A DNA stretch of 64,000 nt from Clostridiales bacterium. Lineage in GTDB: Bacteria > Bacillota_E > Sulfobacillia > Sulfobacillales > JAIMBI01. The DNA lies in assembly GCA_027318915.1 (NCBI GenBank), contig DAHVOH010000005.1, positions 4,183 through 68,182 on the forward strand. The letters are read 5' to 3'. The notes beneath the pieces were generated by a model. It was not told where the DNA came from and did no database searches. It saw nothing but the letters and a program-made list of their open reading frames with translations. The position numbers and the translations under genes are program-made. Within the stretch, counting starts at the first letter, position 1, and every line of letters starts with the position of its first letter. Positions 1 through 64,000 of this stretch are shown here, piece after piece.

Positions 1-1035
1 GAGGTGCAGGTGCAGCGGCTGATCGTGGTGGGGTCATCCGGTGATTATCCCATCACACCCAAACCGCACGGGGTGGACTTCCTGATGGAGCATCGGCATC
101 TCTGGATCCGCACCGCCCGGCAGGCCGCGATTCTGCGCCTCAGAGCCCGCATCATTCAGGGCATCCGCGGCTTCTTGGACCGCCACGGCTTTGTCGTCGC
201 CGATCCGCCCATCATCACGCCGGCCGCGGCGGAGGGAAGCACCACCCTGTTTGGCATCGATTATTTCGGAGAGCCGGCGTATCTGTCCCAAAGCGGCCAG
301 TTGTACATGGAGGCGCTGGCGATGGCGCTGGGCCGGGTGTATTCGTTCGGTCCCACCTTCCGGGCCGAAAAGTCCAAAACCCGGCGACATCTGATGGAAT
401 TCTGGATGGTGGAGCCGGAGATCGCCTTCTGCGACTTCGAGGAGAATCTCTGGTGGCAGGAGCAGCTGGTGAGCGCCGTGGTGGCAGCCGCCCTCCGGGA
501 CGCGCGGGCGGAACTGGAATTGCTGGGTCGGGACATTGCCGCTCTGGAGCGAGTGGTCCCGCCGTTTCCACGCCTCAGCTACGATGAGGCGTTGGAGCGG
601 TTGGCCGCGGGGCAGCTGACTTTGGAGTGGGGCGCGGACTTCGGAGCGGCCCATGAGACGTTTTTGGCGGCTCAGTTTGACCGGCCGGTGTTCATCCATC
701 GATTCCCCGCCGCCGCCAAGGCCTTTTATATGAAACCGGACCCGAACCGGCCCGAGGTGGTGCTGGCCGCCGATCTGCTCGCCCCCGAAGGCTACGGAGA
801 GATTGTGGGCGGCAGCCAACGGATCGACGATTTGGCCGAGCTGGAGCGGCGCTTGTCCCAGCACGGGCTCGACCCCGACACCTACTCGTGGTATCTGGAC
901 TTGCGGCGGTTCGGCAGCGTGCCCCATTCCGGCTTCGGTGTGGGGCTGGAGCGTTTGGTCGCGTGGATCGGGGGGATCGACCATGTCCGTGAAACCATTC
1001 CCTTCGCCCGTACGTTGACCCGGGTGTGGCCGTAA
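1..1035 (+). CDS. asnS: Asparaginyl-tRNA synthetase, 5'-truncated by window edge
   Basis: Charges tRNA-Asn with asparagine in the cytoplasm. The frame is open from base 1, and the first visible residues look like the end of the N-terminal OB-fold anticodon-binding domain, so roughly the first 90 residues lie outside the window (family about 430 aa, 344 codons seen). Class II motif 2 is visible as [16 protein letters not shown], followed by VEPEIAF, and motif 3 as [12 protein letters not shown] near the C-terminus. [11 protein letters not shown] matches the Asn/Asp synthetase core. AspRS is the alternative, but the short insert-free catalytic domain and [11 protein letters not shown] favour AsnRS. 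Stop is TAA. Confidence 0.93.
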
Positions 1036-1165
1036 CCCGAATGACGGGACAATCGGCTCATCGACGTGCGCAAAGCCGCGGTACGCTTTTCTCATCGGCG
1101 GATGATGCGCGACAATGTCGAAGGCGGTCGGTTACCGCCGGCGACCGGGCAAGGAGGTGGGAAGA

Positions 1166-2083
1166 GTGGACGACACGCCGTCCGCCAGTATTGGAGCGCG
1201 GTTGAGGTCCCGACGGGAACATCTCGGATGGTCGCTGAAGGACATCGAACGGGTGACCAAGATTCGCGCGCATTATCTGGAAGCCCTGGAAAAGGACGAT
1301 GCCGCCGCCCTGCCTGCGGAGGTGTATGCCGTGGGCTTCTTGCGGTCGTACGCCCGCCATCTCGGACTGGATGCGGACGAACTGGTAAGCGAGTGGCGCC
1401 ACCAGCGCCCGCCGACGGCGCCGGTGGCGCCCGCCCCCGCGCCGGTCCCGGAGCGTCCGCCGTCACCTGCCGCCGCCCCGCGGCGCCCGCCGGCGCCGGC
1501 TGCGGCCACGCCCACCCCGGCCGTCCCGCCGCGGGCGCCGACTCCGACCGCCGCGGCGCCGGTGCGGCGAGGGGCGCGCACGCCCGGTCCCCGCCGTGCT
1601 GCGCCGGCGTCGTCCGCGCTGGCCGCGCTGGTGGTGGCCCTGCTCCTGGTGTTGGGAGCCATTGTGGTGCTGCTCCATCATCACGCCACGCCAACCGCCG
1701 CACCGCCCGCGCACCACCGCGTTGTGCATCGGCATCACCGCACGGCGACGGCGCCTGTGACGACGTCATCTCCGCCGCCGCCCGCCGTGGCTCAGATCAG
1801 CAGTGTCGGCAACGTGGTCACATACGGCGTGACGCCCGGCCCGGTGGACTTGACGCTCCAGTTTCAGGGGCCGTGCTGGGTCGAGGTATGGATCAACGGT
1901 ACCACCACCAATCCTTATGGCCACACGTATCAGAGCGGCCAGTCGCTGTCGCTGACCGGCAGCGCCGCGGTCAAGGTGCTCCTGGGCAATTCGGGGGTGG
2001 TGACAGCCGTGTTGAACGGCCAGAGCCTGGGGACGGTCGGCAACGGTCCGGTCCGATACCTGGTCGCTCAAGCGCAAAGCTGA
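1166..2083 (+). CDS. rodZ: RodZ-like protein: cytoplasmic HTH, one membrane segment, extracytoplasmic domain
   Basis: The RodZ family links MreB to the envelope and helps set rod shape. Residues about 7-75 form a Cro/C1-type helix-turn-helix (SIGARLRSRREHLGWSLKDI). They are followed by a Pro/Ala-rich linker (about 80-145), one membrane helix (about 151-170), a His/Thr-rich stretch, and a C-terminal beta domain of the DUF4115 type (from about 215). The GTG at 1166 is chosen because AAGGAGG lies 8 nt upstream; an ATG 51 nt further up has no good site. It precedes a D,D-carboxypeptidase gene, which fits an envelope role. A transcription factor with a membrane anchor is the less likely alternative. 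Confidence 0.8.
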   Translation: MDDTPSASIGARLRSRREHLGWSLKDIERVTKIRAHYLEALEKDDAAALPAEVYAVGFLRSYARHLGLDADELVSEWRHQRPPTAPVAPAPAPVPERPPSPAAAPRRPPAPAAATPTPAVPPRAPTPTAAAPVRRGARTPGPRRAAPASSALAALVVALLLVLGAIVVLLHHHATPTAAPPAHHRVVHRHHRTATAPVTTSSPPPPAVAQISSVGNVVTYGVTPGPVDLTLQFQGPCWVEVWINGTTTNPYGHTYQSGQSLSLTGSAAVKVLLGNSGVVTAVLNGQSLGTVGNGPVRYLVAQAQS

Positions 2084-2152
2084 CTCGCCGGGCCCAGCCG
2101 CCCGAGAGACTAAACCCAGGCGCCGTCGGCCACACTCGCCAAGGGGGATTGT

Positions 2153-3286
2153 GTGGGAGCGGCTCTCTTGGCCACCTGGCTGGCGTTGCTGGCGCCCCTG
2201 GCGCCGCCTCCGCTCACCTGCCGCTGCCAGGCGGCCGTGGTGATGGCGGCCCGCACCGGGCAGGTGCTGGGCGGTGTGCATGCCTACCGTCAGATGGATC
2301 CCGCCAGCATTACGAAAATGATGACGGCCTACCTGGTGATCCGCGCCGGTCATCTCAATCGGCCGGTGCGCATCAGTGTCCGGGCCGCGGACACGCCGGG
2401 GTCGCGGATGCGCCTGCACGCCGGCCAGGTGTACACGCGTCTTGATCTGCTGCGCGGCCTGCTGCTCCGTTCCGGCAACGACGCGGCGGTGGCCCTGGCC
2501 CAGTCGGAGCCCGGCGGCTTGGCCTCGTTCGTGGCGCGTATGAACCGGACCGCGCGGGCCCTGGGGGCGTACAACACCCACTTCGTCAATCCCAATGGAT
2601 TGACGGCCCCCGGCCATTACAGCTCCGCCTATGACCTCGCCCTCATCGCGCGAGCGGCTCTGGCGCTGCCCTTGTTCCAGCATTTGGTCAGCACCCGCCA
2701 GGACTGGATCGAGGAACTGACGGGACATCAGACCCGCACCCTCACCAACACCAATCAATTGCTCGAGGCCTTTCCGGGCGCCGACGGCATCAAGACCGGC
2801 ACCACCGAGGCAGCCGGGCGGTGCCTGGCCGCTTCGGCCACACGGGGCGGGGTGCAATTGATCGTCGTGATCCTGCGCTCGCGCGACCGGTGGCAGGATG
2901 CGGCCGCCGCGCTCACATGGGGCTTCTCCTACTTTCATCCCGTAGAAGTGGCGCGAACCCACCAAGTTCTGGGACGGATCGACGTCGTCAACGGGCGCCG
3001 ACGCCACGTGCCGCTCTGGACGGCGCAGCCGCTGATCGTACTGCGGCCGGCGGCATCCCGGCTAAGCGTGCTGGTGACCAGTCCCAACCGGGTGCCGGCG
3101 CCGATTGGGGCCGGCACCCGGCTGGGCACGGTCTACGTTCTGGCTGGCCGGCAGGTTCTCGCGAGCGCCCCGCTCTACACGGCGACCGCCGTCCCCCGGA
3201 GGTTTCGCCCGCCTCCCTGGCCCTGGAGCCGTCTGGTCAGCCACGATAGTCGGGCGCACCCATTTGCAGCAGCTGATTCACGGTAA
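2153..3286 (+). CDS. D-alanyl-D-alanine carboxypeptidase (serine, S11 family)
   Basis: Low-molecular-weight penicillin-binding protein that trims the terminal D-Ala from peptidoglycan stem peptides outside the membrane. All three active-site motifs are present: SITK at residues 52-55, SGN at 107-109 and KTG at 214-216. The N-terminus is hydrophobic and signal-like (residues 3-20). The C-terminal third resembles the small beta domain of DacA/DacF proteins. Start is GTG, with AAGGGGG about 6 nt upstream. Its last 50 bases overlap the convergent deacetylase gene. A second S11 gene lies at 18828-20006. Confidence 0.9.
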   Translation: MGAALLATWLALLAPLAPPPLTCRCQAAVVMAARTGQVLGGVHAYRQMDPASITKMMTAYLVIRAGHLNRPVRISVRAADTPGSRMRLHAGQVYTRLDLLRGLLLRSGNDAAVALAQSEPGGLASFVARMNRTARALGAYNTHFVNPNGLTAPGHYSSAYDLALIARAALALPLFQHLVSTRQDWIEELTGHQTRTLTNTNQLLEAFPGADGIKTGTTEAAGRCLAASATRGGVQLIVVILRSRDRWQDAAAALTWGFSYFHPVEVARTHQVLGRIDVVNGRRRHVPLWTAQPLIVLRPAASRLSVLVTSPNRVPAPIGAGTRLGTVYVLAGRQVLASAPLYTATAVPRRFRPPPWPWSRLVSHDSRAHPFAAADSR

Positions 3287-3992
3287 CGAGGCGATATCCC
3301 TCCCGCCGCAAGGTGTCAATGATGGCGGGCAAAGCCAAATCGGTCTGCTTGCAGGTGTCGGAGGCGTGCAACAGGACGATGTCGCCCGGGTGAGCGCCCC
3401 GAACCACCCGCTGAATGATGACGGCGACGCCGGGGTTCATCCAGTCCAGCGAGTCGGTTCCCCAGGTGATGACCGTATAGCCCACGCTGCGCGCCGCCGC
3501 AATGGCCTGTGGGCTGAAGTCGCCGTTGGGCGGCCGCACGAGCGTGACGGGGCGGCCGGTCAACTCCGTCAGCACCGCGTTGGTCTTCAAGATATTCTGC
3601 ACCACGCCGTTGAAGCTGAGTCCCGAATAGTTGACGTGGGCCCAGCCATGACTCTCGACCTGGAAGCCGTCGCGCACCAACCGGCGGACCAGGTCGGGAT
3701 GGGTGGCGGCCCAGGGACCGGACAGAAAGAACGTGGCCGCCGCATGCTCGTGCTCCAGAACCGCCACGACGCGGTCGGGCATCACGGTGCCCCAGGAAAT
3801 GTCGAACGTCAACGCCAGTGCGCGTTGGGAGGTGATCACGTCGCGCAGCGCGAAACGATCCTGGGGCAGCGAGCCGCTCACCGCCTGCGTTCGTTGGGCC
3901 ACTGCCCATGCCCCGGCGACGGCCAGCAAAGCGAGCAGCGACCCCACCAGAGCCCGGCGGCGCCAGCGATCGGGGACGGTCACGATCCGCAT
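3237..3992 (-). CDS. Polysaccharide deacetylase, sporulation PdaB-like
   Basis: NodB-fold deacetylase predicted to act on N-acetylated envelope glycans. One membrane segment (residues about 14-31) anchors it outside. The metal site reads TFDISWG (62-68) rather than the usual TFDDG, which is the form seen in the PdaB sporulation subgroup, and SHGWAH (114-119) supplies the two histidines. RPPNGDFSP and the final VLLHASDT block complete the fold. The ATG at 3992 is preferred over one 42 nt upstream because AAGGGGGG sits just before it. The neighbours are cell-wall enzymes. Confidence 0.85.
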   Translation of the reverse strand: MRIVTVPDRWRRRALVGSLLALLAVAGAWAVAQRTQAVSGSLPQDRFALRDVITSQRALALTFDISWGTVMPDRVVAVLEHEHAAATFFLSGPWAATHPDLVRRLVRDGFQVESHGWAHVNYSGLSFNGVVQNILKTNAVLTELTGRPVTLVRPPNGDFSPQAIAAARSVGYTVITWGTDSLDWMNPGVAVIIQRVVRGAHPGDIVLLHASDTCKQTDLALPAIIDTLRREGYRLVTVNQLLQMGAPDYRG

Positions 3993-4127
3993 GGGCTTCC
4001 CCCCTTGGATGCCTATGCGGGGACCTGGCTCCATACGCCGCTCGGAATCTTAGACCTCAGAAGCCTCAGCAGCCGACAGGAAATTTTCGGGATCCCGCGA
4101 ATTGCTCCTTCACCAAGGAGGTGGGGG

Positions 4128-5378
4128 ATGGGGCTTCGCGTCCCCGTCGTCTATCGCTCCCGCAACTTTCAGCGCCTATGGTTCAGCACCGTCGTGTCCA
4201 AGGCCGGCTCCAATCTGACCGAAATCGCCCTGGCGGTGTTTGCGTTCCGGGTGTCCGGTGGGCAGCCCGAGGCATACGCCGGCGTGCTGGTGCTGGATTT
4301 GCTGCCGGCCCTGGTGTTGGGCTGGGCCGTCGGCGGCGTGGTGGACCGTTGGAATCGCAAGCACACGATGGTGGCCGGCGACATCATCCGGGCGCTGCTG
4401 GTGACGTCCGTCCCGTTCGTGGGCCATCTCTGGTGGGCCTATGTCGTGGTGTTCACCAGCAAGAGCATCGGCCTCATCTACACACCCAACCAGCGCGCCA
4501 TCCTACCCGAAACCGTCGGGTCGGGGACGGTGATGCAGGCCAACGCCGCCATCGGCGCGGCCACCAATCTGGTGGACATCCCGGCTTATGTGCTGGGCGT
4601 GGCCCTGTTGCTGCGCGTGGGCATTCGTCCCACCTTCCTGGGCGACGGGTTCAGCTATCTGCTGGCCGGTCTGGCGTTGGCCGGGCTGGCGCTTCCGCGT
4701 GCCGTCGTGCAGCCGACCGGCTCCGGCGCGGCGTCGTCGTTTGCTCAAACCCTGCGCGAAGGCATCGCCTATTACCGACACCACCGGCTGGTCCTGAAGT
4801 TTCTGTGGCTCGCCCTCATTGGCGCCACGGGCGTCGAGGGGTTCAACGTCCTGTCGGCCGCTCTGGTCCGCTACCAGCTGCACCGTCCGGAGGGAGACCT
4901 GGGATGGCTGCTGGCGGCCTTGGCGGTTGGAGGCTGGCTGGGATCGACCCTGTTGGGTCGTTTGCTGGAGCATCGTGCCCACTATCCGTGGACCATCGGA
5001 GGAGGATTCATCGCCGTCGGCGTCTCCTGCCTGGGGTTGGCTTGGTCGCGAAGTCTGCTGGGCGACAGCGCGCTGTTTGTCTTGGTCGGACTAGGCGCCG
5101 CGGCCTTCTTGTATCCCACCGCCACCTGGATACAGTCCATCGTCCCGGCGGAAATGCGCGGGCGGGTGTACGCGGCCCGCGGCATCGTCATCGGCGTGGC
5201 CGGCGCTCTGTCGGTGTTGGGGGCGGGCGTGTTGGCGCAGCACGTGGGCGTGGGCTTTGGATTTCTTTGCCTGGCCGTCATTTTGATTCTCACCGGGTTT
5301 CTCACCACGTGGAGCCTGCGGGCCGACGCCCAATCCGAAACCGTCGTGGCTGCCATCGGGACTGCGGCCAAATCCTGA
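4128..5378 (+). CDS. MFS transporter, DHA3-like drug/siderophore exporter type
   Basis: Twelve-helix major facilitator in the cytoplasmic membrane; the substrate cannot be told. The N-terminus SRNFQRLWFSTVVSKAG and the loop GWAVGGVVDRWNRK (the MFS motif between helices 2 and 3) are typical of the MFS_3/DHA3 group. Length (416 aa) is normal. The ATG at 4128 follows AAGGAGGTGGGGG; no better start exists upstream. It stands alone, preceded by an intergenic stretch that also carries the start of the divergent deacetylase gene. Confidence 0.87.
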   Translation: MGLRVPVVYRSRNFQRLWFSTVVSKAGSNLTEIALAVFAFRVSGGQPEAYAGVLVLDLLPALVLGWAVGGVVDRWNRKHTMVAGDIIRALLVTSVPFVGHLWWAYVVVFTSKSIGLIYTPNQRAILPETVGSGTVMQANAAIGAATNLVDIPAYVLGVALLLRVGIRPTFLGDGFSYLLAGLALAGLALPRAVVQPTGSGAASSFAQTLREGIAYYRHHRLVLKFLWLALIGATGVEGFNVLSAALVRYQLHRPEGDLGWLLAALAVGGWLGSTLLGRLLEHRAHYPWTIGGGFIAVGVSCLGLAWSRSLLGDSALFVLVGLGAAAFLYPTATWIQSIVPAEMRGRVYAARGIVIGVAGALSVLGAGVLAQHVGVGFGFLCLAVILILTGFLTTWSLRADAQSETVVAAIGTAAKS

Positions 5379-5508
5379 TCCGCGTCGGACAGTCGGCCAA
5401 GACGGAGCGGGTCGTTGGCGTCCGGGCATGCGACCCGCCGCATGCCAGCGCTGCCAGCCTTGTCCAAAACCGCCAATGCTTTCGGGCTCATATCCATCGG
5501 GCCTCGGA

Positions 5509-5517
5509 TGTTATACT
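5509..5517 (+). promoter_or_regulatory. Extended -10 promoter for the 5597 gene
   Basis: TATACT at 5512-5517 is preceded by TGT, which makes an extended -10 (TGn-TATACT). No clear -35 is seen at 16-18 nt. The predicted transcript start is about 70 nt before the GTG at 5597. The 5379-5500 stretch shows nothing else. Confidence 0.45.
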
Positions 5518-5596
5518 CCGGCCGACGGCCGACGTTTGGCCTTCCGCTGCCGGCGGCGCACGCCCGATAGCACCACCCGCACAGGAGGTGAGTCAC

Positions 5597-6121
5597 GTGC
5601 ATCGATGGCGGCTTTGGCCCTGGGTCCTGGCCGGCCTGCTGCTGACGGGTGCCTCCCTGTGGGCGGGCCGCACGCTGTATGTGCAGGATGCCCGGCGCAC
5701 GCCGTTTCTGCGCGCGGCCGAGCAAGTGACCGGGGTCCAGCGCATCCGCGCCTCGACTTCCACGGTGCGCGTGTGGCTGAAGCCTCGCGCGCAGCTGAGC
5801 CAGGTGTATCCGCGCATCCTGTCGCTGGCCGAGCAGGATCTGGGTGCCCGGGCGTCCGTTGCCGTCATGAACAGCTCTTCGCCGGCCGAGCAGACCGTGA
5901 ATCAACAACTGGCGTTTCTCGTCGCCCAGGCGGAGGCGCGCGGCGACTACGCCGCGCTGCCCGACGCCGCGCACCGGTTGGCGGACCGCGACCACCTCCG
6001 CCTGACGCTGGTGCTCGGTCGGCGCAACCTCTTTATCACGCTGATGCAAGGTCGCCATCGCCTGGATGCCGTGTACCCGTTGACCTGGATTGGCTTTGAG
6101 GGCGGTGGCGGTGATGCGTGA
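5597..6121 (+). CDS. Unknown membrane-anchored protein coupled to an FtsH-like protease
   Basis: Not recognised. The 174-aa product starts with a single membrane helix (residues about 7-25, WPWVLAGLLLTGASLWAG) followed by a soluble domain of about 140 residues with no cysteines. The exported or cytoplasmic domain has a pattern (STVRVWLKPRAQLSQVYPRILSLAEQDLG) reminiscent of small alpha/beta sensor domains. GTG start at 5597 with AGGAGGTGA upstream. Its stop overlaps the next gene's ATG by 8 nt, so translation is probably coupled. The partner is an AAA zinc protease, so a substrate adaptor or modulator role is possible, but this is inference. Confidence 0.75.
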   Translation: MHRWRLWPWVLAGLLLTGASLWAGRTLYVQDARRTPFLRAAEQVTGVQRIRASTSTVRVWLKPRAQLSQVYPRILSLAEQDLGARASVAVMNSSSPAEQTVNQQLAFLVAQAEARGDYAALPDAAHRLADRDHLRLTLVLGRRNLFITLMQGRHRLDAVYPLTWIGFEGGGGDA

Positions 6122-7604
6122 GCAGCTTGCGGCCATGGCAATCGGGGCTGCCGGCGGCGTCATCATCTTTCTGGCGACCCAGGGCGTCGATGTGTGGCCG
6201 TTTGTCCTGCTGGCCGGTTTGACGGCCGCGTTGGTCTGGTCTCGCACACGGACGCCCGGCTTCCGCGCCGGGGTAGCCGCAGTCGGACCCGGCGCAGGTC
6301 GCCGCCCGGCCGCCGTCGCCTTTGACGACATTGGCGGTCAACAGGCCGCCAAACGCGAGCTGCAGGAGGCGCTCGAATTTGTTCGGCGTCCCGAGCGCAT
6401 CCGCGCCCTGGGCATACGCCCGCTGAAAGGCATCCTCTTCACCGGACCGCCCGGCACCGGCAAGACCCTGTTGGCCAAGGCAGCGGCGCACCATACCGGC
6501 TCCGCCTTTCTGGCCGCCAGCGGGTCGGAGTTTGTCGAAATGTACGCGGGTGTGGGCGCCCAGCGGGTACGGCATGTCTTTGCGGAAGCCCGAACGCTCG
6601 CCCGGCGGGAGGGTCGTGGCAGCGCCATTGTGTTTATTGATGAAATCGAAGTCATGGCGGGTCGGCGGGGGCAGCACACCAACCACTTGGAGTACGACCA
6701 GACGTTGAATCAACTGCTGGTGGAGATGGACGGCCTCGACGCCGCCGAAGACGTGCGCGTGCTGCTGATGGCGGCCACCAACCGGGCCGACTTGTTGGAT
6801 CCGGCCCTCCTGCGTCCCGGCCGGCTGGATCGGGTGGTGCGCGTGGACTTGCCCGACCGGGCTGCGCGTGAGCACATTCTGCGCATCCACTGTCGCAACA
6901 AGCCCCTGGCCGCGGACGTGGATCTCGCGGAAGTGGCCGGAGAGACATGGGGAATGTCCGGCGCCCACCTCGAGAGCGTCGCCAATGAGGCGGCCATTCT
7001 GGCCCTTCGCCGAGGACTCCTTGCCATCGGGCGGCCGGAGTTTTTGGAGGCGGTGGACAAAGTGATGCTGGGGGAGCGGATGGACCGACAGATGGCGGCG
7101 GAGGACCGCCGCCGCATCGCCGTTCACGAGGGCGGCCACGCGCTGATAAGCGAATTGGTGCGTCCCGGCTCGGTCGCGGCGGTGACCATCGCCCCGCGCG
7201 GCTTGGCCCTGGGTCATGTCCGTCAAGGCCAGCCCCCCTACGATCCGGTGGTGGAGACGCCCAGTCAGATGCGGGCCGACATGTTCGTCTGTTTGGCCGG
7301 TTCCGCCGCCGAATTCATGGTGCTCGGAGAACGCTCCACCGGATCCGCGAGCGATTTTGACCAGGCATTCGCCATCGGGCGGCGCGTGGTGGCCGCCGGC
7401 CTCTCGGCTCTGGGGCCGGTCGACGAGAACCTCATGGCGACCGCCGACCTGTATGCCGCCGTCAAGGATCTCCTGGATGCCGCGGACCGGGAGGTGATGA
7501 CCCTGCTGGATGCGCATCGCCAGACCCTGCAGGCCTTGGCGGCGCATCTCCAAGATCACGAAACGCTGACGGGCGACTCCCTCCGTGACTGGCTCGCCGC
7601 TTAG
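6114..7604 (+). CDS. Short FtsH-like membrane AAA+ zinc metalloprotease
   Basis: ATP-dependent membrane protease of the FtsH type. Two hydrophobic segments near the N-terminus (about 8-24 and 28-43) are separated by only a few residues, so the extracytoplasmic domain of true FtsH is missing. Walker A is GPPGTGKT (111-118), Walker B is VFIDEIE (173-179), and the second region of homology ends in RPGRLDR. The zinc site is HEGGH (338-342) instead of the usual HEAGH, with a likely third ligand in ASDFDQA. Length is 496 aa against 600-650 for FtsH. It overlaps the upstream small membrane protein by 8 nt. It could be a specialised paralogue; whether a full FtsH exists elsewhere cannot be seen. Confidence 0.85.
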   Translation: MREQLAAMAIGAAGGVIIFLATQGVDVWPFVLLAGLTAALVWSRTRTPGFRAGVAAVGPGAGRRPAAVAFDDIGGQQAAKRELQEALEFVRRPERIRALGIRPLKGILFTGPPGTGKTLLAKAAAHHTGSAFLAASGSEFVEMYAGVGAQRVRHVFAEARTLARREGRGSAIVFIDEIEVMAGRRGQHTNHLEYDQTLNQLLVEMDGLDAAEDVRVLLMAATNRADLLDPALLRPGRLDRVVRVDLPDRAAREHILRIHCRNKPLAADVDLAEVAGETWGMSGAHLESVANEAAILALRRGLLAIGRPEFLEAVDKVMLGERMDRQMAAEDRRRIAVHEGGHALISELVRPGSVAAVTIAPRGLALGHVRQGQPPYDPVVETPSQMRADMFVCLAGSAAEFMVLGERSTGSASDFDQAFAIGRRVVAAGLSALGPVDENLMATADLYAAVKDLLDAADREVMTLLDAHRQTLQALAAHLQDHETLTGDSLRDWLAA

Positions 7605-7676
7605 CCGCATCCGGCGCAGAACCGGTACAATGGAGGCAAGACGGTGGGTCGGGTCTCATCGGCGGGGGGCAGCGCG

Positions 7677-8924
7677 ATGTGGGAAAATGCGGCGGTGGTG
7701 GCCGTGGGGGACGAAGTCCTGACCGGGGAAGTCATCAACACCAACGGGGCGTGGCTGTCCCGCCGCCTGCTGGCGGCGGGCGCGCGGGTCCGGCGGCAAG
7801 TCGTCGTCGGTGATGATGTGCACGCCATTGCGGAGACGGTCCGCCGGCTGCTGACCGAGGTGGATTTGGTTGTGGTGGTGGGAGGATTGGGGCCCACACC
7901 CGACGATCTGACACGGGACGGCGTCAGCGCGGCGTTGAATCTTCCGCTTCAACCCGATGCCGCCATTGCCGCCCTCATCGCTCCCCGGCACCGGGCCGCT
8001 GCTGGGCGCGAGGAATCGGTCCGACGTCAGAGCCTCATCCTGACCGGCGCCGAAGTCCTGCCCAACTCGGCCGGCACCGCACCTGGACAGCTGGTGTACC
8101 AGGGTCAGCGCGCGGTGGTCATGCTACCCGGTCCCCCCCATGAATGCCAGGCTGTCGCCGACGTGTTCCTCCCGCGCGTGGAGCGGGCCACCGGTCGCCG
8201 CGTACTGCGCCTGACCTGGCGCTGCTACGACTTGAGCGAGTCCGAGATGGCGCACTACCTGGGCGACCTCCTCACGGCGCCGGTGCCGCGCGCCGGCCTG
8301 TACGTCAGCCCGGGGGTGGTGGAGTTGCGGCTCGAGATGCCGGCCGCCGGCCCCGCGACGCCGCCGGAGCTGTCGGCGGCCGGCGCGTTGGCCCGCGCCC
8401 GCGTCCCCGCGCCGCTGTACGATCAGAGCTTGCCGGTGAGCGCCGACGATCTGGTGGCCACCCTCGCCGAGCGCCGCGAAACGGTGGCGCTGGCCGAATC
8501 TCTCACCGGGGGCCTTTTGGCGACACAGCTGACCGCGGTTCCCGGCGCCTCCCAGGTGGTGCTGGAGGGGCAGGTGGTGTATACTAACGAGGCAAAGGCG
8601 CGCCTCGGGTTGCCGCCGGATTTTTTGTGTGAGAAGGGCGCGGTGAGTGCCGAGGTGGCGCGGTTGTTGGCGCGCAGAATCCGGGAGCGAGCCGGATCCA
8701 CATGGGGCGTCGGACTCACCGGGTTTGCCGGTCCGGGGGGCGGCACGGTGGACAACCCTGTCGGCACATACTACTGCGCAGTGGCCGGTCCCGAGGGAGT
8801 GTTGGTACGGCGGCGGCGATCCGGAGCCGCCCGTGACGTGGTCAGGCGTGCCGCCGCCGAGACGGCGCGTTTTCTTTTGGCCGGGGCGATATCCGCCCAG
8901 CCGGGATTTGAGTGGGAAAGTTAG
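7677..8924 (+). CDS. cinA: CinA: competence/damage-inducible protein, NMN amidase
   Basis: The N-terminal half is a molybdopterin-binding-like domain (VAVGDEVLTGEVINTN, GGLGPTPDDLTRDG). The C-terminal half is the CinA amidase domain (AESLTGGLL, LTGFAGPGG, NPVGTYY), which in this family deamidates nicotinamide mononucleotide. Length is 415 aa, normal. The ATG at 7677 aligns with the family start; a GTG at 7644 has a better placed GGAGG (7632-7636) and would add 11 residues. cinA next to recA is a classical Firmicute arrangement; here a helicase gene sits between. Confidence 0.93.
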   Translation: MWENAAVVAVGDEVLTGEVINTNGAWLSRRLLAAGARVRRQVVVGDDVHAIAETVRRLLTEVDLVVVVGGLGPTPDDLTRDGVSAALNLPLQPDAAIAALIAPRHRAAAGREESVRRQSLILTGAEVLPNSAGTAPGQLVYQGQRAVVMLPGPPHECQAVADVFLPRVERATGRRVLRLTWRCYDLSESEMAHYLGDLLTAPVPRAGLYVSPGVVELRLEMPAAGPATPPELSAAGALARARVPAPLYDQSLPVSADDLVATLAERRETVALAESLTGGLLATQLTAVPGASQVVLEGQVVYTNEAKARLGLPPDFLCEKGAVSAEVARLLARRIRERAGSTWGVGLTGFAGPGGGTVDNPVGTYYCAVAGPEGVLVRRRRSGAARDVVRRAAAETARFLLAGAISAQPGFEWES

Positions 8925-8932
8925 GAGAACAG

Positions 8933-10540
8933 ATGACACAGGAGACACTTTTAGGTTTCAAAGACATAGGACTCAGCCCGGCCGTCATGCGCGCCGTGGT
9001 GGACATGGGCTTCGAGGAGCCCACGCCCATTCAGATGCAGACCATCCCGCCCATCATGGAGGGCCGGGATTTGATCGGGCAGGCTCAGACCGGCACCGGC
9101 AAAACGGCCGCGTTTGGCATCCCCATCGTGGAACGCATCGATCACCGCAGCCGCAAGGTCCAGGCCCTGGTGCTGGCACCCACCCGCGAGTTGGCCATCC
9201 AGGTCTCGGAAGAGCTGACGCGCATCGGCCGGCACACGGTTCTCCGGGTACTGCCGATATACGGCGGGCAATCGTATGATCGCCAGATTCGCGCCTTGGA
9301 ACATGGTGTCCAGGTGGTGATCGGAACACCCGGCCGCGTCATTGACCATATCCGGCGCGGGACGCTGAAGCTCGACGCCGTGCGCATTGCCGTGCTCGAC
9401 GAGGCGGACGAGATGTTGGACATGGGCTTCATCGAAGACGTGGAGTTCATCCTGCAGCAGATGCCGGCGGAGCGCCAGACGCTGTTGTTTTCCGCCACGG
9501 TCCCGCCGCCCATCGCGCACTTGGCGCAGCGGTATCTCCGGAATCCCGCCCACGTGGTCATCAACCCCGAACGGCTGACCGTGCCGCAGACGGAACAGTG
9601 GTACTACGAAGTGCGCGAGCACGAAAAGGTGGACGCGGTCTCCCGAATCCTGGACGTTGAGGGCGCGGAGCGGACCATCATCTTCTGCCGCACCAAGCGT
9701 CGCGTCGATGAACTGACCGAAGCGCTCCAGGCGCGCGGGTATTCGGCGGAGGCGATTCACGGCGACCTCAACCAGACCCAGCGTCTGCGGGTGTTGAAGC
9801 GATTTAAGGAAGGATCCAGCGAAATCCTCGTCGCGACCGATGTCGCCGCGCGCGGCCTGGACATCGAGCATGTGACCCATGTGGTCAACTACGATCTGCC
9901 CCAGGACCCGGAGGGCTATGTCCACCGGATCGGGCGAACCGGACGGGCGGGGCGCTCCGGCAACGCCATCACGCTGATCCACCCCAAAGAAATGCGCCAG
10001 CTGCGGATGATGGAGCGGGTGCTCCGGGTTCACGTGGCGCGGCGCACCGTGCCCACGCAGGCGGACGTCGTCGAGAAGCAGCGTGAAGCGTTGAAGCTGC
10101 GCTTGGCTGAAGAGATTGATCGGGGCGTGCTGCCGGAATACCGGGAGGTGGCGCTCGAGTTGGCCGATGAATACGACTCGGTGGACGTGGCGGCCGCCGC
10201 CCTGCGCTTGCTCAACGAACGCGGTCGGGACGTCACCGAATCGGCCAATTATGGCGACACCGGAGCGGAACGGGGCATGGTGCGCCTGTTCTTGAATCTG
10301 GGCCGCATCGACCGGGTCAGCCCGGCCGACGTCGTGCGGGGCATCGCGGAAGCCAGCGGGATCGCCGGCAGCGTCATCGGGCTCATCGACATCTACGACC
10401 GCTTCACGTTTGTGGAAGTGCCCGACGATGTGGCGCACAAGGTCATGGCGGCCGCGTCGCGGCTCTCCATTCACGGCAAGCCCGTCAATGTGGAGCCGGC
10501 CCGGCCGCGGGAGGAGTCAGCCGGGCGAGCGCGAATATAA
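8933..10540 (+). CDS. DEAD-box ATP-dependent RNA helicase (CshA/DeaD type)
   Basis: Unwinds RNA duplexes in ribosome assembly and mRNA turnover. Motifs in order: Q motif GFEEPTPIQ (26-34), AQTGTGKT (51-58), PTRELA (83-88), TPGR, DEAD (156-159), SAT (187-189) and [11 protein letters not shown] (331-341). The C-terminal 75 residues ([20 protein letters not shown]) form a DbpA/CsdA-like RNA-binding domain, so this is the long CshA/DeaD class. The ATG at 8933 has TAGGAGA 5 nt upstream, and that site overlaps the cinA stop, so the two genes are likely cotranscribed. The gap to recA is 32 nt. Confidence 0.94.
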
Positions 10541-10572
10541 CCCGCCATCGGACCCGCCGAGGAGGAACCACC

Positions 10573-11598
10573 GTGGCGATGGAGCGCGAAAAAGCGCTGG
10601 ATTTGGCGTTGGCCCAGATCGAGAAGCAGTTTGGCAAAGGGTCCATCATGCGGATGGGGGAGGCCACCAGCCGCATGGCGGTGGAGGTGATCCCCACCGG
10701 CGCTTTGGCGCTGGACATAGCCTTGGGTGTCGGCGGTCTACCCCGGGGACGGGTGGTGGAGATCTTTGGTCAAGAGTCCTCCGGCAAGACCACCGTCGCC
10801 CTGCACGTGGTGGCGGAAGCCCAGCGGGGAGGAGGCATCGCCGCCTTCATTGATGCCGAGCACGCCCTGGATCCCACCTACGCCGCCAAACTGGGCGTGG
10901 ATGTTGACCAGCTGCTGATTTCCCAGCCGGACACGGGCGAGCAGGCTCTGGAAATCGCCGAGGCTCTGGTCCGGTCGGGAGCGGTCGATGTCGTGGTGGT
11001 GGACTCGGTGGCCGCCCTGGTGCCCCGTGCGGAGATCGAGGGCGAGATGGGGGATGCGCACGTCGGTCTCCAGGCGCGCTTGATGAGCCAGGCGCTCCGG
11101 AAATTGACCGGGGCCATTTCCAAGTCGCACTCCATCGCCATCTTCATCAATCAGTTGCGCGAAAAAGTCGGGGTCATGTTCGGCAACCCCGAGACGACGC
11201 CGGGCGGGCGGGCCCTCAAGTTTTACGCCACGGTCCGCCTGGAAGTGCGGCGGGCTGAGACCTTGAAGAACGGCAATGATGTGATCGGCAGCCGCACGCG
11301 GGTGAAAGTCGTGAAAAACAAGGTCGCCCCGCCGTTCAAGCAGGCGGAGTTTGATATCCTGTATGGCGAAGGCATTTCGCGAGAGGGCAACGTCCTGGAT
11401 GTGGCCGTCGATCAGGGTGTCGTGCAGAAGAGCGGGGCCTGGTATTCATACGGCGACCTACGTCTCGGCCAGGGTCGCGAGAGCGCCCGCGAATACCTCA
11501 AGCAAAATGCCGTATTGGCGCAGGAACTGGAGGCCAAATTGCGGCAGATGATGTTGCAGGCGGCCGTGACGTCCACGCCCGCCGATGAGGACGAGTGA
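10573..11598 (+). CDS. recA: RecA recombinase
   Basis: Forms ATP-dependent filaments on single-stranded DNA for homologous recombination and triggers LexA self-cleavage. Walker A GQESSGKT is at residues 66-73; [12 protein letters not shown] (Walker B), the L1/L2 loops ([25 protein letters not shown]) and the C-terminal Lys/Gln stretch are all in place. Length is 341 aa, normal. GTG start at 10573 with GAGGAGG 8 nt before. It overlaps recX by 14 nt. A LexA gene lies at 29897; no clear SOS box was spotted upstream of recA. Confidence 0.98.
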
Positions 11599-12055
11599 CG
11601 AGGGTTACCGCGCGGCGTTGCGCTGGCTGGCGCAACGCGCGCTGACGGCTCGAGAAGTGCGCGACCGCCTGGAACGCCAGGAGACCGAAGCGGCGGACCA
11701 GGTGGTTGCCCGTTTGTTGCAGGAGGGATGGCTTTCGGACCAGGCGGTGGCGGACCTGGAGCTGAGACGGGCTCAGTCTCAGGGCCGAGGCCCGGGCCGG
11801 TTGGCCCAGCGCCTGCGGCAGCGGGGCGTGGACAGCCAAGTGGCGCAGGACACCCTGGCGCGGTGGTCTCCCGAGGATGTGTGGGCGCAAGCGGAGGCCA
11901 TCGCCCGGCGGGCGGACCCCAAGACGCTCGCGGACCGGCAGCGACTGGCCCGCAAGCTTCAGCGGCAAGGCTTCGCTTCCGCCGACATCGTCCGCGCACT
12001 GCGGATGGTGGTGGCCGGCGACTCGGACCGCGGGGAGGAATCGGAATGGCTGTGA
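11585..12055 (+). CDS. recX: RecX regulatory protein
   Basis: Small helical protein that binds RecA filaments and limits their activity. The 156-aa product has the tandem three-helix pattern of Rec[23 protein letters not shown], then [19 protein letters not shown], then [20 protein letters not shown] and a last repeat ending [21 protein letters not shown]. The ATG at 11585 lies inside the end of recA (14-nt overlap), which implies translational coupling. The product is at the short end for the family. Confidence 0.88.
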
Positions 12056-12353
12056 CGCGACCGCGGGCGCGCGGGCCCGAGGAGCCCAGGACGCCGTCCG
12101 GTCATCCTGGGCGTCGCGGCGAACCACCCACGCCACGAGACAGTCGTTCGCCAGCTTGTGCCGGACGCCACGGATTCGATACCCGCCGCAAGGGGCCGGC
12201 TGGGCGCCTGAGCTCACGCGCACGGCGCCGCCCGTCTGGCCCGCCGTTGCCTTCGGTCTTCCGTTCGCATCCGGATCTGGCGTCCACAACACCGACAATT
12301 GGCAGGAGCCGGGGCCTTCGGGCCCGCGGCCAGGTCAGAAAGGGGTGTACGGC
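12056..12353. other. Intergenic region, recX to the 12354 gene
   Basis: About 300 nt with no convincing gene on either strand. A hairpin GGGCC-TTCG-GGCCC lies about 30 nt before the next start, with a UUCG-type loop, and may be a processing or attenuation element. In many Firmicutes the RNase Y gene rny lies between recA/recX and ymdB; it is absent here. Confidence 0.5.
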
Positions 12354-12875
12354 ATGACGCAGTTCAAGGGAATGGGAGGTTTCGGGGCCAGCCCACGGGG
12401 AGTGGGCGCCTTGATTGCAGTGCTTGTCCGCTACCCGGAGGTATCCAGTTTGGAGTTGGATGCCCACGAGGGAATGCTGGCCCTCTCGTTTTGCTGCCGC
12501 GGTGTCGTTGCGCCCCAGCTGTTTGAGCAGATCCACGAGGCGTGGCAGGAATCTTTGCTCACATACCGCGAGTGCCTCCGTCAGCCCGCGCCGCGCTTGG
12601 AGCGGCTGGAGCTGGACGTGATGGAGACGGTCTCCACCGTCATCTTGACCCGTGACGTCGAGTCCCTGACGGTGGAAGAGGTGGGCCTGTCGATTGAAAT
12701 CCTGCGCGAGCAGGTGGGCAACGAGCTGGTGGCCGACCCCGCCGATCTGGTGGAGGAGGAATGGATGGCTCAGGAAGAAACCATCCAAGCCACTCTGGAG
12801 ACGCTGCGCGACACGCCGGGAGGACGGCTGTTTGCTTTGCGCGAAGAGGGTCGGGTGCTGGTCTTCAACAGCTGA
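12354..12875 (+). CDS. Unknown conserved-looking cytoplasmic protein between recX and ymdB
   Basis: Not recognised. The 173-aa product has no signal or membrane segment. After a Gly-rich start (MTQFKGMGGFGASPRG) comes a beta-alpha region (GALIAVLVRYPEVSSLELD, GMLALSFCCRGVV). A long acidic helical part follows (LTVEEVGLSIEILREQVGNEL, ADLVEEEWMAQEETIQATLETL). ATG at 12354 with AAAGGGGTG upstream. It sits 12 nt before ymdB and is probably cotranscribed with it. Its place between recX and ymdB suggests a house-keeping role, but no function can be claimed. Confidence 0.8.
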   Translation: MTQFKGMGGFGASPRGVGALIAVLVRYPEVSSLELDAHEGMLALSFCCRGVVAPQLFEQIHEAWQESLLTYRECLRQPAPRLERLELDVMETVSTVILTRDVESLTVEEVGLSIEILREQVGNELVADPADLVEEEWMAQEETIQATLETLRDTPGGRLFALREEGRVLVFNS

Positions 12876-12887
12876 AAGGCGGATGCC

Positions 12888-13664
12888 GTGCGGGTGATGC
12901 TGATAGGCGACGTGGTGGGTCGGCCCGGACGCCGCGTGGTGAACGAATGGGTGCCGCGGTTGATTCGTGACCGCGGCCTCGACTTCGTTGTCGCCAACGG
13001 GGAAAACGCCGCCGGCGGCAACGGGCTGACGCATGAGGTGGCCGATGCCCTGTGGGCGAGCGGCATCGATGTCCTGACGTCGGGCAATCACATCTTCGAC
13101 AAACGCGAAGTGCTGGAGTTCCTGGATGACAGTTCGCAAGTGATCCGACCCCTCAACTATCCGCACGGCGTTCCGGGCCGGGGCGTCACGGTGATGCCCG
13201 CCCGCTCGGGCTCCCTGGTGGCCGTGCTCAATGTCTCCGGCCAAAGCTTCATGCCGGCCGCCTACGGCAATCCGTTCGAGGCGGTGGACGCTGCGCTGGC
13301 GGAGCTACCCCCGGTCGACGCCATTCTCGTCGACATGCACGCCGAAACCACGTCCGAAAAGGCCGCCATGGGATGGTACTTGGACGGACGCGTCGCGGCC
13401 GTCGTCGGCACGCATACCCACGTGCAGACGGCCGACGAACGGATCCTGCCCGGCGGCACCGCGTTTCTCACCGATCTGGGCATGACGGGACCGTACAACT
13501 CCGTCATTGGCGTGCGCACCCCGTTGGTGTTGGAAAAGCTGACCCGCCAGATGCCGGTGCGGTTCGAAACCGCCAGTGGCCCGGCCCAGTTGTGCGGCCT
13601 CATCATCACCGTCGAAGGCGGTCGCAGCCTCGACGTGGAGCGCGTCTTTCTGCGCGAACCGTAG
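12888..13664 (+). CDS. ymdB: YmdB-family metallophosphoesterase (TIGR00282)
   Basis: Calcineurin-like phosphodiesterase; B. subtilis YmdB hydrolyses 2',3'-cyclic nucleotides and affects biofilm and motility decisions. The metal-binding motifs are visible: IGDVVGRPGR (N-terminus), NGENAAGGNG, TSGNHIFDKRE, DMHAE and GTHTHVQTADERILPGG. Length is 258 aa, typical. Start is GTG at 12888, which aligns with the family N-terminus (V-R-V-M-L-I-G-D); the upstream Shine-Dalgarno is weak. It follows the unknown gene by 12 nt and the dipeptidase gene comes 25 nt later. Confidence 0.93.
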   Translation: MRVMLIGDVVGRPGRRVVNEWVPRLIRDRGLDFVVANGENAAGGNGLTHEVADALWASGIDVLTSGNHIFDKREVLEFLDDSSQVIRPLNYPHGVPGRGVTVMPARSGSLVAVLNVSGQSFMPAAYGNPFEAVDAALAELPPVDAILVDMHAETTSEKAAMGWYLDGRVAAVVGTHTHVQTADERILPGGTAFLTDLGMTGPYNSVIGVRTPLVLEKLTRQMPVRFETASGPAQLCGLIITVEGGRSLDVERVFLREP

Positions 13665-13689
13665 AGAGGGCGCTCCGGAAAGGAGTTTC

Positions 13690-14673
13690 ATGCGCTGGCG
13701 CACTCATGATCTCGTGACCGTTGACACGCATGCGGACAGCCTGGGCGCCGTCCTGGAAGGCCGGCGCCGCCTCCACGACGCGGCCTTGGAAGGCCAGTTG
13801 GATCTCGGGCGCATGCGCCAAGTGGGTCACACCCTGCAATTCTTTTCCTGCTTCGTGGAGCCGGAGTATAAGCCCGAGCGGTCGCTTTCCCGGCTTTTGA
13901 CCTACATCGACGCGTTCTACCGCGAGTTTGAGCCGGAGCCCCATGCCCACGTGATCACCGACCTCGCCTCACTGGATCGACTGCTGGGAGATCCCGGCGC
14001 CGTGGGCGGGGCTCTGTCGGTGGAGGGGGCCGAAGCGCTCGGCACCGATCCGGCCCGGCTCCGCATCCTGTGGCGGCTGGGCGTCCGGTTGTTGTCCTTT
14101 ACCTGGAATCAGCGCAACGACTTGGCGGACGGTGCCGGCGAGGATCCGGGCGGCGGCGGATTGTCCCGCGCCGGGCGCGACATGGTGCGGGCGATGAACG
14201 ACCTGCATATGATCCTCGATGTGTCGCACCTCGCGGAAGCCGGATTCTGGGACGTGCTGGAGGTGACGGCAGAGCCGCCGATTGCGTCCCACTCCAACTG
14301 CCGCGCGCTGGCCGACCATCGTCGAAATCTCTCCGATGCGCAGATTCGCGCGTTGGCCGACCGGGGCGGGGTCCAAGGCATCGCCTTCGTCACGGATTTT
14401 CTGGGCGGGGCACGTGACCTGACGCGGGTGGGCGACCATGTCATCCATCATCTTGAGGTGGTGGGCAACGACCGTCATGTGGGCCTGGGCTCAGACTTTG
14501 ACGGAGTTCCGGAGCCGGTGGTGGGCCTGGAGGACATCACCCGTCTGCCGGACCTCTTCGAGCATCTGGCCCAGCGTGGACTGAGCGACGCCACCATCGC
14601 CCGCCTGGCCGGCCAAAACTATGTGGAGTTCCTCCGCGCCGCTTGGGGCCCGGCGGCCAGCCCGGCTCCGTAA
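13690..14673 (+). CDS. Membrane dipeptidase-type metallopeptidase (M19)
   Basis: Zinc dipeptidase of the renal-dipeptidase fold, acting on dipeptides in the cytoplasm. The first zinc motif is DTHADSLG (residues 14-21). Further metal-site or active-site regions are SVEGAEALG, DVSHLAEAGFWDVLE, PIASHSNCRAL and LGSDFDGV. Length is 327 aa, as expected. ATG at 13690 with AAAGGAG upstream. It follows ymdB closely and is probably in the same transcript. The physiological substrate is unknown. Confidence 0.9.
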   Translation: MRWRTHDLVTVDTHADSLGAVLEGRRRLHDAALEGQLDLGRMRQVGHTLQFFSCFVEPEYKPERSLSRLLTYIDAFYREFEPEPHAHVITDLASLDRLLGDPGAVGGALSVEGAEALGTDPARLRILWRLGVRLLSFTWNQRNDLADGAGEDPGGGGLSRAGRDMVRAMNDLHMILDVSHLAEAGFWDVLEVTAEPPIASHSNCRALADHRRNLSDAQIRALADRGGVQGIAFVTDFLGGARDLTRVGDHVIHHLEVVGNDRHVGLGSDFDGVPEPVVGLEDITRLPDLFEHLAQRGLSDATIARLAGQNYVEFLRAAWGPAASPAP

Positions 14674-14786
14674 GTCCGCTCACGTGCCGGCGACCGGCGG
14701 ACGATGCCGGTGTGCGGACGTCGGCCGGCGGGGGTTGGACTCCGCGCCGCTGTGGGCACCTCCAGCAGCCGGCCGGTATATTTTCC

Positions 14787-15125
14787 CTGTCGTGGGATAT
14801 CCTAAGGCCAGAGGGGGAAGTCGGGACGAAAGCTAAAACGCCGCCCGCCCGGCCATGGTCCTGGCAGCAGGAAGCGGAGCGGCTTCGATGCGAAAATGCT
14901 TGGCTGCGCGAGCGGCTCACCGCCCTACGCGCCAGCCGTCGCCTGCTCTTGACGCTGTTGGCCCGCGACGCCGCCATCTGCCCCCGCGAGCAAACGGATG
15001 GGGGAGTGGGCGAGGCGCCTCGGCGGCCGGGGCGGGTCTCCCCGTTCGGCCGCTCCCGCTCCCGCGAGCACTCCCCAGGAGGACAGCCGGTCAACAGCGG
15101 ACCGGATCCGATGCGCTCTCGATAA
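14787..15125 (+). CDS. Doubtful small ORF with a leucine-rich coiled coil
   Basis: Reading frame of about 110 codons with no standard start in a good place; a CTG at 14787 is only a guess. A Gln/Glu/Leu/Arg-rich stretch (WQQEAERLRCENAWLRERL) looks like a coiled coil, but the last 40 residues are low-complexity Arg/Pro/Ser. Upstream, TATATTTT at about 14777-14784 could be a -10 element. It overlaps a better small ORF on the other strand. It may be chance in GC-rich DNA. Confidence 0.2.
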   Translation: MSWDILRPEGEVGTKAKTPPARPWSWQQEAERLRCENAWLRERLTALRASRRLLLTLLARDAAICPREQTDGGVGEAPRRPGRVSPFGRSRSREHSPGGQPVNSGPDPMRSR

Positions 15126-15246
15126 GCGTATAGAGACTGGGCGGGTCCTGCGGGTCATCGTATCCCCACTCCAGCCGATCCCAACCGTCTTCATCCGGCA
15201 GCCACAGCGGCCCGTTCTCCGCGTCGGGCACTCGTCGACTGCGCAT
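15091..15246 (-). CDS. Small acidic, Trp-rich protein of 51 residues
   Basis: Not recognised. The frame starts with ATG at 15246 after GGGGGGTG and reads MRSRRVPDAENGPLWLPDED, then a GWDRLEWGYDDPQDPP block and TLIESASDPVRC before TGA. Acidic and aromatic residues dominate; no membrane segment. It has a good ribosome site, a proper start and non-random composition, which argue for a real gene. It is divergent from the GH18 gene, 80 nt away. No function suggested. Confidence 0.5.
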   Translation of the reverse strand: MRSRRVPDAENGPLWLPDEDGWDRLEWGYDDPQDPPSLYTLIESASDPVRC

Positions 15247-15326
15247 CTTGTTCACCCCCCGTCTAGCGTGACCCGCATCCGGGCGTTTGACGCATACCCC
15301 GGCGCGGCCATCCCGATACTAGGGGC

Positions 15327-16391
15327 ATGAACGGAAGCCATTGGGGCAGAGAAATTCGCCGCCATCCGCTGCCCTGGGCCGTGGGCGCGGCGCTGGCGCT
15401 GGCGGTGGCCATCGTCTGGGTCGGCCGCTCCTGGTTTGGCCAGTCCACGCCGCTGGCCCGGTCGCACTTCCAGGTGATTGGCTTCTACGAGAACAAGACA
15501 CCGGGCGCCCCCGCGCCCTCCTCGCGGAGTTCCTTCCTGCAGCACTGGCGATCGCTGACGACGGTGAGCCCGCGCTGGTTTTCCGTTCAGGCCGACGGGT
15601 CGGTGAGCGATCTTGGCTACGACGCCAGTGTGGCGGCGTTTGCCCGGCGGCATCACATCGCCCTGGTGCCGCTGGTCACCAATCTGGGCAGCGCGATGCT
15701 GAGCACCGCCGCCCTCCGGCAGACGACGGCCGCCAATCTGCAGCGCATCGTGCGCCACGATCGCCTGGCCGGCGTCAACATCGACTTTGAGCTGCTGCCC
15801 GCGGCAGATCGCACGACCTTGAGCGACTTCGTCGCGGATCTCCGGCGGCGCTTGGGGCCCGATAAAATCATCGCCGTCTCGGTCTTCCCCTTGGTGGGGC
15901 TCCCGGCATCCATCAACGGGGCGGATGACTATGGCCTGTTGGCCCGATGGGCCAATTATCTGGTGATCATGGCCTACGACCACCATTACAGCGGCGGCCC
16001 GCCCGGAGCCGTGGCCCCCTACGGCTGGGTGGAGGCGAACGTGCGCCGCGCCCTCACCCTGGTCCCGGCCGACCATCTCGTCCTGGCCATCGGGATGTAT
16101 GGATACGACTGGGTCAACAACGGGGCGGCCGGTCCCGCCGCCACCGTAAGCGACACAGCGGCCCAAGCGTTGGCGCGCCAGCACGGCCTCACGCCCGTCT
16201 ACGACCGGGCCACCTCGCAGAATCACTTCACCTATACCGCCGGCGGCGTCTCGCATGTGGTCTGGTACATGGGCGATCGCTCCGCCGCGGCCCGCGTCGC
16301 CTTGGCGCGGCAATACCATCTGGCCGGGGTGGCGCTGTGGCGTCTCGGCGACGAGGACCCGCGCTTCTGGCGCAGCCTGTCCGGTCCCTAG
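15327..16391 (+). CDS. Glycoside hydrolase 18-like exported protein (YaaH/spore-type)
   Basis: TIM-barrel protein of the GH18 family, in the branch with spore germination/cortex proteins such as YaaH. One membrane segment or signal (residues about 16-36). The catalytic strand reads LAGVNIDFELL (D-F-E at the GH18 DxxDxDxE position), followed by YLVIMAYDHHYSGG and the final WRLGDEDPRFW. No LysM repeats are present. It probably cleaves or binds peptidoglycan or other N-acetylglucosamine polymers outside the cell. ATG at 15327 lacks a strong ribosome site. Confidence 0.85.
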   Translation: MNGSHWGREIRRHPLPWAVGAALALAVAIVWVGRSWFGQSTPLARSHFQVIGFYENKTPGAPAPSSRSSFLQHWRSLTTVSPRWFSVQADGSVSDLGYDASVAAFARRHHIALVPLVTNLGSAMLSTAALRQTTAANLQRIVRHDRLAGVNIDFELLPAADRTTLSDFVADLRRRLGPDKIIAVSVFPLVGLPASINGADDYGLLARWANYLVIMAYDHHYSGGPPGAVAPYGWVEANVRRALTLVPADHLVLAIGMYGYDWVNNGAAGPAATVSDTAAQALARQHGLTPVYDRATSQNHFTYTAGGVSHVVWYMGDRSAAARVALARQYHLAGVALWRLGDEDPRFWRSLSGP

Positions 16392-16403
16392 CCGACCCGG
16401 CGG

Positions 16404-16985
16404 TCACGCCGCCGGACGGCGGCGTCGTCGCCAGAACCACAGGACCCATCCCAGCACGACGACGGCTCCGATGATCACCACCCAGGTTTCAAAATGCTCC
16501 GCCTGGCTCCAGTGGCGCTTGCCTTGAAAACCCAGCACCATGAACACCACGGTCCAGGGCAGGGCGCCGAGCAGGCTGTACCCGATGAACCGGCCCAGCG
16601 GCATGGCGGCGAAGCCGGCCGGCAGCGAGATATAGGTCCGGACTCCCGGCACGAGCCGTCCGAAAAATACGGCGCGGTCTCCGTGGCGCCGAAACCAGCG
16701 CTCGGCGCGCTCCAATTCATGATGGCGCAGAATCGGCGTCAGCAGGGGACGTCCGCCCCAATACGCCACCGCGTACGAGGCGAGGGACCCGAGCAGGCCT
16801 CCGATCAGCGCCGCCAACCCGGCCTCGACCCAGCTTGCGCGCCCCACCGCCACCAGATATCCGGCGAAGGGCAGAATGATCTCGCTGGGGATGGGGATGG
16901 CGGCGCTTTCCAGGAACATCCCGATCAGCACCCCGCCCACACCCAATCCCACCAAGCTATCGGCCACCTGTGTCAAGAGATGCAT
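16404..16985 (-). CDS. DedA-family membrane protein
   Basis: Integral membrane protein of the DedA/SNARE-associated family, implicated in lipid carrier flipping and envelope homeostasis. Visible features: GVLIGMFLESAAIPIPSEIILPFAGYL (re-entrant region with conserved Glu and Pro), a G-rich second region and FFGRLVPGVRTYISLPAGFAAMP, which is the DedA signature. Four to five membrane helices, with a basic C-terminal tail. Length is 193 aa, normal. It converges on the GH18 gene with 12 nt between stops. Confidence 0.92.
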   Translation of the reverse strand: MHLLTQVADSLVGLGVGGVLIGMFLESAAIPIPSEIILPFAGYLVAVGRASWVEAGLAALIGGLLGSLASYAVAYWGGRPLLTPILRHHELERAERWFRRHGDRAVFFGRLVPGVRTYISLPAGFAAMPLGRFIGYSLLGALPWTVVFMVLGFQGKRHWSQAEHFETWVVIIGAVVVLGWVLWFWRRRRRPAA

Positions 16986-17145
16986 CGTCGGGGATGTCGA
17001 CTCCTTTCCGAATCGGCTGGGCTCCGGGCGCCAAGCCGGGCGGCTCGGCGCGCTGCCCTCGCCGTGACTTGCGGGTCCACGGGGGATCGGACCGTCTCGG
17101 CCGCACGCGTCGCGCGCACCGTCCCGGCGGGACCACCCTGACGAC

Positions 17146-18198
17146 TCAGGGCGCCGACCCCATCACAGCCTCAGCGAGCGCGCGGTATCCCGCCTCCATC
17201 CAGCGTCCCACCGCCCGCGTCGGCATGCCGGACCGCGCCTCGGCCCGAAAGGCGGCCAGCTGTTCCAGATCCAAAACCCCGGCGCTCAAGCCTTCTCCCA
17301 CCGGGTGTTCACTTTCGGCGCGCACACCCGATCCATCCGCCGTCAGTTCCCGGGGGACGTACACCCCCGCCTTGCCGGTCAGTGTCAGCCCATACAGCGA
17401 CCCGGTTCCGGCTCCGACCACCGTCGGGAGGCCCGACTCCTGCGTACGGGCCCAAGCCCCCCGCCGGGCCTTCGCTTCGCGCCAGTCCGGGTCCGGATCG
17501 GCGATGGGGATGGCCATGAGCTCGACGCCTTGGGCGGCGGCCAGGCGAAAGGTCTCAAAGAACGAAGCGTCATGGCAGACGGCCACCCCCAGGGGCAACG
17601 TCACCCCCGGCACGCGGTGCCATTCGGTCCCCGGGTCCACGCCCCACCGCCGCTCCAAGGGTAGCGGATGGAGCTTGGGCTGTCGATGCACCAGACGGCC
17701 GTCGGGCCCGAAGACGAGCGCTTGATTGTGGAAGCGGCCCCGCACCGTGGCCAGCTGCGAGCCGGCCACAATGACGAGGCCATACAGCCGAGCCAGATAC
17801 CCAAAGATGTCCCGATACACCGGGGCGACGGCATCGGCCCAAGCCCTGAGCCGCTCTCCCACCTCGGCGTCGCTCAACTGAGCGGCCGAAGGCGTTCCCA
17901 CCCGCTCGGTGAGCAATCCCAGCAGCGGGGTGGCCATATCCTCGGGGAACACCACCAGCGCCGCGCCGAGGTGATGCGCCTCGTCCAGCACCGCCATCAG
18001 CCGGTCCACCCACGCGTCCAGCGCCCGAACCGGCTCCATGCGCCACTGGACACCGGCGACAACCAGCTGCCGCCGGCTCCAGGCCATCGGCTTTACATCC
18101 GTCGGCGACGGCAGTTTGAGGCGCCGGCGCTGCCAAGCCGCCAGTCCCGTCAGCAAAACACGCCCGACGGGCAATTGCCAGGCATCGTGCCCGCCCAT
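17146..18198 (-). CDS. Carbon-nitrogen hydrolase (nitrilase superfamily)
   Basis: Amidase/nitrilase fold with the full catalytic triad: Glu86 in VVFPED, Lys175 in RQPKLHPL and Cys208 in VAVCHDASFFE. The 350-aa product has an N-terminal extension of about 45 residues before the catalytic domain. Substrate unknown. ATG at 18198 starts 1 nt after the stop of the upstream gene, a cysteine-less homologue, and the D,D-carboxypeptidase gene is upstream of that, so all three are probably one transcript. This suggests an amidase acting in envelope turnover, or a heteromeric enzyme; both are inference. Confidence 0.88.
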   Translation of the reverse strand: MGGHDAWQLPVGRVLLTGLAAWQRRRLKLPSPTDVKPMAWSRRQLVVAGVQWRMEPVRALDAWVDRLMAVLDEAHHLGAALVVFPEDMATPLLGLLTERVGTPSAAQLSDAEVGERLRAWADAVAPVYRDIFGYLARLYGLVIVAGSQLATVRGRFHNQALVFGPDGRLVHRQPKLHPLPLERRWGVDPGTEWHRVPGVTLPLGVAVCHDASFFETFRLAAAQGVELMAIPIADPDPDWREAKARRGAWARTQESGLPTVVGAGTGSLYGLTLTGKAGVYVPRELTADGSGVRAESEHPVGEGLSAGVLDLEQLAAFRAEARSGMPTRAVGRWMEAGYRALAEAVMGSAP

Positions 18199-18199
18199 G

Positions 18200-18838
18200 T
18201 CAGTCCTCCCACCACGGCTGTCGCAGATAGACAGCGGGATTGAGCTGGGCCAAAAGCGCGTCCCGCTCCACGAGCCGCCGCCGCTCGTTCCACGGCGGCG
18301 TCAGGCGCCACCAGGAACCTTCCCCCACCGCCGCCAGCACGCCGCTTTCGTCGGGTGTGCTTTCGCACGGCACCACCAACCGCGGCGGAACGCCCGTCTC
18401 CACCCCCATCCATTGGTTCTGCTGCGCCAGAGCCCACAGCGGAGCATACGCGCTCCCCGTCAGCGGAAGACGAAAGCCCACCACCAGCTCGACGCCGGCG
18501 AGCCCGAGGGCTCGTCCCACTTCCGGCATCCAGACCTCGGCGCCCAGCAGCACGCCGACCCGACGGCCGAGTATTTGATGGACCGTCAAGCGTCCGCTCG
18601 CCACGGAGCCGCGGTGGTGGCCGGCGACACGACCCTGCCGGTCCATCAGCAAGGCCTCCGGCTGCCCGTCCGTTCCGACCTGCGCCACCAGCGCGGGCCG
18701 GTCCATGCGGACGGTCCAAGCCGCCAACTGGGGCCGCGAGGGCCACCGATCCACGTCCACCACCATCAGTCCGCCGAAGGACGGGGCCTTCGCCGGCAAC
18801 TCACGCCCGCCCCAGACGGCGATGTCGTCAAGCGGCAT
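18200..18838 (-). CDS. Nitrilase-like protein lacking the catalytic cysteine
   Basis: The 212-aa product matches part of the nitrilase fold: GRRVGVLLGAEVWMPEVGRA (residues about 91-110) aligns with the usual GxxICYDLRFPEVARA block, but the Cys position is Gly (VLLGAE), so it should not be catalytic by the normal mechanism. The region before it (ALLMDRQGRVAGHHRGS) resembles the lysine block without a clear Lys. It overlaps the D,D-carboxypeptidase gene by 11 nt and ends 1 nt before the intact nitrilase. It may be a regulatory or structural partner of the latter. Confidence 0.72.
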   Translation of the reverse strand: MPLDDIAVWGGRELPAKAPSFGGLMVVDVDRWPSRPQLAAWTVRMDRPALVAQVGTDGQPEALLMDRQGRVAGHHRGSVASGRLTVHQILGRRVGVLLGAEVWMPEVGRALGLAGVELVVGFRLPLTGSAYAPLWALAQQNQWMGVETGVPPRLVVPCESTPDESGVLAAVGEGSWWRLTPPWNERRRLVERDALLAQLNPAVYLRQPWWED

Positions 18839-20006
18839 ACGGGCGCTCCCGCGTCCACCACGTGTACCCGAACCCGACTACCAGCGCCGCGGCGGGCCAG
18901 GCCGGATGCCACGGCCGGCGGGGCGCGGGCGGGGCCCAGGCCCTCAGCGCGCGCAGCGGCCGCGTGGCCAGCACCTGGCCGTAGGGTCCGATCACGCTGA
19001 GTTGGCCGACAATACTCCCGCGATGGCCCCGTTCCAACCCCGGCACCCAGTGGTAACGCAATCGAATGGTCCCTGACGGAAGGGGGCCTCCCCCCGCCGA
19101 GAGCAGCACAACGGGGCGGTTCACGGTCACGGGCACGTGGACCTTTCCCCAAGACGCCACGACCAACCGGCGGTGGGCCCGCACGACCGTCGTGGGCCGA
19201 AAGGTGGCAAATCCCCAGGAGAGCAGGGAAGCCGCGTCCGGCCAGAGCCCGGTCGGGGTGTCGTGCAGCAGGATCGCGATCAGAAACTGACCCCGGCGGG
19301 TGGCCGAAGCGGCCAGCGTTTCCCCGGCCTCGATGGTGTAGCCCAGCTTGATGCCGTTGGCGCCCGGGTAGCTGTAGAGCAGCTCGTTTTGGTTGTAGTA
19401 CAGCCGCGGTCCCGGGTCCGGGGGCAGCGTGGCGAATCGCACCGAGACCAGGTGGCGAAAGATGGGGTTCTCCATGGCCCGACGCGCGATGATGGCCATG
19501 CCCAGGGCCGTGACCACGTGGTTGGGCAACGGCAGACCGGTCGGATTGGCGAAATGGATGCCCGGTGCGCCCCAGGCGCGCGCGGTTTGATTCATGAGGG
19601 CCACAAACGCCCGCTCGTGTCCCGAGACGGCCTGTGCCAGCGCCCAGGCGGCGTCGTTTCCGGATGTCAGCATCATCACCTGCGCCACCTGGGCCACCGG
19701 TAACACTTGACCCGGCCGGAGATAGGCGCTGGAGCCGGGTTGAGACGCCGCCTCGGCGCTGACGGTCAGCGTACCCCGCCAGGCGGGGGAATTGATGGCC
19801 AGGTACGCGGTCATAATCTTGGTGATGGAGGCCGGATACAGTTCCTCGAGCGGGTTGCGGGCGTACAGCACCTGGCCGGTGGTCCCGTCGATCAGCACCG
19901 CCGCAGTGGCTGACAGGGACGGCGGAGCCGCCGCATAGGCGGGCGGCCGCCAAAAGACCAACACGGCCGCCATGACCAGGACGATGGCCACCACGCCTCG
20001 GCGCAT
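18828..20006 (-). CDS. D-alanyl-D-alanine carboxypeptidase-like (S11) with altered KTG motif
   Basis: S11 penicillin-binding protein with an N-terminal signal (residues about 4-26), SITK at 60-63 and SGN at 115-117. The third motif is K-L-G (220-222) in GIKLGYTIEAGE, where nearly all family members have KTG or KSG. Near the C-terminus, AAALVVGFGYTWW is a membrane anchor followed by a basic tail. ATG at 20006 follows GGGGGAGGTGG; an open stretch upstream has no ribosome site. First gene of a three-gene operon with two nitrilase-family genes. Confidence 0.87.
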   Translation of the reverse strand: MRRGVVAIVLVMAAVLVFWRPPAYAAAPPSLSATAAVLIDGTTGQVLYARNPLEELYPASITKIMTAYLAINSPAWRGTLTVSAEAASQPGSSAYLRPGQVLPVAQVAQVMMLTSGNDAAWALAQAVSGHERAFVALMNQTARAWGAPGIHFANPTGLPLPNHVVTALGMAIIARRAMENPIFRHLVSVRFATLPPDPGPRLYYNQNELLYSYPGANGIKLGYTIEAGETLAASATRRGQFLIAILLHDTPTGLWPDAASLLSWGFATFRPTTVVRAHRRLVVASWGKVHVPVTVNRPVVLLSAGGGPLPSGTIRLRYHWVPGLERGHRGSIVGQLSVIGPYGQVLATRPLRALRAWAPPAPRRPWHPAWPAAALVVGFGYTWWTRERPYAA

Positions 20007-20044
20007 GTGACCATCCACCTCCCCCGCGACGCTCTGTCGGCCTG

Positions 20045-20058
20045 TGCTTGTATTGTAG
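20045..20058 (-). promoter_or_regulatory. Possible -10 for the carboxypeptidase/nitrilase operon
   Basis: On the minus strand TACAATAC occurs about 45 nt upstream of the ATG at 20006, a good -10 distance for a short leader. No convincing -35 at 17 nt. The intergenic region is shared with the divergent Ppx-like/mutS unit. Confidence 0.3.
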
Positions 20059-20084
20059 CAGAGAGGTTCCGGTGGCCCGTGCGC

Positions 20085-20090
20085 TATAAT
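20085..20090 (+). promoter_or_regulatory. TATAAT -10 of the Ppx-like/mutS/mutL/miaA unit
   Basis: Perfect TATAAT ending only 10 nt before the ATG at 20101. The transcript would start just 3-4 nt before the start codon, so the mRNA would be nearly leaderless. No Shine-Dalgarno is visible before the ATG. No good -35 at 16-18 nt. Confidence 0.5.
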
Positions 20091-20100
20091 CGAGCCATCT

Positions 20101-20904
20101 ATGGACGAGATGGACGCAACCGGGGCGGCAGGGACCGCGGCGGGCCCCGCGCCGACGGAGGTTCTCAAGGTCGGCTCAACCAGCGTCAGTTTCCTGGCGG
20201 CGCACCGACTGTCTCAACCGGTGCAGAACACCGCTACGGTGCTCCGCCTGCTGGAGGCTTCGGACCGAGTGGACCGACTGAATCGGTATCTGGACGCGCT
20301 GGCCGCCGCGCATGACGCGCCGGCCGGCCGGCGGCTCGCCGCTCTGGGCGAGGTGGGACGTCGCTATCCCGGGCTGGCCGAAGCCCTGCGGCAGCGCGGA
20401 TGGCAGACCTGGACGCTGTCGGGTGAAGAGGAGGCCCGAGCCGCCTGGTGGGGCGAGCAGGCCTTTTGGCCGGTGCCCATTGCCGTGTTGGACGTGGGCG
20501 GCGGCAGCACCGAATTTGCCGGTCCACTCGCCAGCGTGAGCGTGCCCGTGGGCGCGGCTCGTCCCCCCAACGCCTCGACGCCCGCCCTGCCCGTTTTGGG
20601 GGCGTCAAAAATCATCGCCCTGGGCGGTTCGGCCCGGGCGCTGGCGGCTCTGCTGGGAAATCCTCTGACCCGGTCGGGGTTGGAGCATTGGGCGACGCCC
20701 GACCTGCCGGACGACGACGAAACGTTGCGCGCCGCCGGCATCGACCCGGCGCGGCGGCCGCTCCTGGATGGCGGCGCGCATACGCTGCGCTGGGCACTGG
20801 AGGCTTTGCAGCAGCAGACCGTCTTTGTGTCGGCGCGCGACTTGCGCTGGGGACTGTGGCTGGCCGCCCGACTGGGACGGAGCGGGGACCATCGGGATGG
20901 CTGA
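20101..20904 (+). CDS. Ppx/GppA-like phosphatase fold protein, degenerate
   Basis: Resembles exopolyphosphatase/guanosine pentaphosphatase proteins of the actin-like ATPase fold: LKVGSTSVSFLA near residue 22 (usual DIGSNSxRL), LSGEEEARAAWWG (about 102-114; usual LSGxEEAxL) and VLDVGGGSTEF (about 124-134, the phosphate-2 motif). The conserved Asp of the first motif is replaced (K-V-G), and the product is short (267 aa against about 300 or more). It overlaps mutS by 8 nt, so expression is coupled to mismatch repair. Activity is uncertain. Confidence 0.72.
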   Translation: MDEMDATGAAGTAAGPAPTEVLKVGSTSVSFLAAHRLSQPVQNTATVLRLLEASDRVDRLNRYLDALAAAHDAPAGRRLAALGEVGRRYPGLAEALRQRGWQTWTLSGEEEARAAWWGEQAFWPVPIAVLDVGGGSTEFAGPLASVSVPVGAARPPNASTPALPVLGASKIIALGGSARALAALLGNPLTRSGLEHWATPDLPDDDETLRAAGIDPARRPLLDGGAHTLRWALEALQQQTVFVSARDLRWGLWLAARLGRSGDHRDG

Positions 20905-23395
20905 GTCGTTGCCAACGCCGCTCATGGCGCAGTGGCACCGTCTCAAACAACAGGCTCCGGATGCTTGGCTGTTTTTCCGGCTGGGAGACTTTTACGAGTT
21001 GTTCGAGGAAGACGCCCGCGCCGCCGCACCGGTTTTGGACGTTCAGCTCACGAGCCGCGATGGGCAGACGCCCATGTGCGGCGTGCCGTTCCATGCCCTG
21101 GAGCAGTATCTGCAGCGGGCGGTGACGGCCGGCCACTCCGTGGCGGTGGCGGAACAGCTGGAGGACCCCCGTCAAGCGCGCGGACTGGTGGAGCGCGGCA
21201 TCGTGCGTCACATCACGCCCGGAACCTTTGTGCCCGAAGAGGGCGATGGGGGCGGTCCGCTGATGGCGTTGATCCGCCGCCGCGACGCCTTTGGGCTGGC
21301 GGCGCTGTATCTGGCGGAAGGCCGCATGGCGATCATGGAGTACCATGGCCGCGACGCCGCCCGTCGCCTGGCGGCCGGTCTCGAGCAGCTCGCCCCGGCG
21401 GAGGGCCTGAGCGCCGAGGCAGAAGACCCCGCCCCCGTGACGCCGTGGCATGTGCGTCCGGACCTGTTTCCGAATCGGGATCCCATCCCCGAGATAGAGC
21501 GCCGCCTCGGCCCGGCGATTCTGGCCCACGCGGGCGTGGGCCAACGACCCTTGGCCCTGGCCGCTTTGGTGGCCGGCCTCCGCTATGCCGAGGCGACCCA
21601 GGGGCGGTCCTTGACGCATCTCCTCCGGATTCGGGTCCTGGCGCCCGAGGGCGTGTTTTGGACGTCGGCCCGCACCACCGCCCAGCTGGCCATCCTGCGT
21701 CCGGAAGGAGGCGACTTGTTCGGGCGGCTCAATCAGACGGTGACCCCCGTCGGAGCCCGCCGGCTCCGGGAGTGGACCGCCCAGCCGGTGACCGACCGCG
21801 AGATGCTGGACCGGCGGCTGGCGGCCGTGACGCACTGGCACCGGGAGAGCCTGGCCCGCGGACGCCTGCGTGACACGCTCCGACCGGTCGGCGACCCCGA
21901 ACGGCGCCTCGCCCGCTTGGCTATGGGCCTGGCCCAACCGCGAGACCTGGCCCGCCTCGCGGCGGCCGTCGCGGCGGCCGGCCCATTGCGGGCCATGCTG
22001 GCCACCCAGCCCGGAGAGGCCCAGCCGCCCGCATCCCTTCCCGAGCTGGATCGCCTGGCCCACCAGCTGGATCGGGTGGAGCCGGACGCCGGACCCTCCT
22101 GGACGGAGGGTCACATCATCCGGCCCGGCGTCGACGCCGCCTTGGACCGGCTGCGGGCGATGGCCCAAGACCAGCGGCAGGCGCTTTTGGAATGGGAGGC
22201 GGATCTGCGGGAGACCACCGGGATCCGCGGTCTGAAAGTCGGACACCACCGCACCTTTGGCCTCTTTGTCGAGGTTCCCAACAGCCAGATCCATCAGGTG
22301 CCCCCGGCGTGGCGCCGCCGCCAGACCATGGTCTCGGCCGGCCGATTCACCCTGGACGCCCTTGAGACGTTCGCCGCCGCCATAGCGGCTGCCGAGGCCG
22401 ATGCGCTCCAGCGGGAGGAGGAGATGGCGCGGGCCGTGCACGACGCCGTCCTGGCGGAGCTGCCGGCCCTGCGCCAGCTGGTCGACGCGGTCGCTTGGTT
22501 GGACGCCGTCCAGGGACTCGCCGAGGCGGCGGAGCGGTTTCACTGGGTCCGGCCCGGCTTCGTGGACGACCATGTCACCGCGCGCGGCCTCCGCCATCCC
22601 TTGGTGGAGCACACCGTCGACAGCTATGTCCCGAGTGATCTGAGCCTGGTCCTTCCCACCCGCATCGCACTCATCACCGGTCCCAACATGGGGGGCAAGT
22701 CCACGTTCATGCGCGCCGTCGCGCAAAACGCCTGGCTTGCCCAGATGGGCAGTTTTGTGGCGGCCGATGCCTGGGAACAGCCGCCGCTGCACGGGATCTA
22801 CGCCCGCATCGGCGCGGATGACGACTTGGCCCGCGGACAAAGCACGTTCATGGTGGAAATGGAGGAGATGGCGCAGATCCTGGACCAGGCCGACGGGCTC
22901 AGTCTGGTGCTGCTGGACGAGTTGGGGCGCGGGACTTCCACGTTTGACGGGTTGGCGCTGGCCTGGGCCATTCTGGAGCATTTGGCCGCCGCGAATCCGC
23001 CGCCGTTTACCCTGTTTGCCACGCACTATCATGAATTGGTGCAACTGGTCGGCCCGGTGATTACCCCCCTGCGGACGGATGCGGTCGTGACCGCCGGACG
23101 CCTGCTGCTGCTGCACGAAGTGGTTCCCGGTTCCACCTCCGAGTCCTTCGGCGTCGAGGTGGCCGCCCAGGCGGGCATTCCCCGGTCGATACTGCTCCGA
23201 GCCGGACGACTCCTGCGCCAATGGGAGCGCGATGGCCGGCCGGAGCCGCTCCGGAGCGAAGACCAGGCGTGGCTCTTTGAGCCCGATCCGGTGGTGGAGG
23301 AGCTGCGGGCCGATCTGAAGCGGCTTCGGATCCCGGAGATGACACCGCTGGAAGCGCTCCGTTGGCTGGACGAGTGGCAAAGGAGACTCTCATGA
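20897..23395 (+). CDS. mutS: DNA mismatch repair protein MutS
   Basis: Recognises mispairs and starts mismatch repair with MutL. The mismatch-reading Phe-x-Glu is in GDFYELF (residues 30-36). Walker A GPNMGGKST is near 595-603, followed by ARIGADDDLARGQSTFMVEM, LLDELGRGTSTFDGLA (signature and Walker B) and ATHYHELV. Length is 832 aa, slightly short for MutS1 because of a short C-terminal tail. ATG at 20897 overlaps the previous stop (ATGGCTGA), and the stop overlaps mutL's ATG by 4 nt. Confidence 0.97.
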   Translation: MAESLPTPLMAQWHRLKQQAPDAWLFFRLGDFYELFEEDARAAAPVLDVQLTSRDGQTPMCGVPFHALEQYLQRAVTAGHSVAVAEQLEDPRQARGLVERGIVRHITPGTFVPEEGDGGGPLMALIRRRDAFGLAALYLAEGRMAIMEYHGRDAARRLAAGLEQLAPAEGLSAEAEDPAPVTPWHVRPDLFPNRDPIPEIERRLGPAILAHAGVGQRPLALAALVAGLRYAEATQGRSLTHLLRIRVLAPEGVFWTSARTTAQLAILRPEGGDLFGRLNQTVTPVGARRLREWTAQPVTDREMLDRRLAAVTHWHRESLARGRLRDTLRPVGDPERRLARLAMGLAQPRDLARLAAAVAAAGPLRAMLATQPGEAQPPASLPELDRLAHQLDRVEPDAGPSWTEGHIIRPGVDAALDRLRAMAQDQRQALLEWEADLRETTGIRGLKVGHHRTFGLFVEVPNSQIHQVPPAWRRRQTMVSAGRFTLDALETFAAAIAAAEADALQREEEMARAVHDAVLAELPALRQLVDAVAWLDAVQGLAEAAERFHWVRPGFVDDHVTARGLRHPLVEHTVDSYVPSDLSLVLPTRIALITGPNMGGKSTFMRAVAQNAWLAQMGSFVAADAWEQPPLHGIYARIGADDDLARGQSTFMVEMEEMAQILDQADGLSLVLLDELGRGTSTFDGLALAWAILEHLAAANPPPFTLFATHYHELVQLVGPVITPLRTDAVVTAGRLLLLHEVVPGSTSESFGVEVAAQAGIPRSILLRAGRLLRQWERDGRPEPLRSEDQAWLFEPDPVVEELRADLKRLRIPEMTPLEALRWLDEWQRRLS

Positions 23396-25098
23396 GCCGG
23401 ATTGTGCCCCTGCCCGCGGTGGTGGCCGACCAAATCGCCGCCGGTGAAGTGGTGGAGCGGCCCGCATCGGTGGTCAAGGAGCTGATTGAGAATGCCCTCG
23501 ACGCGGAGGCCACGCGCATCCGCGTAGACGTCCAGAGCGGGATGCAACCGGTGCTCACGGTCGATGACGATGGAGCGGGGATGGACCGTGACGACGTGGA
23601 ACAGTGCATCGGCCGCCATTGCACGTCCAAAATCACCCGCTTGGACGATCTGGATACGCTTCGGACGCTGGGATTCCGGGGCGAAGCGCTGGCCGCCATC
23701 GCCGCTGTCTCGCGCCTGACCGTCGAGAGCCGCGACGAGGCCAGTGCGCACGGCTGGCGCATCGTGGTCGTGAACGGGCGGGTGACGGATCGCGGACCGA
23801 TCAGCCGCCGACGCGGCACACGCGTCCGCTGCGAGGACCTGTTCGCCGTCCTCCCGGCACGGCAGAAGGCTCTGAAGAGCCCCGCCGCCGAGCTGCAGGC
23901 CATCCACCAATGGGTGGTGATGTTGGCCCTGTCCCGGCCCGATGTGGCCCTGTCCCTGGTCATTGACGGTCGCGACCAGTTTCAGACCCGTGGTGACGGC
24001 GACCGCCGGGCGGCACTCGGCGCCATCTATGGCGCCGAGCGTGCTGAGCGGGCTCTGGTCGTGTCCGGCGCCGCGCTGGGCGGTGCCGTGCGGGTGGAAG
24101 GGCTGGTGGCGCCGCCGGACCAGGCTCGCGGGAGTCGCCAGACCCAGATGCTGACCGTCAACGGCCGGGTGGTGCACAACTGGGCTCTGCGCGCCGCCGT
24201 GGAGCAGGCGTTTGGCCCGCTGGTGGCGGAGCGCCGGTACCCGCAGTTTTGGCTCGCCGTCACCGTGGCGCCGGAAGATGTGGACCCGAACGCCCATCCG
24301 ACCAAGGCCGAGGTCCGTCTCACCCATGATCGCGCGGTGGCGGGACTCATCCGCACGGCAGTCACGGAGGCGCTCCGCACCAGTCCCGCCTTTCCGCTGC
24401 GGCCGGAGTCCGTCGCGGCGGGGGGTGACCGGGCTCAGGAATCCGGTCTCGACCAGTCGCGGTGGGCATGGGAGGAGCCTGCCGAACAAGCCGGCGGGCG
24501 CGTGCTGCACGACGAGATCGGCGCCTTGACGCCGGTAGCGCAGTGGGGGCTGCGCTACATTGTCGCCGAGGGCCCCGGAACCCTCTACGTCATCGACCAG
24601 CACGCGGCCCAGGAGCGCGTCCTGTACGACCAGCTGCGCCGACGGGCCGACCTGTCCGCGTGGGGGCAACCCCTGCTGGTGCCGCTCGCGTTGACCCTGA
24701 CTCCGGTGGAATGGGGCGCCCTGCATGACCAGGAGGATGCACTCCGGGCCGCGGGCTTTGCCTGGGATGCGCTGGGAGGCACCACGCTCGCGCTGCGCCA
24801 GGTTCCCGAACCTCTCGGCGACACGCTGGACCTGACGCTGGTGGGCCATCTGCTGCAGTCTCTGCTGGAGCAGGGCTGGGCCGCCCAACATCCCGTGTCG
24901 TGGGTCGCCGACCACCGTCTGGCCACGGCGGCCTGCAAGGCGGCCATCAAAGCCAACCGCCCGCTGGCGCGGGTGGAGATGGAGCAACTGCTGCGAGCTT
25001 TGGCCGCGACGGAGTCTCCCCGCTCGTGCCCTCACGGGAGACCGGTGATCCTGACGCTGGAACTGGAGGAGGTGGACCGTCACTTTGGCCGCCGATGA
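23392..25098 (+). CDS. mutL: DNA mismatch repair protein MutL (endonuclease type)
   Basis: GHKL ATPase that couples MutS to strand nicking. N-terminal motifs: ELIENALDAEA, DDDGAGMD, GFRGEAL. The C-terminal endonuclease site is present as DQHAAQERVLYD (around residue 402; the usual final Glu is Asp), ACKAAIKANRPL and CPHGRPV, so this MutL should nick DNA, as expected in bacteria without MutH. Length is 568 aa, with a short linker. Starts in the ATGA overlap with mutS; the 3' end overlaps miaA by 14 nt. Confidence 0.96.
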   Translation: MSRIVPLPAVVADQIAAGEVVERPASVVKELIENALDAEATRIRVDVQSGMQPVLTVDDDGAGMDRDDVEQCIGRHCTSKITRLDDLDTLRTLGFRGEALAAIAAVSRLTVESRDEASAHGWRIVVVNGRVTDRGPISRRRGTRVRCEDLFAVLPARQKALKSPAAELQAIHQWVVMLALSRPDVALSLVIDGRDQFQTRGDGDRRAALGAIYGAERAERALVVSGAALGGAVRVEGLVAPPDQARGSRQTQMLTVNGRVVHNWALRAAVEQAFGPLVAERRYPQFWLAVTVAPEDVDPNAHPTKAEVRLTHDRAVAGLIRTAVTEALRTSPAFPLRPESVAAGGDRAQESGLDQSRWAWEEPAEQAGGRVLHDEIGALTPVAQWGLRYIVAEGPGTLYVIDQHAAQERVLYDQLRRRADLSAWGQPLLVPLALTLTPVEWGALHDQEDALRAAGFAWDALGGTTLALRQVPEPLGDTLDLTLVGHLLQSLLEQGWAAQHPVSWVADHRLATAACKAAIKANRPLARVEMEQLLRALAATESPRSCPHGRPVILTLELEEVDRHFGRR

Positions 25099-26026
25099 CC
25101 CGCTGTTGGTACTGGGCGGACCCACGGCCGTCGGTAAAAGCCGTCTGGCGCTGCGTTGGGCGGAGAGGGTGGGGGCCGAGATCATCGCCGCCGACTCGGC
25201 GACGGTGTATCGGGGATTGGAGATTGGCAACGCCAAGCCGACGGCGGCCGACCGGGCCCGCGTTCCCCACCATCTGCTGGATGTGGTGGGCCCCGCCGAC
25301 CACTTCACCGTCGCGCGATTTCAAGAGTTGGCCCAGCGGGCCGTGGGGGAGATCCGGGCCCGGGGTCACCTGGTTCTGGTGGTGGGCGGCACCGGGCTTT
25401 GGATCCGGAGCCTGACCGAAGGGTTCGTCTTCCCACCGGTGCGCCAGCCGGGGTGGGACGCGGAAGTGGCCCGCTGGCAGAGGGAGCGCGGACTGGCGGC
25501 GGTGCGCCGCCAGCTGCGGATCGTGGACCCCGCCGGTTACGAAGGAACCGCGGCGGGTGACGCGCGCCGCATTCGTCGGGCGCTCGCGGCATACTTGGGC
25601 ACCGGCCGCCAGCTGGCGCGCAACGCGCCCACTCCGCGTCCGAGCCTCAAAGTGGCGCTCACGCGCAGCCCGGAACATCTGAATGACCGCATCGCGCGCC
25701 GAGCACAACAGCAGCTGGCCGACGGCCTGCAGCAGGAGGTGCTGCACTGGCTCAGCCGGGGCCTGTCGCCCCGCGCCCAAGCGCTGCAGGCTCTCGGCTA
25801 CCGTGAAACGGTGGCGTGGGCACGCGGTCTCCTCCCGGAAGCGGACCTCCTCGCCCTCATCGTCCGCCACACCCGCCAGTACGCGAAGCGCCAGCGGACG
25901 TGGTTCCGCCACGAGCCCGGCGTCCGCTGGATCAACCTGGACGAGGTGGACGAAGAGGGCGCCGTGGCTCAGTTGGTGCGATGGACCGCGGAGGTTACCG
26001 GCAGAACACCTGCTGGCCGATGGTGA
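25085..26026 (+). CDS. miaA: tRNA dimethylallyltransferase
   Basis: Adds the dimethylallyl group to A37 of tRNAs reading UNN codons. P-loop GPTAVGKS at residues 12-19; DSATVYRGLEIGNAKPT and GGTGLWIRSL are the family's conserved substrate-site blocks; the C-terminal RHTRQYAKRQRTWFR is the tRNA-binding signature. 313 aa, normal. The only suitable start is TTG at 25085, inside the mutL end, so it is translationally coupled. The mutS-mutL-miaA order is common in Firmicutes. The 3' end overlaps the convergent hydrolase gene by 32 nt. Confidence 0.95.
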   Translation: MAADDPLLVLGGPTAVGKSRLALRWAERVGAEIIAADSATVYRGLEIGNAKPTAADRARVPHHLLDVVGPADHFTVARFQELAQRAVGEIRARGHLVLVVGGTGLWIRSLTEGFVFPPVRQPGWDAEVARWQRERGLAAVRRQLRIVDPAGYEGTAAGDARRIRRALAAYLGTGRQLARNAPTPRPSLKVALTRSPEHLNDRIARRAQQQLADGLQQEVLHWLSRGLSPRAQALQALGYRETVAWARGLLPEADLLALIVRHTRQYAKRQRTWFRHEPGVRWINLDEVDEEGAVAQLVRWTAEVTGRTPAGRW

Positions 26027-26837
26027 CAATGACGGGCAGTGCCTTCATCCACGGATTGGTGGTCAGAGCCGGGTTGTAATAGTACAGCGCCCCGTCGGTG
26101 GGATCCTCGCCGTCCAGCGCCGCCTGTGCGGCTCGATACGCCGCCGGCGAGGGTGACTGCCAGTAGGTGCCGTTGGACACCGAATCGAACTGGCCGGGCT
26201 GAAAAATCACGCCGGCCACCGACTTGGGAAACCCCGGCGCCCGAACCCGGTTCAGCACCACCGCCGCGACCGCCACCATGCCCAGAAACGGTTGGTCACC
26301 AGCCTCGGCCTGCACCAAGTGCGCCAGTTCCACCAGGGCGTTGGCCGCCGCCGTGACCGCCTTCAGCGGAGCGGTGGGTGCGGGCGAGGATGGCGCCGGG
26401 ATCCAGAGCACTTGGCCGGGCTGAATAACGGTGTTGCCCAGAGCATTCAGCCCCGTCAGGGCGGACAGGCTCACCCCGAACGTGGCGGCGATTTGCGACA
26501 GGGTGTCGCCGGCTCGCACGACCACGCGTCCGGGGATGATGAGCCAAGTCCCCGCCTCAATCAACGTCGAGGTTCCCAGACCATTGGCCCGCTGCAGCGC
26601 GGGCACGGTGGTGTCATACGTCTGGGCGAGGCCCCAGAGCGTGTCGCCGGGTACCAATAGGACGCGGTGGGCGGCCGTTCCGGACACCGGGACCGGGACT
26701 TGTCCCTCCGCCGTTGGCGCGGCGGGGTTGCTCACCGGGGGCGCTGCGGCCCGTGCCGCCGGATCCCCGAGCCAAGGTGCCGCCACCAGCATCGCCACAC
26801 CCAGGGCGCCAACCAGCGCCCGTTGTCGCTGCCTCAT
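25995..26837 (-). CDS. LysM-containing cell wall hydrolase, SleB-like
   Basis: Exported peptidoglycan hydrolase of the spore-cortex-lytic type. Signal peptide (residues about 8-31), then two LysM repeats (VLLVPGDTLWGLAQTYDTTVPALQRANGL and VVVRAGDTLSQIAATFGVSLSALTGLNAL), a short Pro-rich linker, and a C-terminal Hydrolase_2 domain starting LVELAHLVQAEAGDQPFLGMVAVAAVVLNRV, with the catalytic Glu in QAEAGDQP. Length is 280 aa. ATG start near 26837. It is divergent from the SpoVK-like gene, which suggests a shared sporulation-linked control region. Confidence 0.9.
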   Translation of the reverse strand: MRQRQRALVGALGVAMLVAAPWLGDPAARAAAPPVSNPAAPTAEGQVPVPVSGTAAHRVLLVPGDTLWGLAQTYDTTVPALQRANGLGTSTLIEAGTWLIIPGRVVVRAGDTLSQIAATFGVSLSALTGLNALGNTVIQPGQVLWIPAPSSPAPTAPLKAVTAAANALVELAHLVQAEAGDQPFLGMVAVAAVVLNRVRAPGFPKSVAGVIFQPGQFDSVSNGTYWQSPSPAAYRAAQAALDGEDPTDGALYYYNPALTTNPWMKALPVIVTIGQQVFCR

Positions 26838-26977
26838 CAGCTTCCTCCCTTATGCCGTCGGCCCAGTGAGCAGAAAACAACGGCGAGTCGGCTCCCCGGC
26901 TGGCGGGCACCGGCGCGGACGCCGCACGGCTCCGGGCCGCGTGTGGTACATGCCTATGCCGGGGAGGACAAGACCTT

Positions 26978-26994
26978 GCCGGAAATTCTCCGGC
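26978..26994. promoter_or_regulatory. Inverted repeat between the divergent hydrolase and SpoVK-like genes
   Basis: GCCGGA-AATTC-TCCGGC, six perfect paired bases on each side of a 5-nt centre, within the 230-nt divergent region. It could be an operator. TATGAT at 27036-27041 may be the -10 of the SpoVK-like gene. No typical sporulation-sigma promoter was recognised. Confidence 0.3.
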
Positions 26995-27067
26995 AGCGGA
27001 CGCGTCGGGGCGCATGGGACCGGCTTAGTCGCACGTATGATGGCGGGAGGAGAAGGGGGAGGGCCAG

Positions 27068-28039
27068 GTGACGGCACCGACCAGCTCGGCGCCGGAGAGC
27101 CCGCGCCAGCTCATACGATGGCTCGAAGCCGGCAAGGTGTCCACCACTGAGGCCCTTTCCGAGCTGCGGCGCCTGGAAAGCGGACGTCTCGCCGATCACT
27201 TAGTGGTGGCCGACGATCGACGGCCGATCGTGGAGCGCGTCCTCCGGGAACTGGACGCTCTGGTTGGTCTCGCCGGCGTCAAGCAGCAGGTGCGCGAAAT
27301 TTGGGCGCTGGTGGAGATCCAGCAGCGACGGCGGGCGCTTCAGCTGAATACGGACACCCACACGCTGCACATGGTGTTCCGGGGCGCCCCCGGGACCGGA
27401 AAGACCACCGTGGCCCGCGTCCTGGGCCGGCTGTTTCATGCTTTGAACGTGCTGCCCAAAGGGCATCTGGTCGAGGTGGAGCGCGCCGATTTGGTCGGGG
27501 AGTATATCGGCCACACCGCTCAGAAGACCCGCGAGGCGGTCCGCCGAGCGCTCGGCGGCATCCTCTTTGTGGACGAGGCCTACGCACTGGCCCGGGGTGG
27601 GGAGAAAGACTTTGGCAAAGAGGCCATCGACACACTGGTCAAGTCGATGGAAGATCACAAAGAAGACTTTCTTCTCGTGCTGGCCGGCTACCCGCAGGAG
27701 ATGACGGCGTTTTTGCAGGCCAACCCGGGACTTTTGTCCCGTCTGCCCATCCATCTCACCTTTCCCAACTACGATGCCGCGGAAATGCTGGAAATCGCCG
27801 AACGCATGCTCGAAGAGCGCCAATACCGCGCCAGCGACGAGGCGCGAGAGTACCTGCGCCGATTTTTCGGAGCGCACACCGGCCTCTGGCATGCCAACGC
27901 AGGCAACGGGCGCCTGGTGCGCAACATGGTGGAGCGCGCCATCCGACGCCAGGCCGTGCGCCTGATGAGCCAAACGGACAATCCGACCCGCGATCAGTTG
28001 ATGCTGTTGGAGAGGCAGGACTGGGAGCAGAACCCCTGA
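27068..28039 (+). CDS. spoVK: SpoVK-like AAA+ ATPase
   Basis: CbxX/CfxQ-family AAA protein, of which SpoVK is the sporulation member. After about 70 helical residues comes LVGLAGVKQQVREI, then Walker A RGAPGTGKTTVA, the pore-loop region LVGEYIGHTAQKTRE, Walker B GGILFVDEAYAL, and arginine finger region GLLSRLPIHLTFPNY. 323 aa, normal for SpoVK. GTG start at 27068, with GGAGAAGGGGGAGG before it. Its TGA stop shares a base with the ATG of the next gene, a small GTPase. Confidence 0.88.
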   Translation: MTAPTSSAPESPRQLIRWLEAGKVSTTEALSELRRLESGRLADHLVVADDRRPIVERVLRELDALVGLAGVKQQVREIWALVEIQQRRRALQLNTDTHTLHMVFRGAPGTGKTTVARVLGRLFHALNVLPKGHLVEVERADLVGEYIGHTAQKTREAVRRALGGILFVDEAYALARGGEKDFGKEAIDTLVKSMEDHKEDFLLVLAGYPQEMTAFLQANPGLLSRLPIHLTFPNYDAAEMLEIAERMLEERQYRASDEAREYLRRFFGAHTGLWHANAGNGRLVRNMVERAIRRQAVRLMSQTDNPTRDQLMLLERQDWEQNP

Positions 28040-28638
28040 TGCCCCTGGTGGTGGTGGTGGGCCGCCCGCTGGCCGGAAAAACCTTGTTCACCCTGGGTCT
28101 GGCGCGTCAGTTCGGGATTCGCCGGGTGTCCTGGCCGAGCCCGCAGCCCGGCGCGGAGAGTGTGAGCGTGGCGGAGGCCCGGCGCCGCGTCCTGCAGGCC
28201 GGCCGTCGCGCCACGCCCACGTTCTGCATCCCGGTGGGTTTGGGCCAGGGCCGGAATCACCGCGTCCTGACCCTCATGGACACCGCCGGCCTCACCGACG
28301 GCATCGCCCGGCACGAGGCGAGCCGGCGCGCCATGGCGGACGTGCTGGACACGCTGCAGCGCGCTGACATTGTGCTCCATGTGGTGGACGCCGCCGCTCT
28401 CGGCATCCGCTTGACCCGCACGCTGGATCCCGTCGACCGAGCGCTGCGGGACTACGCCCGCACGCGCCCCGCCTACGCCCTGGTGGCGCACAAATGGGAC
28501 CGGGTCGAGGCCCGGCGCGCATGGTCACACTGGGAACGCGAGCGCGACCAGGTTCCGTTCCTGACCGTCTCCTCCCTGCGCGGCCAAGGCTTCCGGGCCG
28601 TCCAGCAGTTTGTCCTCGCGGTCTGCCCGCCACGCTGA
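28039..28638 (+). CDS. Small P-loop GTPase coupled to spoVK-like gene
   Basis: 199-aa TRAFAC-type GTPase: G1 GRPLAGKT (residues 8-15), G3 DTAG (DTAGLTDG), G4 as HKWD in place of NKxD, and a G5-like TVSSL. The region between G1 and G3 (PTFCIPVGLGQGRNHRVL) suggests an Era/FeoB-like switch I. In Bacillota, spoVK is often followed by an HflX GTPase gene; this one is far shorter than HflX. Translation is likely coupled to the AAA gene by the TGATG junction. No membrane segment. Confidence 0.8.
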   Translation: MPLVVVVGRPLAGKTLFTLGLARQFGIRRVSWPSPQPGAESVSVAEARRRVLQAGRRATPTFCIPVGLGQGRNHRVLTLMDTAGLTDGIARHEASRRAMADVLDTLQRADIVLHVVDAAALGIRLTRTLDPVDRALRDYARTRPAYALVAHKWDRVEARRAWSHWERERDQVPFLTVSSLRGQGFRAVQQFVLAVCPPR

Positions 28639-28660
28639 GGCGCGACGCCGGCAGGACAGT

Positions 28661-28669
28661 TGCTATAAT
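28661..28669 (+). promoter_or_regulatory. Extended -10 promoter of the PLP enzyme gene
   Basis: TGCTATAAT: perfect TATAAT at 28664-28669 with the TGn extension. The start would lie near 28676, so a GTG start at 28678 would give a leaderless mRNA and a GTG at 28690 a 14-nt leader. Confidence 0.55.
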
Positions 28670-28677
28670 GCCTCGGG

Positions 28678-29886
28678 GTGACAAATGTGCCCATGGTCCC
28701 GCAAGCCGTCCGAACGGCGGCCGAAGCCCTGGCTGTGGACAACCTGGAGCGGGTGTTGAACGCCTTTCGCCGTGTGCGCCTGGCCAGCCATGATCTGGTG
28801 GGCAGCGAAGGATACGGGTATGTGGACCCCGGCCGCGACAAGCTGGAGGGGGTTTACGCCGAACTGCTGGGCGCGGAGGCGGCGCTGGTCCGACCGCAGC
28901 TGGTGTCGGGCACCCACGCCTTGGCGCACATGGTGCGGGGTGTCGTGGAAAGGGGCCAGCACCTTGTGCTGGCCGGACCTGTCTACGACACCTTGCAGGG
29001 ATTGATGGCGCCGGATAGCCGTCACCCGCTGAGTCTCGCCCGGCAGGGAGTGCGCCTCTCGTCGGTGCCCGCGGGCGAGGAGGGCCTCGACCGAGGTGCG
29101 TGGGAGCACGCTCTGGCCGAGGCCCCGGACTGGGTCTACCTCCAGCGCTCACGCGGATATCAGCGCCGCCCGTCTTGGCCCATCGAAACGCTGGCCGACT
29201 GGATTGACGAGGCGCACCGGGCGGGCGCCCAGGTCCTGGTGGACAATTGCTACGGCGAGTTCACCCATCGCAGCGAGCCGGGTCACTGGGGCGCCGATCT
29301 GCTGGCGGGCAGTCTGCTGAAAAACCCCGGCGGCGGTCTGGCTCCGGGGGGAGGATACGTCGCCGGGCGGCGCCGCTTGATCGAGCGCGTGGCCGACCAT
29401 CTGTACGCCCCGGGCTTGGGCAGCGGCATCGGACCGTCCGGACCCGCGCTCCGCTGGTATTGGCAGGGCCTGTTTTATGCGCCCCACGCGGTCACCGAGG
29501 CCCTCATCGGATCGGCGGAAGCGGCGGCGCTGTTTTCTGCTGCCGGCTTTGCCGTGGATCCGCCGCCGGATGCGTGGCCCCGTCCGGACATCATCCTGGC
29601 CGTCGCCTTGGACAGTCAGGCCCAGCTGTTGACGGCCCTGGCGGCCGTCCAGGAGATGTCGCCGCTGGACAGTTTCGTGGTGCCCGAACCGGGACCGGTG
29701 CCCGGCTATGCGTCGTTCGTGGCGATGGCGGCCAGCGGCTTTGTGCCCGGCGGCTCGCTGGAGCTGAGCGCCGATGCGCCGGTGGCCCCCCCGTGGACCC
29801 TCTATCTGCAGGGAGGTGTGATGCGCCAACACACCGTCCTCGCGGCCCGGCACATTCTGCGCCGGCTCGGACGCGCCCCCGCCTGA
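28678..29886 (+). CDS. PLP-dependent enzyme, aluminium-resistance/methionine gamma-lyase-like (YnbB family)
   Basis: Fold-type I PLP enzyme related to cystathionine lyases; the family is annotated as methionine gamma-lyase/aluminium resistance, without firm function. Visible: YGYVDPGRDKLEGVYAELLG, LVSGTHALAHM (cofactor phosphate region), VLVDNCYGEF (Asp that pairs with the pyridine nitrogen) and the Schiff-base Lys in GSLLKNPGGGLAPGGGYVAG. 402 aa, usual length. Start may be GTG 28678, GTG 28690 or ATG 28693. Confidence 0.85.
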   Translation: MTNVPMVPQAVRTAAEALAVDNLERVLNAFRRVRLASHDLVGSEGYGYVDPGRDKLEGVYAELLGAEAALVRPQLVSGTHALAHMVRGVVERGQHLVLAGPVYDTLQGLMAPDSRHPLSLARQGVRLSSVPAGEEGLDRGAWEHALAEAPDWVYLQRSRGYQRRPSWPIETLADWIDEAHRAGAQVLVDNCYGEFTHRSEPGHWGADLLAGSLLKNPGGGLAPGGGYVAGRRRLIERVADHLYAPGLGSGIGPSGPALRWYWQGLFYAPHAVTEALIGSAEAAALFSAAGFAVDPPPDAWPRPDIILAVALDSQAQLLTALAAVQEMSPLDSFVVPEPGPVPGYASFVAMAASGFVPGGSLELSADAPVAPPWTLYLQGGVMRQHTVLAARHILRRLGRAPA

Positions 29887-29896
29887 GCCGGACCGT

Positions 29897-30478
29897 CTAA
29901 AAGCCGCGCAGCAGACCGACCAGCTTGCCCAAGATCGTGATGTCTTCCGCCACGATGGGCGCATAGCGGGGGTTCTCCGCCAGCAGCAGGACCTTTCCGG
30001 CTTGCCGACGCAGGCGTTTGAGCGTCGCGTCTTCACCCAAGAGGGCCGCCACAATCTCACCATCCTCGGCGGTCGGCTGTTGATGGATGAAGGCGATGTC
30101 CTGGTCCAGGATGCCGGCGCCCACCATGCTGTCGCCCACCACGCGCAGCGCAAAATCCACCCGGGCGGAGAACCAGTCCGAAGGCACCGCCACGGAATCC
30201 TCCACCTGCTCCGTGGCCAGGATGGGAACTCCCGCCGCTATGCGGCCAACCAGGGGCACGTGCCCCGCCCCCGGCCGTTCGCGCAGCACCAGTCCGCGTG
30301 ACCGTTCCCGGGTCCGGGACAGTTGGCCCCGCTGCTCCAAGTCGCGAATGTAGTAGGCGACCGTGGACGTTGAGCGGAGACCCACGCCTTGGGCGATTTC
30401 GCGCACCGTGGGCGGATATCCGTGCTGCTCGGTGAAACGGGCGATATACTGAACAATGTCGTCACGACGTGAGGGCAT
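29897..30478 (-). CDS. lexA: LexA SOS repressor
   Basis: Represses DNA-damage genes and cleaves itself when stimulated by RecA filaments. N-terminal winged helix (YPPTVREIAQGVGLRSTSTVAYYI). The cleavage site is Ala-Gly in VGRIAAGVPI (residues about 82-83). The catalytic dyad is Ser117 in GDSMVG and Lys154 in ATLKRL. 193 aa. Of two in-frame ATGs six bases apart, the inner one (30478) is spaced correctly from AAGGAGG; the outer one almost touches it. Confidence 0.95.
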   Translation of the reverse strand: MPSRRDDIVQYIARFTEQHGYPPTVREIAQGVGLRSTSTVAYYIRDLEQRGQLSRTRERSRGLVLRERPGAGHVPLVGRIAAGVPILATEQVEDSVAVPSDWFSARVDFALRVVGDSMVGAGILDQDIAFIHQQPTAEDGEIVAALLGEDATLKRLRRQAGKVLLLAENPRYAPIVAEDITILGKLVGLLRGF

Positions 30479-30506
30479 GGCCATTGCCTCCTTGCCCCGC
30501 GCAGGG

Positions 30507-30533
30507 GGTGATTGCGTTCATGGTATCATCACC
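30507..30533. promoter_or_regulatory. Inverted repeat between lexA and the CPBP gene
   Basis: GGTGAT and ATCACC arms, 6 bp, with a 15-nt spacer, lie in the short divergent region upstream of lexA. TATCAT at 30524-30529 with a TG extension may be a -10 for the rightward gene. It does not match the Bacillus SOS box (GAAC-N4-GTTC), so its role as LexA operator is doubtful. Confidence 0.3.
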
Positions 30534-31551
30534 CGGCGGCCCACGCGAACACTTGGGCGAGAAAAGCCCCGGCCGCCGACAGAGCCTGTTGGGCGCGGTC
30601 ATGCTGGTGGGAGCGCCGTTTCTGGTCCTGGCCATGGCCCAGGCGGTGCCCTGGCGGCACTTGGTGCTGGCGTTGGGGGTTCTGCTCTTGACCGGAGCCG
30701 GGGGCTATCTCCTGGCCCGCCCGGGACTCGCGGCGCTGCTGGCGGCGGCCGCCTCCGCCCTGAGTCCCGGGCGCCCGTTTCACTGGACGGATCTGGTCCT
30801 GGCCGCGCTGCTCGCCCTGCTGGCGGGACTCTTGGCCGTGCTGGCCCGTCGCCAGGTACGCGCCGAACTGACGGCGGGCGACGGCCTCTTGGCTGTGGCC
30901 CTGATGTTTTTGCTGTCCGTGGCTCTGACGCTGCTGTCGGGGCTCACCAGCCAGCAACTGGCCTCCCAGAGCGCATTGATGGTGCTTCTGGTGTATCTCC
31001 TCACCCCCCCATTGGAATTGACGGCCGTCTTGCTGATCCTGCTCCATGCCGGTGCGGTCCGATCGTTTGTCGCCCGCTATTACCGTTGGCATCGCGATAC
31101 CGGACGGCAGCTGGCGGAGGGATTCACGTGGGGCATCGCCATCATTCTCCTGACCGCCATCGTGGTGTCGGCGGAGTCCCATGTGCTGGGTGTGTCCATC
31201 GTCCCCAACAACCCGTTCGTCTACAGCCCCCATATGGCGAAAGCCGCATGGCCCCAGGCCGCCCTTCTGATCCTGGCCGTGGTCGTTCTCGCCCCGCTGG
31301 CTGAAGAGGCATTGTTCCGGGGACTCTTGTACGGAGGCTTTCGGCGGCGCCTGCCCCTGTGGGCGGCCGCCGGACTCTCGGCCGTCATCTTCGGCGGCGC
31401 GCACATGAACGTCAGTCTGTTTGTGCCGCTGACGCTGGCCGGCCTCATTCTGGCCATGGTGTTCGACAAGCGCCAGTCGTTGTGGCCGTCCACGGTAGCC
31501 CACGCCACCCTGAACGGCGTCTCCGTGCTATTGGCCCTGCTGCTGCGCTGA
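30520..31551 (+). CDS. CPBP-family intramembrane protease (abortive infection-like)
   Basis: Polytopic membrane protein of about 9-10 helices. The last third has the CPBP motifs EEALFRGLLYG (the EExxxR motif), FGGAHMN (conserved His) and the final TVAHATLNG. In other bacteria such proteins are glutamyl intramembrane proteases or immunity proteins. The 343-aa product is long because of five extra N-terminal helices. ATG at 30520 has AGGGGGTG upstream; the next ATG at 30601 lacks a site. Confidence 0.87.
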   Translation: MVSSPGGPREHLGEKSPGRRQSLLGAVMLVGAPFLVLAMAQAVPWRHLVLALGVLLLTGAGGYLLARPGLAALLAAAASALSPGRPFHWTDLVLAALLALLAGLLAVLARRQVRAELTAGDGLLAVALMFLLSVALTLLSGLTSQQLASQSALMVLLVYLLTPPLELTAVLLILLHAGAVRSFVARYYRWHRDTGRQLAEGFTWGIAIILLTAIVVSAESHVLGVSIVPNNPFVYSPHMAKAAWPQAALLILAVVVLAPLAEEALFRGLLYGGFRRRLPLWAAAGLSAVIFGGAHMNVSLFVPLTLAGLILAMVFDKRQSLWPSTVAHATLNGVSVLLALLLR

Positions 31552-31749
31552 ACGCGCTCCGGCCCGGCGCCGATCGGCCCGGGCCGCTCAGGACCGCCCG
31601 GGCGGTCGCGGCGCAAGAGTCCAGCCCCGAACCACCGGTTCCGAAGGTCGGTGTCGGCGCTCCGAGTGCCGGGGTGGACGACTCCCTGCGGTGAGCAAAT
31701 ACTCTTGTGCTAAACTATTGCTGAGAGAAAATACTTGGAGGCGAGGCCC

Positions 31750-32889
31750 ATGGACTTTGCCCTGACTCCGGAACAAGAATCCTTGCGCGAGTGGGCGCAC
31801 GGGTTTGCGGAGCGTGAGATCCGACCGGTCGCCGCCCATTACGACGAAGTGGAAGAACTGCCCCGCGACGTGTTGGTCAAGGCGGCCAAGGCCGGCCTGT
31901 TGTCCTTTGGGTTGCCGGAAGAGTATGGGGGCGCGGGCGTGACCGATCTGCAGTCCCAGCTGGTGGTGATGGAAGAACTGTTCTGGGGATGCGCGGGCAT
32001 CGCCACGTCCATGGGCGGTGTGGGCCTGGCGGCCCTGCCCATCTTGGAAATGGGCAGTCCGGAACAAAAACGTCAGTGGCTGCCCCTGTTCACCGATCCC
32101 GACCGGCCGCGGCTGGGCGCCATGTGCTTGACGGAGCCTCAAGCCGGTTCGGATGTGGTGGCGCTTCAAACCCGGGCGGAGCGCCGCGGGGACCGCTATG
32201 TGATCAACGGCACCAAAACCTTCATCACCAACGGCGGGATTGCGGATGTCTACGTGGTGTTCGCCCGGACAGACCCAACCGGCGGCTACACCGGCGTGTC
32301 GGCCTTCGTGCTGGATGGCGCCACCCCGGGCATCCAGGGCGGCAAGAAGTTCAAGAAACTGGGATTGCGGGCCAGCCATACGGCGGAGGTGCACTTCGAC
32401 AACGTCGAAGCGCCGGTGGAAAATCGCCTGGGGGAGGAAAACATGGCGTTTTTGGGCGCCATGAAGATGCTGGAGTACTCCCGCCCCAGTGTCGCCACCG
32501 CCGCGGTGGGAGTGGCCCGGGCCGCCTACGAGTATGCGCTGCAGTATGCGAAAGAGCGCCAGCAGTTCGGGCGGCCCATCTATCACAATCAGGCGGTGTC
32601 CTTTACGTTGGCCGACATGTTGACCAAAATTGAAGCGGGGCGGTTGCTGGCGAGACGAGCCGCCTGGCTGAAGGACCAAGGTCAGAGCTGCAGTCTCGAA
32701 GGATCGATGGCCAAAGCATTTTGCGGCGATATGGCCATGGAGGTGGCCACCCAAGCCGTGCAGATTCTGGGTGGCTACGGATACATGCGGGACTTTCCGG
32801 TGGAGAAGTGGATGCGCGACGCGAAAATCATGGCCATTTACGAAGGAACGTCCCAGATTCAGCGCCGCGTCATGACGCGGTTGATGTAG
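31750..32889 (+). CDS. Acyl-CoA dehydrogenase
   Basis: FAD enzyme that oxidises acyl-CoA to enoyl-CoA. MDFALTPEQESLREWAHGFAE start, CLTEPQAGSD (FAD/substrate loop), KTFITNGGIADVYVVFART, KLGLRASHTAEVHFDNVEAP, and the catalytic Glu in MAIYEGTSQIQ near the C-terminus. 379 aa. ATG at 31750, after GGAGG; an AT-rich stretch at 31690-31735 probably holds the promoter. It heads a three-gene set with SCP2 and thiolase genes, which suggests fatty-acid or related acyl degradation. Chain specificity cannot be read. Confidence 0.95.
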   Translation: MDFALTPEQESLREWAHGFAEREIRPVAAHYDEVEELPRDVLVKAAKAGLLSFGLPEEYGGAGVTDLQSQLVVMEELFWGCAGIATSMGGVGLAALPILEMGSPEQKRQWLPLFTDPDRPRLGAMCLTEPQAGSDVVALQTRAERRGDRYVINGTKTFITNGGIADVYVVFARTDPTGGYTGVSAFVLDGATPGIQGGKKFKKLGLRASHTAEVHFDNVEAPVENRLGEENMAFLGAMKMLEYSRPSVATAAVGVARAAYEYALQYAKERQQFGRPIYHNQAVSFTLADMLTKIEAGRLLARRAAWLKDQGQSCSLEGSMAKAFCGDMAMEVATQAVQILGGYGYMRDFPVEKWMRDAKIMAIYEGTSQIQRRVMTRLM

Positions 32890-32932
32890 GATGGGCGGCG
32901 AACAGCGGCAGAATAGGATGGGAGGAGAACCC

Positions 32933-33256
32933 ATGAGCACGCGGGAACTGGTGGAGGCACTCACGGCCCGTTTACAGACCAAGGCGGCGGACCAATTGGG
33001 CCAATCGGTGGGTGTCTACCAATTCCACCTCACCGGAGAAGACGGCGGGGACTACACGCTGACGGTGGCGGCGGACGGCGCCCGGGTTGAGGCCGGCACA
33101 GCCGAACACCCGGGGGTCACCATCACGATGACGGCTCAAGATTTCAAGGCGCTGACCGATGGATCTCTCAATCCGATGACCGCCTTCATGTCCGGCAAGC
33201 TGTCGGTGGCCGGGTCCATGGGATTGGCCATGAAGCTCTCCAATCTCATCAGTTAA
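32933..33256 (+). CDS. SCP2 sterol-carrier-like protein
   Basis: 107-aa single SCP2 domain: TRELVEALTARLQTKAADQL, YQFHLTGEDGGDYTLTV, and the conserved DFKALTDGSLNPMTAFMSGKLSVAGSMGLAMKL end. Such proteins bind acyl-CoAs or lipids and are often found with beta-oxidation genes, as here. ATG at 32933 with GGGAGGAG before it. Between acyl-CoA dehydrogenase and thiolase genes, spaced 43 and 12 nt. Confidence 0.92.
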   Translation: MSTRELVEALTARLQTKAADQLGQSVGVYQFHLTGEDGGDYTLTVAADGARVEAGTAEHPGVTITMTAQDFKALTDGSLNPMTAFMSGKLSVAGSMGLAMKLSNLIS

Positions 33257-33268
33257 GGAGCGCGAGCC

Positions 33269-34402
33269 ATGTCCGAAGCATTTTTGGTGGACGGCGTGCG
33301 GTCGGCGTTCGGCCGACGGGGCGGCGTGCTCAGCAGCATCCGTCCCGACGACCTCGGCTCCCAGGTTCTGAATCGGCTGGTCGAGCGCACCGGCGTCGAT
33401 CCGGCGCTGGTAGAGGATGTCCGCTTGGGTTGTGTCACCCAGACCGGCGAGCAGGGCCTCAATTTGGGCCGCCTGTTGCCCCTCATCGCCGGCTGGCCGG
33501 TAACTGTGCCGGGGGCGACGGTCAACCGCATGTGCGGGTCCAGCCTCGAAACCCTGAACGAATGCGCCCAGGCCATCCGGGCCGGCACCCATGACCTCAT
33601 GGTCGCGGCCGGTCTCGAATCGATGTCGCGGGTGCCCATGCTGTCCGATGGCGCGGGATTCAGCGAGCAGCTGCTGGCCCGCTTTCCCATCGTGCCGCAA
33701 GGGGTTTCGGCGGAAATGATTGCCGAGCAGTGGCACCTGAGCCGTGAGGAATTGGACGCCTTCAGCCTGGAAAGCCATCGGCGAGCCATCCAGGCCCAGG
33801 ACACAGGGGTTTTCGCCGCGGAGATTGTTCCGGTCACGTTGCCCGACGGGTCGGAGGTAGTGATGGACGAAGGCCCGCGACGCGACACATCGGCCGAAAA
33901 GCTGGCCGCCTTGCGGACCGTCTTCAAGCCCGACGGCGTCGTCACGGCCGGCAACGCCAGCCAAATCACCGATGGGGCCGCAGCTCTCCTGGTGGCGTCG
34001 GAGGAGGCACTGCGCGTCCATCATCTTGAGCCGTTAACGCGCGTCGTGGGCATGGCCGTGGTGGGAGTGGACCCGGTCATCATGCTGACAGGTCCGATTC
34101 CGGCCACCCGCAAGGTGCTCGACAAGACGGGGCTCAGCCTGGACCAGATGGACGTCATCGAGATCAATGAGGCCTTTGCCAGCGTGGTGCTGGCCTGGGG
34201 CCGGGAATACCATCCCGACTGGGCGCGCGTGAATCCGCATGGGGGAGCCATCGCGTTGGGACATCCGCTCGGCGCCTCCGGCGCCCGGCTCGCTTTGACC
34301 GCGAGCCGCGAGCTCGTGCGCCGCCGGGGCCGCTACGCCCTCGTCACCATGTGCATCGGCTGGGGAATCGGCATCGCCACGATACTGGAGCGAGCCGCCT
34401 AA
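33269..34402 (+). CDS. Thiolase (acetyl-CoA acyltransferase)
   Basis: Cleaves 3-ketoacyl-CoA or condenses acetyl-CoA. Nucleophile Cys89 in VNRMCGSSLET, INEAFAS, and NPHGGAIALGHPLGASG with the catalytic His. The second active Cys lies in MCIGWGIGIAT, where the usual CxGGGxG has Trp in place of Gly. 377 aa. ATG at 33269 with AAGGAG. Last gene of the acyl-CoA set. Confidence 0.94.
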   Translation: MSEAFLVDGVRSAFGRRGGVLSSIRPDDLGSQVLNRLVERTGVDPALVEDVRLGCVTQTGEQGLNLGRLLPLIAGWPVTVPGATVNRMCGSSLETLNECAQAIRAGTHDLMVAAGLESMSRVPMLSDGAGFSEQLLARFPIVPQGVSAEMIAEQWHLSREELDAFSLESHRRAIQAQDTGVFAAEIVPVTLPDGSEVVMDEGPRRDTSAEKLAALRTVFKPDGVVTAGNASQITDGAAALLVASEEALRVHHLEPLTRVVGMAVVGVDPVIMLTGPIPATRKVLDKTGLSLDQMDVIEINEAFASVVLAWGREYHPDWARVNPHGGAIALGHPLGASGARLALTASRELVRRRGRYALVTMCIGWGIGIATILERAA

Positions 34403-34621
34403 TCCTGCGGGTTGCCGGACGCCACCGCCTGTGCTTTGATCAGACCGCAGCGGTTGCGCAAGGGGCGTGGTGCATATGGCGAGCGCCGACCGGCGGTCCG
34501 GGGGGCGGCTGAGCGCGGACGCGGGTTGTTCGCGCCCCGTCACCGACGCGACCGCGGTGCCGCGAAGGCGCGGCGAGTCAGGCCGCGTCGCGGCTTTCGC
34601 CCCGGTCTCCCAGGACGTCTC

Positions 34622-35950
34622 ATGGCCATCAACGCCGCGCCGCTAGACGGACCCGCCGTCGCCGCCCCGGCAGAGGCCGTGGTGCGGCGAACGCTGTGTA
34701 TCTTGCTGCTGGGACAGCGACGCCCGCCGCCCCGCAGGGCGGGCGCTCCGTTGAGTTGGGTGGGGCGGGCTGTGTCGGCGGCACCCAAGTTCGTCTCCGA
34801 TCCCTTGGCGAAAGTTTTTCGCTTCCCGCCGCTGGTACGCGCGGCGTGGGGTCTCCTGGCGCAGTCGTGCCCGCCGGAGCGCGCCGCCGAGCTGTTGGAC
34901 AGGCCCTTCGAAGCCGTGGTGCAGGACGGGGCGCGGATTGACGAGGAGTTGGGGGCGGACGGGCCGCTGGCCCGGCGCCAGTTGCAGGCGCTGGTGGGAC
35001 AAGGGGTCCGCCCGGCGGCCGTTCACCCGTTGCCGCGCCCGGTGCTGTGGGGGGCGATGGTGATGGCGCTGGCGCTGCTGACGGTCGCCTCCCCCCTGGT
35101 GACCGGCCCTGTCACCGTCAGCAATCCCGGCGTGCCGTCGTCGGCCGCCACGACCATCACGTCCTTGGCTTACGGCCCCAAACAAGTGGGGCTGCTCGAA
35201 TTGTCGCCGACCGCGGGTGAGCTCCTGCTGAAAAGCGGAGCGGGCTGGACGACTCACACCATCCGATCGCCCTTTCAGATGGCCCAGTGGCTCGGCGTTC
35301 CGTGGAACGTCAGCTGGTTCGGGGTGGAAGGGCTGGCCTTGGTGCCCGCTCCTTTTGTGGACAATGCGGTGCCCCCCGGATTTCCGGCCGGCCGCTTTGT
35401 CATGACCGCTCACTACCTTTGGACTGCCTCGGCGAGCCTGCAACTCGTCACCGCCACGCCCCGCAGGGGGCGCCCCACCACCTACGCCCTCCCCGAAGGT
35501 CTGGCCGCGCTGAGCCTGTCCGGCGCCCCGGGCGGCGGGGTCGATCTGGCCTGGTGGAGCGGAGGACGCCTGGTGCGTCTCGCGCTGACGCGAACGGCCG
35601 GCCATTTTCACGCCAAGCGGGCTGTCGTCTCGTTCCGCTCGGTGCCGTCACTCATGACGACCGACGACGCCGGCACGGTGCTCATGGTGGTGCAGGACAC
35701 GCTATGGGCCTGGACCCCGGGTCGGCGTCCGCTCCGCTTGACCCGACTGGCGGTGGCCAACCCGCTCTACCTTGAAGCCTACGGCCAAGCCTTCTGGGTG
35801 GTGGGCAGCACGCATGCGGAACTCTTGACCGACGCGGGACAGCGCCAAGTCTTCTTGCCCATCAACTCGCCGGACGCCTGCGCGGTCGAGGCCAACGGGG
35901 ACCTATGGGTCTACGCCCAGTCGGGCGTGGAGGTGCTGACGCCGCGGTGA
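34622..35950 (+). CDS. Membrane protein: sigma-region-4-like cytoplasmic part, one TM helix, exported beta-rich domain
   Basis: No known family recognised. Residues about 67-110 (FPPLVRAAWGLLAQSCPPERAAELLDRP, then FEAVVQDGARIDEEL) have the helix-turn-helix spacing of sigma-factor region 4; this is a pattern judgement, not a match. A single membrane helix spans about 141-160 and is followed by 280 residues of repeated beta-strand patterns (TSLAYGPKQVGLLELS, GWTTHTIRSP, VFLPINSPDACAVEANGDLWVYAQSG) like a beta-propeller. It runs convergently into the anti-sigma-like gene, stops 2 nt apart. ATG at 34622; the ribosome site is weak. Possibly a signalling paralogue of that neighbour. Confidence 0.6.
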   Translation: MAINAAPLDGPAVAAPAEAVVRRTLCILLLGQRRPPPRRAGAPLSWVGRAVSAAPKFVSDPLAKVFRFPPLVRAAWGLLAQSCPPERAAELLDRPFEAVVQDGARIDEELGADGPLARRQLQALVGQGVRPAAVHPLPRPVLWGAMVMALALLTVASPLVTGPVTVSNPGVPSSAATTITSLAYGPKQVGLLELSPTAGELLLKSGAGWTTHTIRSPFQMAQWLGVPWNVSWFGVEGLALVPAPFVDNAVPPGFPAGRFVMTAHYLWTASASLQLVTATPRRGRPTTYALPEGLAALSLSGAPGGGVDLAWWSGGRLVRLALTRTAGHFHAKRAVVSFRSVPSLMTTDDAGTVLMVVQDTLWAWTPGRRPLRLTRLAVANPLYLEAYGQAFWVVGSTHAELLTDAGQRQVFLPINSPDACAVEANGDLWVYAQSGVEVLTPR

Positions 35951-35952
35951 AA

Positions 35953-37365
35953 TCACGCCGTCGGCTTCAAAACCAGGACCCACCAGCCGTCCGGGTAGGA
36001 GACCAGCACCTGGTGCGTGCCGATGGCCATGAGCAGCGTCGGCGTGCTGTTTGTCCGACCGGGTGGCGCCGGCAGAGTGAGCCACGTTTGGGTGGCGCCC
36101 TGCCAGCGGAAGAGTGCGCCCTGATTGTCCGCATACAGCAGATCCCCGTTGGCAAAGGCGGTCAGCTGGCCCACGCCGCTGGTGTTGGGCTGGGGGAGGG
36201 GGATGAGAGACCAGCCGGCCCCGGGGCCCTTCCACTCTTCCAAAACGGCCGGCGGCCCGAGCAACAGGGCCGCCACACGCCCTTGCGGCGTGACGACCAT
36301 CTGCGTGGGCGCCGTGCCGTTCGGCCACGGCAGGCCGATGTTGTGCCACCCCCGGCCGTCGTTGCGCGACAGCAGCACCGGTCCCATGCCGGCCTGGCCC
36401 GTCGGCGCCAATGAGACGGCGGCCAGGATGCGGCTTCCGTGCTGACCGACGGCGAAAGTCGCCACCGAAAATCCCTGAGGCGCCTGGTAGCGTGCTTGCC
36501 AGTGAACCCCGTCGGAGGAAAGATACAGCGTGCCGTCGGCCAACGCCCAAAACTGATGGCCCAGCGCCACCAGTTGGGTGATCGGCGCCGCCGGCATGGA
36601 GTCCGGCTGCCAGACGCCTGACCGGCTCGTACGGAGGTACAGCTGCTCGGTGCCGGTGGGTGATTCCGTGAGCAAGAGGGCCCGCGCCGGTTCGGCGGGA
36701 AGGGCGGCCACCTGACTCTGGAGGGCCGCGGCGCCCGGATCCATCGCCCAATGGACATCCATGGCGCCGGTGAGGAGCGCCCACTCGGCCCCGTGGGTAA
36801 TATAGACGTCCTGCCCCGCCGCGCTGAAGGACGAGAGAGGGGTGAGACCCCCCGATACCCAGTAGCCGGCCGCCGACCCCGTCACCGGATCCTGGGCAAC
36901 CGGCACCGGGTCGGTCCCATTGGCATACCAGACCGGCTGGTTGTTCTCAAAACCCACGGCCAACTGGCTCTCGGGACCGCTGCGCACCGCCACCACCACA
37001 TCGGCCGGAAATCCTTTGACCGTGGCGTGGCCCGTGTACAACGTCTCTTGCCAGGGCCGCGAGTGGGGAACGGCCCACACCGGCAGTGAACTCTGCGCCA
37101 CCAAGCCCAGACGCGCCCACGGATCAGGCTGAACCGAAGCCGTTCTCGAGGCCGGAGCCAGAGCCAGAGGCAGGCGCGACACGTGCCCGTAGGCCGCCGC
37201 CGCTAAAAGCGCGGCTGCCGCAGCTGCCGCGCCCAATGCATATCCGGGGCCACGCCGACGACGGCGACGCCACGCCCGCGGGTCAAACCGAGAATCAAAA
37301 TGAAGCTCGTGCTCATCCAGGAGGCGATCCAACACTTCGCCGGGGTCACGCTCTCGTCCCCCCAC
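35953..37365 (-). CDS. Putative anti-sigma/sensor: short cytoplasmic tail, TM helix, exported propeller-like domain
   Basis: 470 aa. Residues 1-40 are charged and cytoplasmic (ERDPGEVLDRLLDEHELHFDS, then RAWRRRRRR), one membrane helix is at about 41-60, and the rest is an exported domain with repeated GG-x-W/ D-G-x-x-W blocks (FWALADGTLYLSSDGVHWQ, LLSRNDGRGWHNIGLPWPNG), typical of BNR/photosystem-stability-like propellers. GTG start 4 nt after the ECF sigma stop, so the pair is cotranscribed. This position is the hallmark of a cognate anti-sigma factor, though no zinc-binding anti-sigma motif is seen. Confidence 0.72.
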   Translation of the reverse strand: MGGRERDPGEVLDRLLDEHELHFDSRFDPRAWRRRRRRGPGYALGAAAAAAALLAAAAYGHVSRLPLALAPASRTASVQPDPWARLGLVAQSSLPVWAVPHSRPWQETLYTGHATVKGFPADVVVAVRSGPESQLAVGFENNQPVWYANGTDPVPVAQDPVTGSAAGYWVSGGLTPLSSFSAAGQDVYITHGAEWALLTGAMDVHWAMDPGAAALQSQVAALPAEPARALLLTESPTGTEQLYLRTSRSGVWQPDSMPAAPITQLVALGHQFWALADGTLYLSSDGVHWQARYQAPQGFSVATFAVGQHGSRILAAVSLAPTGQAGMGPVLLSRNDGRGWHNIGLPWPNGTAPTQMVVTPQGRVAALLLGPPAVLEEWKGPGAGWSLIPLPQPNTSGVGQLTAFANGDLLYADNQGALFRWQGATQTWLTLPAPPGRTNSTPTLLMAIGTHQVLVSYPDGWWVLVLKPTA

Positions 37366-37369
37366 AGTG

Positions 37370-37888
37370 TTAGTCCACCTCCTCCCGGATCACGGGCTCC
37401 AGCAGCGGGCGCAAATGCTGGCGAGCGCGGTACAGCCGCGTCTTGACCATCTGCTCCGACAAACCCAGAATTTGCGCGGTATCCTTCAACGAATGGTCCA
37501 AATAATAAAACAGGAGGATCACCTGCTGCTCCAGCGGCTTGAGCGCCTCCACCGCTTGACCGACCGCCATGGCCTGCTCCCGATCCGGTCCCAGGGGCGC
37601 GGTGCCGAACAGCTCCTGCGGATCCACGGCGTCTTCCGGATGCCGATGGTGATAGCGCATCCGATCCCGGCACAAGTTCACCACGGTTTGATACAGCAGG
37701 GCGGTGGACAGAGACTCCACACCATGACGCAGACAATGCCGCCAGAGACGGTAAAACGCCTCTTGCGCCACATCCTCCGCCTCCGTGCGGTGCCGCAGCG
37801 TAACGTAGGCCAACCGCAGCGCCCGGTCGCCGTTCTCCGTTACAAATGCGGTATACGCGTCCTGCAAGGCCTCGCCCAGGGCGGCCAC
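37370..37888 (-). CDS. ECF-type RNA polymerase sigma factor
   Basis: 172-aa group 4 sigma factor. Region 2: ALRLAYVTLRHRTEAEDVAQEAFYRLWR; region 4: ALKPLEQQVILLFYYLDHSLKDTAQILGLSEQMVKTRLYRARQHL. GTG at 37888 with GGAAGGCG upstream. It is followed within 4 nt by the membrane sensor gene. In the upstream region on its own strand, AACCT and CGTTGAC are spaced about 15-16 nt and could be an autoregulated ECF promoter. Confidence 0.93.
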   Translation of the reverse strand: MAALGEALQDAYTAFVTENGDRALRLAYVTLRHRTEAEDVAQEAFYRLWRHCLRHGVESLSTALLYQTVVNLCRDRMRYHHRHPEDAVDPQELFGTAPLGPDREQAMAVGQAVEALKPLEQQVILLFYYLDHSLKDTAQILGLSEQMVKTRLYRARQHLRPLLEPVIREEVD

Positions 37889-37938
37889 CCGCCTTCCCGG
37901 TCACACGAATGTCAACGCCGTCATGCTCTTTCAGGTTA

Positions 37939-37954
37939 CACCATCTAGACGGTG
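37939..37954. promoter_or_regulatory. Near-perfect 16-bp palindrome upstream of the sigma gene
   Basis: CACCATCTAGACGGTG differs from its reverse complement by one base pair of symmetry. It lies 51 nt before the sigma start and 48 nt before the VOC gene start, so it may be an operator serving either direction. Confidence 0.4.
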
Positions 37955-38001
37955 CCGCAAATATCGGCCATACCTGGATCAAACGCGAAAGGAGCACACC
38001 C

Positions 38002-38364
38002 ATGGCGACCCTGAGTTTAGGACCCCTCATCCTGTTCACGCCCGTGTTCGAGGAGTGCCGGCACTTTTACGAGGCCGTGCTGGGAACCGAACCCCAGTCC
38101 GTGCACGACGGCTACGCGGAATATCGATTGGGAAGCACGGTGTTTGCCCTGCACCGCTCCGACGGACCGGCGTCGCCGGCGGGACGGCTTCATCTGCATT
38201 TTGCGACGTCCGATTTGAACGGCGTCCTGGAGCGGGCAACCGCCGCCGGGTTCCCCCCCACCGCCACCCCGGTTCAGCAGGCGTGGGGCCGCGAAGCGCA
38301 CTTCACGGACCCGGCCGGATTCGGCTTCGAAATCGTCGAGATGCCGGGGGAGGAGGCCGTATGA
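38002..38364 (+). CDS. VOC/glyoxalase-like protein
   Basis: 120-aa vicinal-oxygen-chelate domain: FTPVFEECRHFYEAVLGTEP (first beta-alpha), LHFATSDLNGVLERATAAGF and FTDPAGFGFEIVEMP at the end. Only one complete set of half-domain elements, so it probably dimerises. Function could be lyase, dioxygenase or resistance protein; not decidable. ATG at 38002 with AAAGGAG. Its stop overlaps the next ATG (ATGA), so the two genes are coupled. Confidence 0.87.
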   Translation: MATLSLGPLILFTPVFEECRHFYEAVLGTEPQSVHDGYAEYRLGSTVFALHRSDGPASPAGRLHLHFATSDLNGVLERATAAGFPPTATPVQQAWGREAHFTDPAGFGFEIVEMPGEEAV

Positions 38365-38840
38365 CCGACGCCATCCGCCGCGTGGAAACAGTCCTGGCCG
38401 AAGCCGGATTCCCCGCCGCGGTGGTGGAGCTGGACCACTCGGCGCGCACGGCGTACGATGCGGCCGCGGCGCTGGAGTGCACGGTCGCGCAGATCGCCAA
38501 GTCGCTCATCGTCCTGGGCACCGTGTCCGGACGATTGGCGCTGGTGCTTATTCGCGGCGGCGATCACTTGGACCTGGACCGTCTGTCGACGGCTCTCGGG
38601 GAGCCGGCGGAGATGGCGCCGGCTGCAACCGTCAAGCGAACCACCGGGTTTGCCGTGGGCGGCGTGCCACCCGTCGGCCATCTGACGCCGCTGCCGGCCT
38701 GGATGGACCGGCGCTTGTGGGAAGAAGACCCCGTGTGGGCGGCGGCCGGCCACCCGCGCGCCGTCTTTCGGACCACGGGGCCCACATTGGCCCAGTTGAC
38801 CCAAGCCCAGGTGCTAGATATCGCCGTGCCGGACGTTTGA
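38361..38840 (+). CDS. YbaK/ProX-type aminoacyl-tRNA deacylase
   Basis: 159-aa YbaK domain, a family that hydrolyses mischarged tRNA (for example Cys- or Ala-tRNA-Pro). Conserved block TVAQIAKSLIVLG with the key Lys, LVLIRGGDHLDLDRLS, and the GFAVGGVPPVGH signature (PVG-HL). Translationally coupled to the VOC gene by ATGA. The last 27 nt overlap the convergent pyrophosphatase gene. Confidence 0.92.
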   Translation: MTDAIRRVETVLAEAGFPAAVVELDHSARTAYDAAAALECTVAQIAKSLIVLGTVSGRLALVLIRGGDHLDLDRLSTALGEPAEMAPAATVKRTTGFAVGGVPPVGHLTPLPAWMDRRLWEEDPVWAAAGHPRAVFRTTGPTLAQLTQAQVLDIAVPDV

Positions 38841-39314
38841 GTGATGGACGCGGCGGCGGCACTCGGCCAATAGCGCTTCGGCAGCCGTCTGCCCTTGCCA
38901 TTCGCCCACCGTCGCGGTCAGTCCCTGCAACTCCTTGTATGTGGCGAAAAAGTGGGAGATCTCCTTGAGAACGTGCGGCGGCAAATCCTCCAACGCCTGC
39001 ACTTGGTCGTAGCGCGGATCGTCATGGGCGACGGCCAAGAGCTTGTCGTCCACGCCGTGCTCATCCTGCATGGCCAGCAGGCCGACGATGCGCGCTCTCA
39101 GCAGGCAGCCCGGAAAGGTGGGCTGGCTGATGAGGACGATGACATCCAACGGATCGCCGTCCTCCGCCAGCGTATCGGGCACGAACCCATAGTCGGCCGG
39201 GTAGTGGAAGGGTGAGTACAGGACACGGTCTAGCCGGATCCGGCCGGTCTTGTGATCCACCTCATACTTGTTTTGACTGCCGGTGGGAATTTCGATAAGC
39301 GCTTCGACGACCAC
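38814..39314 (-). CDS. ppa: Inorganic pyrophosphatase (family I)
   Basis: Hydrolyses pyrophosphate in the cytoplasm. Signature DGDPLDV, with IEIPTGSQNKYEVDHKTGRI at the start and FHYPADYGFVPDTLAEDGDP. About 166 aa, the bacterial norm. The GTG at 39314 is preferred: AAAGGAG lies 7 nt before, and the N-terminus then matches the family; ATGs further up would add 7-15 odd residues. Confidence 0.94.
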   Translation of the reverse strand: MVVEALIEIPTGSQNKYEVDHKTGRIRLDRVLYSPFHYPADYGFVPDTLAEDGDPLDVIVLISQPTFPGCLLRARIVGLLAMQDEHGVDDKLLAVAHDDPRYDQVQALEDLPPHVLKEISHFFATYKELQGLTATVGEWQGQTAAEALLAECRRRVHHSNVRHGDI

Positions 39315-39369
39315 GGTCACTCTCCTTTGCCCCATGATACCGCCAAATGGGGACCGCACCGAAAGCGCC

Positions 39370-39399
39370 CTGAAATCGCCGGCTCCGTCCTGCTATGAT
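39370..39399 (+). promoter_or_regulatory. Promoter of yajQ
   Basis: CTGAAA (39370-39375), 18-nt spacer, TATGAT (39394-39399) preceded by TGC, an extended -10. The leader to the ATG at 39454 is about 47 nt and carries AAAGGAA. Confidence 0.5.
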
Positions 39400-39453
39400 G
39401 CCAGTGGGACGCCCGTTTCGTCCGGGCGCGCTTCGCATCGAAAGGAACGGGAC

Positions 39454-39948
39454 ATGGCCAAGGACAACTCGTTTGATGTGGTATCGGAGCCCGATTTGGG
39501 CGAAGTGACGAACGCGGTCGATCAAACCCAGCGCGAAGTGGGGCAGCGGTATGACTTCCGGGGCCATGACGTGGTCGTCCAATGGGACGGGGACGCCGTC
39601 ATCACGCTGGAGGCGCCCGCCGGGCTGGTGATGGACGCCCTGGTGACGGTTCTGGAACAAAAATTGGCCCGCCGCGGTGTATCCCTGCGCTTCCTGGACA
39701 CAGGCGAGCCCGAACCGCGCGGACATGATCGCGTCCGCCTCACGGTGCGCTTAAAACGCGGACTCAGCGCGGAAACGGCCAAAGCCATCGTGCAGAGCAT
39801 CCGCGCGTTGAAATTGAAGGTGGAGGCGCAAATTCAGGGCGACCTGGTTCGGGTCAGCGGCAAAAGCCGCGACGACCTTCAGGCGGTCATCGCGCACCTA
39901 AAGCAGCAGGATTTTGGTGTGGAACTCGGCTACACCAACTATCGCTGA
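39454..39948 (+). CDS. yajQ: YajQ-family nucleotide-binding protein
   Basis: 164-aa DUF520/YajQ protein with two ferredoxin-like halves: NSFDVVSEPDLGEVTNAVDQ at the start, YDFRGH, LKRGLSAETAKAIVQSIR, and the conserved end LKLKVEAQIQGDLVRVSGKSRDDLQ...QDFGVELGYTNYR. Members bind nucleotides; cyclic di-GMP binding is known in Xanthomonas. ATG with AAAGGAAC upstream. Ends at a strong hairpin. Confidence 0.95.
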   Translation: MAKDNSFDVVSEPDLGEVTNAVDQTQREVGQRYDFRGHDVVVQWDGDAVITLEAPAGLVMDALVTVLEQKLARRGVSLRFLDTGEPEPRGHDRVRLTVRLKRGLSAETAKAIVQSIRALKLKVEAQIQGDLVRVSGKSRDDLQAVIAHLKQQDFGVELGYTNYR

Positions 39949-39976
39949 CGGCCGGCCCGAGCGCGAGCGCCGCCTC

Positions 39977-40010
39977 CGCTGAGGCCGGCCCCGAGGGTTC
40001 GGCCTCAGCG
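39977..40010. terminator. Bidirectional hairpin terminator between yajQ and pepC
   Basis: Eleven perfect pairs (CGCTGAGGCCG and CGGCCTCAGCG) around a 12-nt loop, lying between two convergent genes. No T-run on either side, so it may stop transcription imperfectly or protect 3' ends. Confidence 0.6.
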
Positions 40011-40024
40011 ACGGCGCCGGCGGG

Positions 40025-41386
40025 TTAGCGGCCGGAGGCCAGGGAACCCATCGGATCCCAGGGTTGGAGGACAATGGGTTCGGTGTCCAGGGCGGCCAAA
40101 ATGTCCGGCGTCAGGTACTTCTTTTGCACGACCACTTGGTACATGAACTGGTCAAACCAGTCGTCGCTCATCACGAAGTATCCCTTGTTGCCCGGATCGG
40201 TGCCCCAGCTGTTCTCGACCTTCCAGCGGTTCGGCCGGCCATCCACGACGTTGACGCCGGTGAACACCATGGCGTGGGTCATCAAGCTTTCGCCATAGTC
40301 CAGCCGCTCCGCCTTGCTGAGTTCAAACGGCATGCCCAACACCGACGCGTAGTCATACAGCGACAGATCCATGATGCCCGCTTCGCGGTCCATCATCTTG
40401 CCCACGTCGCAACCGAACCATACCACCTCATTGTCCATCAGCTGCGCCAAGGCGGCCTGACGCAGCACCTCTGATTCGACATTCAGGTACAACACGTCAC
40501 GCCCTCCCTTGACGTTGCCCAGGAAGCGGACCGTGAAGGTGCGGTTGTAGGGCTTGTCGGCGGTGGGGGCGTTGATGAGGCTCACGTACTGGCGCAGATC
40601 CAGGTCGACATAACGTCGGTAGAAGTCTTGCGGCGTGAGGTGACGGTCGCGATGAAACTGCTCGTCCTTGTCCTGGTACTCGAAGTCGAACGTTGTCGGT
40701 GGCTCGCCCAGAAACGTGCAGAGAGCCACATACACGTCGCCCAGCATCCGCTCCTTCTCCGCCCGCAGAGCATCCAGACCGGCAGTGCCCTGGGCATGGA
40801 GGTCGCGCAGACGGGCGGCGTCCTCACGCAGCTTGGCCGTGAGCAGGGCGTTCATGCCACGCGATTGGCTGCTGTGAAAGCTTTCGGGCATGACCCACTT
40901 CGGCACCACCCCGTATTTCTCCACCAGGTTGACGAACATGTCCCACTGGCCGCCGTCATTGAGCGGGGTCTGCAGCAGCCAAGCGATCAGCCGTCCGTCG
41001 CGCGGCTCATCCAGAGTCTCCAGGATGTTCTCCAAGAAGTAATTGGCCTTCTCGAATTTGTCCCAGAACATCTGATAGGCCTCGGACAGCTCAAAGTCCT
41101 TCAGATTGCACCGTTTCATCACCGGCACGCGCAGCGTGTTGAGGCCGGCGAACATCCAGCAGCGGCCGCTCTGGCGCTGGTTGGTGATGGGTCCGCCTTT
41201 GACGACCTGCGAGAAGGTGTGCTGCATGGCCACCACCGCATCCTGATTCATCGCCACGGCCGCAATGCCATTTTTCTTGACGGCGTTCATCAACGTGCGC
41301 TGGGTGGGGTTCTTGCGAAAACGATCCTGGAACCGCTCCAACAGTTCGGGTCCCACAGCCGCTTTCCGGTCCAGTTCGATGCTCAT
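40025..41386 (-). CDS. pepC: Aminopeptidase C / bleomycin hydrolase (C1B)
   Basis: Cytoplasmic papain-fold cysteine aminopeptidase. Triad: Cys76 in NQRQSGRCWMFA, His in GESLMTHAMVFTG, Asn in WKVENSWGTDPGNKGYF. Other family blocks: LNDGGQWDMFVNLVEKYGVVPK and DVGKMMDREAGIMDLSLYDY. 453 aa, normal. ATG at 41386 has GGAGGA 9 nt upstream; the GTG 9 nt earlier abuts that site. The leader contains a strong hairpin. Confidence 0.95.
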   Translation of the reverse strand: MSIELDRKAAVGPELLERFQDRFRKNPTQRTLMNAVKKNGIAAVAMNQDAVVAMQHTFSQVVKGGPITNQRQSGRCWMFAGLNTLRVPVMKRCNLKDFELSEAYQMFWDKFEKANYFLENILETLDEPRDGRLIAWLLQTPLNDGGQWDMFVNLVEKYGVVPKWVMPESFHSSQSRGMNALLTAKLREDAARLRDLHAQGTAGLDALRAEKERMLGDVYVALCTFLGEPPTTFDFEYQDKDEQFHRDRHLTPQDFYRRYVDLDLRQYVSLINAPTADKPYNRTFTVRFLGNVKGGRDVLYLNVESEVLRQAALAQLMDNEVVWFGCDVGKMMDREAGIMDLSLYDYASVLGMPFELSKAERLDYGESLMTHAMVFTGVNVVDGRPNRWKVENSWGTDPGNKGYFVMSDDWFDQFMYQVVVQKKYLTPDILAALDTEPIVLQPWDPMGSLASGR

Positions 41387-41490
41387 CCGCGACACTCCTC
41401 CGTTCCCGTCCCCGCCGTCGGGCGAGGACCATGCCTATCCGGGGTGCCGCCGCTCTTGGACGCCGCGACGGCCCCATCTTCCCTGTGCCT

Positions 41491-41530
41491 TCAACAAAAG
41501 GGCCGCCAACACCTCTTGGCGGCGGCCCTT
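41491..41530 (-). terminator. Hairpin with T-rich tail in the pepC leader
   Basis: Read on the minus strand, GGCGGCCCTT closes a hairpin with AAGGGCCGCC (10 bp, or 12 bp with a 3-nt bulge in an alternative register) and is followed directly by TTGTTG. It is a terminator-like structure about 110 nt upstream of the pepC start, and 890 nt after the permease stop, so it looks more like a leader attenuator than the permease terminator. Confidence 0.5.
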
Positions 41531-42416
41531 CCGGCCGGAACCGTCCGTCCTGCATCGGAGCCGCCTGGGCCAACCCGCCGGCGGGCGCCGCCTTGGTGGA
41601 GACTGGATCGCGGTCCGGCATCCACCCGCTTGCGCTGGGACACATCTATCCGGGGCCGTTCGGGCGGTTCTACAGGGGTGGGGGAAGAGCGCGTCCGACG
41701 ACGGGCGTACACGCGCTCGTGGGTGTCGCGGATGCGGTGGGGGAGTCGGTTGGCCTTCGGTCCAATGGGGCATTGACCCGGACGACGGTCGGACCCCGGC
41801 CATCCGGTCCGCACCCCCGCACGACGGTTGTGGCCGGGCGCGGATGCCATCCCACCGCCGGGCGCGCAGCCGCCCCGCCCCGTTGACCACCGGCTCACAG
41901 CCGGGGACTTGGTGCCGGGCCTGTCGTCCTCCGGTGGTGGCCCGCCTTGTGGGGGATGCGCGCGCGTCGATCGCCGATGCCGTCCTGGCGGGCGCCGGCG
42001 CTGTCGACGTCGTTTACGCCTTCAGGACCCTCCGGTTCGCTGCTTTGACTCGGGCCTCTTGCTCCCGCGGGCGCGTGGTCTCCACCGGGCCACCGCCGCA
42101 GCGGCCGGCGCGCCAGGTGTTGGGGATTTCGGCGACACCCTGGTTTGACGGACGTGCGTATCGTCGCACAGGGGCTGCGCCCCAACCACCGGTGGGGACG
42201 CCGCGACGGCACCGTCTGTCGGGTGAGCAGCGGCGCGGGGTCATCGGACCCCGGGCCGCCGATGCGCTCACGGCCGCTCCGGATGCCCGCGACGCTGTTT
42301 GGGACCTCGGTCGGCGACGGACGGCGCACGGCCGATTCTTGTGGCCTCCCGAAGCGTCGGACTTGGTCGTCACCGCCCCGGCGCCGGATCTCCCGGTGAT
42401 GGAGGGGCTCGGAGGC
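41531..42416. other. Long region without a convincing gene, pepC leader to permease 3' end
   Basis: About 890 nt. Open frames exist on both strands but are low-complexity Arg/Pro/Gly/Ala sequences. The plus-strand frame over 41935-42420 reads slightly better (VARLVGDARASIADAVLAGA) but has no ribosome site or family and runs on antisense into the permease. A hairpin with GGTGGA/TCCACC arms lies at 41595-41626. Could hold a long leader, decayed DNA or a small RNA; nothing firm. Confidence 0.4.
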
Positions 42417-43862
42417 TCAGGGGGCGTGCTCTTCTGGAGCCACCTCCCGCCGCCGGCGGGCGCGAACCGGCAGATAGGCCAGGGCTGCGGCGCCTGTGAC
42501 CACGACGCCGATGCCCAGCGCGGGGAGCTCGTGCGGTGCGAGGGGCGCCGTGGCGATGATGGCCACGATCAACAGAGCGGCAAAGACGGCGGTCCAGGGG
42601 TAGCCCGGGACCTTGAAGCGCAGCGGGCGGCCGTCCTTCTTCAGCCGGGGCCGGTAGGCGATCTCGGTCACGACGATCAGCAGCCACACGAACAGGGCCT
42701 GGAAGCCCGTGGCCATGACGAGGTAGAGGTAGGCGGTTTTGGGCAGCAGGTAGGCGAGCCCCGCCGCCGCCACCAGTCCCGCGCCGGTGATGGCGTTGGC
42801 GACTCGGGGAATGCCCCCGGAGCTCTTCGCCACCATCCGCGGTGCGTCGTGAATGCGCCCCAGCGTGGCCAGCACCCGATTCGTGGCAAACAGACCCGCG
42901 TTCATCGCGCTCAGCACGGCGACCAAGATGACGCCGTTGAAGACGGTCGCCAGCACGCCCCAGGGGAGAACACCCAAGGCGGCGATGAACGGGCTTTCGG
43001 TCGAGGGGGGAATCTGGGACCAGGGCACGAGGCCGGTCATCACCAAGCTCGCGCCGACATAGAGGACATAAATAGCCAGGACCGTGTTGCGAATGCTGGG
43101 ACCAATGGTCTCCTCCGGACGCTTGACATCGGGTGCCGCCAAGCCCAAAACCCCGGTGCCGGACAGGGAAAACAGCACCAGAACCATCGCGGCGGCGATG
43201 CCGGCCGCGCCATGGGGAAAGAAACTGGGGGCATTCAGCCAAAGGTGTGGGCCCACCGGGGCGTGGACGGGCAGCAGACGCGCAATGGCCAGCGCGCCGA
43301 CGACAATGAACAGCAGGGTGACGCCAATCTTGGTGACGGACATGCCCGACTCAATGCGGCTGAAGTTTTTCACCGGCAGGAAGTTGATGCCGACGATGAG
43401 GGCGGCATAGCCCATGCTGAACACATACACGGGCACCCGGGGCAGCCAGAGCCGCGTGAATATGGCCCCGGCGGTTGCTTCCGCGGCCAGGTTCAGAATA
43501 CTGGAGAACCAGAAGATCCACCCGCCGACGAAGGCCGGACCTGGACCCAGAGAATGGCGCGCGAAGGCCAAGAACGATCCCCGCTCAGGGTCCGCCGCCG
43601 CCATTTCCGCCAGCAGGGCCACTTCCAGCGCCATGGCGGTGGCCCCGATGGCAAAGGAGATGGCGATGGCGGGACCGGCCAGACGGATGGCTTCTCCGGA
43701 AGCCAGGAAGAGTCCGGACCCCATGATGCCGCCCACCGTCATCAGCGTCAGCGGCCCGGCCGTGAGCCGCGCCCGTCGTGGTGATCGGGGGCCGGGCCCG
43801 TACCGGTGCGCGACAAGTTCCGACTGGGTGGCTCCGACCGGCGTCTTCACCTTCATGGCCAC
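42417..43862 (-). CDS. APC-family amino acid permease
   Basis: Twelve-helix amino acid/polyamine permease in the cytoplasmic membrane. MTVGGIMGSGLFLASGEAIRLAGPA is the signature glycine-rich helix 1; EMAAADPERGSFLAFARHSLGP matches helix 3 region; the end has a basic cytoplasmic tail. 481 aa if the GTG at 43862 is used; ATG at 43856 is also possible. A strong AAGGAGG sits about 12 nt before an out-of-frame ATG-CTG-TGG-CCA-TGA, a four-codon ORF whose stop overlaps the 43856 ATG, so reinitiation is conceivable. Substrate unknown. Confidence 0.92.
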   Translation of the reverse strand: MAMKVKTPVGATQSELVAHRYGPGPRSPRRARLTAGPLTLMTVGGIMGSGLFLASGEAIRLAGPAIAISFAIGATAMALEVALLAEMAAADPERGSFLAFARHSLGPGPAFVGGWIFWFSSILNLAAEATAGAIFTRLWLPRVPVYVFSMGYAALIVGINFLPVKNFSRIESGMSVTKIGVTLLFIVVGALAIARLLPVHAPVGPHLWLNAPSFFPHGAAGIAAAMVLVLFSLSGTGVLGLAAPDVKRPEETIGPSIRNTVLAIYVLYVGASLVMTGLVPWSQIPPSTESPFIAALGVLPWGVLATVFNGVILVAVLSAMNAGLFATNRVLATLGRIHDAPRMVAKSSGGIPRVANAITGAGLVAAAGLAYLLPKTAYLYLVMATGFQALFVWLLIVVTEIAYRPRLKKDGRPLRFKVPGYPWTAVFAALLIVAIIATAPLAPHELPALGIGVVVTGAAALAYLPVRARRRREVAPEEHAP

Positions 43863-44011
43863 AGCATGTGCGAACTGAGCCTCCTTATCCCCACGGCATC
43901 CCCAAAGCCACGGAGACGCCGGCCCAGGTCAGGAAAGTGGCGGCCCGCGCGGGTCCGGGCCCTCCTCCTGCCGTCATTCCCGTATGACGCCGCAACGACA
44001 TCATCATAGAC

Positions 44012-44041
44012 TTGACAATGACGGCTGAACGACGTCATACT
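44012..44041 (+). promoter_or_regulatory. Strong promoter of the RHH/DUF4097 unit, apparently leaderless
   Basis: Perfect TTGACA (44012-44017), then TCATAC at 17 nt or CATACT at 18 nt. The ATG at 44048 is 6-7 nt after the -10, i.e. at or next to the predicted transcript start, and no Shine-Dalgarno precedes it. Confidence 0.65.
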
Positions 44042-44049
44042 GGCGTCAT
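44018..44049. repeat. Inverted/direct ATGACG-CGTCAT repeats over the promoter
   Basis: ATGACG begins in the spacer (44018-44023); CGTCAT follows at 44033-44038 and again at 44044-44049, and another ATGACG lies upstream at 43984-43989. Short repeats of this kind, overlapping the -10 and the start codon, are typical operator sites of ribbon-helix-helix repressors, and the first gene encodes such a domain. Confidence 0.5.
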
Positions 44050-44494
44050 GCAACTGACAAGCCTGCTCGACGCGATGCGCAACGACCTTTTGCAGATGGC
44101 CCAGTTGGGCGACCCCGCCGTCGCCGCGGCCGTGGAACGCATGGTGCCGGTCTTGGACGGTCCCTGGTCGGTCAGGGTGCTGGGATTGGCGACAGAATTC
44201 GCGACCGAAGTCTCCGCGGCGCTGCCGGCGGGCCACGTGGAAGTGCGCCTGCGTGGCTCGGACGTTGGCTTCGTCTATGTGGAAGAGAAGCCCTCGGCGC
44301 CCGTGTCGGCGCCGGACGCCGACCCGGCCGCCCGCATTACGCTCCGGCTGCCGGCGGCTCTGAAGGATCAAGTCGAGGGTGAGGCGGCACGTGAGGGCGT
44401 GTCCGTCAACAGCTGGATCGCCGGGGCCGTGGCCGGTGCCCTAAGCCGCCGTCGATCCGCTCGGCGCCATCTCACCGGCTTTGGACAAGCGTAG
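44048..44494 (+). CDS. Ribbon-helix-helix (Arc/HicB-like) protein with N-terminal unknown domain
   Basis: 148 aa. The C-terminal 45 residues (ARITLRLPAALKDQVEGEAA, then VSVNSWIAGAVAGAL) form an Arc-type RHH DNA-binding domain. The N-terminal 85 residues (LLDAMRNDLLQMAQLGDPAVA, then VRVLGLATEFATEVSAALPAGH) are not recognised and may bind a ligand or partner. ATG at 44048 is placed as a leaderless start. It is followed after 10 nt by a DUF4097 gene. Probable autorepressor, by inference from the repeats in its promoter. Confidence 0.8.
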   Translation: MQLTSLLDAMRNDLLQMAQLGDPAVAAAVERMVPVLDGPWSVRVLGLATEFATEVSAALPAGHVEVRLRGSDVGFVYVEEKPSAPVSAPDADPAARITLRLPAALKDQVEGEAAREGVSVNSWIAGAVAGALSRRRSARRHLTGFGQA

Positions 44495-44504
44495 GAGGAT
44501 GTCG

Positions 44505-45434
44505 ATGCAACATTTCGAGACGCCCGGGAAGGTCCGCGTCTTCGTCACCAATCGGGCCGGTTGGATTGAGGTCACCGCCGACGAGACCACGGTGACCGAG
44601 GTGGAGACGGTGGCGCTCTACCCGGAAGCCGAAGAGGTGGCGCGGGCCACCCGCGTGACGTCCGCGCCCGCTCCCGACGGTTTCGCGGTTCGGGTGGAGG
44701 TGCCCGCCCGCCAACAGCTGTGGGGAACACGCGCAGACGCGGTGGGGGTGCGCCTCCGGGTTCCGGTGGACACGGACCTGGACGTGACCGCCGCGTCCGC
44801 CGATGTGAAGACGCGCGGGGGACTTGGCGCCGTCCGCGTGGAAACGGCGTCGGGCGACGTCTGGCTGGACGCGGTCCGCGCCAACGCTCGGGTCGCCACC
44901 GCGAGTGGCGACGTCGCGGTCACGTCCTGCGGCGGACCCGCCAACATCCGCACAGCCAGCGGCGATGTGCGCGTTGAGAAGGTTTCTGGTCCGCTCCAGA
45001 TTCAGTCCGCGTCCGGCGACCAGGTGGTGGGGACGGCACCAGATGCCTGCCGGCTTGAGTCAGCCTCGGGCGATATTCGAATCCGGCAGGCTCTTGGATC
45101 CTTGGAGATCCGCACGGCATCCGGAGACATCACGGTCGAGACGGCGCGCGGCCAACTAGCCTTGTCCTCCCGGTCCGGTGATGTCGAGGTGGGCAGCGCG
45201 GTGGAAGGCCGAACCCTGCTGGACACCGCGTCGGGAGACATCGTGCTGGGAATCGCGCCGGGATCGCGCCTGGCGGTCAACGCCCACAGCCGATCCGGGG
45301 ACGTGTATTCCGCCATTGCCCTGGAGTCGGAGCCGTTGGGCGATCAAACGTCCCCGCTCATCGACGTGGAGGCCAACACGGGCAGCGGCGATATACGCAT
45401 CCAACGCGCCTTCTCGGCGACCGAAATGCCGTAG
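44505..45434 (+). CDS. DUF4097-family beta-helix protein with SGD repeats
   Basis: 309 aa. After about 100 residues the chain is built from some ten repeats of about 18-25 residues, each containing (T/S)-x-SGD-(V/I): ETASGDV, ATASGDV, RTASGDV, QSASGDQ, ESASGDI, RTASGDI and so on. This is the parallel beta-helix pattern of DUF4097 (adhesin-like/YvlB). No signal peptide. YvlB-like proteins are linked with envelope-stress operons in B. subtilis. The ATG at 44505 lies 6 nt after AGGAGG; an ATG at 44499 abuts it. Confidence 0.85.
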   Translation: MQHFETPGKVRVFVTNRAGWIEVTADETTVTEVETVALYPEAEEVARATRVTSAPAPDGFAVRVEVPARQQLWGTRADAVGVRLRVPVDTDLDVTAASADVKTRGGLGAVRVETASGDVWLDAVRANARVATASGDVAVTSCGGPANIRTASGDVRVEKVSGPLQIQSASGDQVVGTAPDACRLESASGDIRIRQALGSLEIRTASGDITVETARGQLALSSRSGDVEVGSAVEGRTLLDTASGDIVLGIAPGSRLAVNAHSRSGDVYSAIALESEPLGDQTSPLIDVEANTGSGDIRIQRAFSATEMP

Positions 45435-45473
45435 GCCCAAGGGCGCCACCGCACGCACGAAACCTCGGCTCGG

Positions 45474-46162
45474 TTAGGCGGAGGGCAGCGGCAGGAGGGG
45501 AGCGGATCCGAGCTCCCGGGGCGGGTCTCCCGCCACCAATGCGGCAAACGCCTCTTCGGCCCGTTGTACGATGGCATCGGGCTCGACCGCTTCGAGACAG
45601 GCACAAATGAGCCGGTAAGCGTCCGGACGGCGGTCGGCCAGTACCGGCAACTGTCTTCGCACCGTGGGCGGCCAGACGCTTTCCACCCGGAACACATGCG
45701 CCAGCAACTCCTCGACGAAGCGTCCCCGCATCAGCAACAGGCTGGCCGGGTCGTGCCCGGCCAGCCAGGCCATGGTGCGCAGGGACTGCGCCAGTTCCCA
45801 TCGGCCGTACGCGGCCTGGGTCGGATCCGGCGGCGGCGGCTTGCCAGCACGGACGCCACCCGGGCGAGACGCTCAGCCGCCACGTGATCCGGATCCCAGA
45901 GAATGCGCGCGCCGCGCAGAGTCGCCCGCTGAATGGGCCTGCGGTCCAGGGCCGCGGCCGGGAGATACAGCACCTCTGTCAAGCGGCCCTGGAAGACCCC
46001 CACGCGCAGGGCTCGTTCGGATGCATTCCACACGGCCACCACGTCGATGTCGCTGCTGGGGTCCGCCTCCCCTCGTGCCCACGACCCGGCGACCAGGACC
46101 GCCCGCACGTCGGGCACTCCGGATCGAACGGCCTCTACCAGAGCCGTTTCGTCCAATGACAT
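45474..46162 (-). pseudogene. Nucleotidyltransferase gene with an apparent frameshift
   Basis: From the ATG at 46162 the frame encodes a Pol-beta-type nucleotidyltransferase: VLVAGSWARGEADPSSDIDVVAVW (GS...DxD), then ILWDPDHVAAERLARVASVLA. It then runs into nonsense, while the next frame continues smoothly with KPPPPDPTQAAYGRWELAQS, LRTMAWLAGHDPASLLLMRG and on to 45474. The switch lies in a run of CCG/GCC repeats at about 45840-45855. The two parts together would give a normal protein of about 230 aa. Either a true frameshift, slippage in the repeat, or a sequence error. Confidence 0.75.
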
Positions 46163-46182
46163 CGCACCCGCCTCGCTTTCCC

Positions 46183-47961
46183 TCAATTCGGAGGAATCGA
46201 GTTGCCCTGCGCGACGCCGTTGGGCAGGTTGTTGTGCACGTATGGCGCGATATGCCAGTACTTCATCAGCCAGGCCGCCATCTTCGCCCAGACGGGGGCC
46301 GACACGGTCCCGCCGTAGATGTCCGCCTTGGGGTCGTTGATCATCACCACCATGGCGAACTTGGGGTTGGGCATCGGCCCGTAGCCGGCGTAGGAGGACA
46401 CATACACCGTATTGGACGTTCGTCCGTTCACGATTTGCTGGGCGGTTCCGGTCTTGCCGGCCCACGTGTACCCTTTGACCTGCGCATAGATGCCGGTTCC
46501 GTACCCCACCTCACGCTCCATCATGATGTGCAGTTCATGAGCCACGAAGCGGTTGATGGGCCGCCCCTCAACGACCGGATGGAACCGTTGCAGGACTTGG
46601 CCCGTCGGCGAGAGGATGGCGCGGCGGATGCGCGGCTTCAACAATACGCCGTTGTTGGCCACCGCGCTGATCATGGTCACCTCCTGCATGGGCGTGACGG
46701 CGATGCCCTGGCCAAAGGCGATGGTGGCCAAATCGATGGGATTGACCTGCGCTTCGGGAATGAAGATGCCGTCGCTGTCGCCCGGCAATCCGATGCCTGA
46801 GCGGTGAAAGAATCCATACGCCTTGATCATCTGATACAGACGGGCCACCCCGAGACGAAGCCCAACATCCATGAACACTTGATCCGAAGACAGTTCCAGG
46901 CCGCGCGTGAAGGAAATCCATCCCCAACCGCCGGGGACCCAGTCGTCAATCCGCAGCCCGTCCACAATCTTGTAGCCGACCGTGTCAAACATGGTGGTCG
47001 GCTTCACCACGCCGTCCATCAGCCCGGCGGAGGCGGTCACGGGCTTGAAGATGGAGCCCGGCGGTATGGGGTCGCTGACAGCCCAGTTGGTGAAGTCCAC
47101 CGTCTGATAGTTCCAGTAATGGTTGGGGTTGTAGGTTGGGTAGTTGGCCAAAGCCAGCACCGCGCCGGTATGCGGATCCATGATGATGATGGTGCCGTTC
47201 TTGGCATGAAACTTTTGCACGTCCTGCGCCAACAGCAACTCCGCCTCACGCTCGATATTGCTGTCGATCGTCAATTCCACCGTGTCTCCGGCCACGGGAT
47301 TGGTGCGCTGGCTTGTCCAGGCGGGGAGGGGCGACCCCTGCACGGTGGTGGCCACCGTCCAATGCCCGGCCTTTCCTGCCAGCAGCGCGTTGTCCTCGTA
47401 TTCGATGCCGGCCACGCCCTGCCCGCTGCTGTTGACAAAGCCGACCACCTGGGCCGCCAGCTCACCGTTGGGATACTCGCGGCGCTCGGTGGGCACCAGC
47501 GTGATGCCGGGCAGACGCGCCTGTTCATTCAACAGGACGTGAGCCTGGGTGGGCGTGATGTATTCGTCGATCAATCGGTACCAGCTGCGCCCGCTGAGGG
47601 CCGAAGCGAGCTGGGCCGCGCTGTAGGGCAGTTCCTGCGCCAGAAGGCGGGCCTCCTGACCGACAAGCCCCGGCTGGCCGAGCTGCTTGGCGACGGCGGC
47701 GATGACGCGCGGAGCCGCCGTCACGGTGTATGCGGGCACGTCCAGAGCCAGCACCCGTCCGTTGCGGTCGACGATAGCTCCCCGCGGCGCCGTGAGCACA
47801 AAGGTATGCACATGCTCGGCCTTGGCCAATCCCGAGAAGACGCTTCCGCGCACGGCCTGAATGTCGGTCAAGCGCCACACCAACCAAAGGCTCCACAGCA
47901 GCGCCACGGCCAGCACCATCAACGCTCGGAGCTGGAACTTCCGGCGCTGCGTACTCACCAA
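46183..47961 (-). CDS. Class B penicillin-binding protein (transpeptidase)
   Basis: Peptidoglycan D,D-transpeptidase of the FtsI/SpoVD type. One N-terminal membrane helix (about 12-30), a dimerisation domain with APRGAIVDRNGRVLA, then the transpeptidase: S303IFK306 (GSIFKP), S358-S-D360 where S-x-N is expected, and K503TG (AGKTGTAQ). No PASTA domains. 592 aa. It could act in septation, elongation or spore cortex; the sporulation-rich context does not decide. The start is set by MVSTQRRKFQ. Confidence 0.92.
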   Translation of the reverse strand: MVSTQRRKFQLRALMVLAVALLWSLWLVWRLTDIQAVRGSVFSGLAKAEHVHTFVLTAPRGAIVDRNGRVLALDVPAYTVTAAPRVIAAVAKQLGQPGLVGQEARLLAQELPYSAAQLASALSGRSWYRLIDEYITPTQAHVLLNEQARLPGITLVPTERREYPNGELAAQVVGFVNSSGQGVAGIEYEDNALLAGKAGHWTVATTVQGSPLPAWTSQRTNPVAGDTVELTIDSNIEREAELLLAQDVQKFHAKNGTIIIMDPHTGAVLALANYPTYNPNHYWNYQTVDFTNWAVSDPIPPGSIFKPVTASAGLMDGVVKPTTMFDTVGYKIVDGLRIDDWVPGGWGWISFTRGLELSSDQVFMDVGLRLGVARLYQMIKAYGFFHRSGIGLPGDSDGIFIPEAQVNPIDLATIAFGQGIAVTPMQEVTMISAVANNGVLLKPRIRRAILSPTGQVLQRFHPVVEGRPINRFVAHELHIMMEREVGYGTGIYAQVKGYTWAGKTGTAQQIVNGRTSNTVYVSSYAGYGPMPNPKFAMVVMINDPKADIYGGTVSAPVWAKMAAWLMKYWHIAPYVHNNLPNGVAQGNSIPPN

Positions 47962-48207
47962 GGTTGTTCCCCGCCTCTCGCGCTGTGCGTCGTCGCTGGC
48001 CGCACGCGATCACCCCTTGGCTGGTCCGGGCCACACCGCGGCCGGACCCGGTGTGCGGCCTCTGCACGGTTGTAGCACAGGCCACGGCAGATGAAAAGGC
48101 AGAGACTCCCAGCCGTTGGTCGGGAGAGGATTTCCCTGCCCGGTCGCGAATCCTGTCCGGAGAGGGCCTGAGGCGCCGCTTCCGGCGGCAGGCAGGAGAT
48201 GATGGGC

Positions 48208-48648
48208 ATGGGGCTCTGGTTGCTGGTGGCCGCGGCCGCCTTGCTGGGAGAACTTCTCACCCTTTCGTTTTATCTGGTGTACGAGGCTCTGGCCGCTGCC
48301 CTGACGGCGGCGGTCGCGTCGATGGTGCCCAGCCTGACGCTGCAACTGGTGTTTTTTGTATTGGTGTCGTTCGTGTCGCTCTTTGTCTTGCGGCCCCGCA
48401 CCGTCAGCTACCTGCTCCGGGTGCGGCCCAGCCAGACCGTCCAGTATCCCGATTTGGTGGGCCGCGTGGTGGTGGTGCGGGAACGGGTCACCGATCACGG
48501 CGGGCAGGTCGATCTGGGCGGGGGCGAGTATTGGTCGGCGCGATCATTCCCGCCCGATGCCGTGTTTGAAGCCGGGTCCGAGGTCGAGGTGGCCTACCGC
48601 GAAGGCTTGAAGCTGGTGGTACAAGCACGCACGCCGCGGGAAGGCTAA
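48208..48648 (+). CDS. NfeD-like membrane protein
   Basis: 146 aa (start at the third of three nearby ATGs, 9 nt after AGGAG). Two or three membrane helices (LWLLVAAAALLGELLTLSFY, LQLVFFVLVSFVSLFVL) followed by an OB-fold domain (LVGRVVVVRERVTDHGGQVDLGGGEYWSARS). NfeD proteins partner with SPFH proteins, and a SPFH gene follows after about 117 nt. The pair probably organises membrane domains. Confidence 0.9.
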   Translation: MGLWLLVAAAALLGELLTLSFYLVYEALAAALTAAVASMVPSLTLQLVFFVLVSFVSLFVLRPRTVSYLLRVRPSQTVQYPDLVGRVVVVRERVTDHGGQVDLGGGEYWSARSFPPDAVFEAGSEVEVAYREGLKLVVQARTPREG

Positions 48649-48765
48649 TCCCGGGCCGCCGGCAACCACGGGGCCGGCCACCGCGGACAGGCCAGCTCCT
48701 GGTGGGTTTGAGGATGCAGTCTCCGGGGCGGCGCTCCCGTGATTTTCAAGAAGGTGGGGGAGGGT

Positions 48766-49704
48766 ATGACCGGTTCCACCATAGTCATCATTCTGATCAT
48801 CATCGTGCTCATCATTGTCTTTGCTCGTTCCGTGCGCGTGATCCCGCAGAGCCGTGTCGGCATCATTCAGCGCCTCGGCAATTTTCGCCGGGCCGCTCCC
48901 AGCGGCCTCACCCTCTTGGTGCCGTTCGTCGACGTTATGCTGCCGCTGATTGACCTCCGCGAACAGGTCGCCGCCTTCGAACCCCAAGCCGTCATCACCG
49001 CCGACAACGTCGCCATTCAAGTGGCGACCGTTGTCTACTATCAGATCATCGACCCCAAAAGCTCCGTCTATCAGGTGGTCAGCTACCTGCTCGCCCTGGA
49101 GCAGTTGGCCCAGACAACGCTGCGTAACGTGTTCGGAGGCCTCACCTTAGACCAGGCGCTGACCTCCCGGGACGAAATCAACCAGCGCATGCGGTCGGTC
49201 CTGGACGAAGTGACGGAGCGGTGGGGCGTGCGGGTCAACCGGGTGGAGATTAAGGACATCATCCCGCCCAAGGACATTCAGCAGGCGATGGAACGCCAAA
49301 TGCAGGCGGAACGCACCAAGCGGGCGGCCATCCTCACCGCCGAAGGCGAGAAGCAGGCGGCCATCCTCACGGCCGAAGGCCTGAAACAAAGCCACATTTT
49401 AGAAGCCGAGGGCGCCAAACAATCCGCGATTCTGCGGGCTGAAGGCGACGGGCAGGCCATTCTGACCGTGCAGACCGCCCAAGCCAACGCGGCCCGGGTT
49501 CTCTTTGCCGCCCTGCATGAGGCGGGGACATCGGAGGATGTTCTCCGCTATCTGTACCTCCAAGTGCTGCCGCAGCTGGCCGCCAATCCCGCCAATAAAG
49601 TGTTTGTGGTTCCCCCGCCGGCCGAGGCTCTGGCGAGTGCCGGCGCGATCATGGGCAGCGGCATCGCCGCCGGCGCCGCGCCCACCGGCGACGGCCGCAT
49701 CTGA
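48766..49704 (+). CDS. SPFH/stomatin-like protein (paraslipin)
   Basis: 312 aa. N-terminal membrane segment (TIVIILIIIVLIIVFARS), SPFH domain (VIPQSRVGIIQRLGNFRRAA to EIKDIIPPKDIQ), then a helical part with tandem AEGEKQAAILTAEGLKQSHILEAEG repeats that forms a coiled coil. Typical of the stomatin/QmcA group. ATG at 48766 follows GGTGGGGGAGG. Forms a pair with the upstream NfeD gene and ends at a strong terminator. Confidence 0.94.
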   Translation: MTGSTIVIILIIIVLIIVFARSVRVIPQSRVGIIQRLGNFRRAAPSGLTLLVPFVDVMLPLIDLREQVAAFEPQAVITADNVAIQVATVVYYQIIDPKSSVYQVVSYLLALEQLAQTTLRNVFGGLTLDQALTSRDEINQRMRSVLDEVTERWGVRVNRVEIKDIIPPKDIQQAMERQMQAERTKRAAILTAEGEKQAAILTAEGLKQSHILEAEGAKQSAILRAEGDGQAILTVQTAQANAARVLFAALHEAGTSEDVLRYLYLQVLPQLAANPANKVFVVPPPAEALASAGAIMGSGIAAGAAPTGDGRI

Positions 49705-49771
49705 CAATGGCCGCCTAACCAGTGAGCGGCGCGCGCCGGCCGCGCGCCCGGTGCGGAAGCGGCCTCGCCCA

Positions 49772-49809
49772 CCGACGGGGTTGACCGGCCATGCCGGTCA
49801 ACCCCGTCT
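49772..49809 (+). terminator. Strong rho-independent-type terminator after the SPFH gene
   Basis: Sixteen perfect pairs (GACGGGGTTGACCGGC and GCCGGTCAACCCCGTC) around the loop CAT, followed by TTT. Lies 65 nt after the SPFH stop. The rest of 49705-50002 shows no gene. Confidence 0.85.
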
Positions 49810-50002
49810 TTCGAAAGGGGCTTCCGGCCGCCATACGCCCCATCGTTCCATCCCGCCGCGTCCGGGCGCCCGGACCACGGTTGTCTCGTACGCCGCGTCC
49901 CCACGGAATATTTCCGCCCGCTCGCGCCTACCATAACTGAGCGCCGGCCAAGAGCCGCAGGAGGGGTCGCGGTCACGGACCGGTGGCGGAGGGAGGCACT
50001 CC

Positions 50003-50377
50003 ATGGCTCCAGTGCTGCTGGTGGCGGCGCTGTTGGTGGTGTGCCACGAAGCGGGCCACATCCTGAGCGTACGTGCGTTCGGCGGCCACATCCAACGGCT
50101 GGTGTTCCGCGGATTCGCCGTGGGCGTCGCCCTGAGCCTCGACGGACTCTCGACGCGGGAACGACTCTGGACGGCCTGGGCGGGCCCGCTCGCCGAAGGC
50201 GTGGGAGCTGGTGTCATCGCTATCCTCACGGCGGTCGGTGCGTGCTCCCTGCACTTGCTCGCGTGGACCTGCGCCGTGGCGGCCGTAAACGCCGGACTGA
50301 ACCTGGGACCCTGGTGGCCCCACAACGACGGCGCGCTCATCCGCCGATGGAGCCAATCCGCCCACACCCTGTCCTAA
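50003..50377 (+). CDS. Small site-2-protease-like (M50) membrane metalloprotease
   Basis: 124 aa. HEAGH (residues 15-19) in the first membrane helix and NLGPWWPHNDG in the last (N-x-x-P...DG type) make the two halves of the S2P zinc site. About three membrane helices and no PDZ or CBS domain, so it is close to the minimal core. Substrate unknown. ATG at 50003 with GGAGGGAGGC upstream. Stands alone, near the SPFH/NfeD pair. Confidence 0.82.
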   Translation: MAPVLLVAALLVVCHEAGHILSVRAFGGHIQRLVFRGFAVGVALSLDGLSTRERLWTAWAGPLAEGVGAGVIAILTAVGACSLHLLAWTCAVAAVNAGLNLGPWWPHNDGALIRRWSQSAHTLS

Positions 50378-50489
50378 CGGCATCCTGGATGGCGTCAGGC
50401 CAGATGGCCGAGAGACCGCACCACCAAGTGCTGCAACCAGGGGCTCCCACGGGGGCTTCGGTCCGAAGCGACCGCAAGCGGCCGCCCGC

Positions 50490-51257
50490 TCAGTTGTCCT
50501 CCACCTCCACCCAGACGGGTGCATGGTCGGAGGGCCGTTCTGCCGCGCGGAGCGTCCGGTCGACGTCGCTGGCCCGACAGCGGAGGGCCAACTGGGGCGA
50601 GACAAGAATCAGATCGATGCGCAGGCCCAGGTTGCGCCGGAACATTGCCGCCCGATAGTCCCACCATGTATAGCCGGGCTCTTGTGGATGAAGACGGCGG
50701 TAGACGTCCACCAGGCCCGTCTCCTGCAGGCGAGACAGAGCATCGCGTTCGGCGGGCGAGCACAGAATGCTGCCGGTCAATGCGACCGGGTCATAAACAT
50801 CACGGTCGGCCGGCGCGATGTTATAGTCGCCCAGCACGAGCAGATTGGGGTGGGCCGTCATTTCCTCGCCGATATAGTCCCGCAGGTGGGACAACCAGTC
50901 CAGTTTGTAGCGGTACGCGTCCGTTCCCACCGCTTTTCCATTGGGGACATACACGGTCACAATGCGAAGGTCGCGCCACGTCGCGGCCAACACGCGCGCC
51001 TGAGCATCCTCCACGGCCGGAAGCCCCTTGCGCGGAGCGGTGAGGGGCTCTCGCGCCAGGATGGCCACGCCATTATAGGCGGACTGCCCGTGGTACAGCA
51101 CCTGGTAGTCATGGGCGGCCAGATCGCCCACCGGGAAGAGGTCGTCGGGCACCTTCGTCTCCTGCAGGCAGAGGACGTCCGGCGTGTGGTCATCCAGCCA
51201 GGCGCAGACCTGCGGAAGGCGCACCCGCAGAGAATTCACGTTCCAGGTAGCAATCAT
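50490..51257 (-). CDS. exoA: Exodeoxyribonuclease III (ExoA/XthA)
   Basis: AP endonuclease and 3' exonuclease of base-excision repair. MIATWNVNSLRVRLPQV, CLQETKV (metal Glu), VYVPNG, LGDYNIAP, and the end GLRIDLILVS...RPSDHAPVWVEV with the catalytic Asp-His. 255 aa, normal. ATG at 51257 aligns with the family; the open stretch upstream lacks a site. Confidence 0.95.
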   Translation of the reverse strand: MIATWNVNSLRVRLPQVCAWLDDHTPDVLCLQETKVPDDLFPVGDLAAHDYQVLYHGQSAYNGVAILAREPLTAPRKGLPAVEDAQARVLAATWRDLRIVTVYVPNGKAVGTDAYRYKLDWLSHLRDYIGEEMTAHPNLLVLGDYNIAPADRDVYDPVALTGSILCSPAERDALSRLQETGLVDVYRRLHPQEPGYTWWDYRAAMFRRNLGLRIDLILVSPQLALRCRASDVDRTLRAAERPSDHAPVWVEVEDN

Positions 51258-51506
51258 CACAGACGACAGCACCTCCGCCCACGTGTCGGCGAAACCGTCT
51301 TTCCTCCTCAGCATAAGCGGCCGCGGGCGGCCTCGTCGAGAAAACGCTTCGTTCATCATCGGCCACGGGCGGGGACACCCACAAGAGGAGACGCCGGTGC
51401 CGGGACGGAACGCTGGATTCGACGGGTCCCCCCGCGGCCGCCGGACGGTCGGCGTGGAGACGGGTCTCGCCGGATCGTGTAGGCTGATGGGGGAGGGGAT
51501 GCGACG

Positions 51507-51860
51507 ATGGCAGCCGAGTCACCCGTGCTTGTGGTGCTGACAACGGGCAAAGAAGCTTTTGTGCGTGCGAACGCCGTCTTGCAGATGACGCTGATGGTGC
51601 GCAAATCCGGGGGCATGCCCGTCGAGTTGATGGGACTCGGGCCGGGCGTAGAAATCTTCCGCGCCAACCAGCGCAATTCGCCGGCGTTTGGACAGATGCT
51701 GGACGCGCTGCGGGAAGCGGGCGTCGACCTTACGGTCTGCGAGGTTTCGCTCGAAAGTCTGGGTCTGACCGTCGATCAGATGTTCCCGGCGCGCCGGGTG
51801 CGCGGCGGGGTTGAAATCGCCGAGAAACTCGCGGCGGGGTATACCCTGCTGACATTCTGA
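51507..51860 (+). CDS. DsrE-family protein
   Basis: 117 aa DsrE/DsrF-like fold: PVLVVLTTGKEAFVRANAVLQMTLMVRKSGGMPVELMGLGPGV and GVEIAEKLAAGYTLLTF. A single Cys in VDLTVCEVSLES, at the usual active position, suggests sulfur-carrier or thiol chemistry. ATG at 51507, with GGGGGAGGGG upstream. No sulfur-oxidation genes around it in this window. 51861-52127 holds no gene I can see. Confidence 0.85.
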   Translation: MAAESPVLVVLTTGKEAFVRANAVLQMTLMVRKSGGMPVELMGLGPGVEIFRANQRNSPAFGQMLDALREAGVDLTVCEVSLESLGLTVDQMFPARRVRGGVEIAEKLAAGYTLLTF

Positions 51861-52127
51861 GCCGGGCGCTTGTCCGGGCGTCAAGACGGCACCGCATGAG
51901 GGCCGGCCATTCCGGACCCCACGCGGCTCGGCGCCTTTTGATGGTGTAGAGACGTCATGCGAAGGGGCCCTCTCTCCGTTCACCGGCGCCGCGGCGGCCC
52001 GTACGGCTGCGATAACAGGCGACAGACTACGTTCCGGGCGTGCCACCTCAGTGAGCCGGGTCAGGTTGACTGCACTCCCGGTCGCCGCCCGCGGACACGC
52101 GGGTCGGGTGAATGCAGGGATGGCGCC

Positions 52128-53120
52128 TCAATAATCTCTGCGCCAGAGCAGTTCTTCCAGGGCGGCCGGGGTTCTCGCTTGCTCCCAGCGGGGAATCGTC
52201 TTCGACAATGCCGGACCATGGTCGTACGGAAAGAGCAGCAGAAAAGCGGTGGCCCGGGATTCCCAACCCGGTTGGAACAGGGGCCCGTCGCCGTAGGCCG
52301 ACCGAAACGCGGTCAGGAGCGCCGACTCGCCGGCAAACAAACCGGCGTAAAGCACCACCAATTCATAAGCGGCATTTTGGATCTCGGCGTCGGCCCAATC
52401 GATGAGCCCCGTGATTTCCGGGCCCGAAGAACCCGGCGCGACGAACACATGATCCGCGGTGATGTCCCCGTGGGTCAAGACGCCCGCGGGCATGCCACTG
52501 AGCGCCCGGGTCAAATAGTCCTCGGCCTGCCCGAGATCGAAGTGGGCCCAAGCCGCACCGGACGCCCGGCGCGCCGCCGCCGTGCGCCAACGGTCAAGGA
52601 GGCGATCCGAGGATTGGGCGGCCAGCTCCTGACCGCGACCGTGCCAGTCCACGTCATGCAGGCAACGCACCATCGCTCCCACCCGGTGAGCCATGTATTC
52701 TCGATCCCGTCGCCGCATTTGATCACGCACGATGCTCCAAGGCTGTCCGGAGACACGGCCAAGAACGGCATAGGGCCAGGGCCAATCGTCCTCCCCCGGA
52801 AAGAGGACGCCCGCCGCCCGCCACGCCGGTCGCGGAATCCGGCTTTGCTCGACGGCGCAGAGCAGCCGATAGACTCGCCGTTCGCTCCGGGCGTCCTCTC
52901 CCCAATGGGGCGCGTAAAACTTGACGACATAGCCTCCGCCGGTCACAAATACCGGATGGGAACCGGGGACGCCGGCATCCAGAGGCCCGGGAGCGGGGAG
53001 GCGGTGTCGGCGGGCCACCCATTCCACGTACGGTCGAAAGACGTCGGCATCGGTGAACCACGACGCATATCCGCCCGTTGCCAGCGGTGGACAGACCAAA
53101 TAAGGCAGAGAACAGGCCAC
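52128..53120 (-). CDS. Aminoglycoside phosphotransferase-like kinase (APH)
   Basis: About 330 aa, kinase fold. The nucleotide-binding lobe has YVVKFYAPHWGEDARSERRVYRLL. The catalytic loop reads THGDITADHVF, where the usual HGDxxxxN has His for Asn, and the metal-binding block is ITGLIDWADAEI. Substrate unknown; the family includes antibiotic, choline and homoserine kinases. GTG at 53120, placed after GAGGAGAGG; the frame is open further upstream, so the start is not certain. Divergent from a nucleotidyltransferase gene. Confidence 0.82.
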   Translation of the reverse strand: MACSLPYLVCPPLATGGYASWFTDADVFRPYVEWVARRHRLPAPGPLDAGVPGSHPVFVTGGGYVVKFYAPHWGEDARSERRVYRLLCAVEQSRIPRPAWRAAGVLFPGEDDWPWPYAVLGRVSGQPWSIVRDQMRRRDREYMAHRVGAMVRCLHDVDWHGRGQELAAQSSDRLLDRWRTAAARRASGAAWAHFDLGQAEDYLTRALSGMPAGVLTHGDITADHVFVAPGSSGPEITGLIDWADAEIQNAAYELVVLYAGLFAGESALLTAFRSAYGDGPLFQPGWESRATAFLLLFPYDHGPALSKTIPRWEQARTPAALEELLWRRDY

Positions 53121-53429
53121 GCCGCGCCGCCTCTCCTCAAACAGCAGAAGCCTGGTGCCTTCAGACGTTCGCCGCTCGTCATCGGGCGCGACCGCCCGTT
53201 GAAGAGGGCGCCGAAGACATGCCGGCCATCCCGATGAGCCTCGCCGCGGCATCTCAGATCCCGGCCGACCCGGCCGGACGGCGCTCGGTGATGCCGCCCC
53301 ATGATAAAATATGTGCCCGGTGACAGCAAAGCCCTCCGTCGACAGGGCACGAAGACGTCGGTCGGTGCCGGGAGCGTGACCTTTTCGGCCGCTCTTCGAT
53401 TCCCTTGCAGTTAAAGGAGCCAAGCCGCC

Positions 53430-54098
53430 ATGTCAGTTGTTCCCGGACCCCCCTGGGAGGCGCTCATCGAGGTCATGCGGGAGGCCCATCCCGCTCTGGA
53501 GACCCTGGTGCTGACCGGCTCTCACGCCACGGGGCGGGCGGGTCCCCACAGCGACGTCGACCTGTTGGTCGTCGGGCCGTTCGCCTCCTTCGAACGACTC
53601 CGACGTCGGTGGAACGGATGGCGGGTCGAAGCCATGCAAGCGCCATGGACGTGGTATCAAGAAACGGTCTCGACTTATGAGCGGCACGGCAACATCGGTA
53701 CCGTCACGGACATGGTCGCCCACGGGATCTTGCTGTTCGGAGACAACGCACCGTGGCGTGACTTGCAGGCACTGGCGCGCATGTATTGGGCAAGGGGTCC
53801 GGAGCCTCCGTCATCGCAGGAGTTAGAGGGTATCCGCGAACGCCTGTCCACCCTCTGGGGCAATCTCTTGGACACCGAGGAGCCCGGCGCATGGCGGTGG
53901 CTGCACGGTATCACACTCACCGTCGCCGTCGACGCGCACTTCCGTATGCGCGGATGGTGGGCCGTCAAGCCGAAATACCAATGGGAGACTCTCGGCCGAC
54001 GCGATGCCCGTTGTGCACAACTGGTGCAATGGGCAGCGGCGGACCAATCCCCCGGACCAATGGCGGCACTGCTATACTATATCGCCGGGATCTCTTAG
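53430..54098 (+). CDS. MNT-type nucleotidyltransferase domain protein
   Basis: 222 aa. N-terminal Pol-beta nucleotidyltransferase core: LVLTGSHATGRAGPHSDVDLLVVG (GS-x9-DxD). The C-terminal half is helical (VAHGILLFGDN, LVQWAAADQSPGPMAALLYY). ATG at 53430 with AAAGGAG. Resembles small adenylyl/nucleotidyl transferases; whether it modifies an antibiotic or a protein is unknown. TAAAAT at 53305-53310 may be a -10 in the 310-nt divergent region. Confidence 0.8.
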   Translation: MSVVPGPPWEALIEVMREAHPALETLVLTGSHATGRAGPHSDVDLLVVGPFASFERLRRRWNGWRVEAMQAPWTWYQETVSTYERHGNIGTVTDMVAHGILLFGDNAPWRDLQALARMYWARGPEPPSSQELEGIRERLSTLWGNLLDTEEPGAWRWLHGITLTVAVDAHFRMRGWWAVKPKYQWETLGRRDARCAQLVQWAAADQSPGPMAALLYYIAGIS

Positions 54099-54830
54099 CC
54101 GGATCCCGCCACCAGCGAGCCTCCGGAAACCTCCCTCGATGTCGGCCGGCCGCACGCAAGCCTAAGAGCCGCCTGATACGCGCCTCGTGCGAGTCCTGGC
54201 CGCGCCCCTCCGACCCATCCCGGGACACACCCGGGCCAACCGGGCCGCGGTTGCCGCGCGGCAGAACGGCTGACCCCGCGAGGTTCGGACCCGAACGACG
54301 CCCTCCGTCCGGAGCCCTCATGTTCGCGCCGATCCCGGCATCAATCCCGATCGGCATTTGGACGCAGCCGGCGCCCGTGCGCATCCGTCAAGGGCGGCCA
54401 TGCCGAACGGCCGGAAACACACCGGCCGCTCGCCAAGACGGATCGTGGCTCGATTGCGTGCGTATCGCCGCCCTGCACACAGAACCGACCGGGAGAGAAC
54501 GAGAACGCGGCACCGCTGGTCGAAAGCCGCCAAGACCGAGCCCCTTCCATCCCCCGCTCTTAGAAGACATAATATTCCTTACCAGACATTATAACGCGCC
54601 AGGCTTTGTCTGCGCTGCCCGAAATGGCGCCCGCAAATCAGTCCCCTATGGGGACAGGTCAGCCCCGGCCGCGGCTTTCGCCAGGTCTCCCGGTTCACGG
54701 TCCCCAGGCGCAACAGCTAGTTCCGTCGCAGCCGCATGCGCGGCGGCCGAAGCAACAGACTGTCGCTGTCTGGTTCCCGGGGTGAACGGGATGCCGCGCC
54801 TCGCCGCAGACGCCGCGCACCGCCGTTACT
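54099..54830. other. Intergenic region with AT-rich island and hairpin
   Basis: No convincing gene in 730 nt. An unusually AT-rich patch at about 54563-54597 contains ATAATAT and a minus-strand TATAAT, followed by a perfect hairpin GTCCCC-TAT-GGGGAC at 54641-54655. It could be the promoter and part of a small RNA, but this is speculation. Confidence 0.35.
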
Positions 54831-55259
54831 CTACAGCGAAGACAACGTGCAGCGATAACGGGTCACGTTGGGGTATTTCGGCGGCAGCCTCTCCACGGCA
54901 AACCCGAGGCGTCGGTAAAAGCCGACCGCGTCGTCATCCGTTTCGGCCCACCATGTGGTGATGCCGGGATGCTTCTGGCGCAGCTGCGCGACTAATCGGG
55001 ACCCAAATCCGCGGCCCCGATATTCCGGGTCCACCGCGATATGCGTAATCTCCGCCGGATCACCGACTCGCACGCCGATGACGCCCACCGCCCGCGTATT
55101 GTCGCGCAACTCCCACAGTTGATGCGAAGGGGCCAGATACTGTTCGCGAAGCTGCCCGTGGCGGTCGGCCCCCGGCTTGCCCACAGCGGCGATTAAAATC
55201 GGCCACAACCTGTCAAAGCGCTCGGCCGCCTCGACCTGCCGAAACACCAAGGGCGACAC
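54831..55259 (-). CDS. GNAT-family N-acetyltransferase
   Basis: 142 aa acetyltransferase. Acetyl-CoA loop: ITHIAVDPEYRGRGFGSRLVAQL (motif A, R-G-x-G-x-G/A), and WWAETDDDAVGFYRRLGFAVE near the end (motif B). Substrate unknown. GTG at 55259 abuts GGGAGGAG; a TTG at 55250 would be better spaced, so the true start may be 3 codons in. Stands alone. Confidence 0.88.
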   Translation of the reverse strand: MSPLVFRQVEAAERFDRLWPILIAAVGKPGADRHGQLREQYLAPSHQLWELRDNTRAVGVIGVRVGDPAEITHIAVDPEYRGRGFGSRLVAQLRQKHPGITTWWAETDDDAVGFYRRLGFAVERLPPKYPNVTRYRCTLSSL

Positions 55260-55876
55260 CTCCTCCCGATGCTCTCGTCCCCGCGTTACCGGGGAGGGCG
55301 GCCCCGCTGACGCCGGCGCATTGGGGTCAGGGAAACGTAGGGCGCGCAGCCTCCGAAACCCACCTCAGCAGTTGACCGCCGCCGTGCATCGTCAGCCGTC
55401 CCGGTTCCCGCCTTCGGGTCCGCCGCGCGCCCGACGAGTGTACCCAAAACCGTTGTCCGGCGCATAGCGGGAATGAGTGCGGAGGGGCTTGCATGATTGC
55501 TGACCGCATCGGCGGCACTGGGTCCAAGCAATCCTCGAGATCGTCATCCCGACGCGTCCCTCGGTTCGCGCCAACGAGCCCTCCGGCAGGGATGAGCACC
55601 GCCGCCGCACGCGATCTCCACCCCACTCACCTTCACCGCTTCACGGCACAACCGGGCCGAGCTCTGCTCGGAAGAATCGGAGCGCAGCAGTTCGTCCACC
55701 TCCAACTCGTCCAGACCTCCAAAACAGCGGGATAACCGCGCGCTCGACCCGTCATCGGCCGGGTCGCGACGGCCCGGCGCGATGACGTCGGCCCAGTACG
55801 TCCGCATCGCCGCGTTGGCCGCTTGCGCCGCACCTACCGTCTCGGGGGATCCGTCGACGCCTTCGGCAAGACCACA
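55260..55876. other. Region without a firm gene; weak minus-strand ORF 55544-55807
   Basis: The minus-strand frame 55544-55807 (87 codons; MRTYWADVIAPGRRDPADDG) has balanced composition (GGLDELEVDELLRSD) but no ribosome site and no recognisable family. It lies just downstream of the membrane protein gene on the same strand. Treated as doubtful. Confidence 0.3.
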
Positions 55877-57007
55877 TCACCGACCCACGGTGCCACCCAA
55901 TTGTCCGGCCCATCGCCGCATACCCGCACCAAGCCGTGCTCCACCGCGAACGTCTCCCGCTCGACGGTCCGGGACCACTATCTTCCAGGAGATGAGGGCC
56001 AGGAGGAGCACCGGACCCGTATTGGGATCCGTTCCCATCCCACCCAGCACCCCAAAATCTTCTCCAAACACCCAGAGGAGGACGACCACCGCGAGGCTCC
56101 CCCACCAGAGCCAGCGGGCGGCCGGACGCAGGATCCACCCCGCGCTCAGTATGGCCAGGACGGCGGAGACAGCGACATTCCAGACCATGGGGCGCACTGT
56201 GGCGGATTGAGCCCAGCCCGCGATGAGGCGGCTTAACCACAGGGGTTGCGGCATCGCCGCCATGCCCGCCAAATATGTCCCCAGCGGTCCGGCACCCCAA
56301 TAGCCGGCGGGCGGCCACAGCTGGAGCCAAAGTCCCAGAACGAACACCGCGCCCATCAACCCGGACAGCCAGCGGAACGTCCGTTCGCGTGACCAAGACG
56401 CGGTCGGCTGCAGCATCCATAGGCTCGCCACCGCGTAGAGAAGGGCCGATCCGGGTGCTCCGCCCACCAGGCTCCCCCCGGCAAACACGCCCCCCAATCC
56501 CTCGCCGAACACCCACACCACCAAGCCCCAGATGACCGAGAGCCCAAGTCCCAGCCGCCCGAGCGATCCCTCCCCGCCCGTCAGCAGGGCGGCTGCAATC
56601 AGCATCTGCAGCACGGCGGCCCCGGCATTCCAGCCCACGGGATTGAAAGACCAGAGGGTCTCCCCCACTCGCAGCAGCGCAAGGACGGCCCCCGGCTGTC
56701 CTTGCGTCAGCGGCAGCAGCACGCCGCCGATGAAGTGTCCGATGAACATCGGCTGCAATTGCAGCACGCCGTCCAGCGCCCATAGGATGCCGAGCCCGAC
56801 CCGCCAGAGCACGCGCACCCGGTCCACCGCCCGATGCGACGACGATGCGCCGTCCGGATCCGGCCGAAGGCGGGGCCCCGTTGCAACGGCCCACAGGAGC
56901 AGAAAGAGTCCGCCCGCCAGCGCCAGGACCACGACGTCGTGATAAAAGGCGGCGCTGACCGCCGCGGACGGCAGAGCGGTCTCGTCACGTCCGGACATGC
57001 CCGGCAC
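55877..57007 (-). CDS. Polytopic membrane protein with internal duplication
   Basis: 376 aa, about nine membrane helices. Two halves share a pattern: FNPVGWNAGAAVLQMLIAAALL...VWVFGEGLGGVFAGGS and VRPMVWNVAVSAVLAILSAGWIL...LWVFGEDFGVLGGMGTDPNTGP. The repeated WVFGE-x-x-G motif is striking and may line a binding site. No family name can be given. GTG at 57007 with GAGAGGAGA 7 nt before. Divergent from the selenoprotein glutaredoxin gene, 148 nt away. Confidence 0.75.
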   Translation of the reverse strand: MPGMSGRDETALPSAAVSAAFYHDVVVLALAGGLFLLLWAVATGPRLRPDPDGASSSHRAVDRVRVLWRVGLGILWALDGVLQLQPMFIGHFIGGVLLPLTQGQPGAVLALLRVGETLWSFNPVGWNAGAAVLQMLIAAALLTGGEGSLGRLGLGLSVIWGLVVWVFGEGLGGVFAGGSLVGGAPGSALLYAVASLWMLQPTASWSRERTFRWLSGLMGAVFVLGLWLQLWPPAGYWGAGPLGTYLAGMAAMPQPLWLSRLIAGWAQSATVRPMVWNVAVSAVLAILSAGWILRPAARWLWWGSLAVVVLLWVFGEDFGVLGGMGTDPNTGPVLLLALISWKIVVPDRRAGDVRGGARLGAGMRRWAGQLGGTVGR

Positions 57008-57063
57008 GGGCGCGTCTCCTCTCGGGGCAGTCGGCGGAGTCGAGCCGGAACGGACCCGCCACG

Positions 57064-57091
57064 TTTACACCGCCGCCGTCTCTTGTATGAT
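57064..57091 (+). promoter_or_regulatory. Promoter of the selenoprotein glutaredoxin gene
   Basis: TTTACA (57064-57069), 16-nt spacer, TATGAT (57086-57091): one mismatch in each hexamer. A CGTGT...ACACG inverted repeat (57095-57112) lies just downstream and could be an operator or leader hairpin. Leader of about 60 nt, with GGAAAGGAG before the ATG. Confidence 0.55.
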
Positions 57092-57155
57092 GATCGTGTC
57101 TTGCGATACACGTTGACATGATGCGGCGCCAAGCCACCATCCGGAAAGGAGTCCC

Positions 57156-57407
57156 ATGGCCGACATTATCATTTACGGCAATTCCACCTGAAGCGACTGC
57201 ATCGAGGCGAAAGAGTTTCTTTCGCAGAGAGCCATCCCGTTCACGTTCTTCAACGTGGCCGAGGACGAAGCGGCGCGGGAGCGGATGCTGGCCGCCAACA
57301 ACGGGGTTTACGGCATGCCGACCATTCTGGTCGACGGACGGGTCGTCATGGCCGGCGGGGTGTTTCATCCCTCGATCTTCGCCGGCGTAACCCCCGTGAC
57401 CGCATAA
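57156..57407 (+). CDS. Glutaredoxin-like selenoprotein (UxxC), in-frame TGA = Sec12
   Basis: 83-aa thioredoxin-fold protein. The frame from ATG 57156 (AAAGGAG 5 nt upstream) reads MADIIIYGNST, then TGA at 57189-57191, then SDCIEAKEFLSQRAIPF and on through GVYGMPTILVDGRVVMAG to TAA at 57405. TGA stands exactly where glutaredoxins have the first Cys of CxxC, giving U12-S-D-C15; Pro55 in GMPTILVDG is the cis-Pro of the fold. A 7-bp hairpin follows 22 nt after TGA. Predicted to do thiol/disulfide exchange in the cytoplasm with a selenol nucleophile. Ordinary annotation would miss it, because only about 11 and 70 codons lie on either side. Confidence 0.87.
57207..57225 (+). promoter_or_regulatory. 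Bacterial SECIS element of the glutaredoxin-like gene
   Basis: GCGAAAG (57207-57213) pairs perfectly with CTTTCGC (57219-57225) around the loop AGTTT. 22 nt separate the TGA from the loop, inside the window known for bacterial SECIS; G is the second loop base. Being in the coding region, it also encodes EAKEFLSQ. Confidence 0.82.
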
Positions 57408-57440
57408 CGCATCGGGCCGGGTCGAGGCGCCGGTCGCTCG

Positions 57441-57812
57441 AGATCGGCGCCGGGCGACCCGCCGGGCTAGGGCGGCACCCGCGCTGGCCAGGACCAGTCC
57501 CGGCAAAAACCGCCTCCACAGCATGCCGGTCCCATGCCTGAGCAGCGCCGCGATGCCGAGTCCGATCACCCTCCGAGCCAAACGGGGCGTCCGCCGGACG
57601 GCCGCGATGAGAAAGACCACCGGGACGGCCAAGAGTTCGGGCGACCCGCGGGATGCCGTTGACACCGCAGGGGCCGATACTATGCCCATCATGCCCGCGG
57701 TCGAATGGTCGGCGACGCCGAGAGCCGCCGCCAGCAAGGCGCCCATCATGGCCGAGCCGCTCCCCACGGCACCCGCCGCTCCGATCAGGCCGAACCACGA
57801 GCTGTGCCGAAT
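57441..57812 (-). other. Possible membrane-protein reading frame, start and stop unclear
   Basis: On the minus strand the frame reads WFGLIGAAGAVGSGSAMMGA, LLAVPVVFLIAAVRRTPRLA and GLGIAALLRHGTGMLWRRFL, a plausible two- or three-helix membrane protein. It has no normal start (ATT or GTG only) and no stop before it runs antisense through the glutaredoxin gene. May be a gene remnant or antisense chance. Confidence 0.25.
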
Positions 57813-57910
57813 CCACGGCGCATCCCCCCTTCCCTTTGCCGCCTGAGCGCTCCCCAGCGTCGCTCCCCGAACAAACAGGAACCGGCGCGGCCCAGCGCGA
57901 AAGACATCAC

Positions 57911-59167
57911 ATGTCCACCTATGAGGGTGACGATCCCACATCGGAAATCCCGCCTGATGAACCCCACAACGTCCGCATCAACGCGCTGCACGGCGCCGCC
58001 CAAAACGCCGCGCAGAGCTTGGTCACCCCGTTTTTGGGCATCGACCTGATTCGTCTCGGGGGCACCGACCTGGAAATCGGGTTGCTGAATGCGCTTCCCC
58101 CACTGGCGACGACCCTATCCACCCTGCTCGGGGCCCGCTGGGTGGGGGCACGGCGCCATGCCCGGACGCTCACCACCCTGCTGTTTATGGCGGCACGGGC
58201 CGCCTTTCTCGCTCTGGCGGTGGTCAATCTGCTGCCCCACCGTTGGGCCGCGCTGACCCTCGTTGCCATCATTGGCCTTATGAATGTGCCCCAAGCCATT
58301 TCCCTGGTGTCTTGGCAGGCCATCATCACGGGACTGCTCCGACCCACCATCCGCGGGCCGGCCATGGCCACCCGCACCATGCTGGCCAGTCTCTTCGGCA
58401 TCGTGGCGGTCCTGTTGGGCGGGTGGTGGATCGCCCGCGCCCCCGGCGTCAGCGGGTATCCGGAGCTGGACGTGGCGGCGTGTCTGCTGGCCGGCTTGGA
58501 GATCTTTCTCTTCACGCGGCTTCGCGGCGACCCCCCGGTGCAGACGCTCCCGCCCCACCTGCTGCAGGCCAGTCGGCGCCTCTGGAAGCGCCGACGCTTT
58601 CGCCGCCACATCATAGCCACCCTCCCCTTCTATCTGGGCTGGATGATGGCTTGGCCGTTAATCCTGCGCTACCAGGTGGATGTCGCCCATGCCAACAATC
58701 TCTGGATTGCGCTGTACACCGCCACCAACGCCTTGTCGGCCGCCGTGACGTCTCGCTGGTGGGGACGCATCGGCACCCGCATCGGACCGCGGCTCGCGTT
58801 GCCCCTGAGCATCTTCGGTCTTTCGTTCGTTCCGCTGGTGTACTGGTTTCATCCGGGTCCGCCCGGCATTCTGGTGGCCGAAATGCTGGGGGGCGGCATG
58901 GGCGCCGGCGTCAATATGATGCTCCTGCTCCGGCTCATGGAAGTCACCCCAAGCGGCGATCGCATTTTGGGCATGGGGGTGGCCAACACCTTGATGGGCG
59001 TCGCCGGCTTGGCCGGCCCGCTGCTCGGCACCGCCCTGGCGGTGGTGGTTCCGATCCCGGCCGTCTTCGTCATTCCGTTTCTCCTGCGGCTGTCGGGAGC
59101 CGGAGCTTTGTATGCGGCGCAGCGCTCTCGACAGCGAACCGCTTGGGGCTGGACGCTGCCGTTCTGA
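57911..59167 (+). CDS. MFS transporter between two selenoprotein genes
   Basis: 418 aa, about twelve membrane helices after a 25-residue acidic cytoplasmic start (STYEGDDPTSEIPPDEPHN). ALHGAAQNAAQSLVTPFLGI and LGARWVGARRHARTL are the first helix and the motif-A-like loop. Substrate unknown. ATG at 57911 has a weak site (GAAAGA). It lies between the glutaredoxin-like and CoADR-like selenoprotein genes, 503 nt after one and 84 nt before the other; a promoter-like element precedes the latter, so cotranscription is not certain. Confidence 0.85.
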   Translation: MSTYEGDDPTSEIPPDEPHNVRINALHGAAQNAAQSLVTPFLGIDLIRLGGTDLEIGLLNALPPLATTLSTLLGARWVGARRHARTLTTLLFMAARAAFLALAVVNLLPHRWAALTLVAIIGLMNVPQAISLVSWQAIITGLLRPTIRGPAMATRTMLASLFGIVAVLLGGWWIARAPGVSGYPELDVAACLLAGLEIFLFTRLRGDPPVQTLPPHLLQASRRLWKRRRFRRHIIATLPFYLGWMMAWPLILRYQVDVAHANNLWIALYTATNALSAAVTSRWWGRIGTRIGPRLALPLSIFGLSFVPLVYWFHPGPPGILVAEMLGGGMGAGVNMMLLLRLMEVTPSGDRILGMGVANTLMGVAGLAGPLLGTALAVVVPIPAVFVIPFLLRLSGAGALYAAQRSRQRTAWGWTLPF

Positions 59168-59174
59168 CGCGGCG

Positions 59175-59183
59175 TGGCATAAT
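59175..59183 (+). promoter_or_regulatory. Extended -10 promoter of the CoADR-like selenoprotein gene
   Basis: TGGCATAAT: CATAAT at 59178-59183 with a TGn extension, just after the MFS stop. No good -35. The leader is about 60 nt, with AAAGGAG before the ATG at 59252. Confidence 0.45.
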
Positions 59184-59251
59184 AAGCGAGGGCGGTCCGG
59201 TCGTCCAGCCGGAAGCTCGCTGACCGACCGCCGCGGAGAAAGGAGTCCCCC

Positions 59252-60604
59252 ATGGCGCAAGAGCGTCTCATTGTGGTGGGAGCGGACGCGGCGGGGATGA
59301 GTGCCGCCTCCCAGGCTCGACGTCACCGTCAGGATCTCGAAATTTTGGCCTTTGAGCAGGGCGGATACACCTCGTACTCCTCGTGAGGCGTCCCTTACTA
59401 TGTCGGCCAGTTGGTCGACGACATTGACAAACTGGTGGCGAGAACGCCGGCACAGTTCGCCCGCGCCGGAATCTCCGCCCACATCCATCATCGTGTCGAA
59501 GCCATCGACCTGACGGCGCAGCGCGTGACGGTCCGTGATCTGGAGGCCCATCAGACGCGGGCGGAGGCGTATGATCAGCTGCTGCTGGCCACCGGCGCGC
59601 TGCCCATCGTGCCCGACCTGCCGGGCATTGACGCGCGCGGCATCTATGCAGTCAAGAGCCTGGAGTCGGGCAAAGCGCTCCGCGACGCCCTAAAGGCGCC
59701 CGACGTCCGCGACGTGGTGATTGTCGGCGGGGGCTACATCGGCATTGAGATGGCCGACAACCTGGTCGGCCGCGTCGGCCGCGTGACGCTCATCGACCGT
59801 CACTCCGCGCTTATGCCCGCCCTGGATCCGGAGCTGGGCCAGCTGGTCACGGCCGCGGCCCAGCGGTTGGGCGTGACCGTCCGCCTCGACGAGACGGCGT
59901 TGGCCTTCGAAACCCGCCAAGGCTCCGTACGGGCGGTCGTCACCGACCGGGGCCGGTATCCGGCCGACTTGGTGGTGCTGGGTCTCGGCGTCGAACCGGA
60001 CGTGGAGTTGGTCCGCCATGCGGCCATTGCGCAGGGAGTGCGGGGCGCCATTCAGGTGGACGCGCGCATGGCCACCGCCCTGCCCGGCGTGTATGCGGCC
60101 GGCGACTGCGTCCAGTCGTGGGACCTGGTGGGACGACGGTTCGTGTATCGCCCGCTCGGTACGACGGCCAACAAGCAGGGCCGCGTGGCCGGCTTGAACA
60201 TCGCCGGCGGTTCGGCTCATTTTCCCGGCATTGTGGGCACCGCCATCGCGCGGATCGGCGACACCGAAGTGGCCCGTACCGGTCTGGGCGCGACGGATGT
60301 GTCCACCCTGGGATTGGATGCCCTTTCCGTGCGCATCGAGACCCACACGCATCCCGGCTATCTCCCGAACGCCGCGCCCATCACCGTCGGCCTCTGGGGT
60401 GAACGCGGATCCGGTCGACTCCTCGGCGGGCAGATTGTCGGGGGAGCCGGCGCGGGCAAGCGCATCGATGTGCTGGCCACCGCACTGAGCGCGGTCATGA
60501 CGGTGGCCGACCTGATTGATCTCGACCTCGCTTACGCCCCGCCGTTTTCCGACGTGTGGGATCCCGTGCAGATTGCGGCCCGGCAACTGGCTCCGCGCCT
60601 TTGA
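59252..60604 (+). CDS. CoA-disulfide reductase/NADH oxidase-family flavoprotein, in-frame TGA = Sec45
   Basis: 450-aa pyridine nucleotide-disulfide oxidoreductase. FAD site LIVVGADAAGMSAASQARR (residues 6-24); NAD(P)H site VVIVGGGYIGIEMADNLVG (about 154-172); second FAD block VYAAGDCVQ; C-terminal YAPPFSDVWDP, as in CoA-disulfide reductases. In this class a single redox-active Cys sits in S(F/Y)xxCGxPYYxG; here the sequence is SYSS-TGA-GVPYYVGQ, TGA at 59384-59386, i.e. Sec45. A 7-bp hairpin lies 22 nt later. Skipping the TGA gives only a protein starting at TTG 59411, without its flavin-binding N-terminus. Probable role: NAD(P)H-dependent reduction of CoA- or other low-mass disulfides, persulfides or oxygen. 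Confidence 0.88.
59402..59419 (+). promoter_or_regulatory. Bacterial SECIS element of the CoADR-like gene
   Basis: GTCGGCC (59402-59408) pairs with GGTCGAC (59413-59419), including one G-U pair, around the loop AGTT; a further U-G pair may extend it. Exactly 22 nt separate TGA from the loop, identical to the glutaredoxin-like gene, and the loop begins with the same AGTT. Confidence 0.82.
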
Positions 60605-61151
60605 CCGGGCGGAGAGCGGGATGCGGACGACATTCGCCTCCCCGAGCCTGCGGGGCCGCGTTTGTCTCGCGGCCCCCAGTCGCGCGTCTTGGCAGGCGGT
60701 GCGCCCGCCTCACGGGGCTCCGGAGCCTCCACGCTCAACGCGGCCATCCGTGCTGCAGGGAAGCGATGGCCACGCTACGCCACCATCGAGCGGACGCGCC
60801 GTCGGGCGTGGAGTGCGAGGCGTCCCCGGCGGTGCCCGGATCGATGCCCACCGGCGCATCCGCCGCCGTACCCGGGAGTGCGAGGGCCGACCCGCAGCGG
60901 CCGGAGAGAGGTCGGTACCTGGGTAGGGCCTCGCCAACCGGTAGCGTCACGCCGTCTCTACCGTGCCCAGCGACCGGGCCCCTCGCCTTCGGCGTGACCT
61001 TGCCCGCACGGCGCGATCCGCCAGGGTCTTTGGGGCTGGCGCTCGACGCCCGTCCCTGATACACCTGTAGACAGGGATTCCCGGCCGGCGTGGCCGGATT
61101 GTGCGGCCGAGACGGCGGAACCCGGATCCGGATCGAGACAGGAGCGCGCCC
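60605..61151. other. Intergenic region upstream of the methyltransferase
   Basis: About 550 nt with no gene I can support on either strand. Near its right end CCTGT-AG-ACAGG (61064-61075) is a short perfect inverted repeat that may be an operator for the methyltransferase gene. Confidence 0.4.
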
Positions 61152-62603
61152 ATGCTGTCGCCCCCCTCATCGTCCTTCCAAGCCCATTCGGAGTCGGCCT
61201 TGAAGCTGTTTCTCAAGTACGGCTTGGTGACCGATCCCTGGCTGGCGTCCATCAACGGAGACGCCACGTTGGCCACGGACGTGATGCAAAAGGTCGACCG
61301 AACCACGGATGAAATTCTGGCCGAGCCCATCGATCGCTCGATGCTGGGTCCCTGGCCGCTCACCGGGGCCCAGGTGGAGGTCGCCGTCCGCGAGGTTCTG
61401 CTCTCGTCGGCGGCCTTCGACGCGTATCTGCAGTATGGCCGAACCGCGCTGCTGCCCTCCCTGGTCAGCGATGCCGAGCGCCGCGTCAAGTTGCTGGTGC
61501 GAGAGGGCGGCCTGGCGTCGCTGATTCTGGCTTACGGATGGACAGCCCCGGTGGAAAATCTGATGGCGGTCCGTTTTTACCGCCGCATGCGGGAGGACGA
61601 TTTTGTCTCCGGCCGGCTCCATCGCCCGTGGGTCCAGCGCCCCTTGGATTTGGAGCTGGTCACCGGATTGGCCCTGGGCCACTACGAGCTCTTTACGGAA
61701 GACGGCGTGCGTTGGGTCCGCCTCACCCGCCGCGGGCATCAAGCCTGGCACCAGGCGCGCAACCTGTGGGAATCGACGGGCTACGCCCGCATGCGCTCCC
61801 GGCTGTTGATGGTGGCGCAATTTGCCGGTTTGGGCGACCTGGATGAGGTGACCGACACCCTCCTGCCCGACTTTCGCGCTCTGCGAGCCGAGTTCGTCCA
61901 CTACGCTCAGCCGACCGGTCCTCAGGTTTTGGAGATCGGCTCGGGCACCGGCGCCCTGACCGTCGACGCGGGCCTTGCGTGCCACATCTTCCCGGCCCAG
62001 CTCACCTGTCTCGATCCCTCGCGGGTCATGACCGAACGGGCGCTGGCCAAATGCCAGGCGGCCCATCTGAGCAACGTGCGCTTTGTGCAGGGCGTGGCGG
62101 AATCCATGCCCTTCCCCGACGAATCGTTCGACAGCGTGTTGGGCTTCGCCGTCTTTCAGTACACCGACCGGGCGCTGGCGTTCAGCGAGGCGTACCGCGT
62201 GCTCAAACCCGGCGCCTGTTTGACGGTGGGCGTGCCGCTCCCGATGCCGTCTCTGCAGTCTCCTTTGGTCACACGGTGGTTCAAGGCGCTCAAGGAGCCG
62301 TCTTACGGCGACGTGACCTTGTGCGAGCCGGATGACGTCCCCCACTGGGCGACGGCGGCCGGATTTCTTCCGGTCGACCGACGCGAGTTCGACACCCGCT
62401 TGGACCTGAGCCACACGGAACTGACGGTTCGCGTGATGCTGCAGTTTCAAATCTACCGCGCCACTCTCGACCAGATGCCCTATCAAGCCCGCATTGACCT
62501 GGCGGAGGACCTGGTGGGGCGAGGCCGCTACCTTCTGCAGCGTGGCTACGGCGGCGAGATGTCAACCCCGCTGCAATGGACCCGCTGGCGCAAACCGGGC
62601 TAG
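61152..62603 (+). CDS. SAM-dependent methyltransferase with a long N-terminal domain
   Basis: 483 aa. The class I methyltransferase core is in the C-terminal half: motif I VLEIGSGTGALTVDAGL (about residues 259-275), LTCLDPSRVM, VQGVAESMPFPDESFDSVLGF (motif IV region) and LKPGACLTVGVPLP. The first 240 residues are helical and unrecognised (HSESALKLFLKYGLVTDPWL, RVKLLVREGGLASLILAYG), perhaps a substrate or partner domain. ATG at 61152 with GACAGGAG. Substrate unknown. Followed by an XRE regulator. Confidence 0.82.
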   Translation: MLSPPSSSFQAHSESALKLFLKYGLVTDPWLASINGDATLATDVMQKVDRTTDEILAEPIDRSMLGPWPLTGAQVEVAVREVLLSSAAFDAYLQYGRTALLPSLVSDAERRVKLLVREGGLASLILAYGWTAPVENLMAVRFYRRMREDDFVSGRLHRPWVQRPLDLELVTGLALGHYELFTEDGVRWVRLTRRGHQAWHQARNLWESTGYARMRSRLLMVAQFAGLGDLDEVTDTLLPDFRALRAEFVHYAQPTGPQVLEIGSGTGALTVDAGLACHIFPAQLTCLDPSRVMTERALAKCQAAHLSNVRFVQGVAESMPFPDESFDSVLGFAVFQYTDRALAFSEAYRVLKPGACLTVGVPLPMPSLQSPLVTRWFKALKEPSYGDVTLCEPDDVPHWATAAGFLPVDRREFDTRLDLSHTELTVRVMLQFQIYRATLDQMPYQARIDLAEDLVGRGRYLLQRGYGGEMSTPLQWTRWRKPG

Positions 62604-62607
62604 GCGG

Positions 62608-62622
62608 CGAAAACCTTTTTCG
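62608..62622. terminator. Weak hairpin after the methyltransferase stop
   Basis: CGAAAA and TTTTCG, 6 bp around CCT, 5 nt after the stop. A/T-rich stem with a T-run in its 3' arm; a weak terminator at best. Confidence 0.3.
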
Positions 62623-62720
62623 ACAGCGTCTGCACGAATTTGCGGGGTCAAGCAGGAAATTCCCTCCACTTCGGGGAACTCTTCAGCAAATCCACAGAGG
62701 AAACAGGGGGCCGACGCTTC

Positions 62721-63503
62721 GTGATCAGCGACCGCATCCGAACGTTGCGCGAAGAGAATGGCATGAGCCAGTCCGAACTGGCGGACAGGATCCCCCTCTC
62801 CCAGAAGCAGGTCTCCCGCATCGAACGTGGCCTCTTCGTGCAGCTCCCGCGCCGCACGTTGGTTCGTTTGGCCGAAGTGCTGTCCGTTCCGCTGGTGACG
62901 GGCGAAGTCAACGACTGGCTCCTGCAGTCCGGTTACGCCCCCTTGATTCGGCCCGATCTGCCCTTGCCGCCGCGCTTGGACGAGTGGCTGGCAACCTCTT
63001 CCTCGCACCCGGTGGCCGTCATGGATCCCGCCGGAACAGTCCGGTACGCCAACCCTCTCTTTGATCGGCTGTGGAGCGCTCAATGCCGGCACACCGACAA
63101 TTTGGTGCTGTGGGTTCTGGACAAGGCGTCGCCGTTGGAGACCCGCGATCGTCTGCGACTCCTCCGCTGGCACTTGGGCGTGCTCCGTTATGCCGCCGGC
63201 GAACCGTGGACGGCCCGGTTCCGCGAGACGGTCCTGAGCCAGGACCCGGATGTCGGGGCACTCTGGGAGAGAGCGGGCCGTCACGCCCTGGCGCCCGCCG
63301 ATTTGTCGGGCGCGCCGGTGCGGGTCGCCCATGCGCGCTATGGTGTGCTGGCCTTTCGCGTCGCCGTGTCGGAGCCCTTCTGGCGGCCCGACTTGCAGAT
63401 CCTCATGTTTCATCCCCACGACCACCGCACGCGGACCTGGTGCCACGAAGGACGCACGCCGCTCCCAGACCTCGCCGCCGACCTGACCGACCGCTCCAGT
63501 TGA
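62721..63503 (+). CDS. XRE-family regulator with MmyB-like ligand domain
   Basis: 260 aa. Residues 1-62 form an HTH: ISDRIRTLREENGMSQSELADRIPLSQKQVSRIERG. The rest resembles the PAS-like ligand-binding domain of MmyB-type regulators: HPVAVMDPAGTVRYANPLFDRLW, VLRYAAGEPWTARFRETVLSQ, and HPHDHRTRTWCHEG. MmyB-type regulators often control antibiotic or stress genes and may bind fatty acids. GTG at 62721 after ACAGGGGG. A TTCCC...GGGAA inverted repeat lies in its upstream region. Confidence 0.82.
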   Translation: MISDRIRTLREENGMSQSELADRIPLSQKQVSRIERGLFVQLPRRTLVRLAEVLSVPLVTGEVNDWLLQSGYAPLIRPDLPLPPRLDEWLATSSSHPVAVMDPAGTVRYANPLFDRLWSAQCRHTDNLVLWVLDKASPLETRDRLRLLRWHLGVLRYAAGEPWTARFRETVLSQDPDVGALWERAGRHALAPADLSGAPVRVAHARYGVLAFRVAVSEPFWRPDLQILMFHPHDHRTRTWCHEGRTPLPDLAADLTDRSS

Positions 63504-64000
63504 CGGCCCGCTCCCCCACACGAAACGGGTGCCGATCGCGGCCCGCGTCCCTGTTCGGGAGGCTGATCCCGGCGGGTCCGCATCAAGAGGCCGCCCCCAT
63601 CCCCCACCGGGTCGCTTCGCGGCGGGGCTCTCCCCCGCCCATCGCCGCCCGGTCGGGGGCCGGCTGCTCCGTCCCGGACAAGGGCGGACCCGGGGATGGC
63701 CCGGACGGCACGAGCCGGCGCTGCGGCACGGCGTCATCTGCTCTTCGATCAAGCAGGGCCCGAGGCGAGCGCCCGGACTCCATCCGCCGGGGCCGGGGCC
63801 ATCCGGTTTTTGGGCATCGCCGGCGCCCATCGGCGCCGCGTGGACGGACTCGGATCGACCGTCGGGCCATTCACTGGGCCGTCAATGGGCCCCGAACCCC
63901 GCGCCGGCGCCCCGGAGAGACCCGGGGCCCGGTGTGCGGCGCCGGCCGGCCAGGCACCCGCGCCCACGGGTGGGCGCCCAGGGGATGGCGTGTGTCGGCG
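63504..64000. other. Right-end region without a recognisable gene
   Basis: About 500 nt of very GC-rich DNA. Open frames on the minus strand are Arg/Pro/Gly-rich and look like chance. A gene entering from the right edge cannot be excluded. Confidence 0.4.

Follow-up and report, generated by a model that had tools for sequence, protein, structure and literature searches.

Flavin disulfide reductases of the CoA-disulfide reductase kind are generally described as single-cysteine enzymes. Predicted versions that carry selenocysteine (Sec) have also been listed. One Sec-containing 'NADH oxidase' was reported from Geobacter metallireducens in 2006 (PMC1794560), and one from ocean metagenomes was placed under PRK09564 (PMC2398784). 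A CoA-disulfide reductase/NADH oxidase is named as a predicted selenoprotein family in PMC9312934. PMC13188914 lists an 'FAD-dependent oxidoreductase (CoA-disulfide reductase)', with the model TIGR03385, the motif UGxP and the protein WP_011365774.1, as 'predicted with high confidence'. The Sec form of the family is thus already known by prediction. The first-pass annotation of the DNA studied here had implied that selenium was new to the family, which does not hold, as predicted selenium versions have been known since at least 2006 (PMC1794560, PMC9312934, PMC13188914).

The window, a 64-kb stretch of DNA analysed here as a whole, contains a flavoenzyme gene that is a well-supported addition to this known, predicted selenoprotein family. 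The source for the family, reference 12 of both PMC9312934 and PMC13188914, is presumably PMC1794560. By model name, our flavoenzyme and the family described in PMC13188914 are the same, and its UGVP fits UGxP; it differs in lineage, and the residue after Sec in the 37 TGA loci described below is more varied than UGxP allows. The portions available of the deep-Sep paper (PMC12013277) yielded no passage on CoA-disulfide reductase. Within the open-licence literature searched, we found no description of a Sec-glutaredoxin/Sec-CoA-disulfide-reductase pair or of Sulfobacillus selenoproteins. As far as that literature shows, the new points are that a Sec-flavoenzyme has a Sec-glutaredoxin as its neighbour, that the Sec form is present in the class of Sulfobacillus, and that a divergent clade exists in which UETP predominates.

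The flavoenzyme reading frame has 451 codons, which give 450 residues and a terminal TGA (Table 1). Its translation agrees with the first-pass annotation, which had described one frame from ATG 59252 to 60604 broken only by the TGA at 59384. This triplet (59384-59386) is the sole in-frame internal stop and forms codon 45, in the peptide context SYSS-U-GVPYYVG. We consider it very probable, from the sequence comparisons below, that UGA 59384 encodes Sec45 and that the protein is a flavoenzyme of the CoA-disulfide reductase/NADH oxidase family; the substrate is outside this judgement.

Table 1. Features of the selenoprotein locus, in window coordinates.
Feature	Position	Strand	Remark
Glutaredoxin-like gene, predicted second selenoprotein, MADIIIYGNSTUSDC...	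57156..57407	+	83 residues; PF00462; TGA in relatives
TGA of glutaredoxin, predicted to be read as selenocysteine, U12 of UxxC	57189..57191	+	TGA in window and six relatives
SECIS-like hairpin of glutaredoxin gene, GCGAAAGA-GUU-UCUUUCGC	57207..57225	+	stem-loop comparison
MFS transporter ORF, located between the glutaredoxin and flavoenzyme genes	57653..59167	+	PF07690; true start probably further in
AAGGAGT, ribosome-binding-site-like, 5' of the ATG	59240..59246	+	read from sequence
Predicted Sec-containing FAD/NAD(P)-dependent oxidoreductase, CoA-disulfide reductase/NADH oxidase type	59252..60604	+	450 residues, U45
TGA of flavoenzyme codon 45, predicted to be read as selenocysteine	59384..59386	+	relatives have Cys in the same column
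SECIS-like hairpin of flavoenzyme gene, GUCGGCC-AGUU-GGUCGAC	59402..59419	+	TGA-to-loop 22 nt; fits bSECIS rules in PMC13188914
Methyltransferase-domain protein	61101..62603	+	syntenic in G097, G098
Helix-turn-helix regulator-like ORF	62640..63503	+	syntenic in G097, G098; matches weak, all below cut-off

In Pfam, the protein is a pyridine nucleotide-disulphide oxidoreductase (PF07992, score 193.8 against a gathering score of 26.1) and also matches PF02852 (38 against 25.3). It aligns over almost its whole length with the Cys-type CoA-disulfide reductases and NADH oxidases of known structure (PDB 6ruz, 3cgb, 5l1n and 3kd9), with which it shares the FAD and NAD(P) domains. With C entered for residue 45, this position aligns with the cysteine of 6ruz and 3cgb, the two structures compared at residue level, and two C-terminal tyrosines (in GYLPNAAP and LAYAPPF) align with tyrosines of 3cgb. 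The UGxP motif is present as U45-G-V-P. The flavoenzyme differs from these two structures in having Sec45 where they have Cys, and the earlier placement of the TGA at exactly the family's Cys codon is borne out. We take position 45 to be the catalytic, redox-active cysteine of the CoA-disulfide reductase family. Sec45 would then substitute for the sole catalytic Cys of an FAD enzyme. By analogy with the Cys family, NAD(P)H would reduce the FAD, the reduced FAD would reduce either a selenenylsulfide such as Sec-S-CoA or an oxidised form of Sec, and the selenolate would attack the next substrate.

The likeliest substrates would be CoA-disulfide, CoA-persulfide or polysulfide. We give a little under an even chance to the reading that Sec is correct but the enzyme is something other than a CoA-disulfide reductase, namely an NADH oxidase/peroxidase, a polysulfide/persulfide reductase or a reductase of the Sec-glutaredoxin. 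The NCBIfam cut-offs for CoA-disulfide reductase are missed (414.4 against the equivalog cut-off of 578.8 for TIGR03385, and 403.4 against 458 for NF007123), among the solved structures the best match carries the name NADH oxidase and another is called CoA-persulfide reductase, and a glutaredoxin gene lies directly upstream in the relatives G097 and G098. However, the CoA-disulfide reductase models are the best NCBIfam matches and cover nearly the full length, and both tyrosines and the YAPP(F/Y) segment are retained.

Codon 45 was compared in 77 loci (the window, L001-L016, L033-L062 and L127-L156), all of which except L012 cover the codon. Of these 76, 41 have TGA and 35 have Cys (TGC 33, TGT 2), which answers a check proposed in the first-pass annotation, whether homologues have TGA or Cys here. 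None of the 41 TGA loci has a further stop in its aligned part (for L013, aligned residues 4-54 only). The removal of six same-genome duplicates left 37 distinct TGA loci, the window included, and 33 distinct Cys loci, so that TGA occurs at this codon in 36 distinct loci besides the window. The residue after Sec in the 37 is Gly in 17, Ser in 10, Glu in seven and Ala in three. L013, which comes from a low-coverage metagenome contig, has a frame shift shortly past codon 54. In a search of the 154 genomes of the class, one TGA was seen in 11 of the best 14 matches (50-59% identity) and none in three; the remaining matches among those listed had no internal stop. When 395 genomes were drawn from the phylum to which G155 belongs, 24 of the 55 matches listed at E 1e-95 or better had one TGA. 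All 24 of these were taken into the comparison and only six of the 31 other rows, so the Sec:Cys ratios given here are not frequencies. Three full-length database proteins, 55-57% identical to the flavoenzyme (P0003, P0004 and P0009), have Cys at the Sec position. A scan of viral_contigs found no relatives.

A SECIS-like hairpin follows the TGA of the flavoenzyme gene and spans 16-33 nt past it. According to the rules given in PMC13188914, a bSECIS element has a loop of 3-9 nt, a stem of 4-16 bp, an MFE of at most -7.5 and a G within the first two loop positions, and it lies 16-37 nt from the UGA. The hairpin lies within these ranges, with a 7-bp stem, the loop AGUU (second base G), a distance of 22 nt and -10.2 kcal/mol. 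With L013 excluded, all six of its core pairs form in each of the 28 main-clade TGA loci, and no Cys locus out of 33 has the full set. The outer pair in these 28 loci is G-C in 19, A-U in seven and G-U in two. In a second clade of TGA loci (L144-L151), a different stem of seven pairs, capped by a GGN loop, is seen in 8/8 loci; this stem also forms fully in one of the 33 Cys loci. This conservation is partly circular, because both stems were derived from these same sequences, and the hairpin of the flavoenzyme gene sits within a conserved peptide stretch. The folding energy of the hairpin stretch is lower in the 37 TGA than in the 33 Cys loci (p 2e-9, kinship ignored). Shuffles of the window sequence alone showed a mildly better fold than expected (z -1.65 for 47 nt and -1.35 for 45 nt), and z was -4.24 for the 18-nt hairpin itself, a segment picked post hoc. 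For comparison, a similar stem-loop with other loop sequences is located after the TGA within the motif SGUGCKL in 13 of 15 selD loci; the script found no such site in the other two, L109 and L120.

No sel genes or tRNA-Sec were found in the 64 kb, and an Rfam scan of them gave no match at gathering scores. We surveyed the Sec machinery in 16 relative genomes, 12 of which carry the TGA form of the flavoenzyme. A selB match above the cut-off is present in all 16, selA in 14 (missing in G097 and G101, and interrupted by an in-frame TAA in G001) and selD in 15 (missing in G006). ARAGORN identified tRNA-Sec with a UCA anticodon in 11. ARAGORN did not classify four other candidates, L030 (52.6 bits), L031, L032 and L085, as tRNA-Sec. 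A confirmed selC is lacking in G002, G003, G006, G097 and G123, which is not proven absence, because scoring covered, in each genome, 150 candidates out of the several hundred from a first look; a selC search at E 1e-7 gave no match in G097 or G123. G097, the closest genome by enzyme sequence, thus gave no selA or selC match. G098 carries selA, selB, selC and a TGA-containing selD. In a search limited to the class, the MutL of the window was 62% identical to that of G098 and 61% to that of G097. Across the class, selD was found in 108 of 154 genomes, and in the class of G001 every listed selD match except two itself contains one TGA. On this comparative evidence, SelB and tRNA-Sec would decode UGA 59384 as Sec45 in this organism too, guided by the hairpin at 59402-59419. 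The TGA/Cys column, the hairpin, the Sec machinery of the relatives and a second Sec gene nearby all support the earlier proposal that Sec45 replaces the family's Cys.

That the TGA is a true stop, arising from a nonsense mutation, a pseudogene or a sequencing error, was considered and rejected as very improbable. What speaks for it is that the close database match, P0002, is only a downstream reading frame of 397 aa, 99% identical to the flavoenzyme, with a start that matches the first TTG past the TGA in the window. Since its start lies downstream of the TGA, P0002 contains neither the active site nor the first segment that binds FAD. However, it has at least one substitution relative to the window (Val for Ile), and this, with its start just past the TGA, suggests a second assembly with the same TGA. 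The otherwise open aligned parts of the 36 other TGA loci, the conserved hairpin and the Sec machinery in relatives all argue against a true stop. The first-pass annotation had expected gene callers to leave a flavin-less stub; as P0002 is the downstream piece, a short N-terminal stub is not inevitable. Routine annotation can nevertheless miss such genes, the database entry being a stretch of 397 residues that does not include the active site. A 393-aa relative, P0098 (61% identical), also starts just past the Sec position and may be a further Sec gene that was called too short. We likewise rejected, as having hardly any chance of being right, the reading of TGA as another amino acid (Trp by a changed code, for example, or Cys), since both the flavoenzyme gene and the preceding MFS ORF terminate in TGA, SelB, tRNA-Sec(UCA) and SelD occur in relatives, the codon-45 column is exclusively Cys or TGA in 76 loci, and a SECIS-like element lies downstream of the TGA in the TGA loci.

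Unexpectedly, the flavoenzyme has a probable selenoprotein neighbour. The glutaredoxin-like gene lies 1.85 kb upstream, and the hairpins of the two genes have AGUU at the tip in common. The Sec codon of the glutaredoxin is also TGA in six relatives (G093-G098), each with a stem-loop downstream, the loop sequence being different in G093-G096. Among more distant glutaredoxins of the class, some have the TGA and some do not. PMC13188914 lists a Sec-glutaredoxin (PF00462) with UxxC, and the upstream gene is likewise a UxxC glutaredoxin; here it adjoins a Sec-flavoenzyme, a pair that the operon section available of that paper does not name. In G097 and G098 the glutaredoxin directly precedes the Sec-flavoenzyme, with its aligned part ending about 140 nt before the flavoenzyme gene, and the downstream order of methyltransferase and regulator is common to the window and both genomes. 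G093-G096 keep the glutaredoxin and have no flavoenzyme match at E 1e-60, so the pairing is not obligatory. The Sec-glutaredoxin may be a partner of the flavoenzyme. A full relay that passes electrons from NAD(P)H through FAD and Sec45 to a (CoA-)thiol or Sec12 of the glutaredoxin is a tentative and rather unlikely proposal. If true, selenocysteine would replace both attacking thiols, in a selenoprotein pairing for which we found no description. The adjoining genes make this redox partnership directly testable.

A tree was calculated from 68 full-length rows (36 Sec and 32 Cys); L013 and L014, the latter broken into pieces, were left out. In the alignment Sec was entered as X and Cys kept as C, and the trait column is thus partly still present. 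The window groups with G097 and G098 (support 100/99). The Sec label needs five changes on this tree, at least four of them forced by well-supported branches. All eight loci of the divergent clade L144-L151 have TGA and are Sec forms, with YGxUETPYxIG in seven and YSAUSEPYYIG in L150; this clade possibly represents a separate gain of Sec. The window falls in a 13-row clade with Sulfobacillus-type loci, made up of 10 Sec and three Cys forms. The Cys forms (G104, G006 and G007) are nested among the Sec forms, a pattern which suggests Sec-to-Cys conversion within this clade. Sec at this flavoenzyme position therefore recurs in two distant bacterial groups and apparently became Cys inside one of them, and a natural Sec/Cys series is available to test what selenium gains a flavoenzyme.

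Remnant SECIS-like structures are reported in some Cys homologues in PMC1794560. The nested Cys locus of G104, L040, retains five of the six hairpin pairs and is possibly such a relic of conversion; the Cys loci L014, L051 and L056 likewise reach five pairs, so the evidence for a relic is weak. The broken pair of L040 falls on the third base of a Val codon, which is GTC in the Sec relatives that have Val there.
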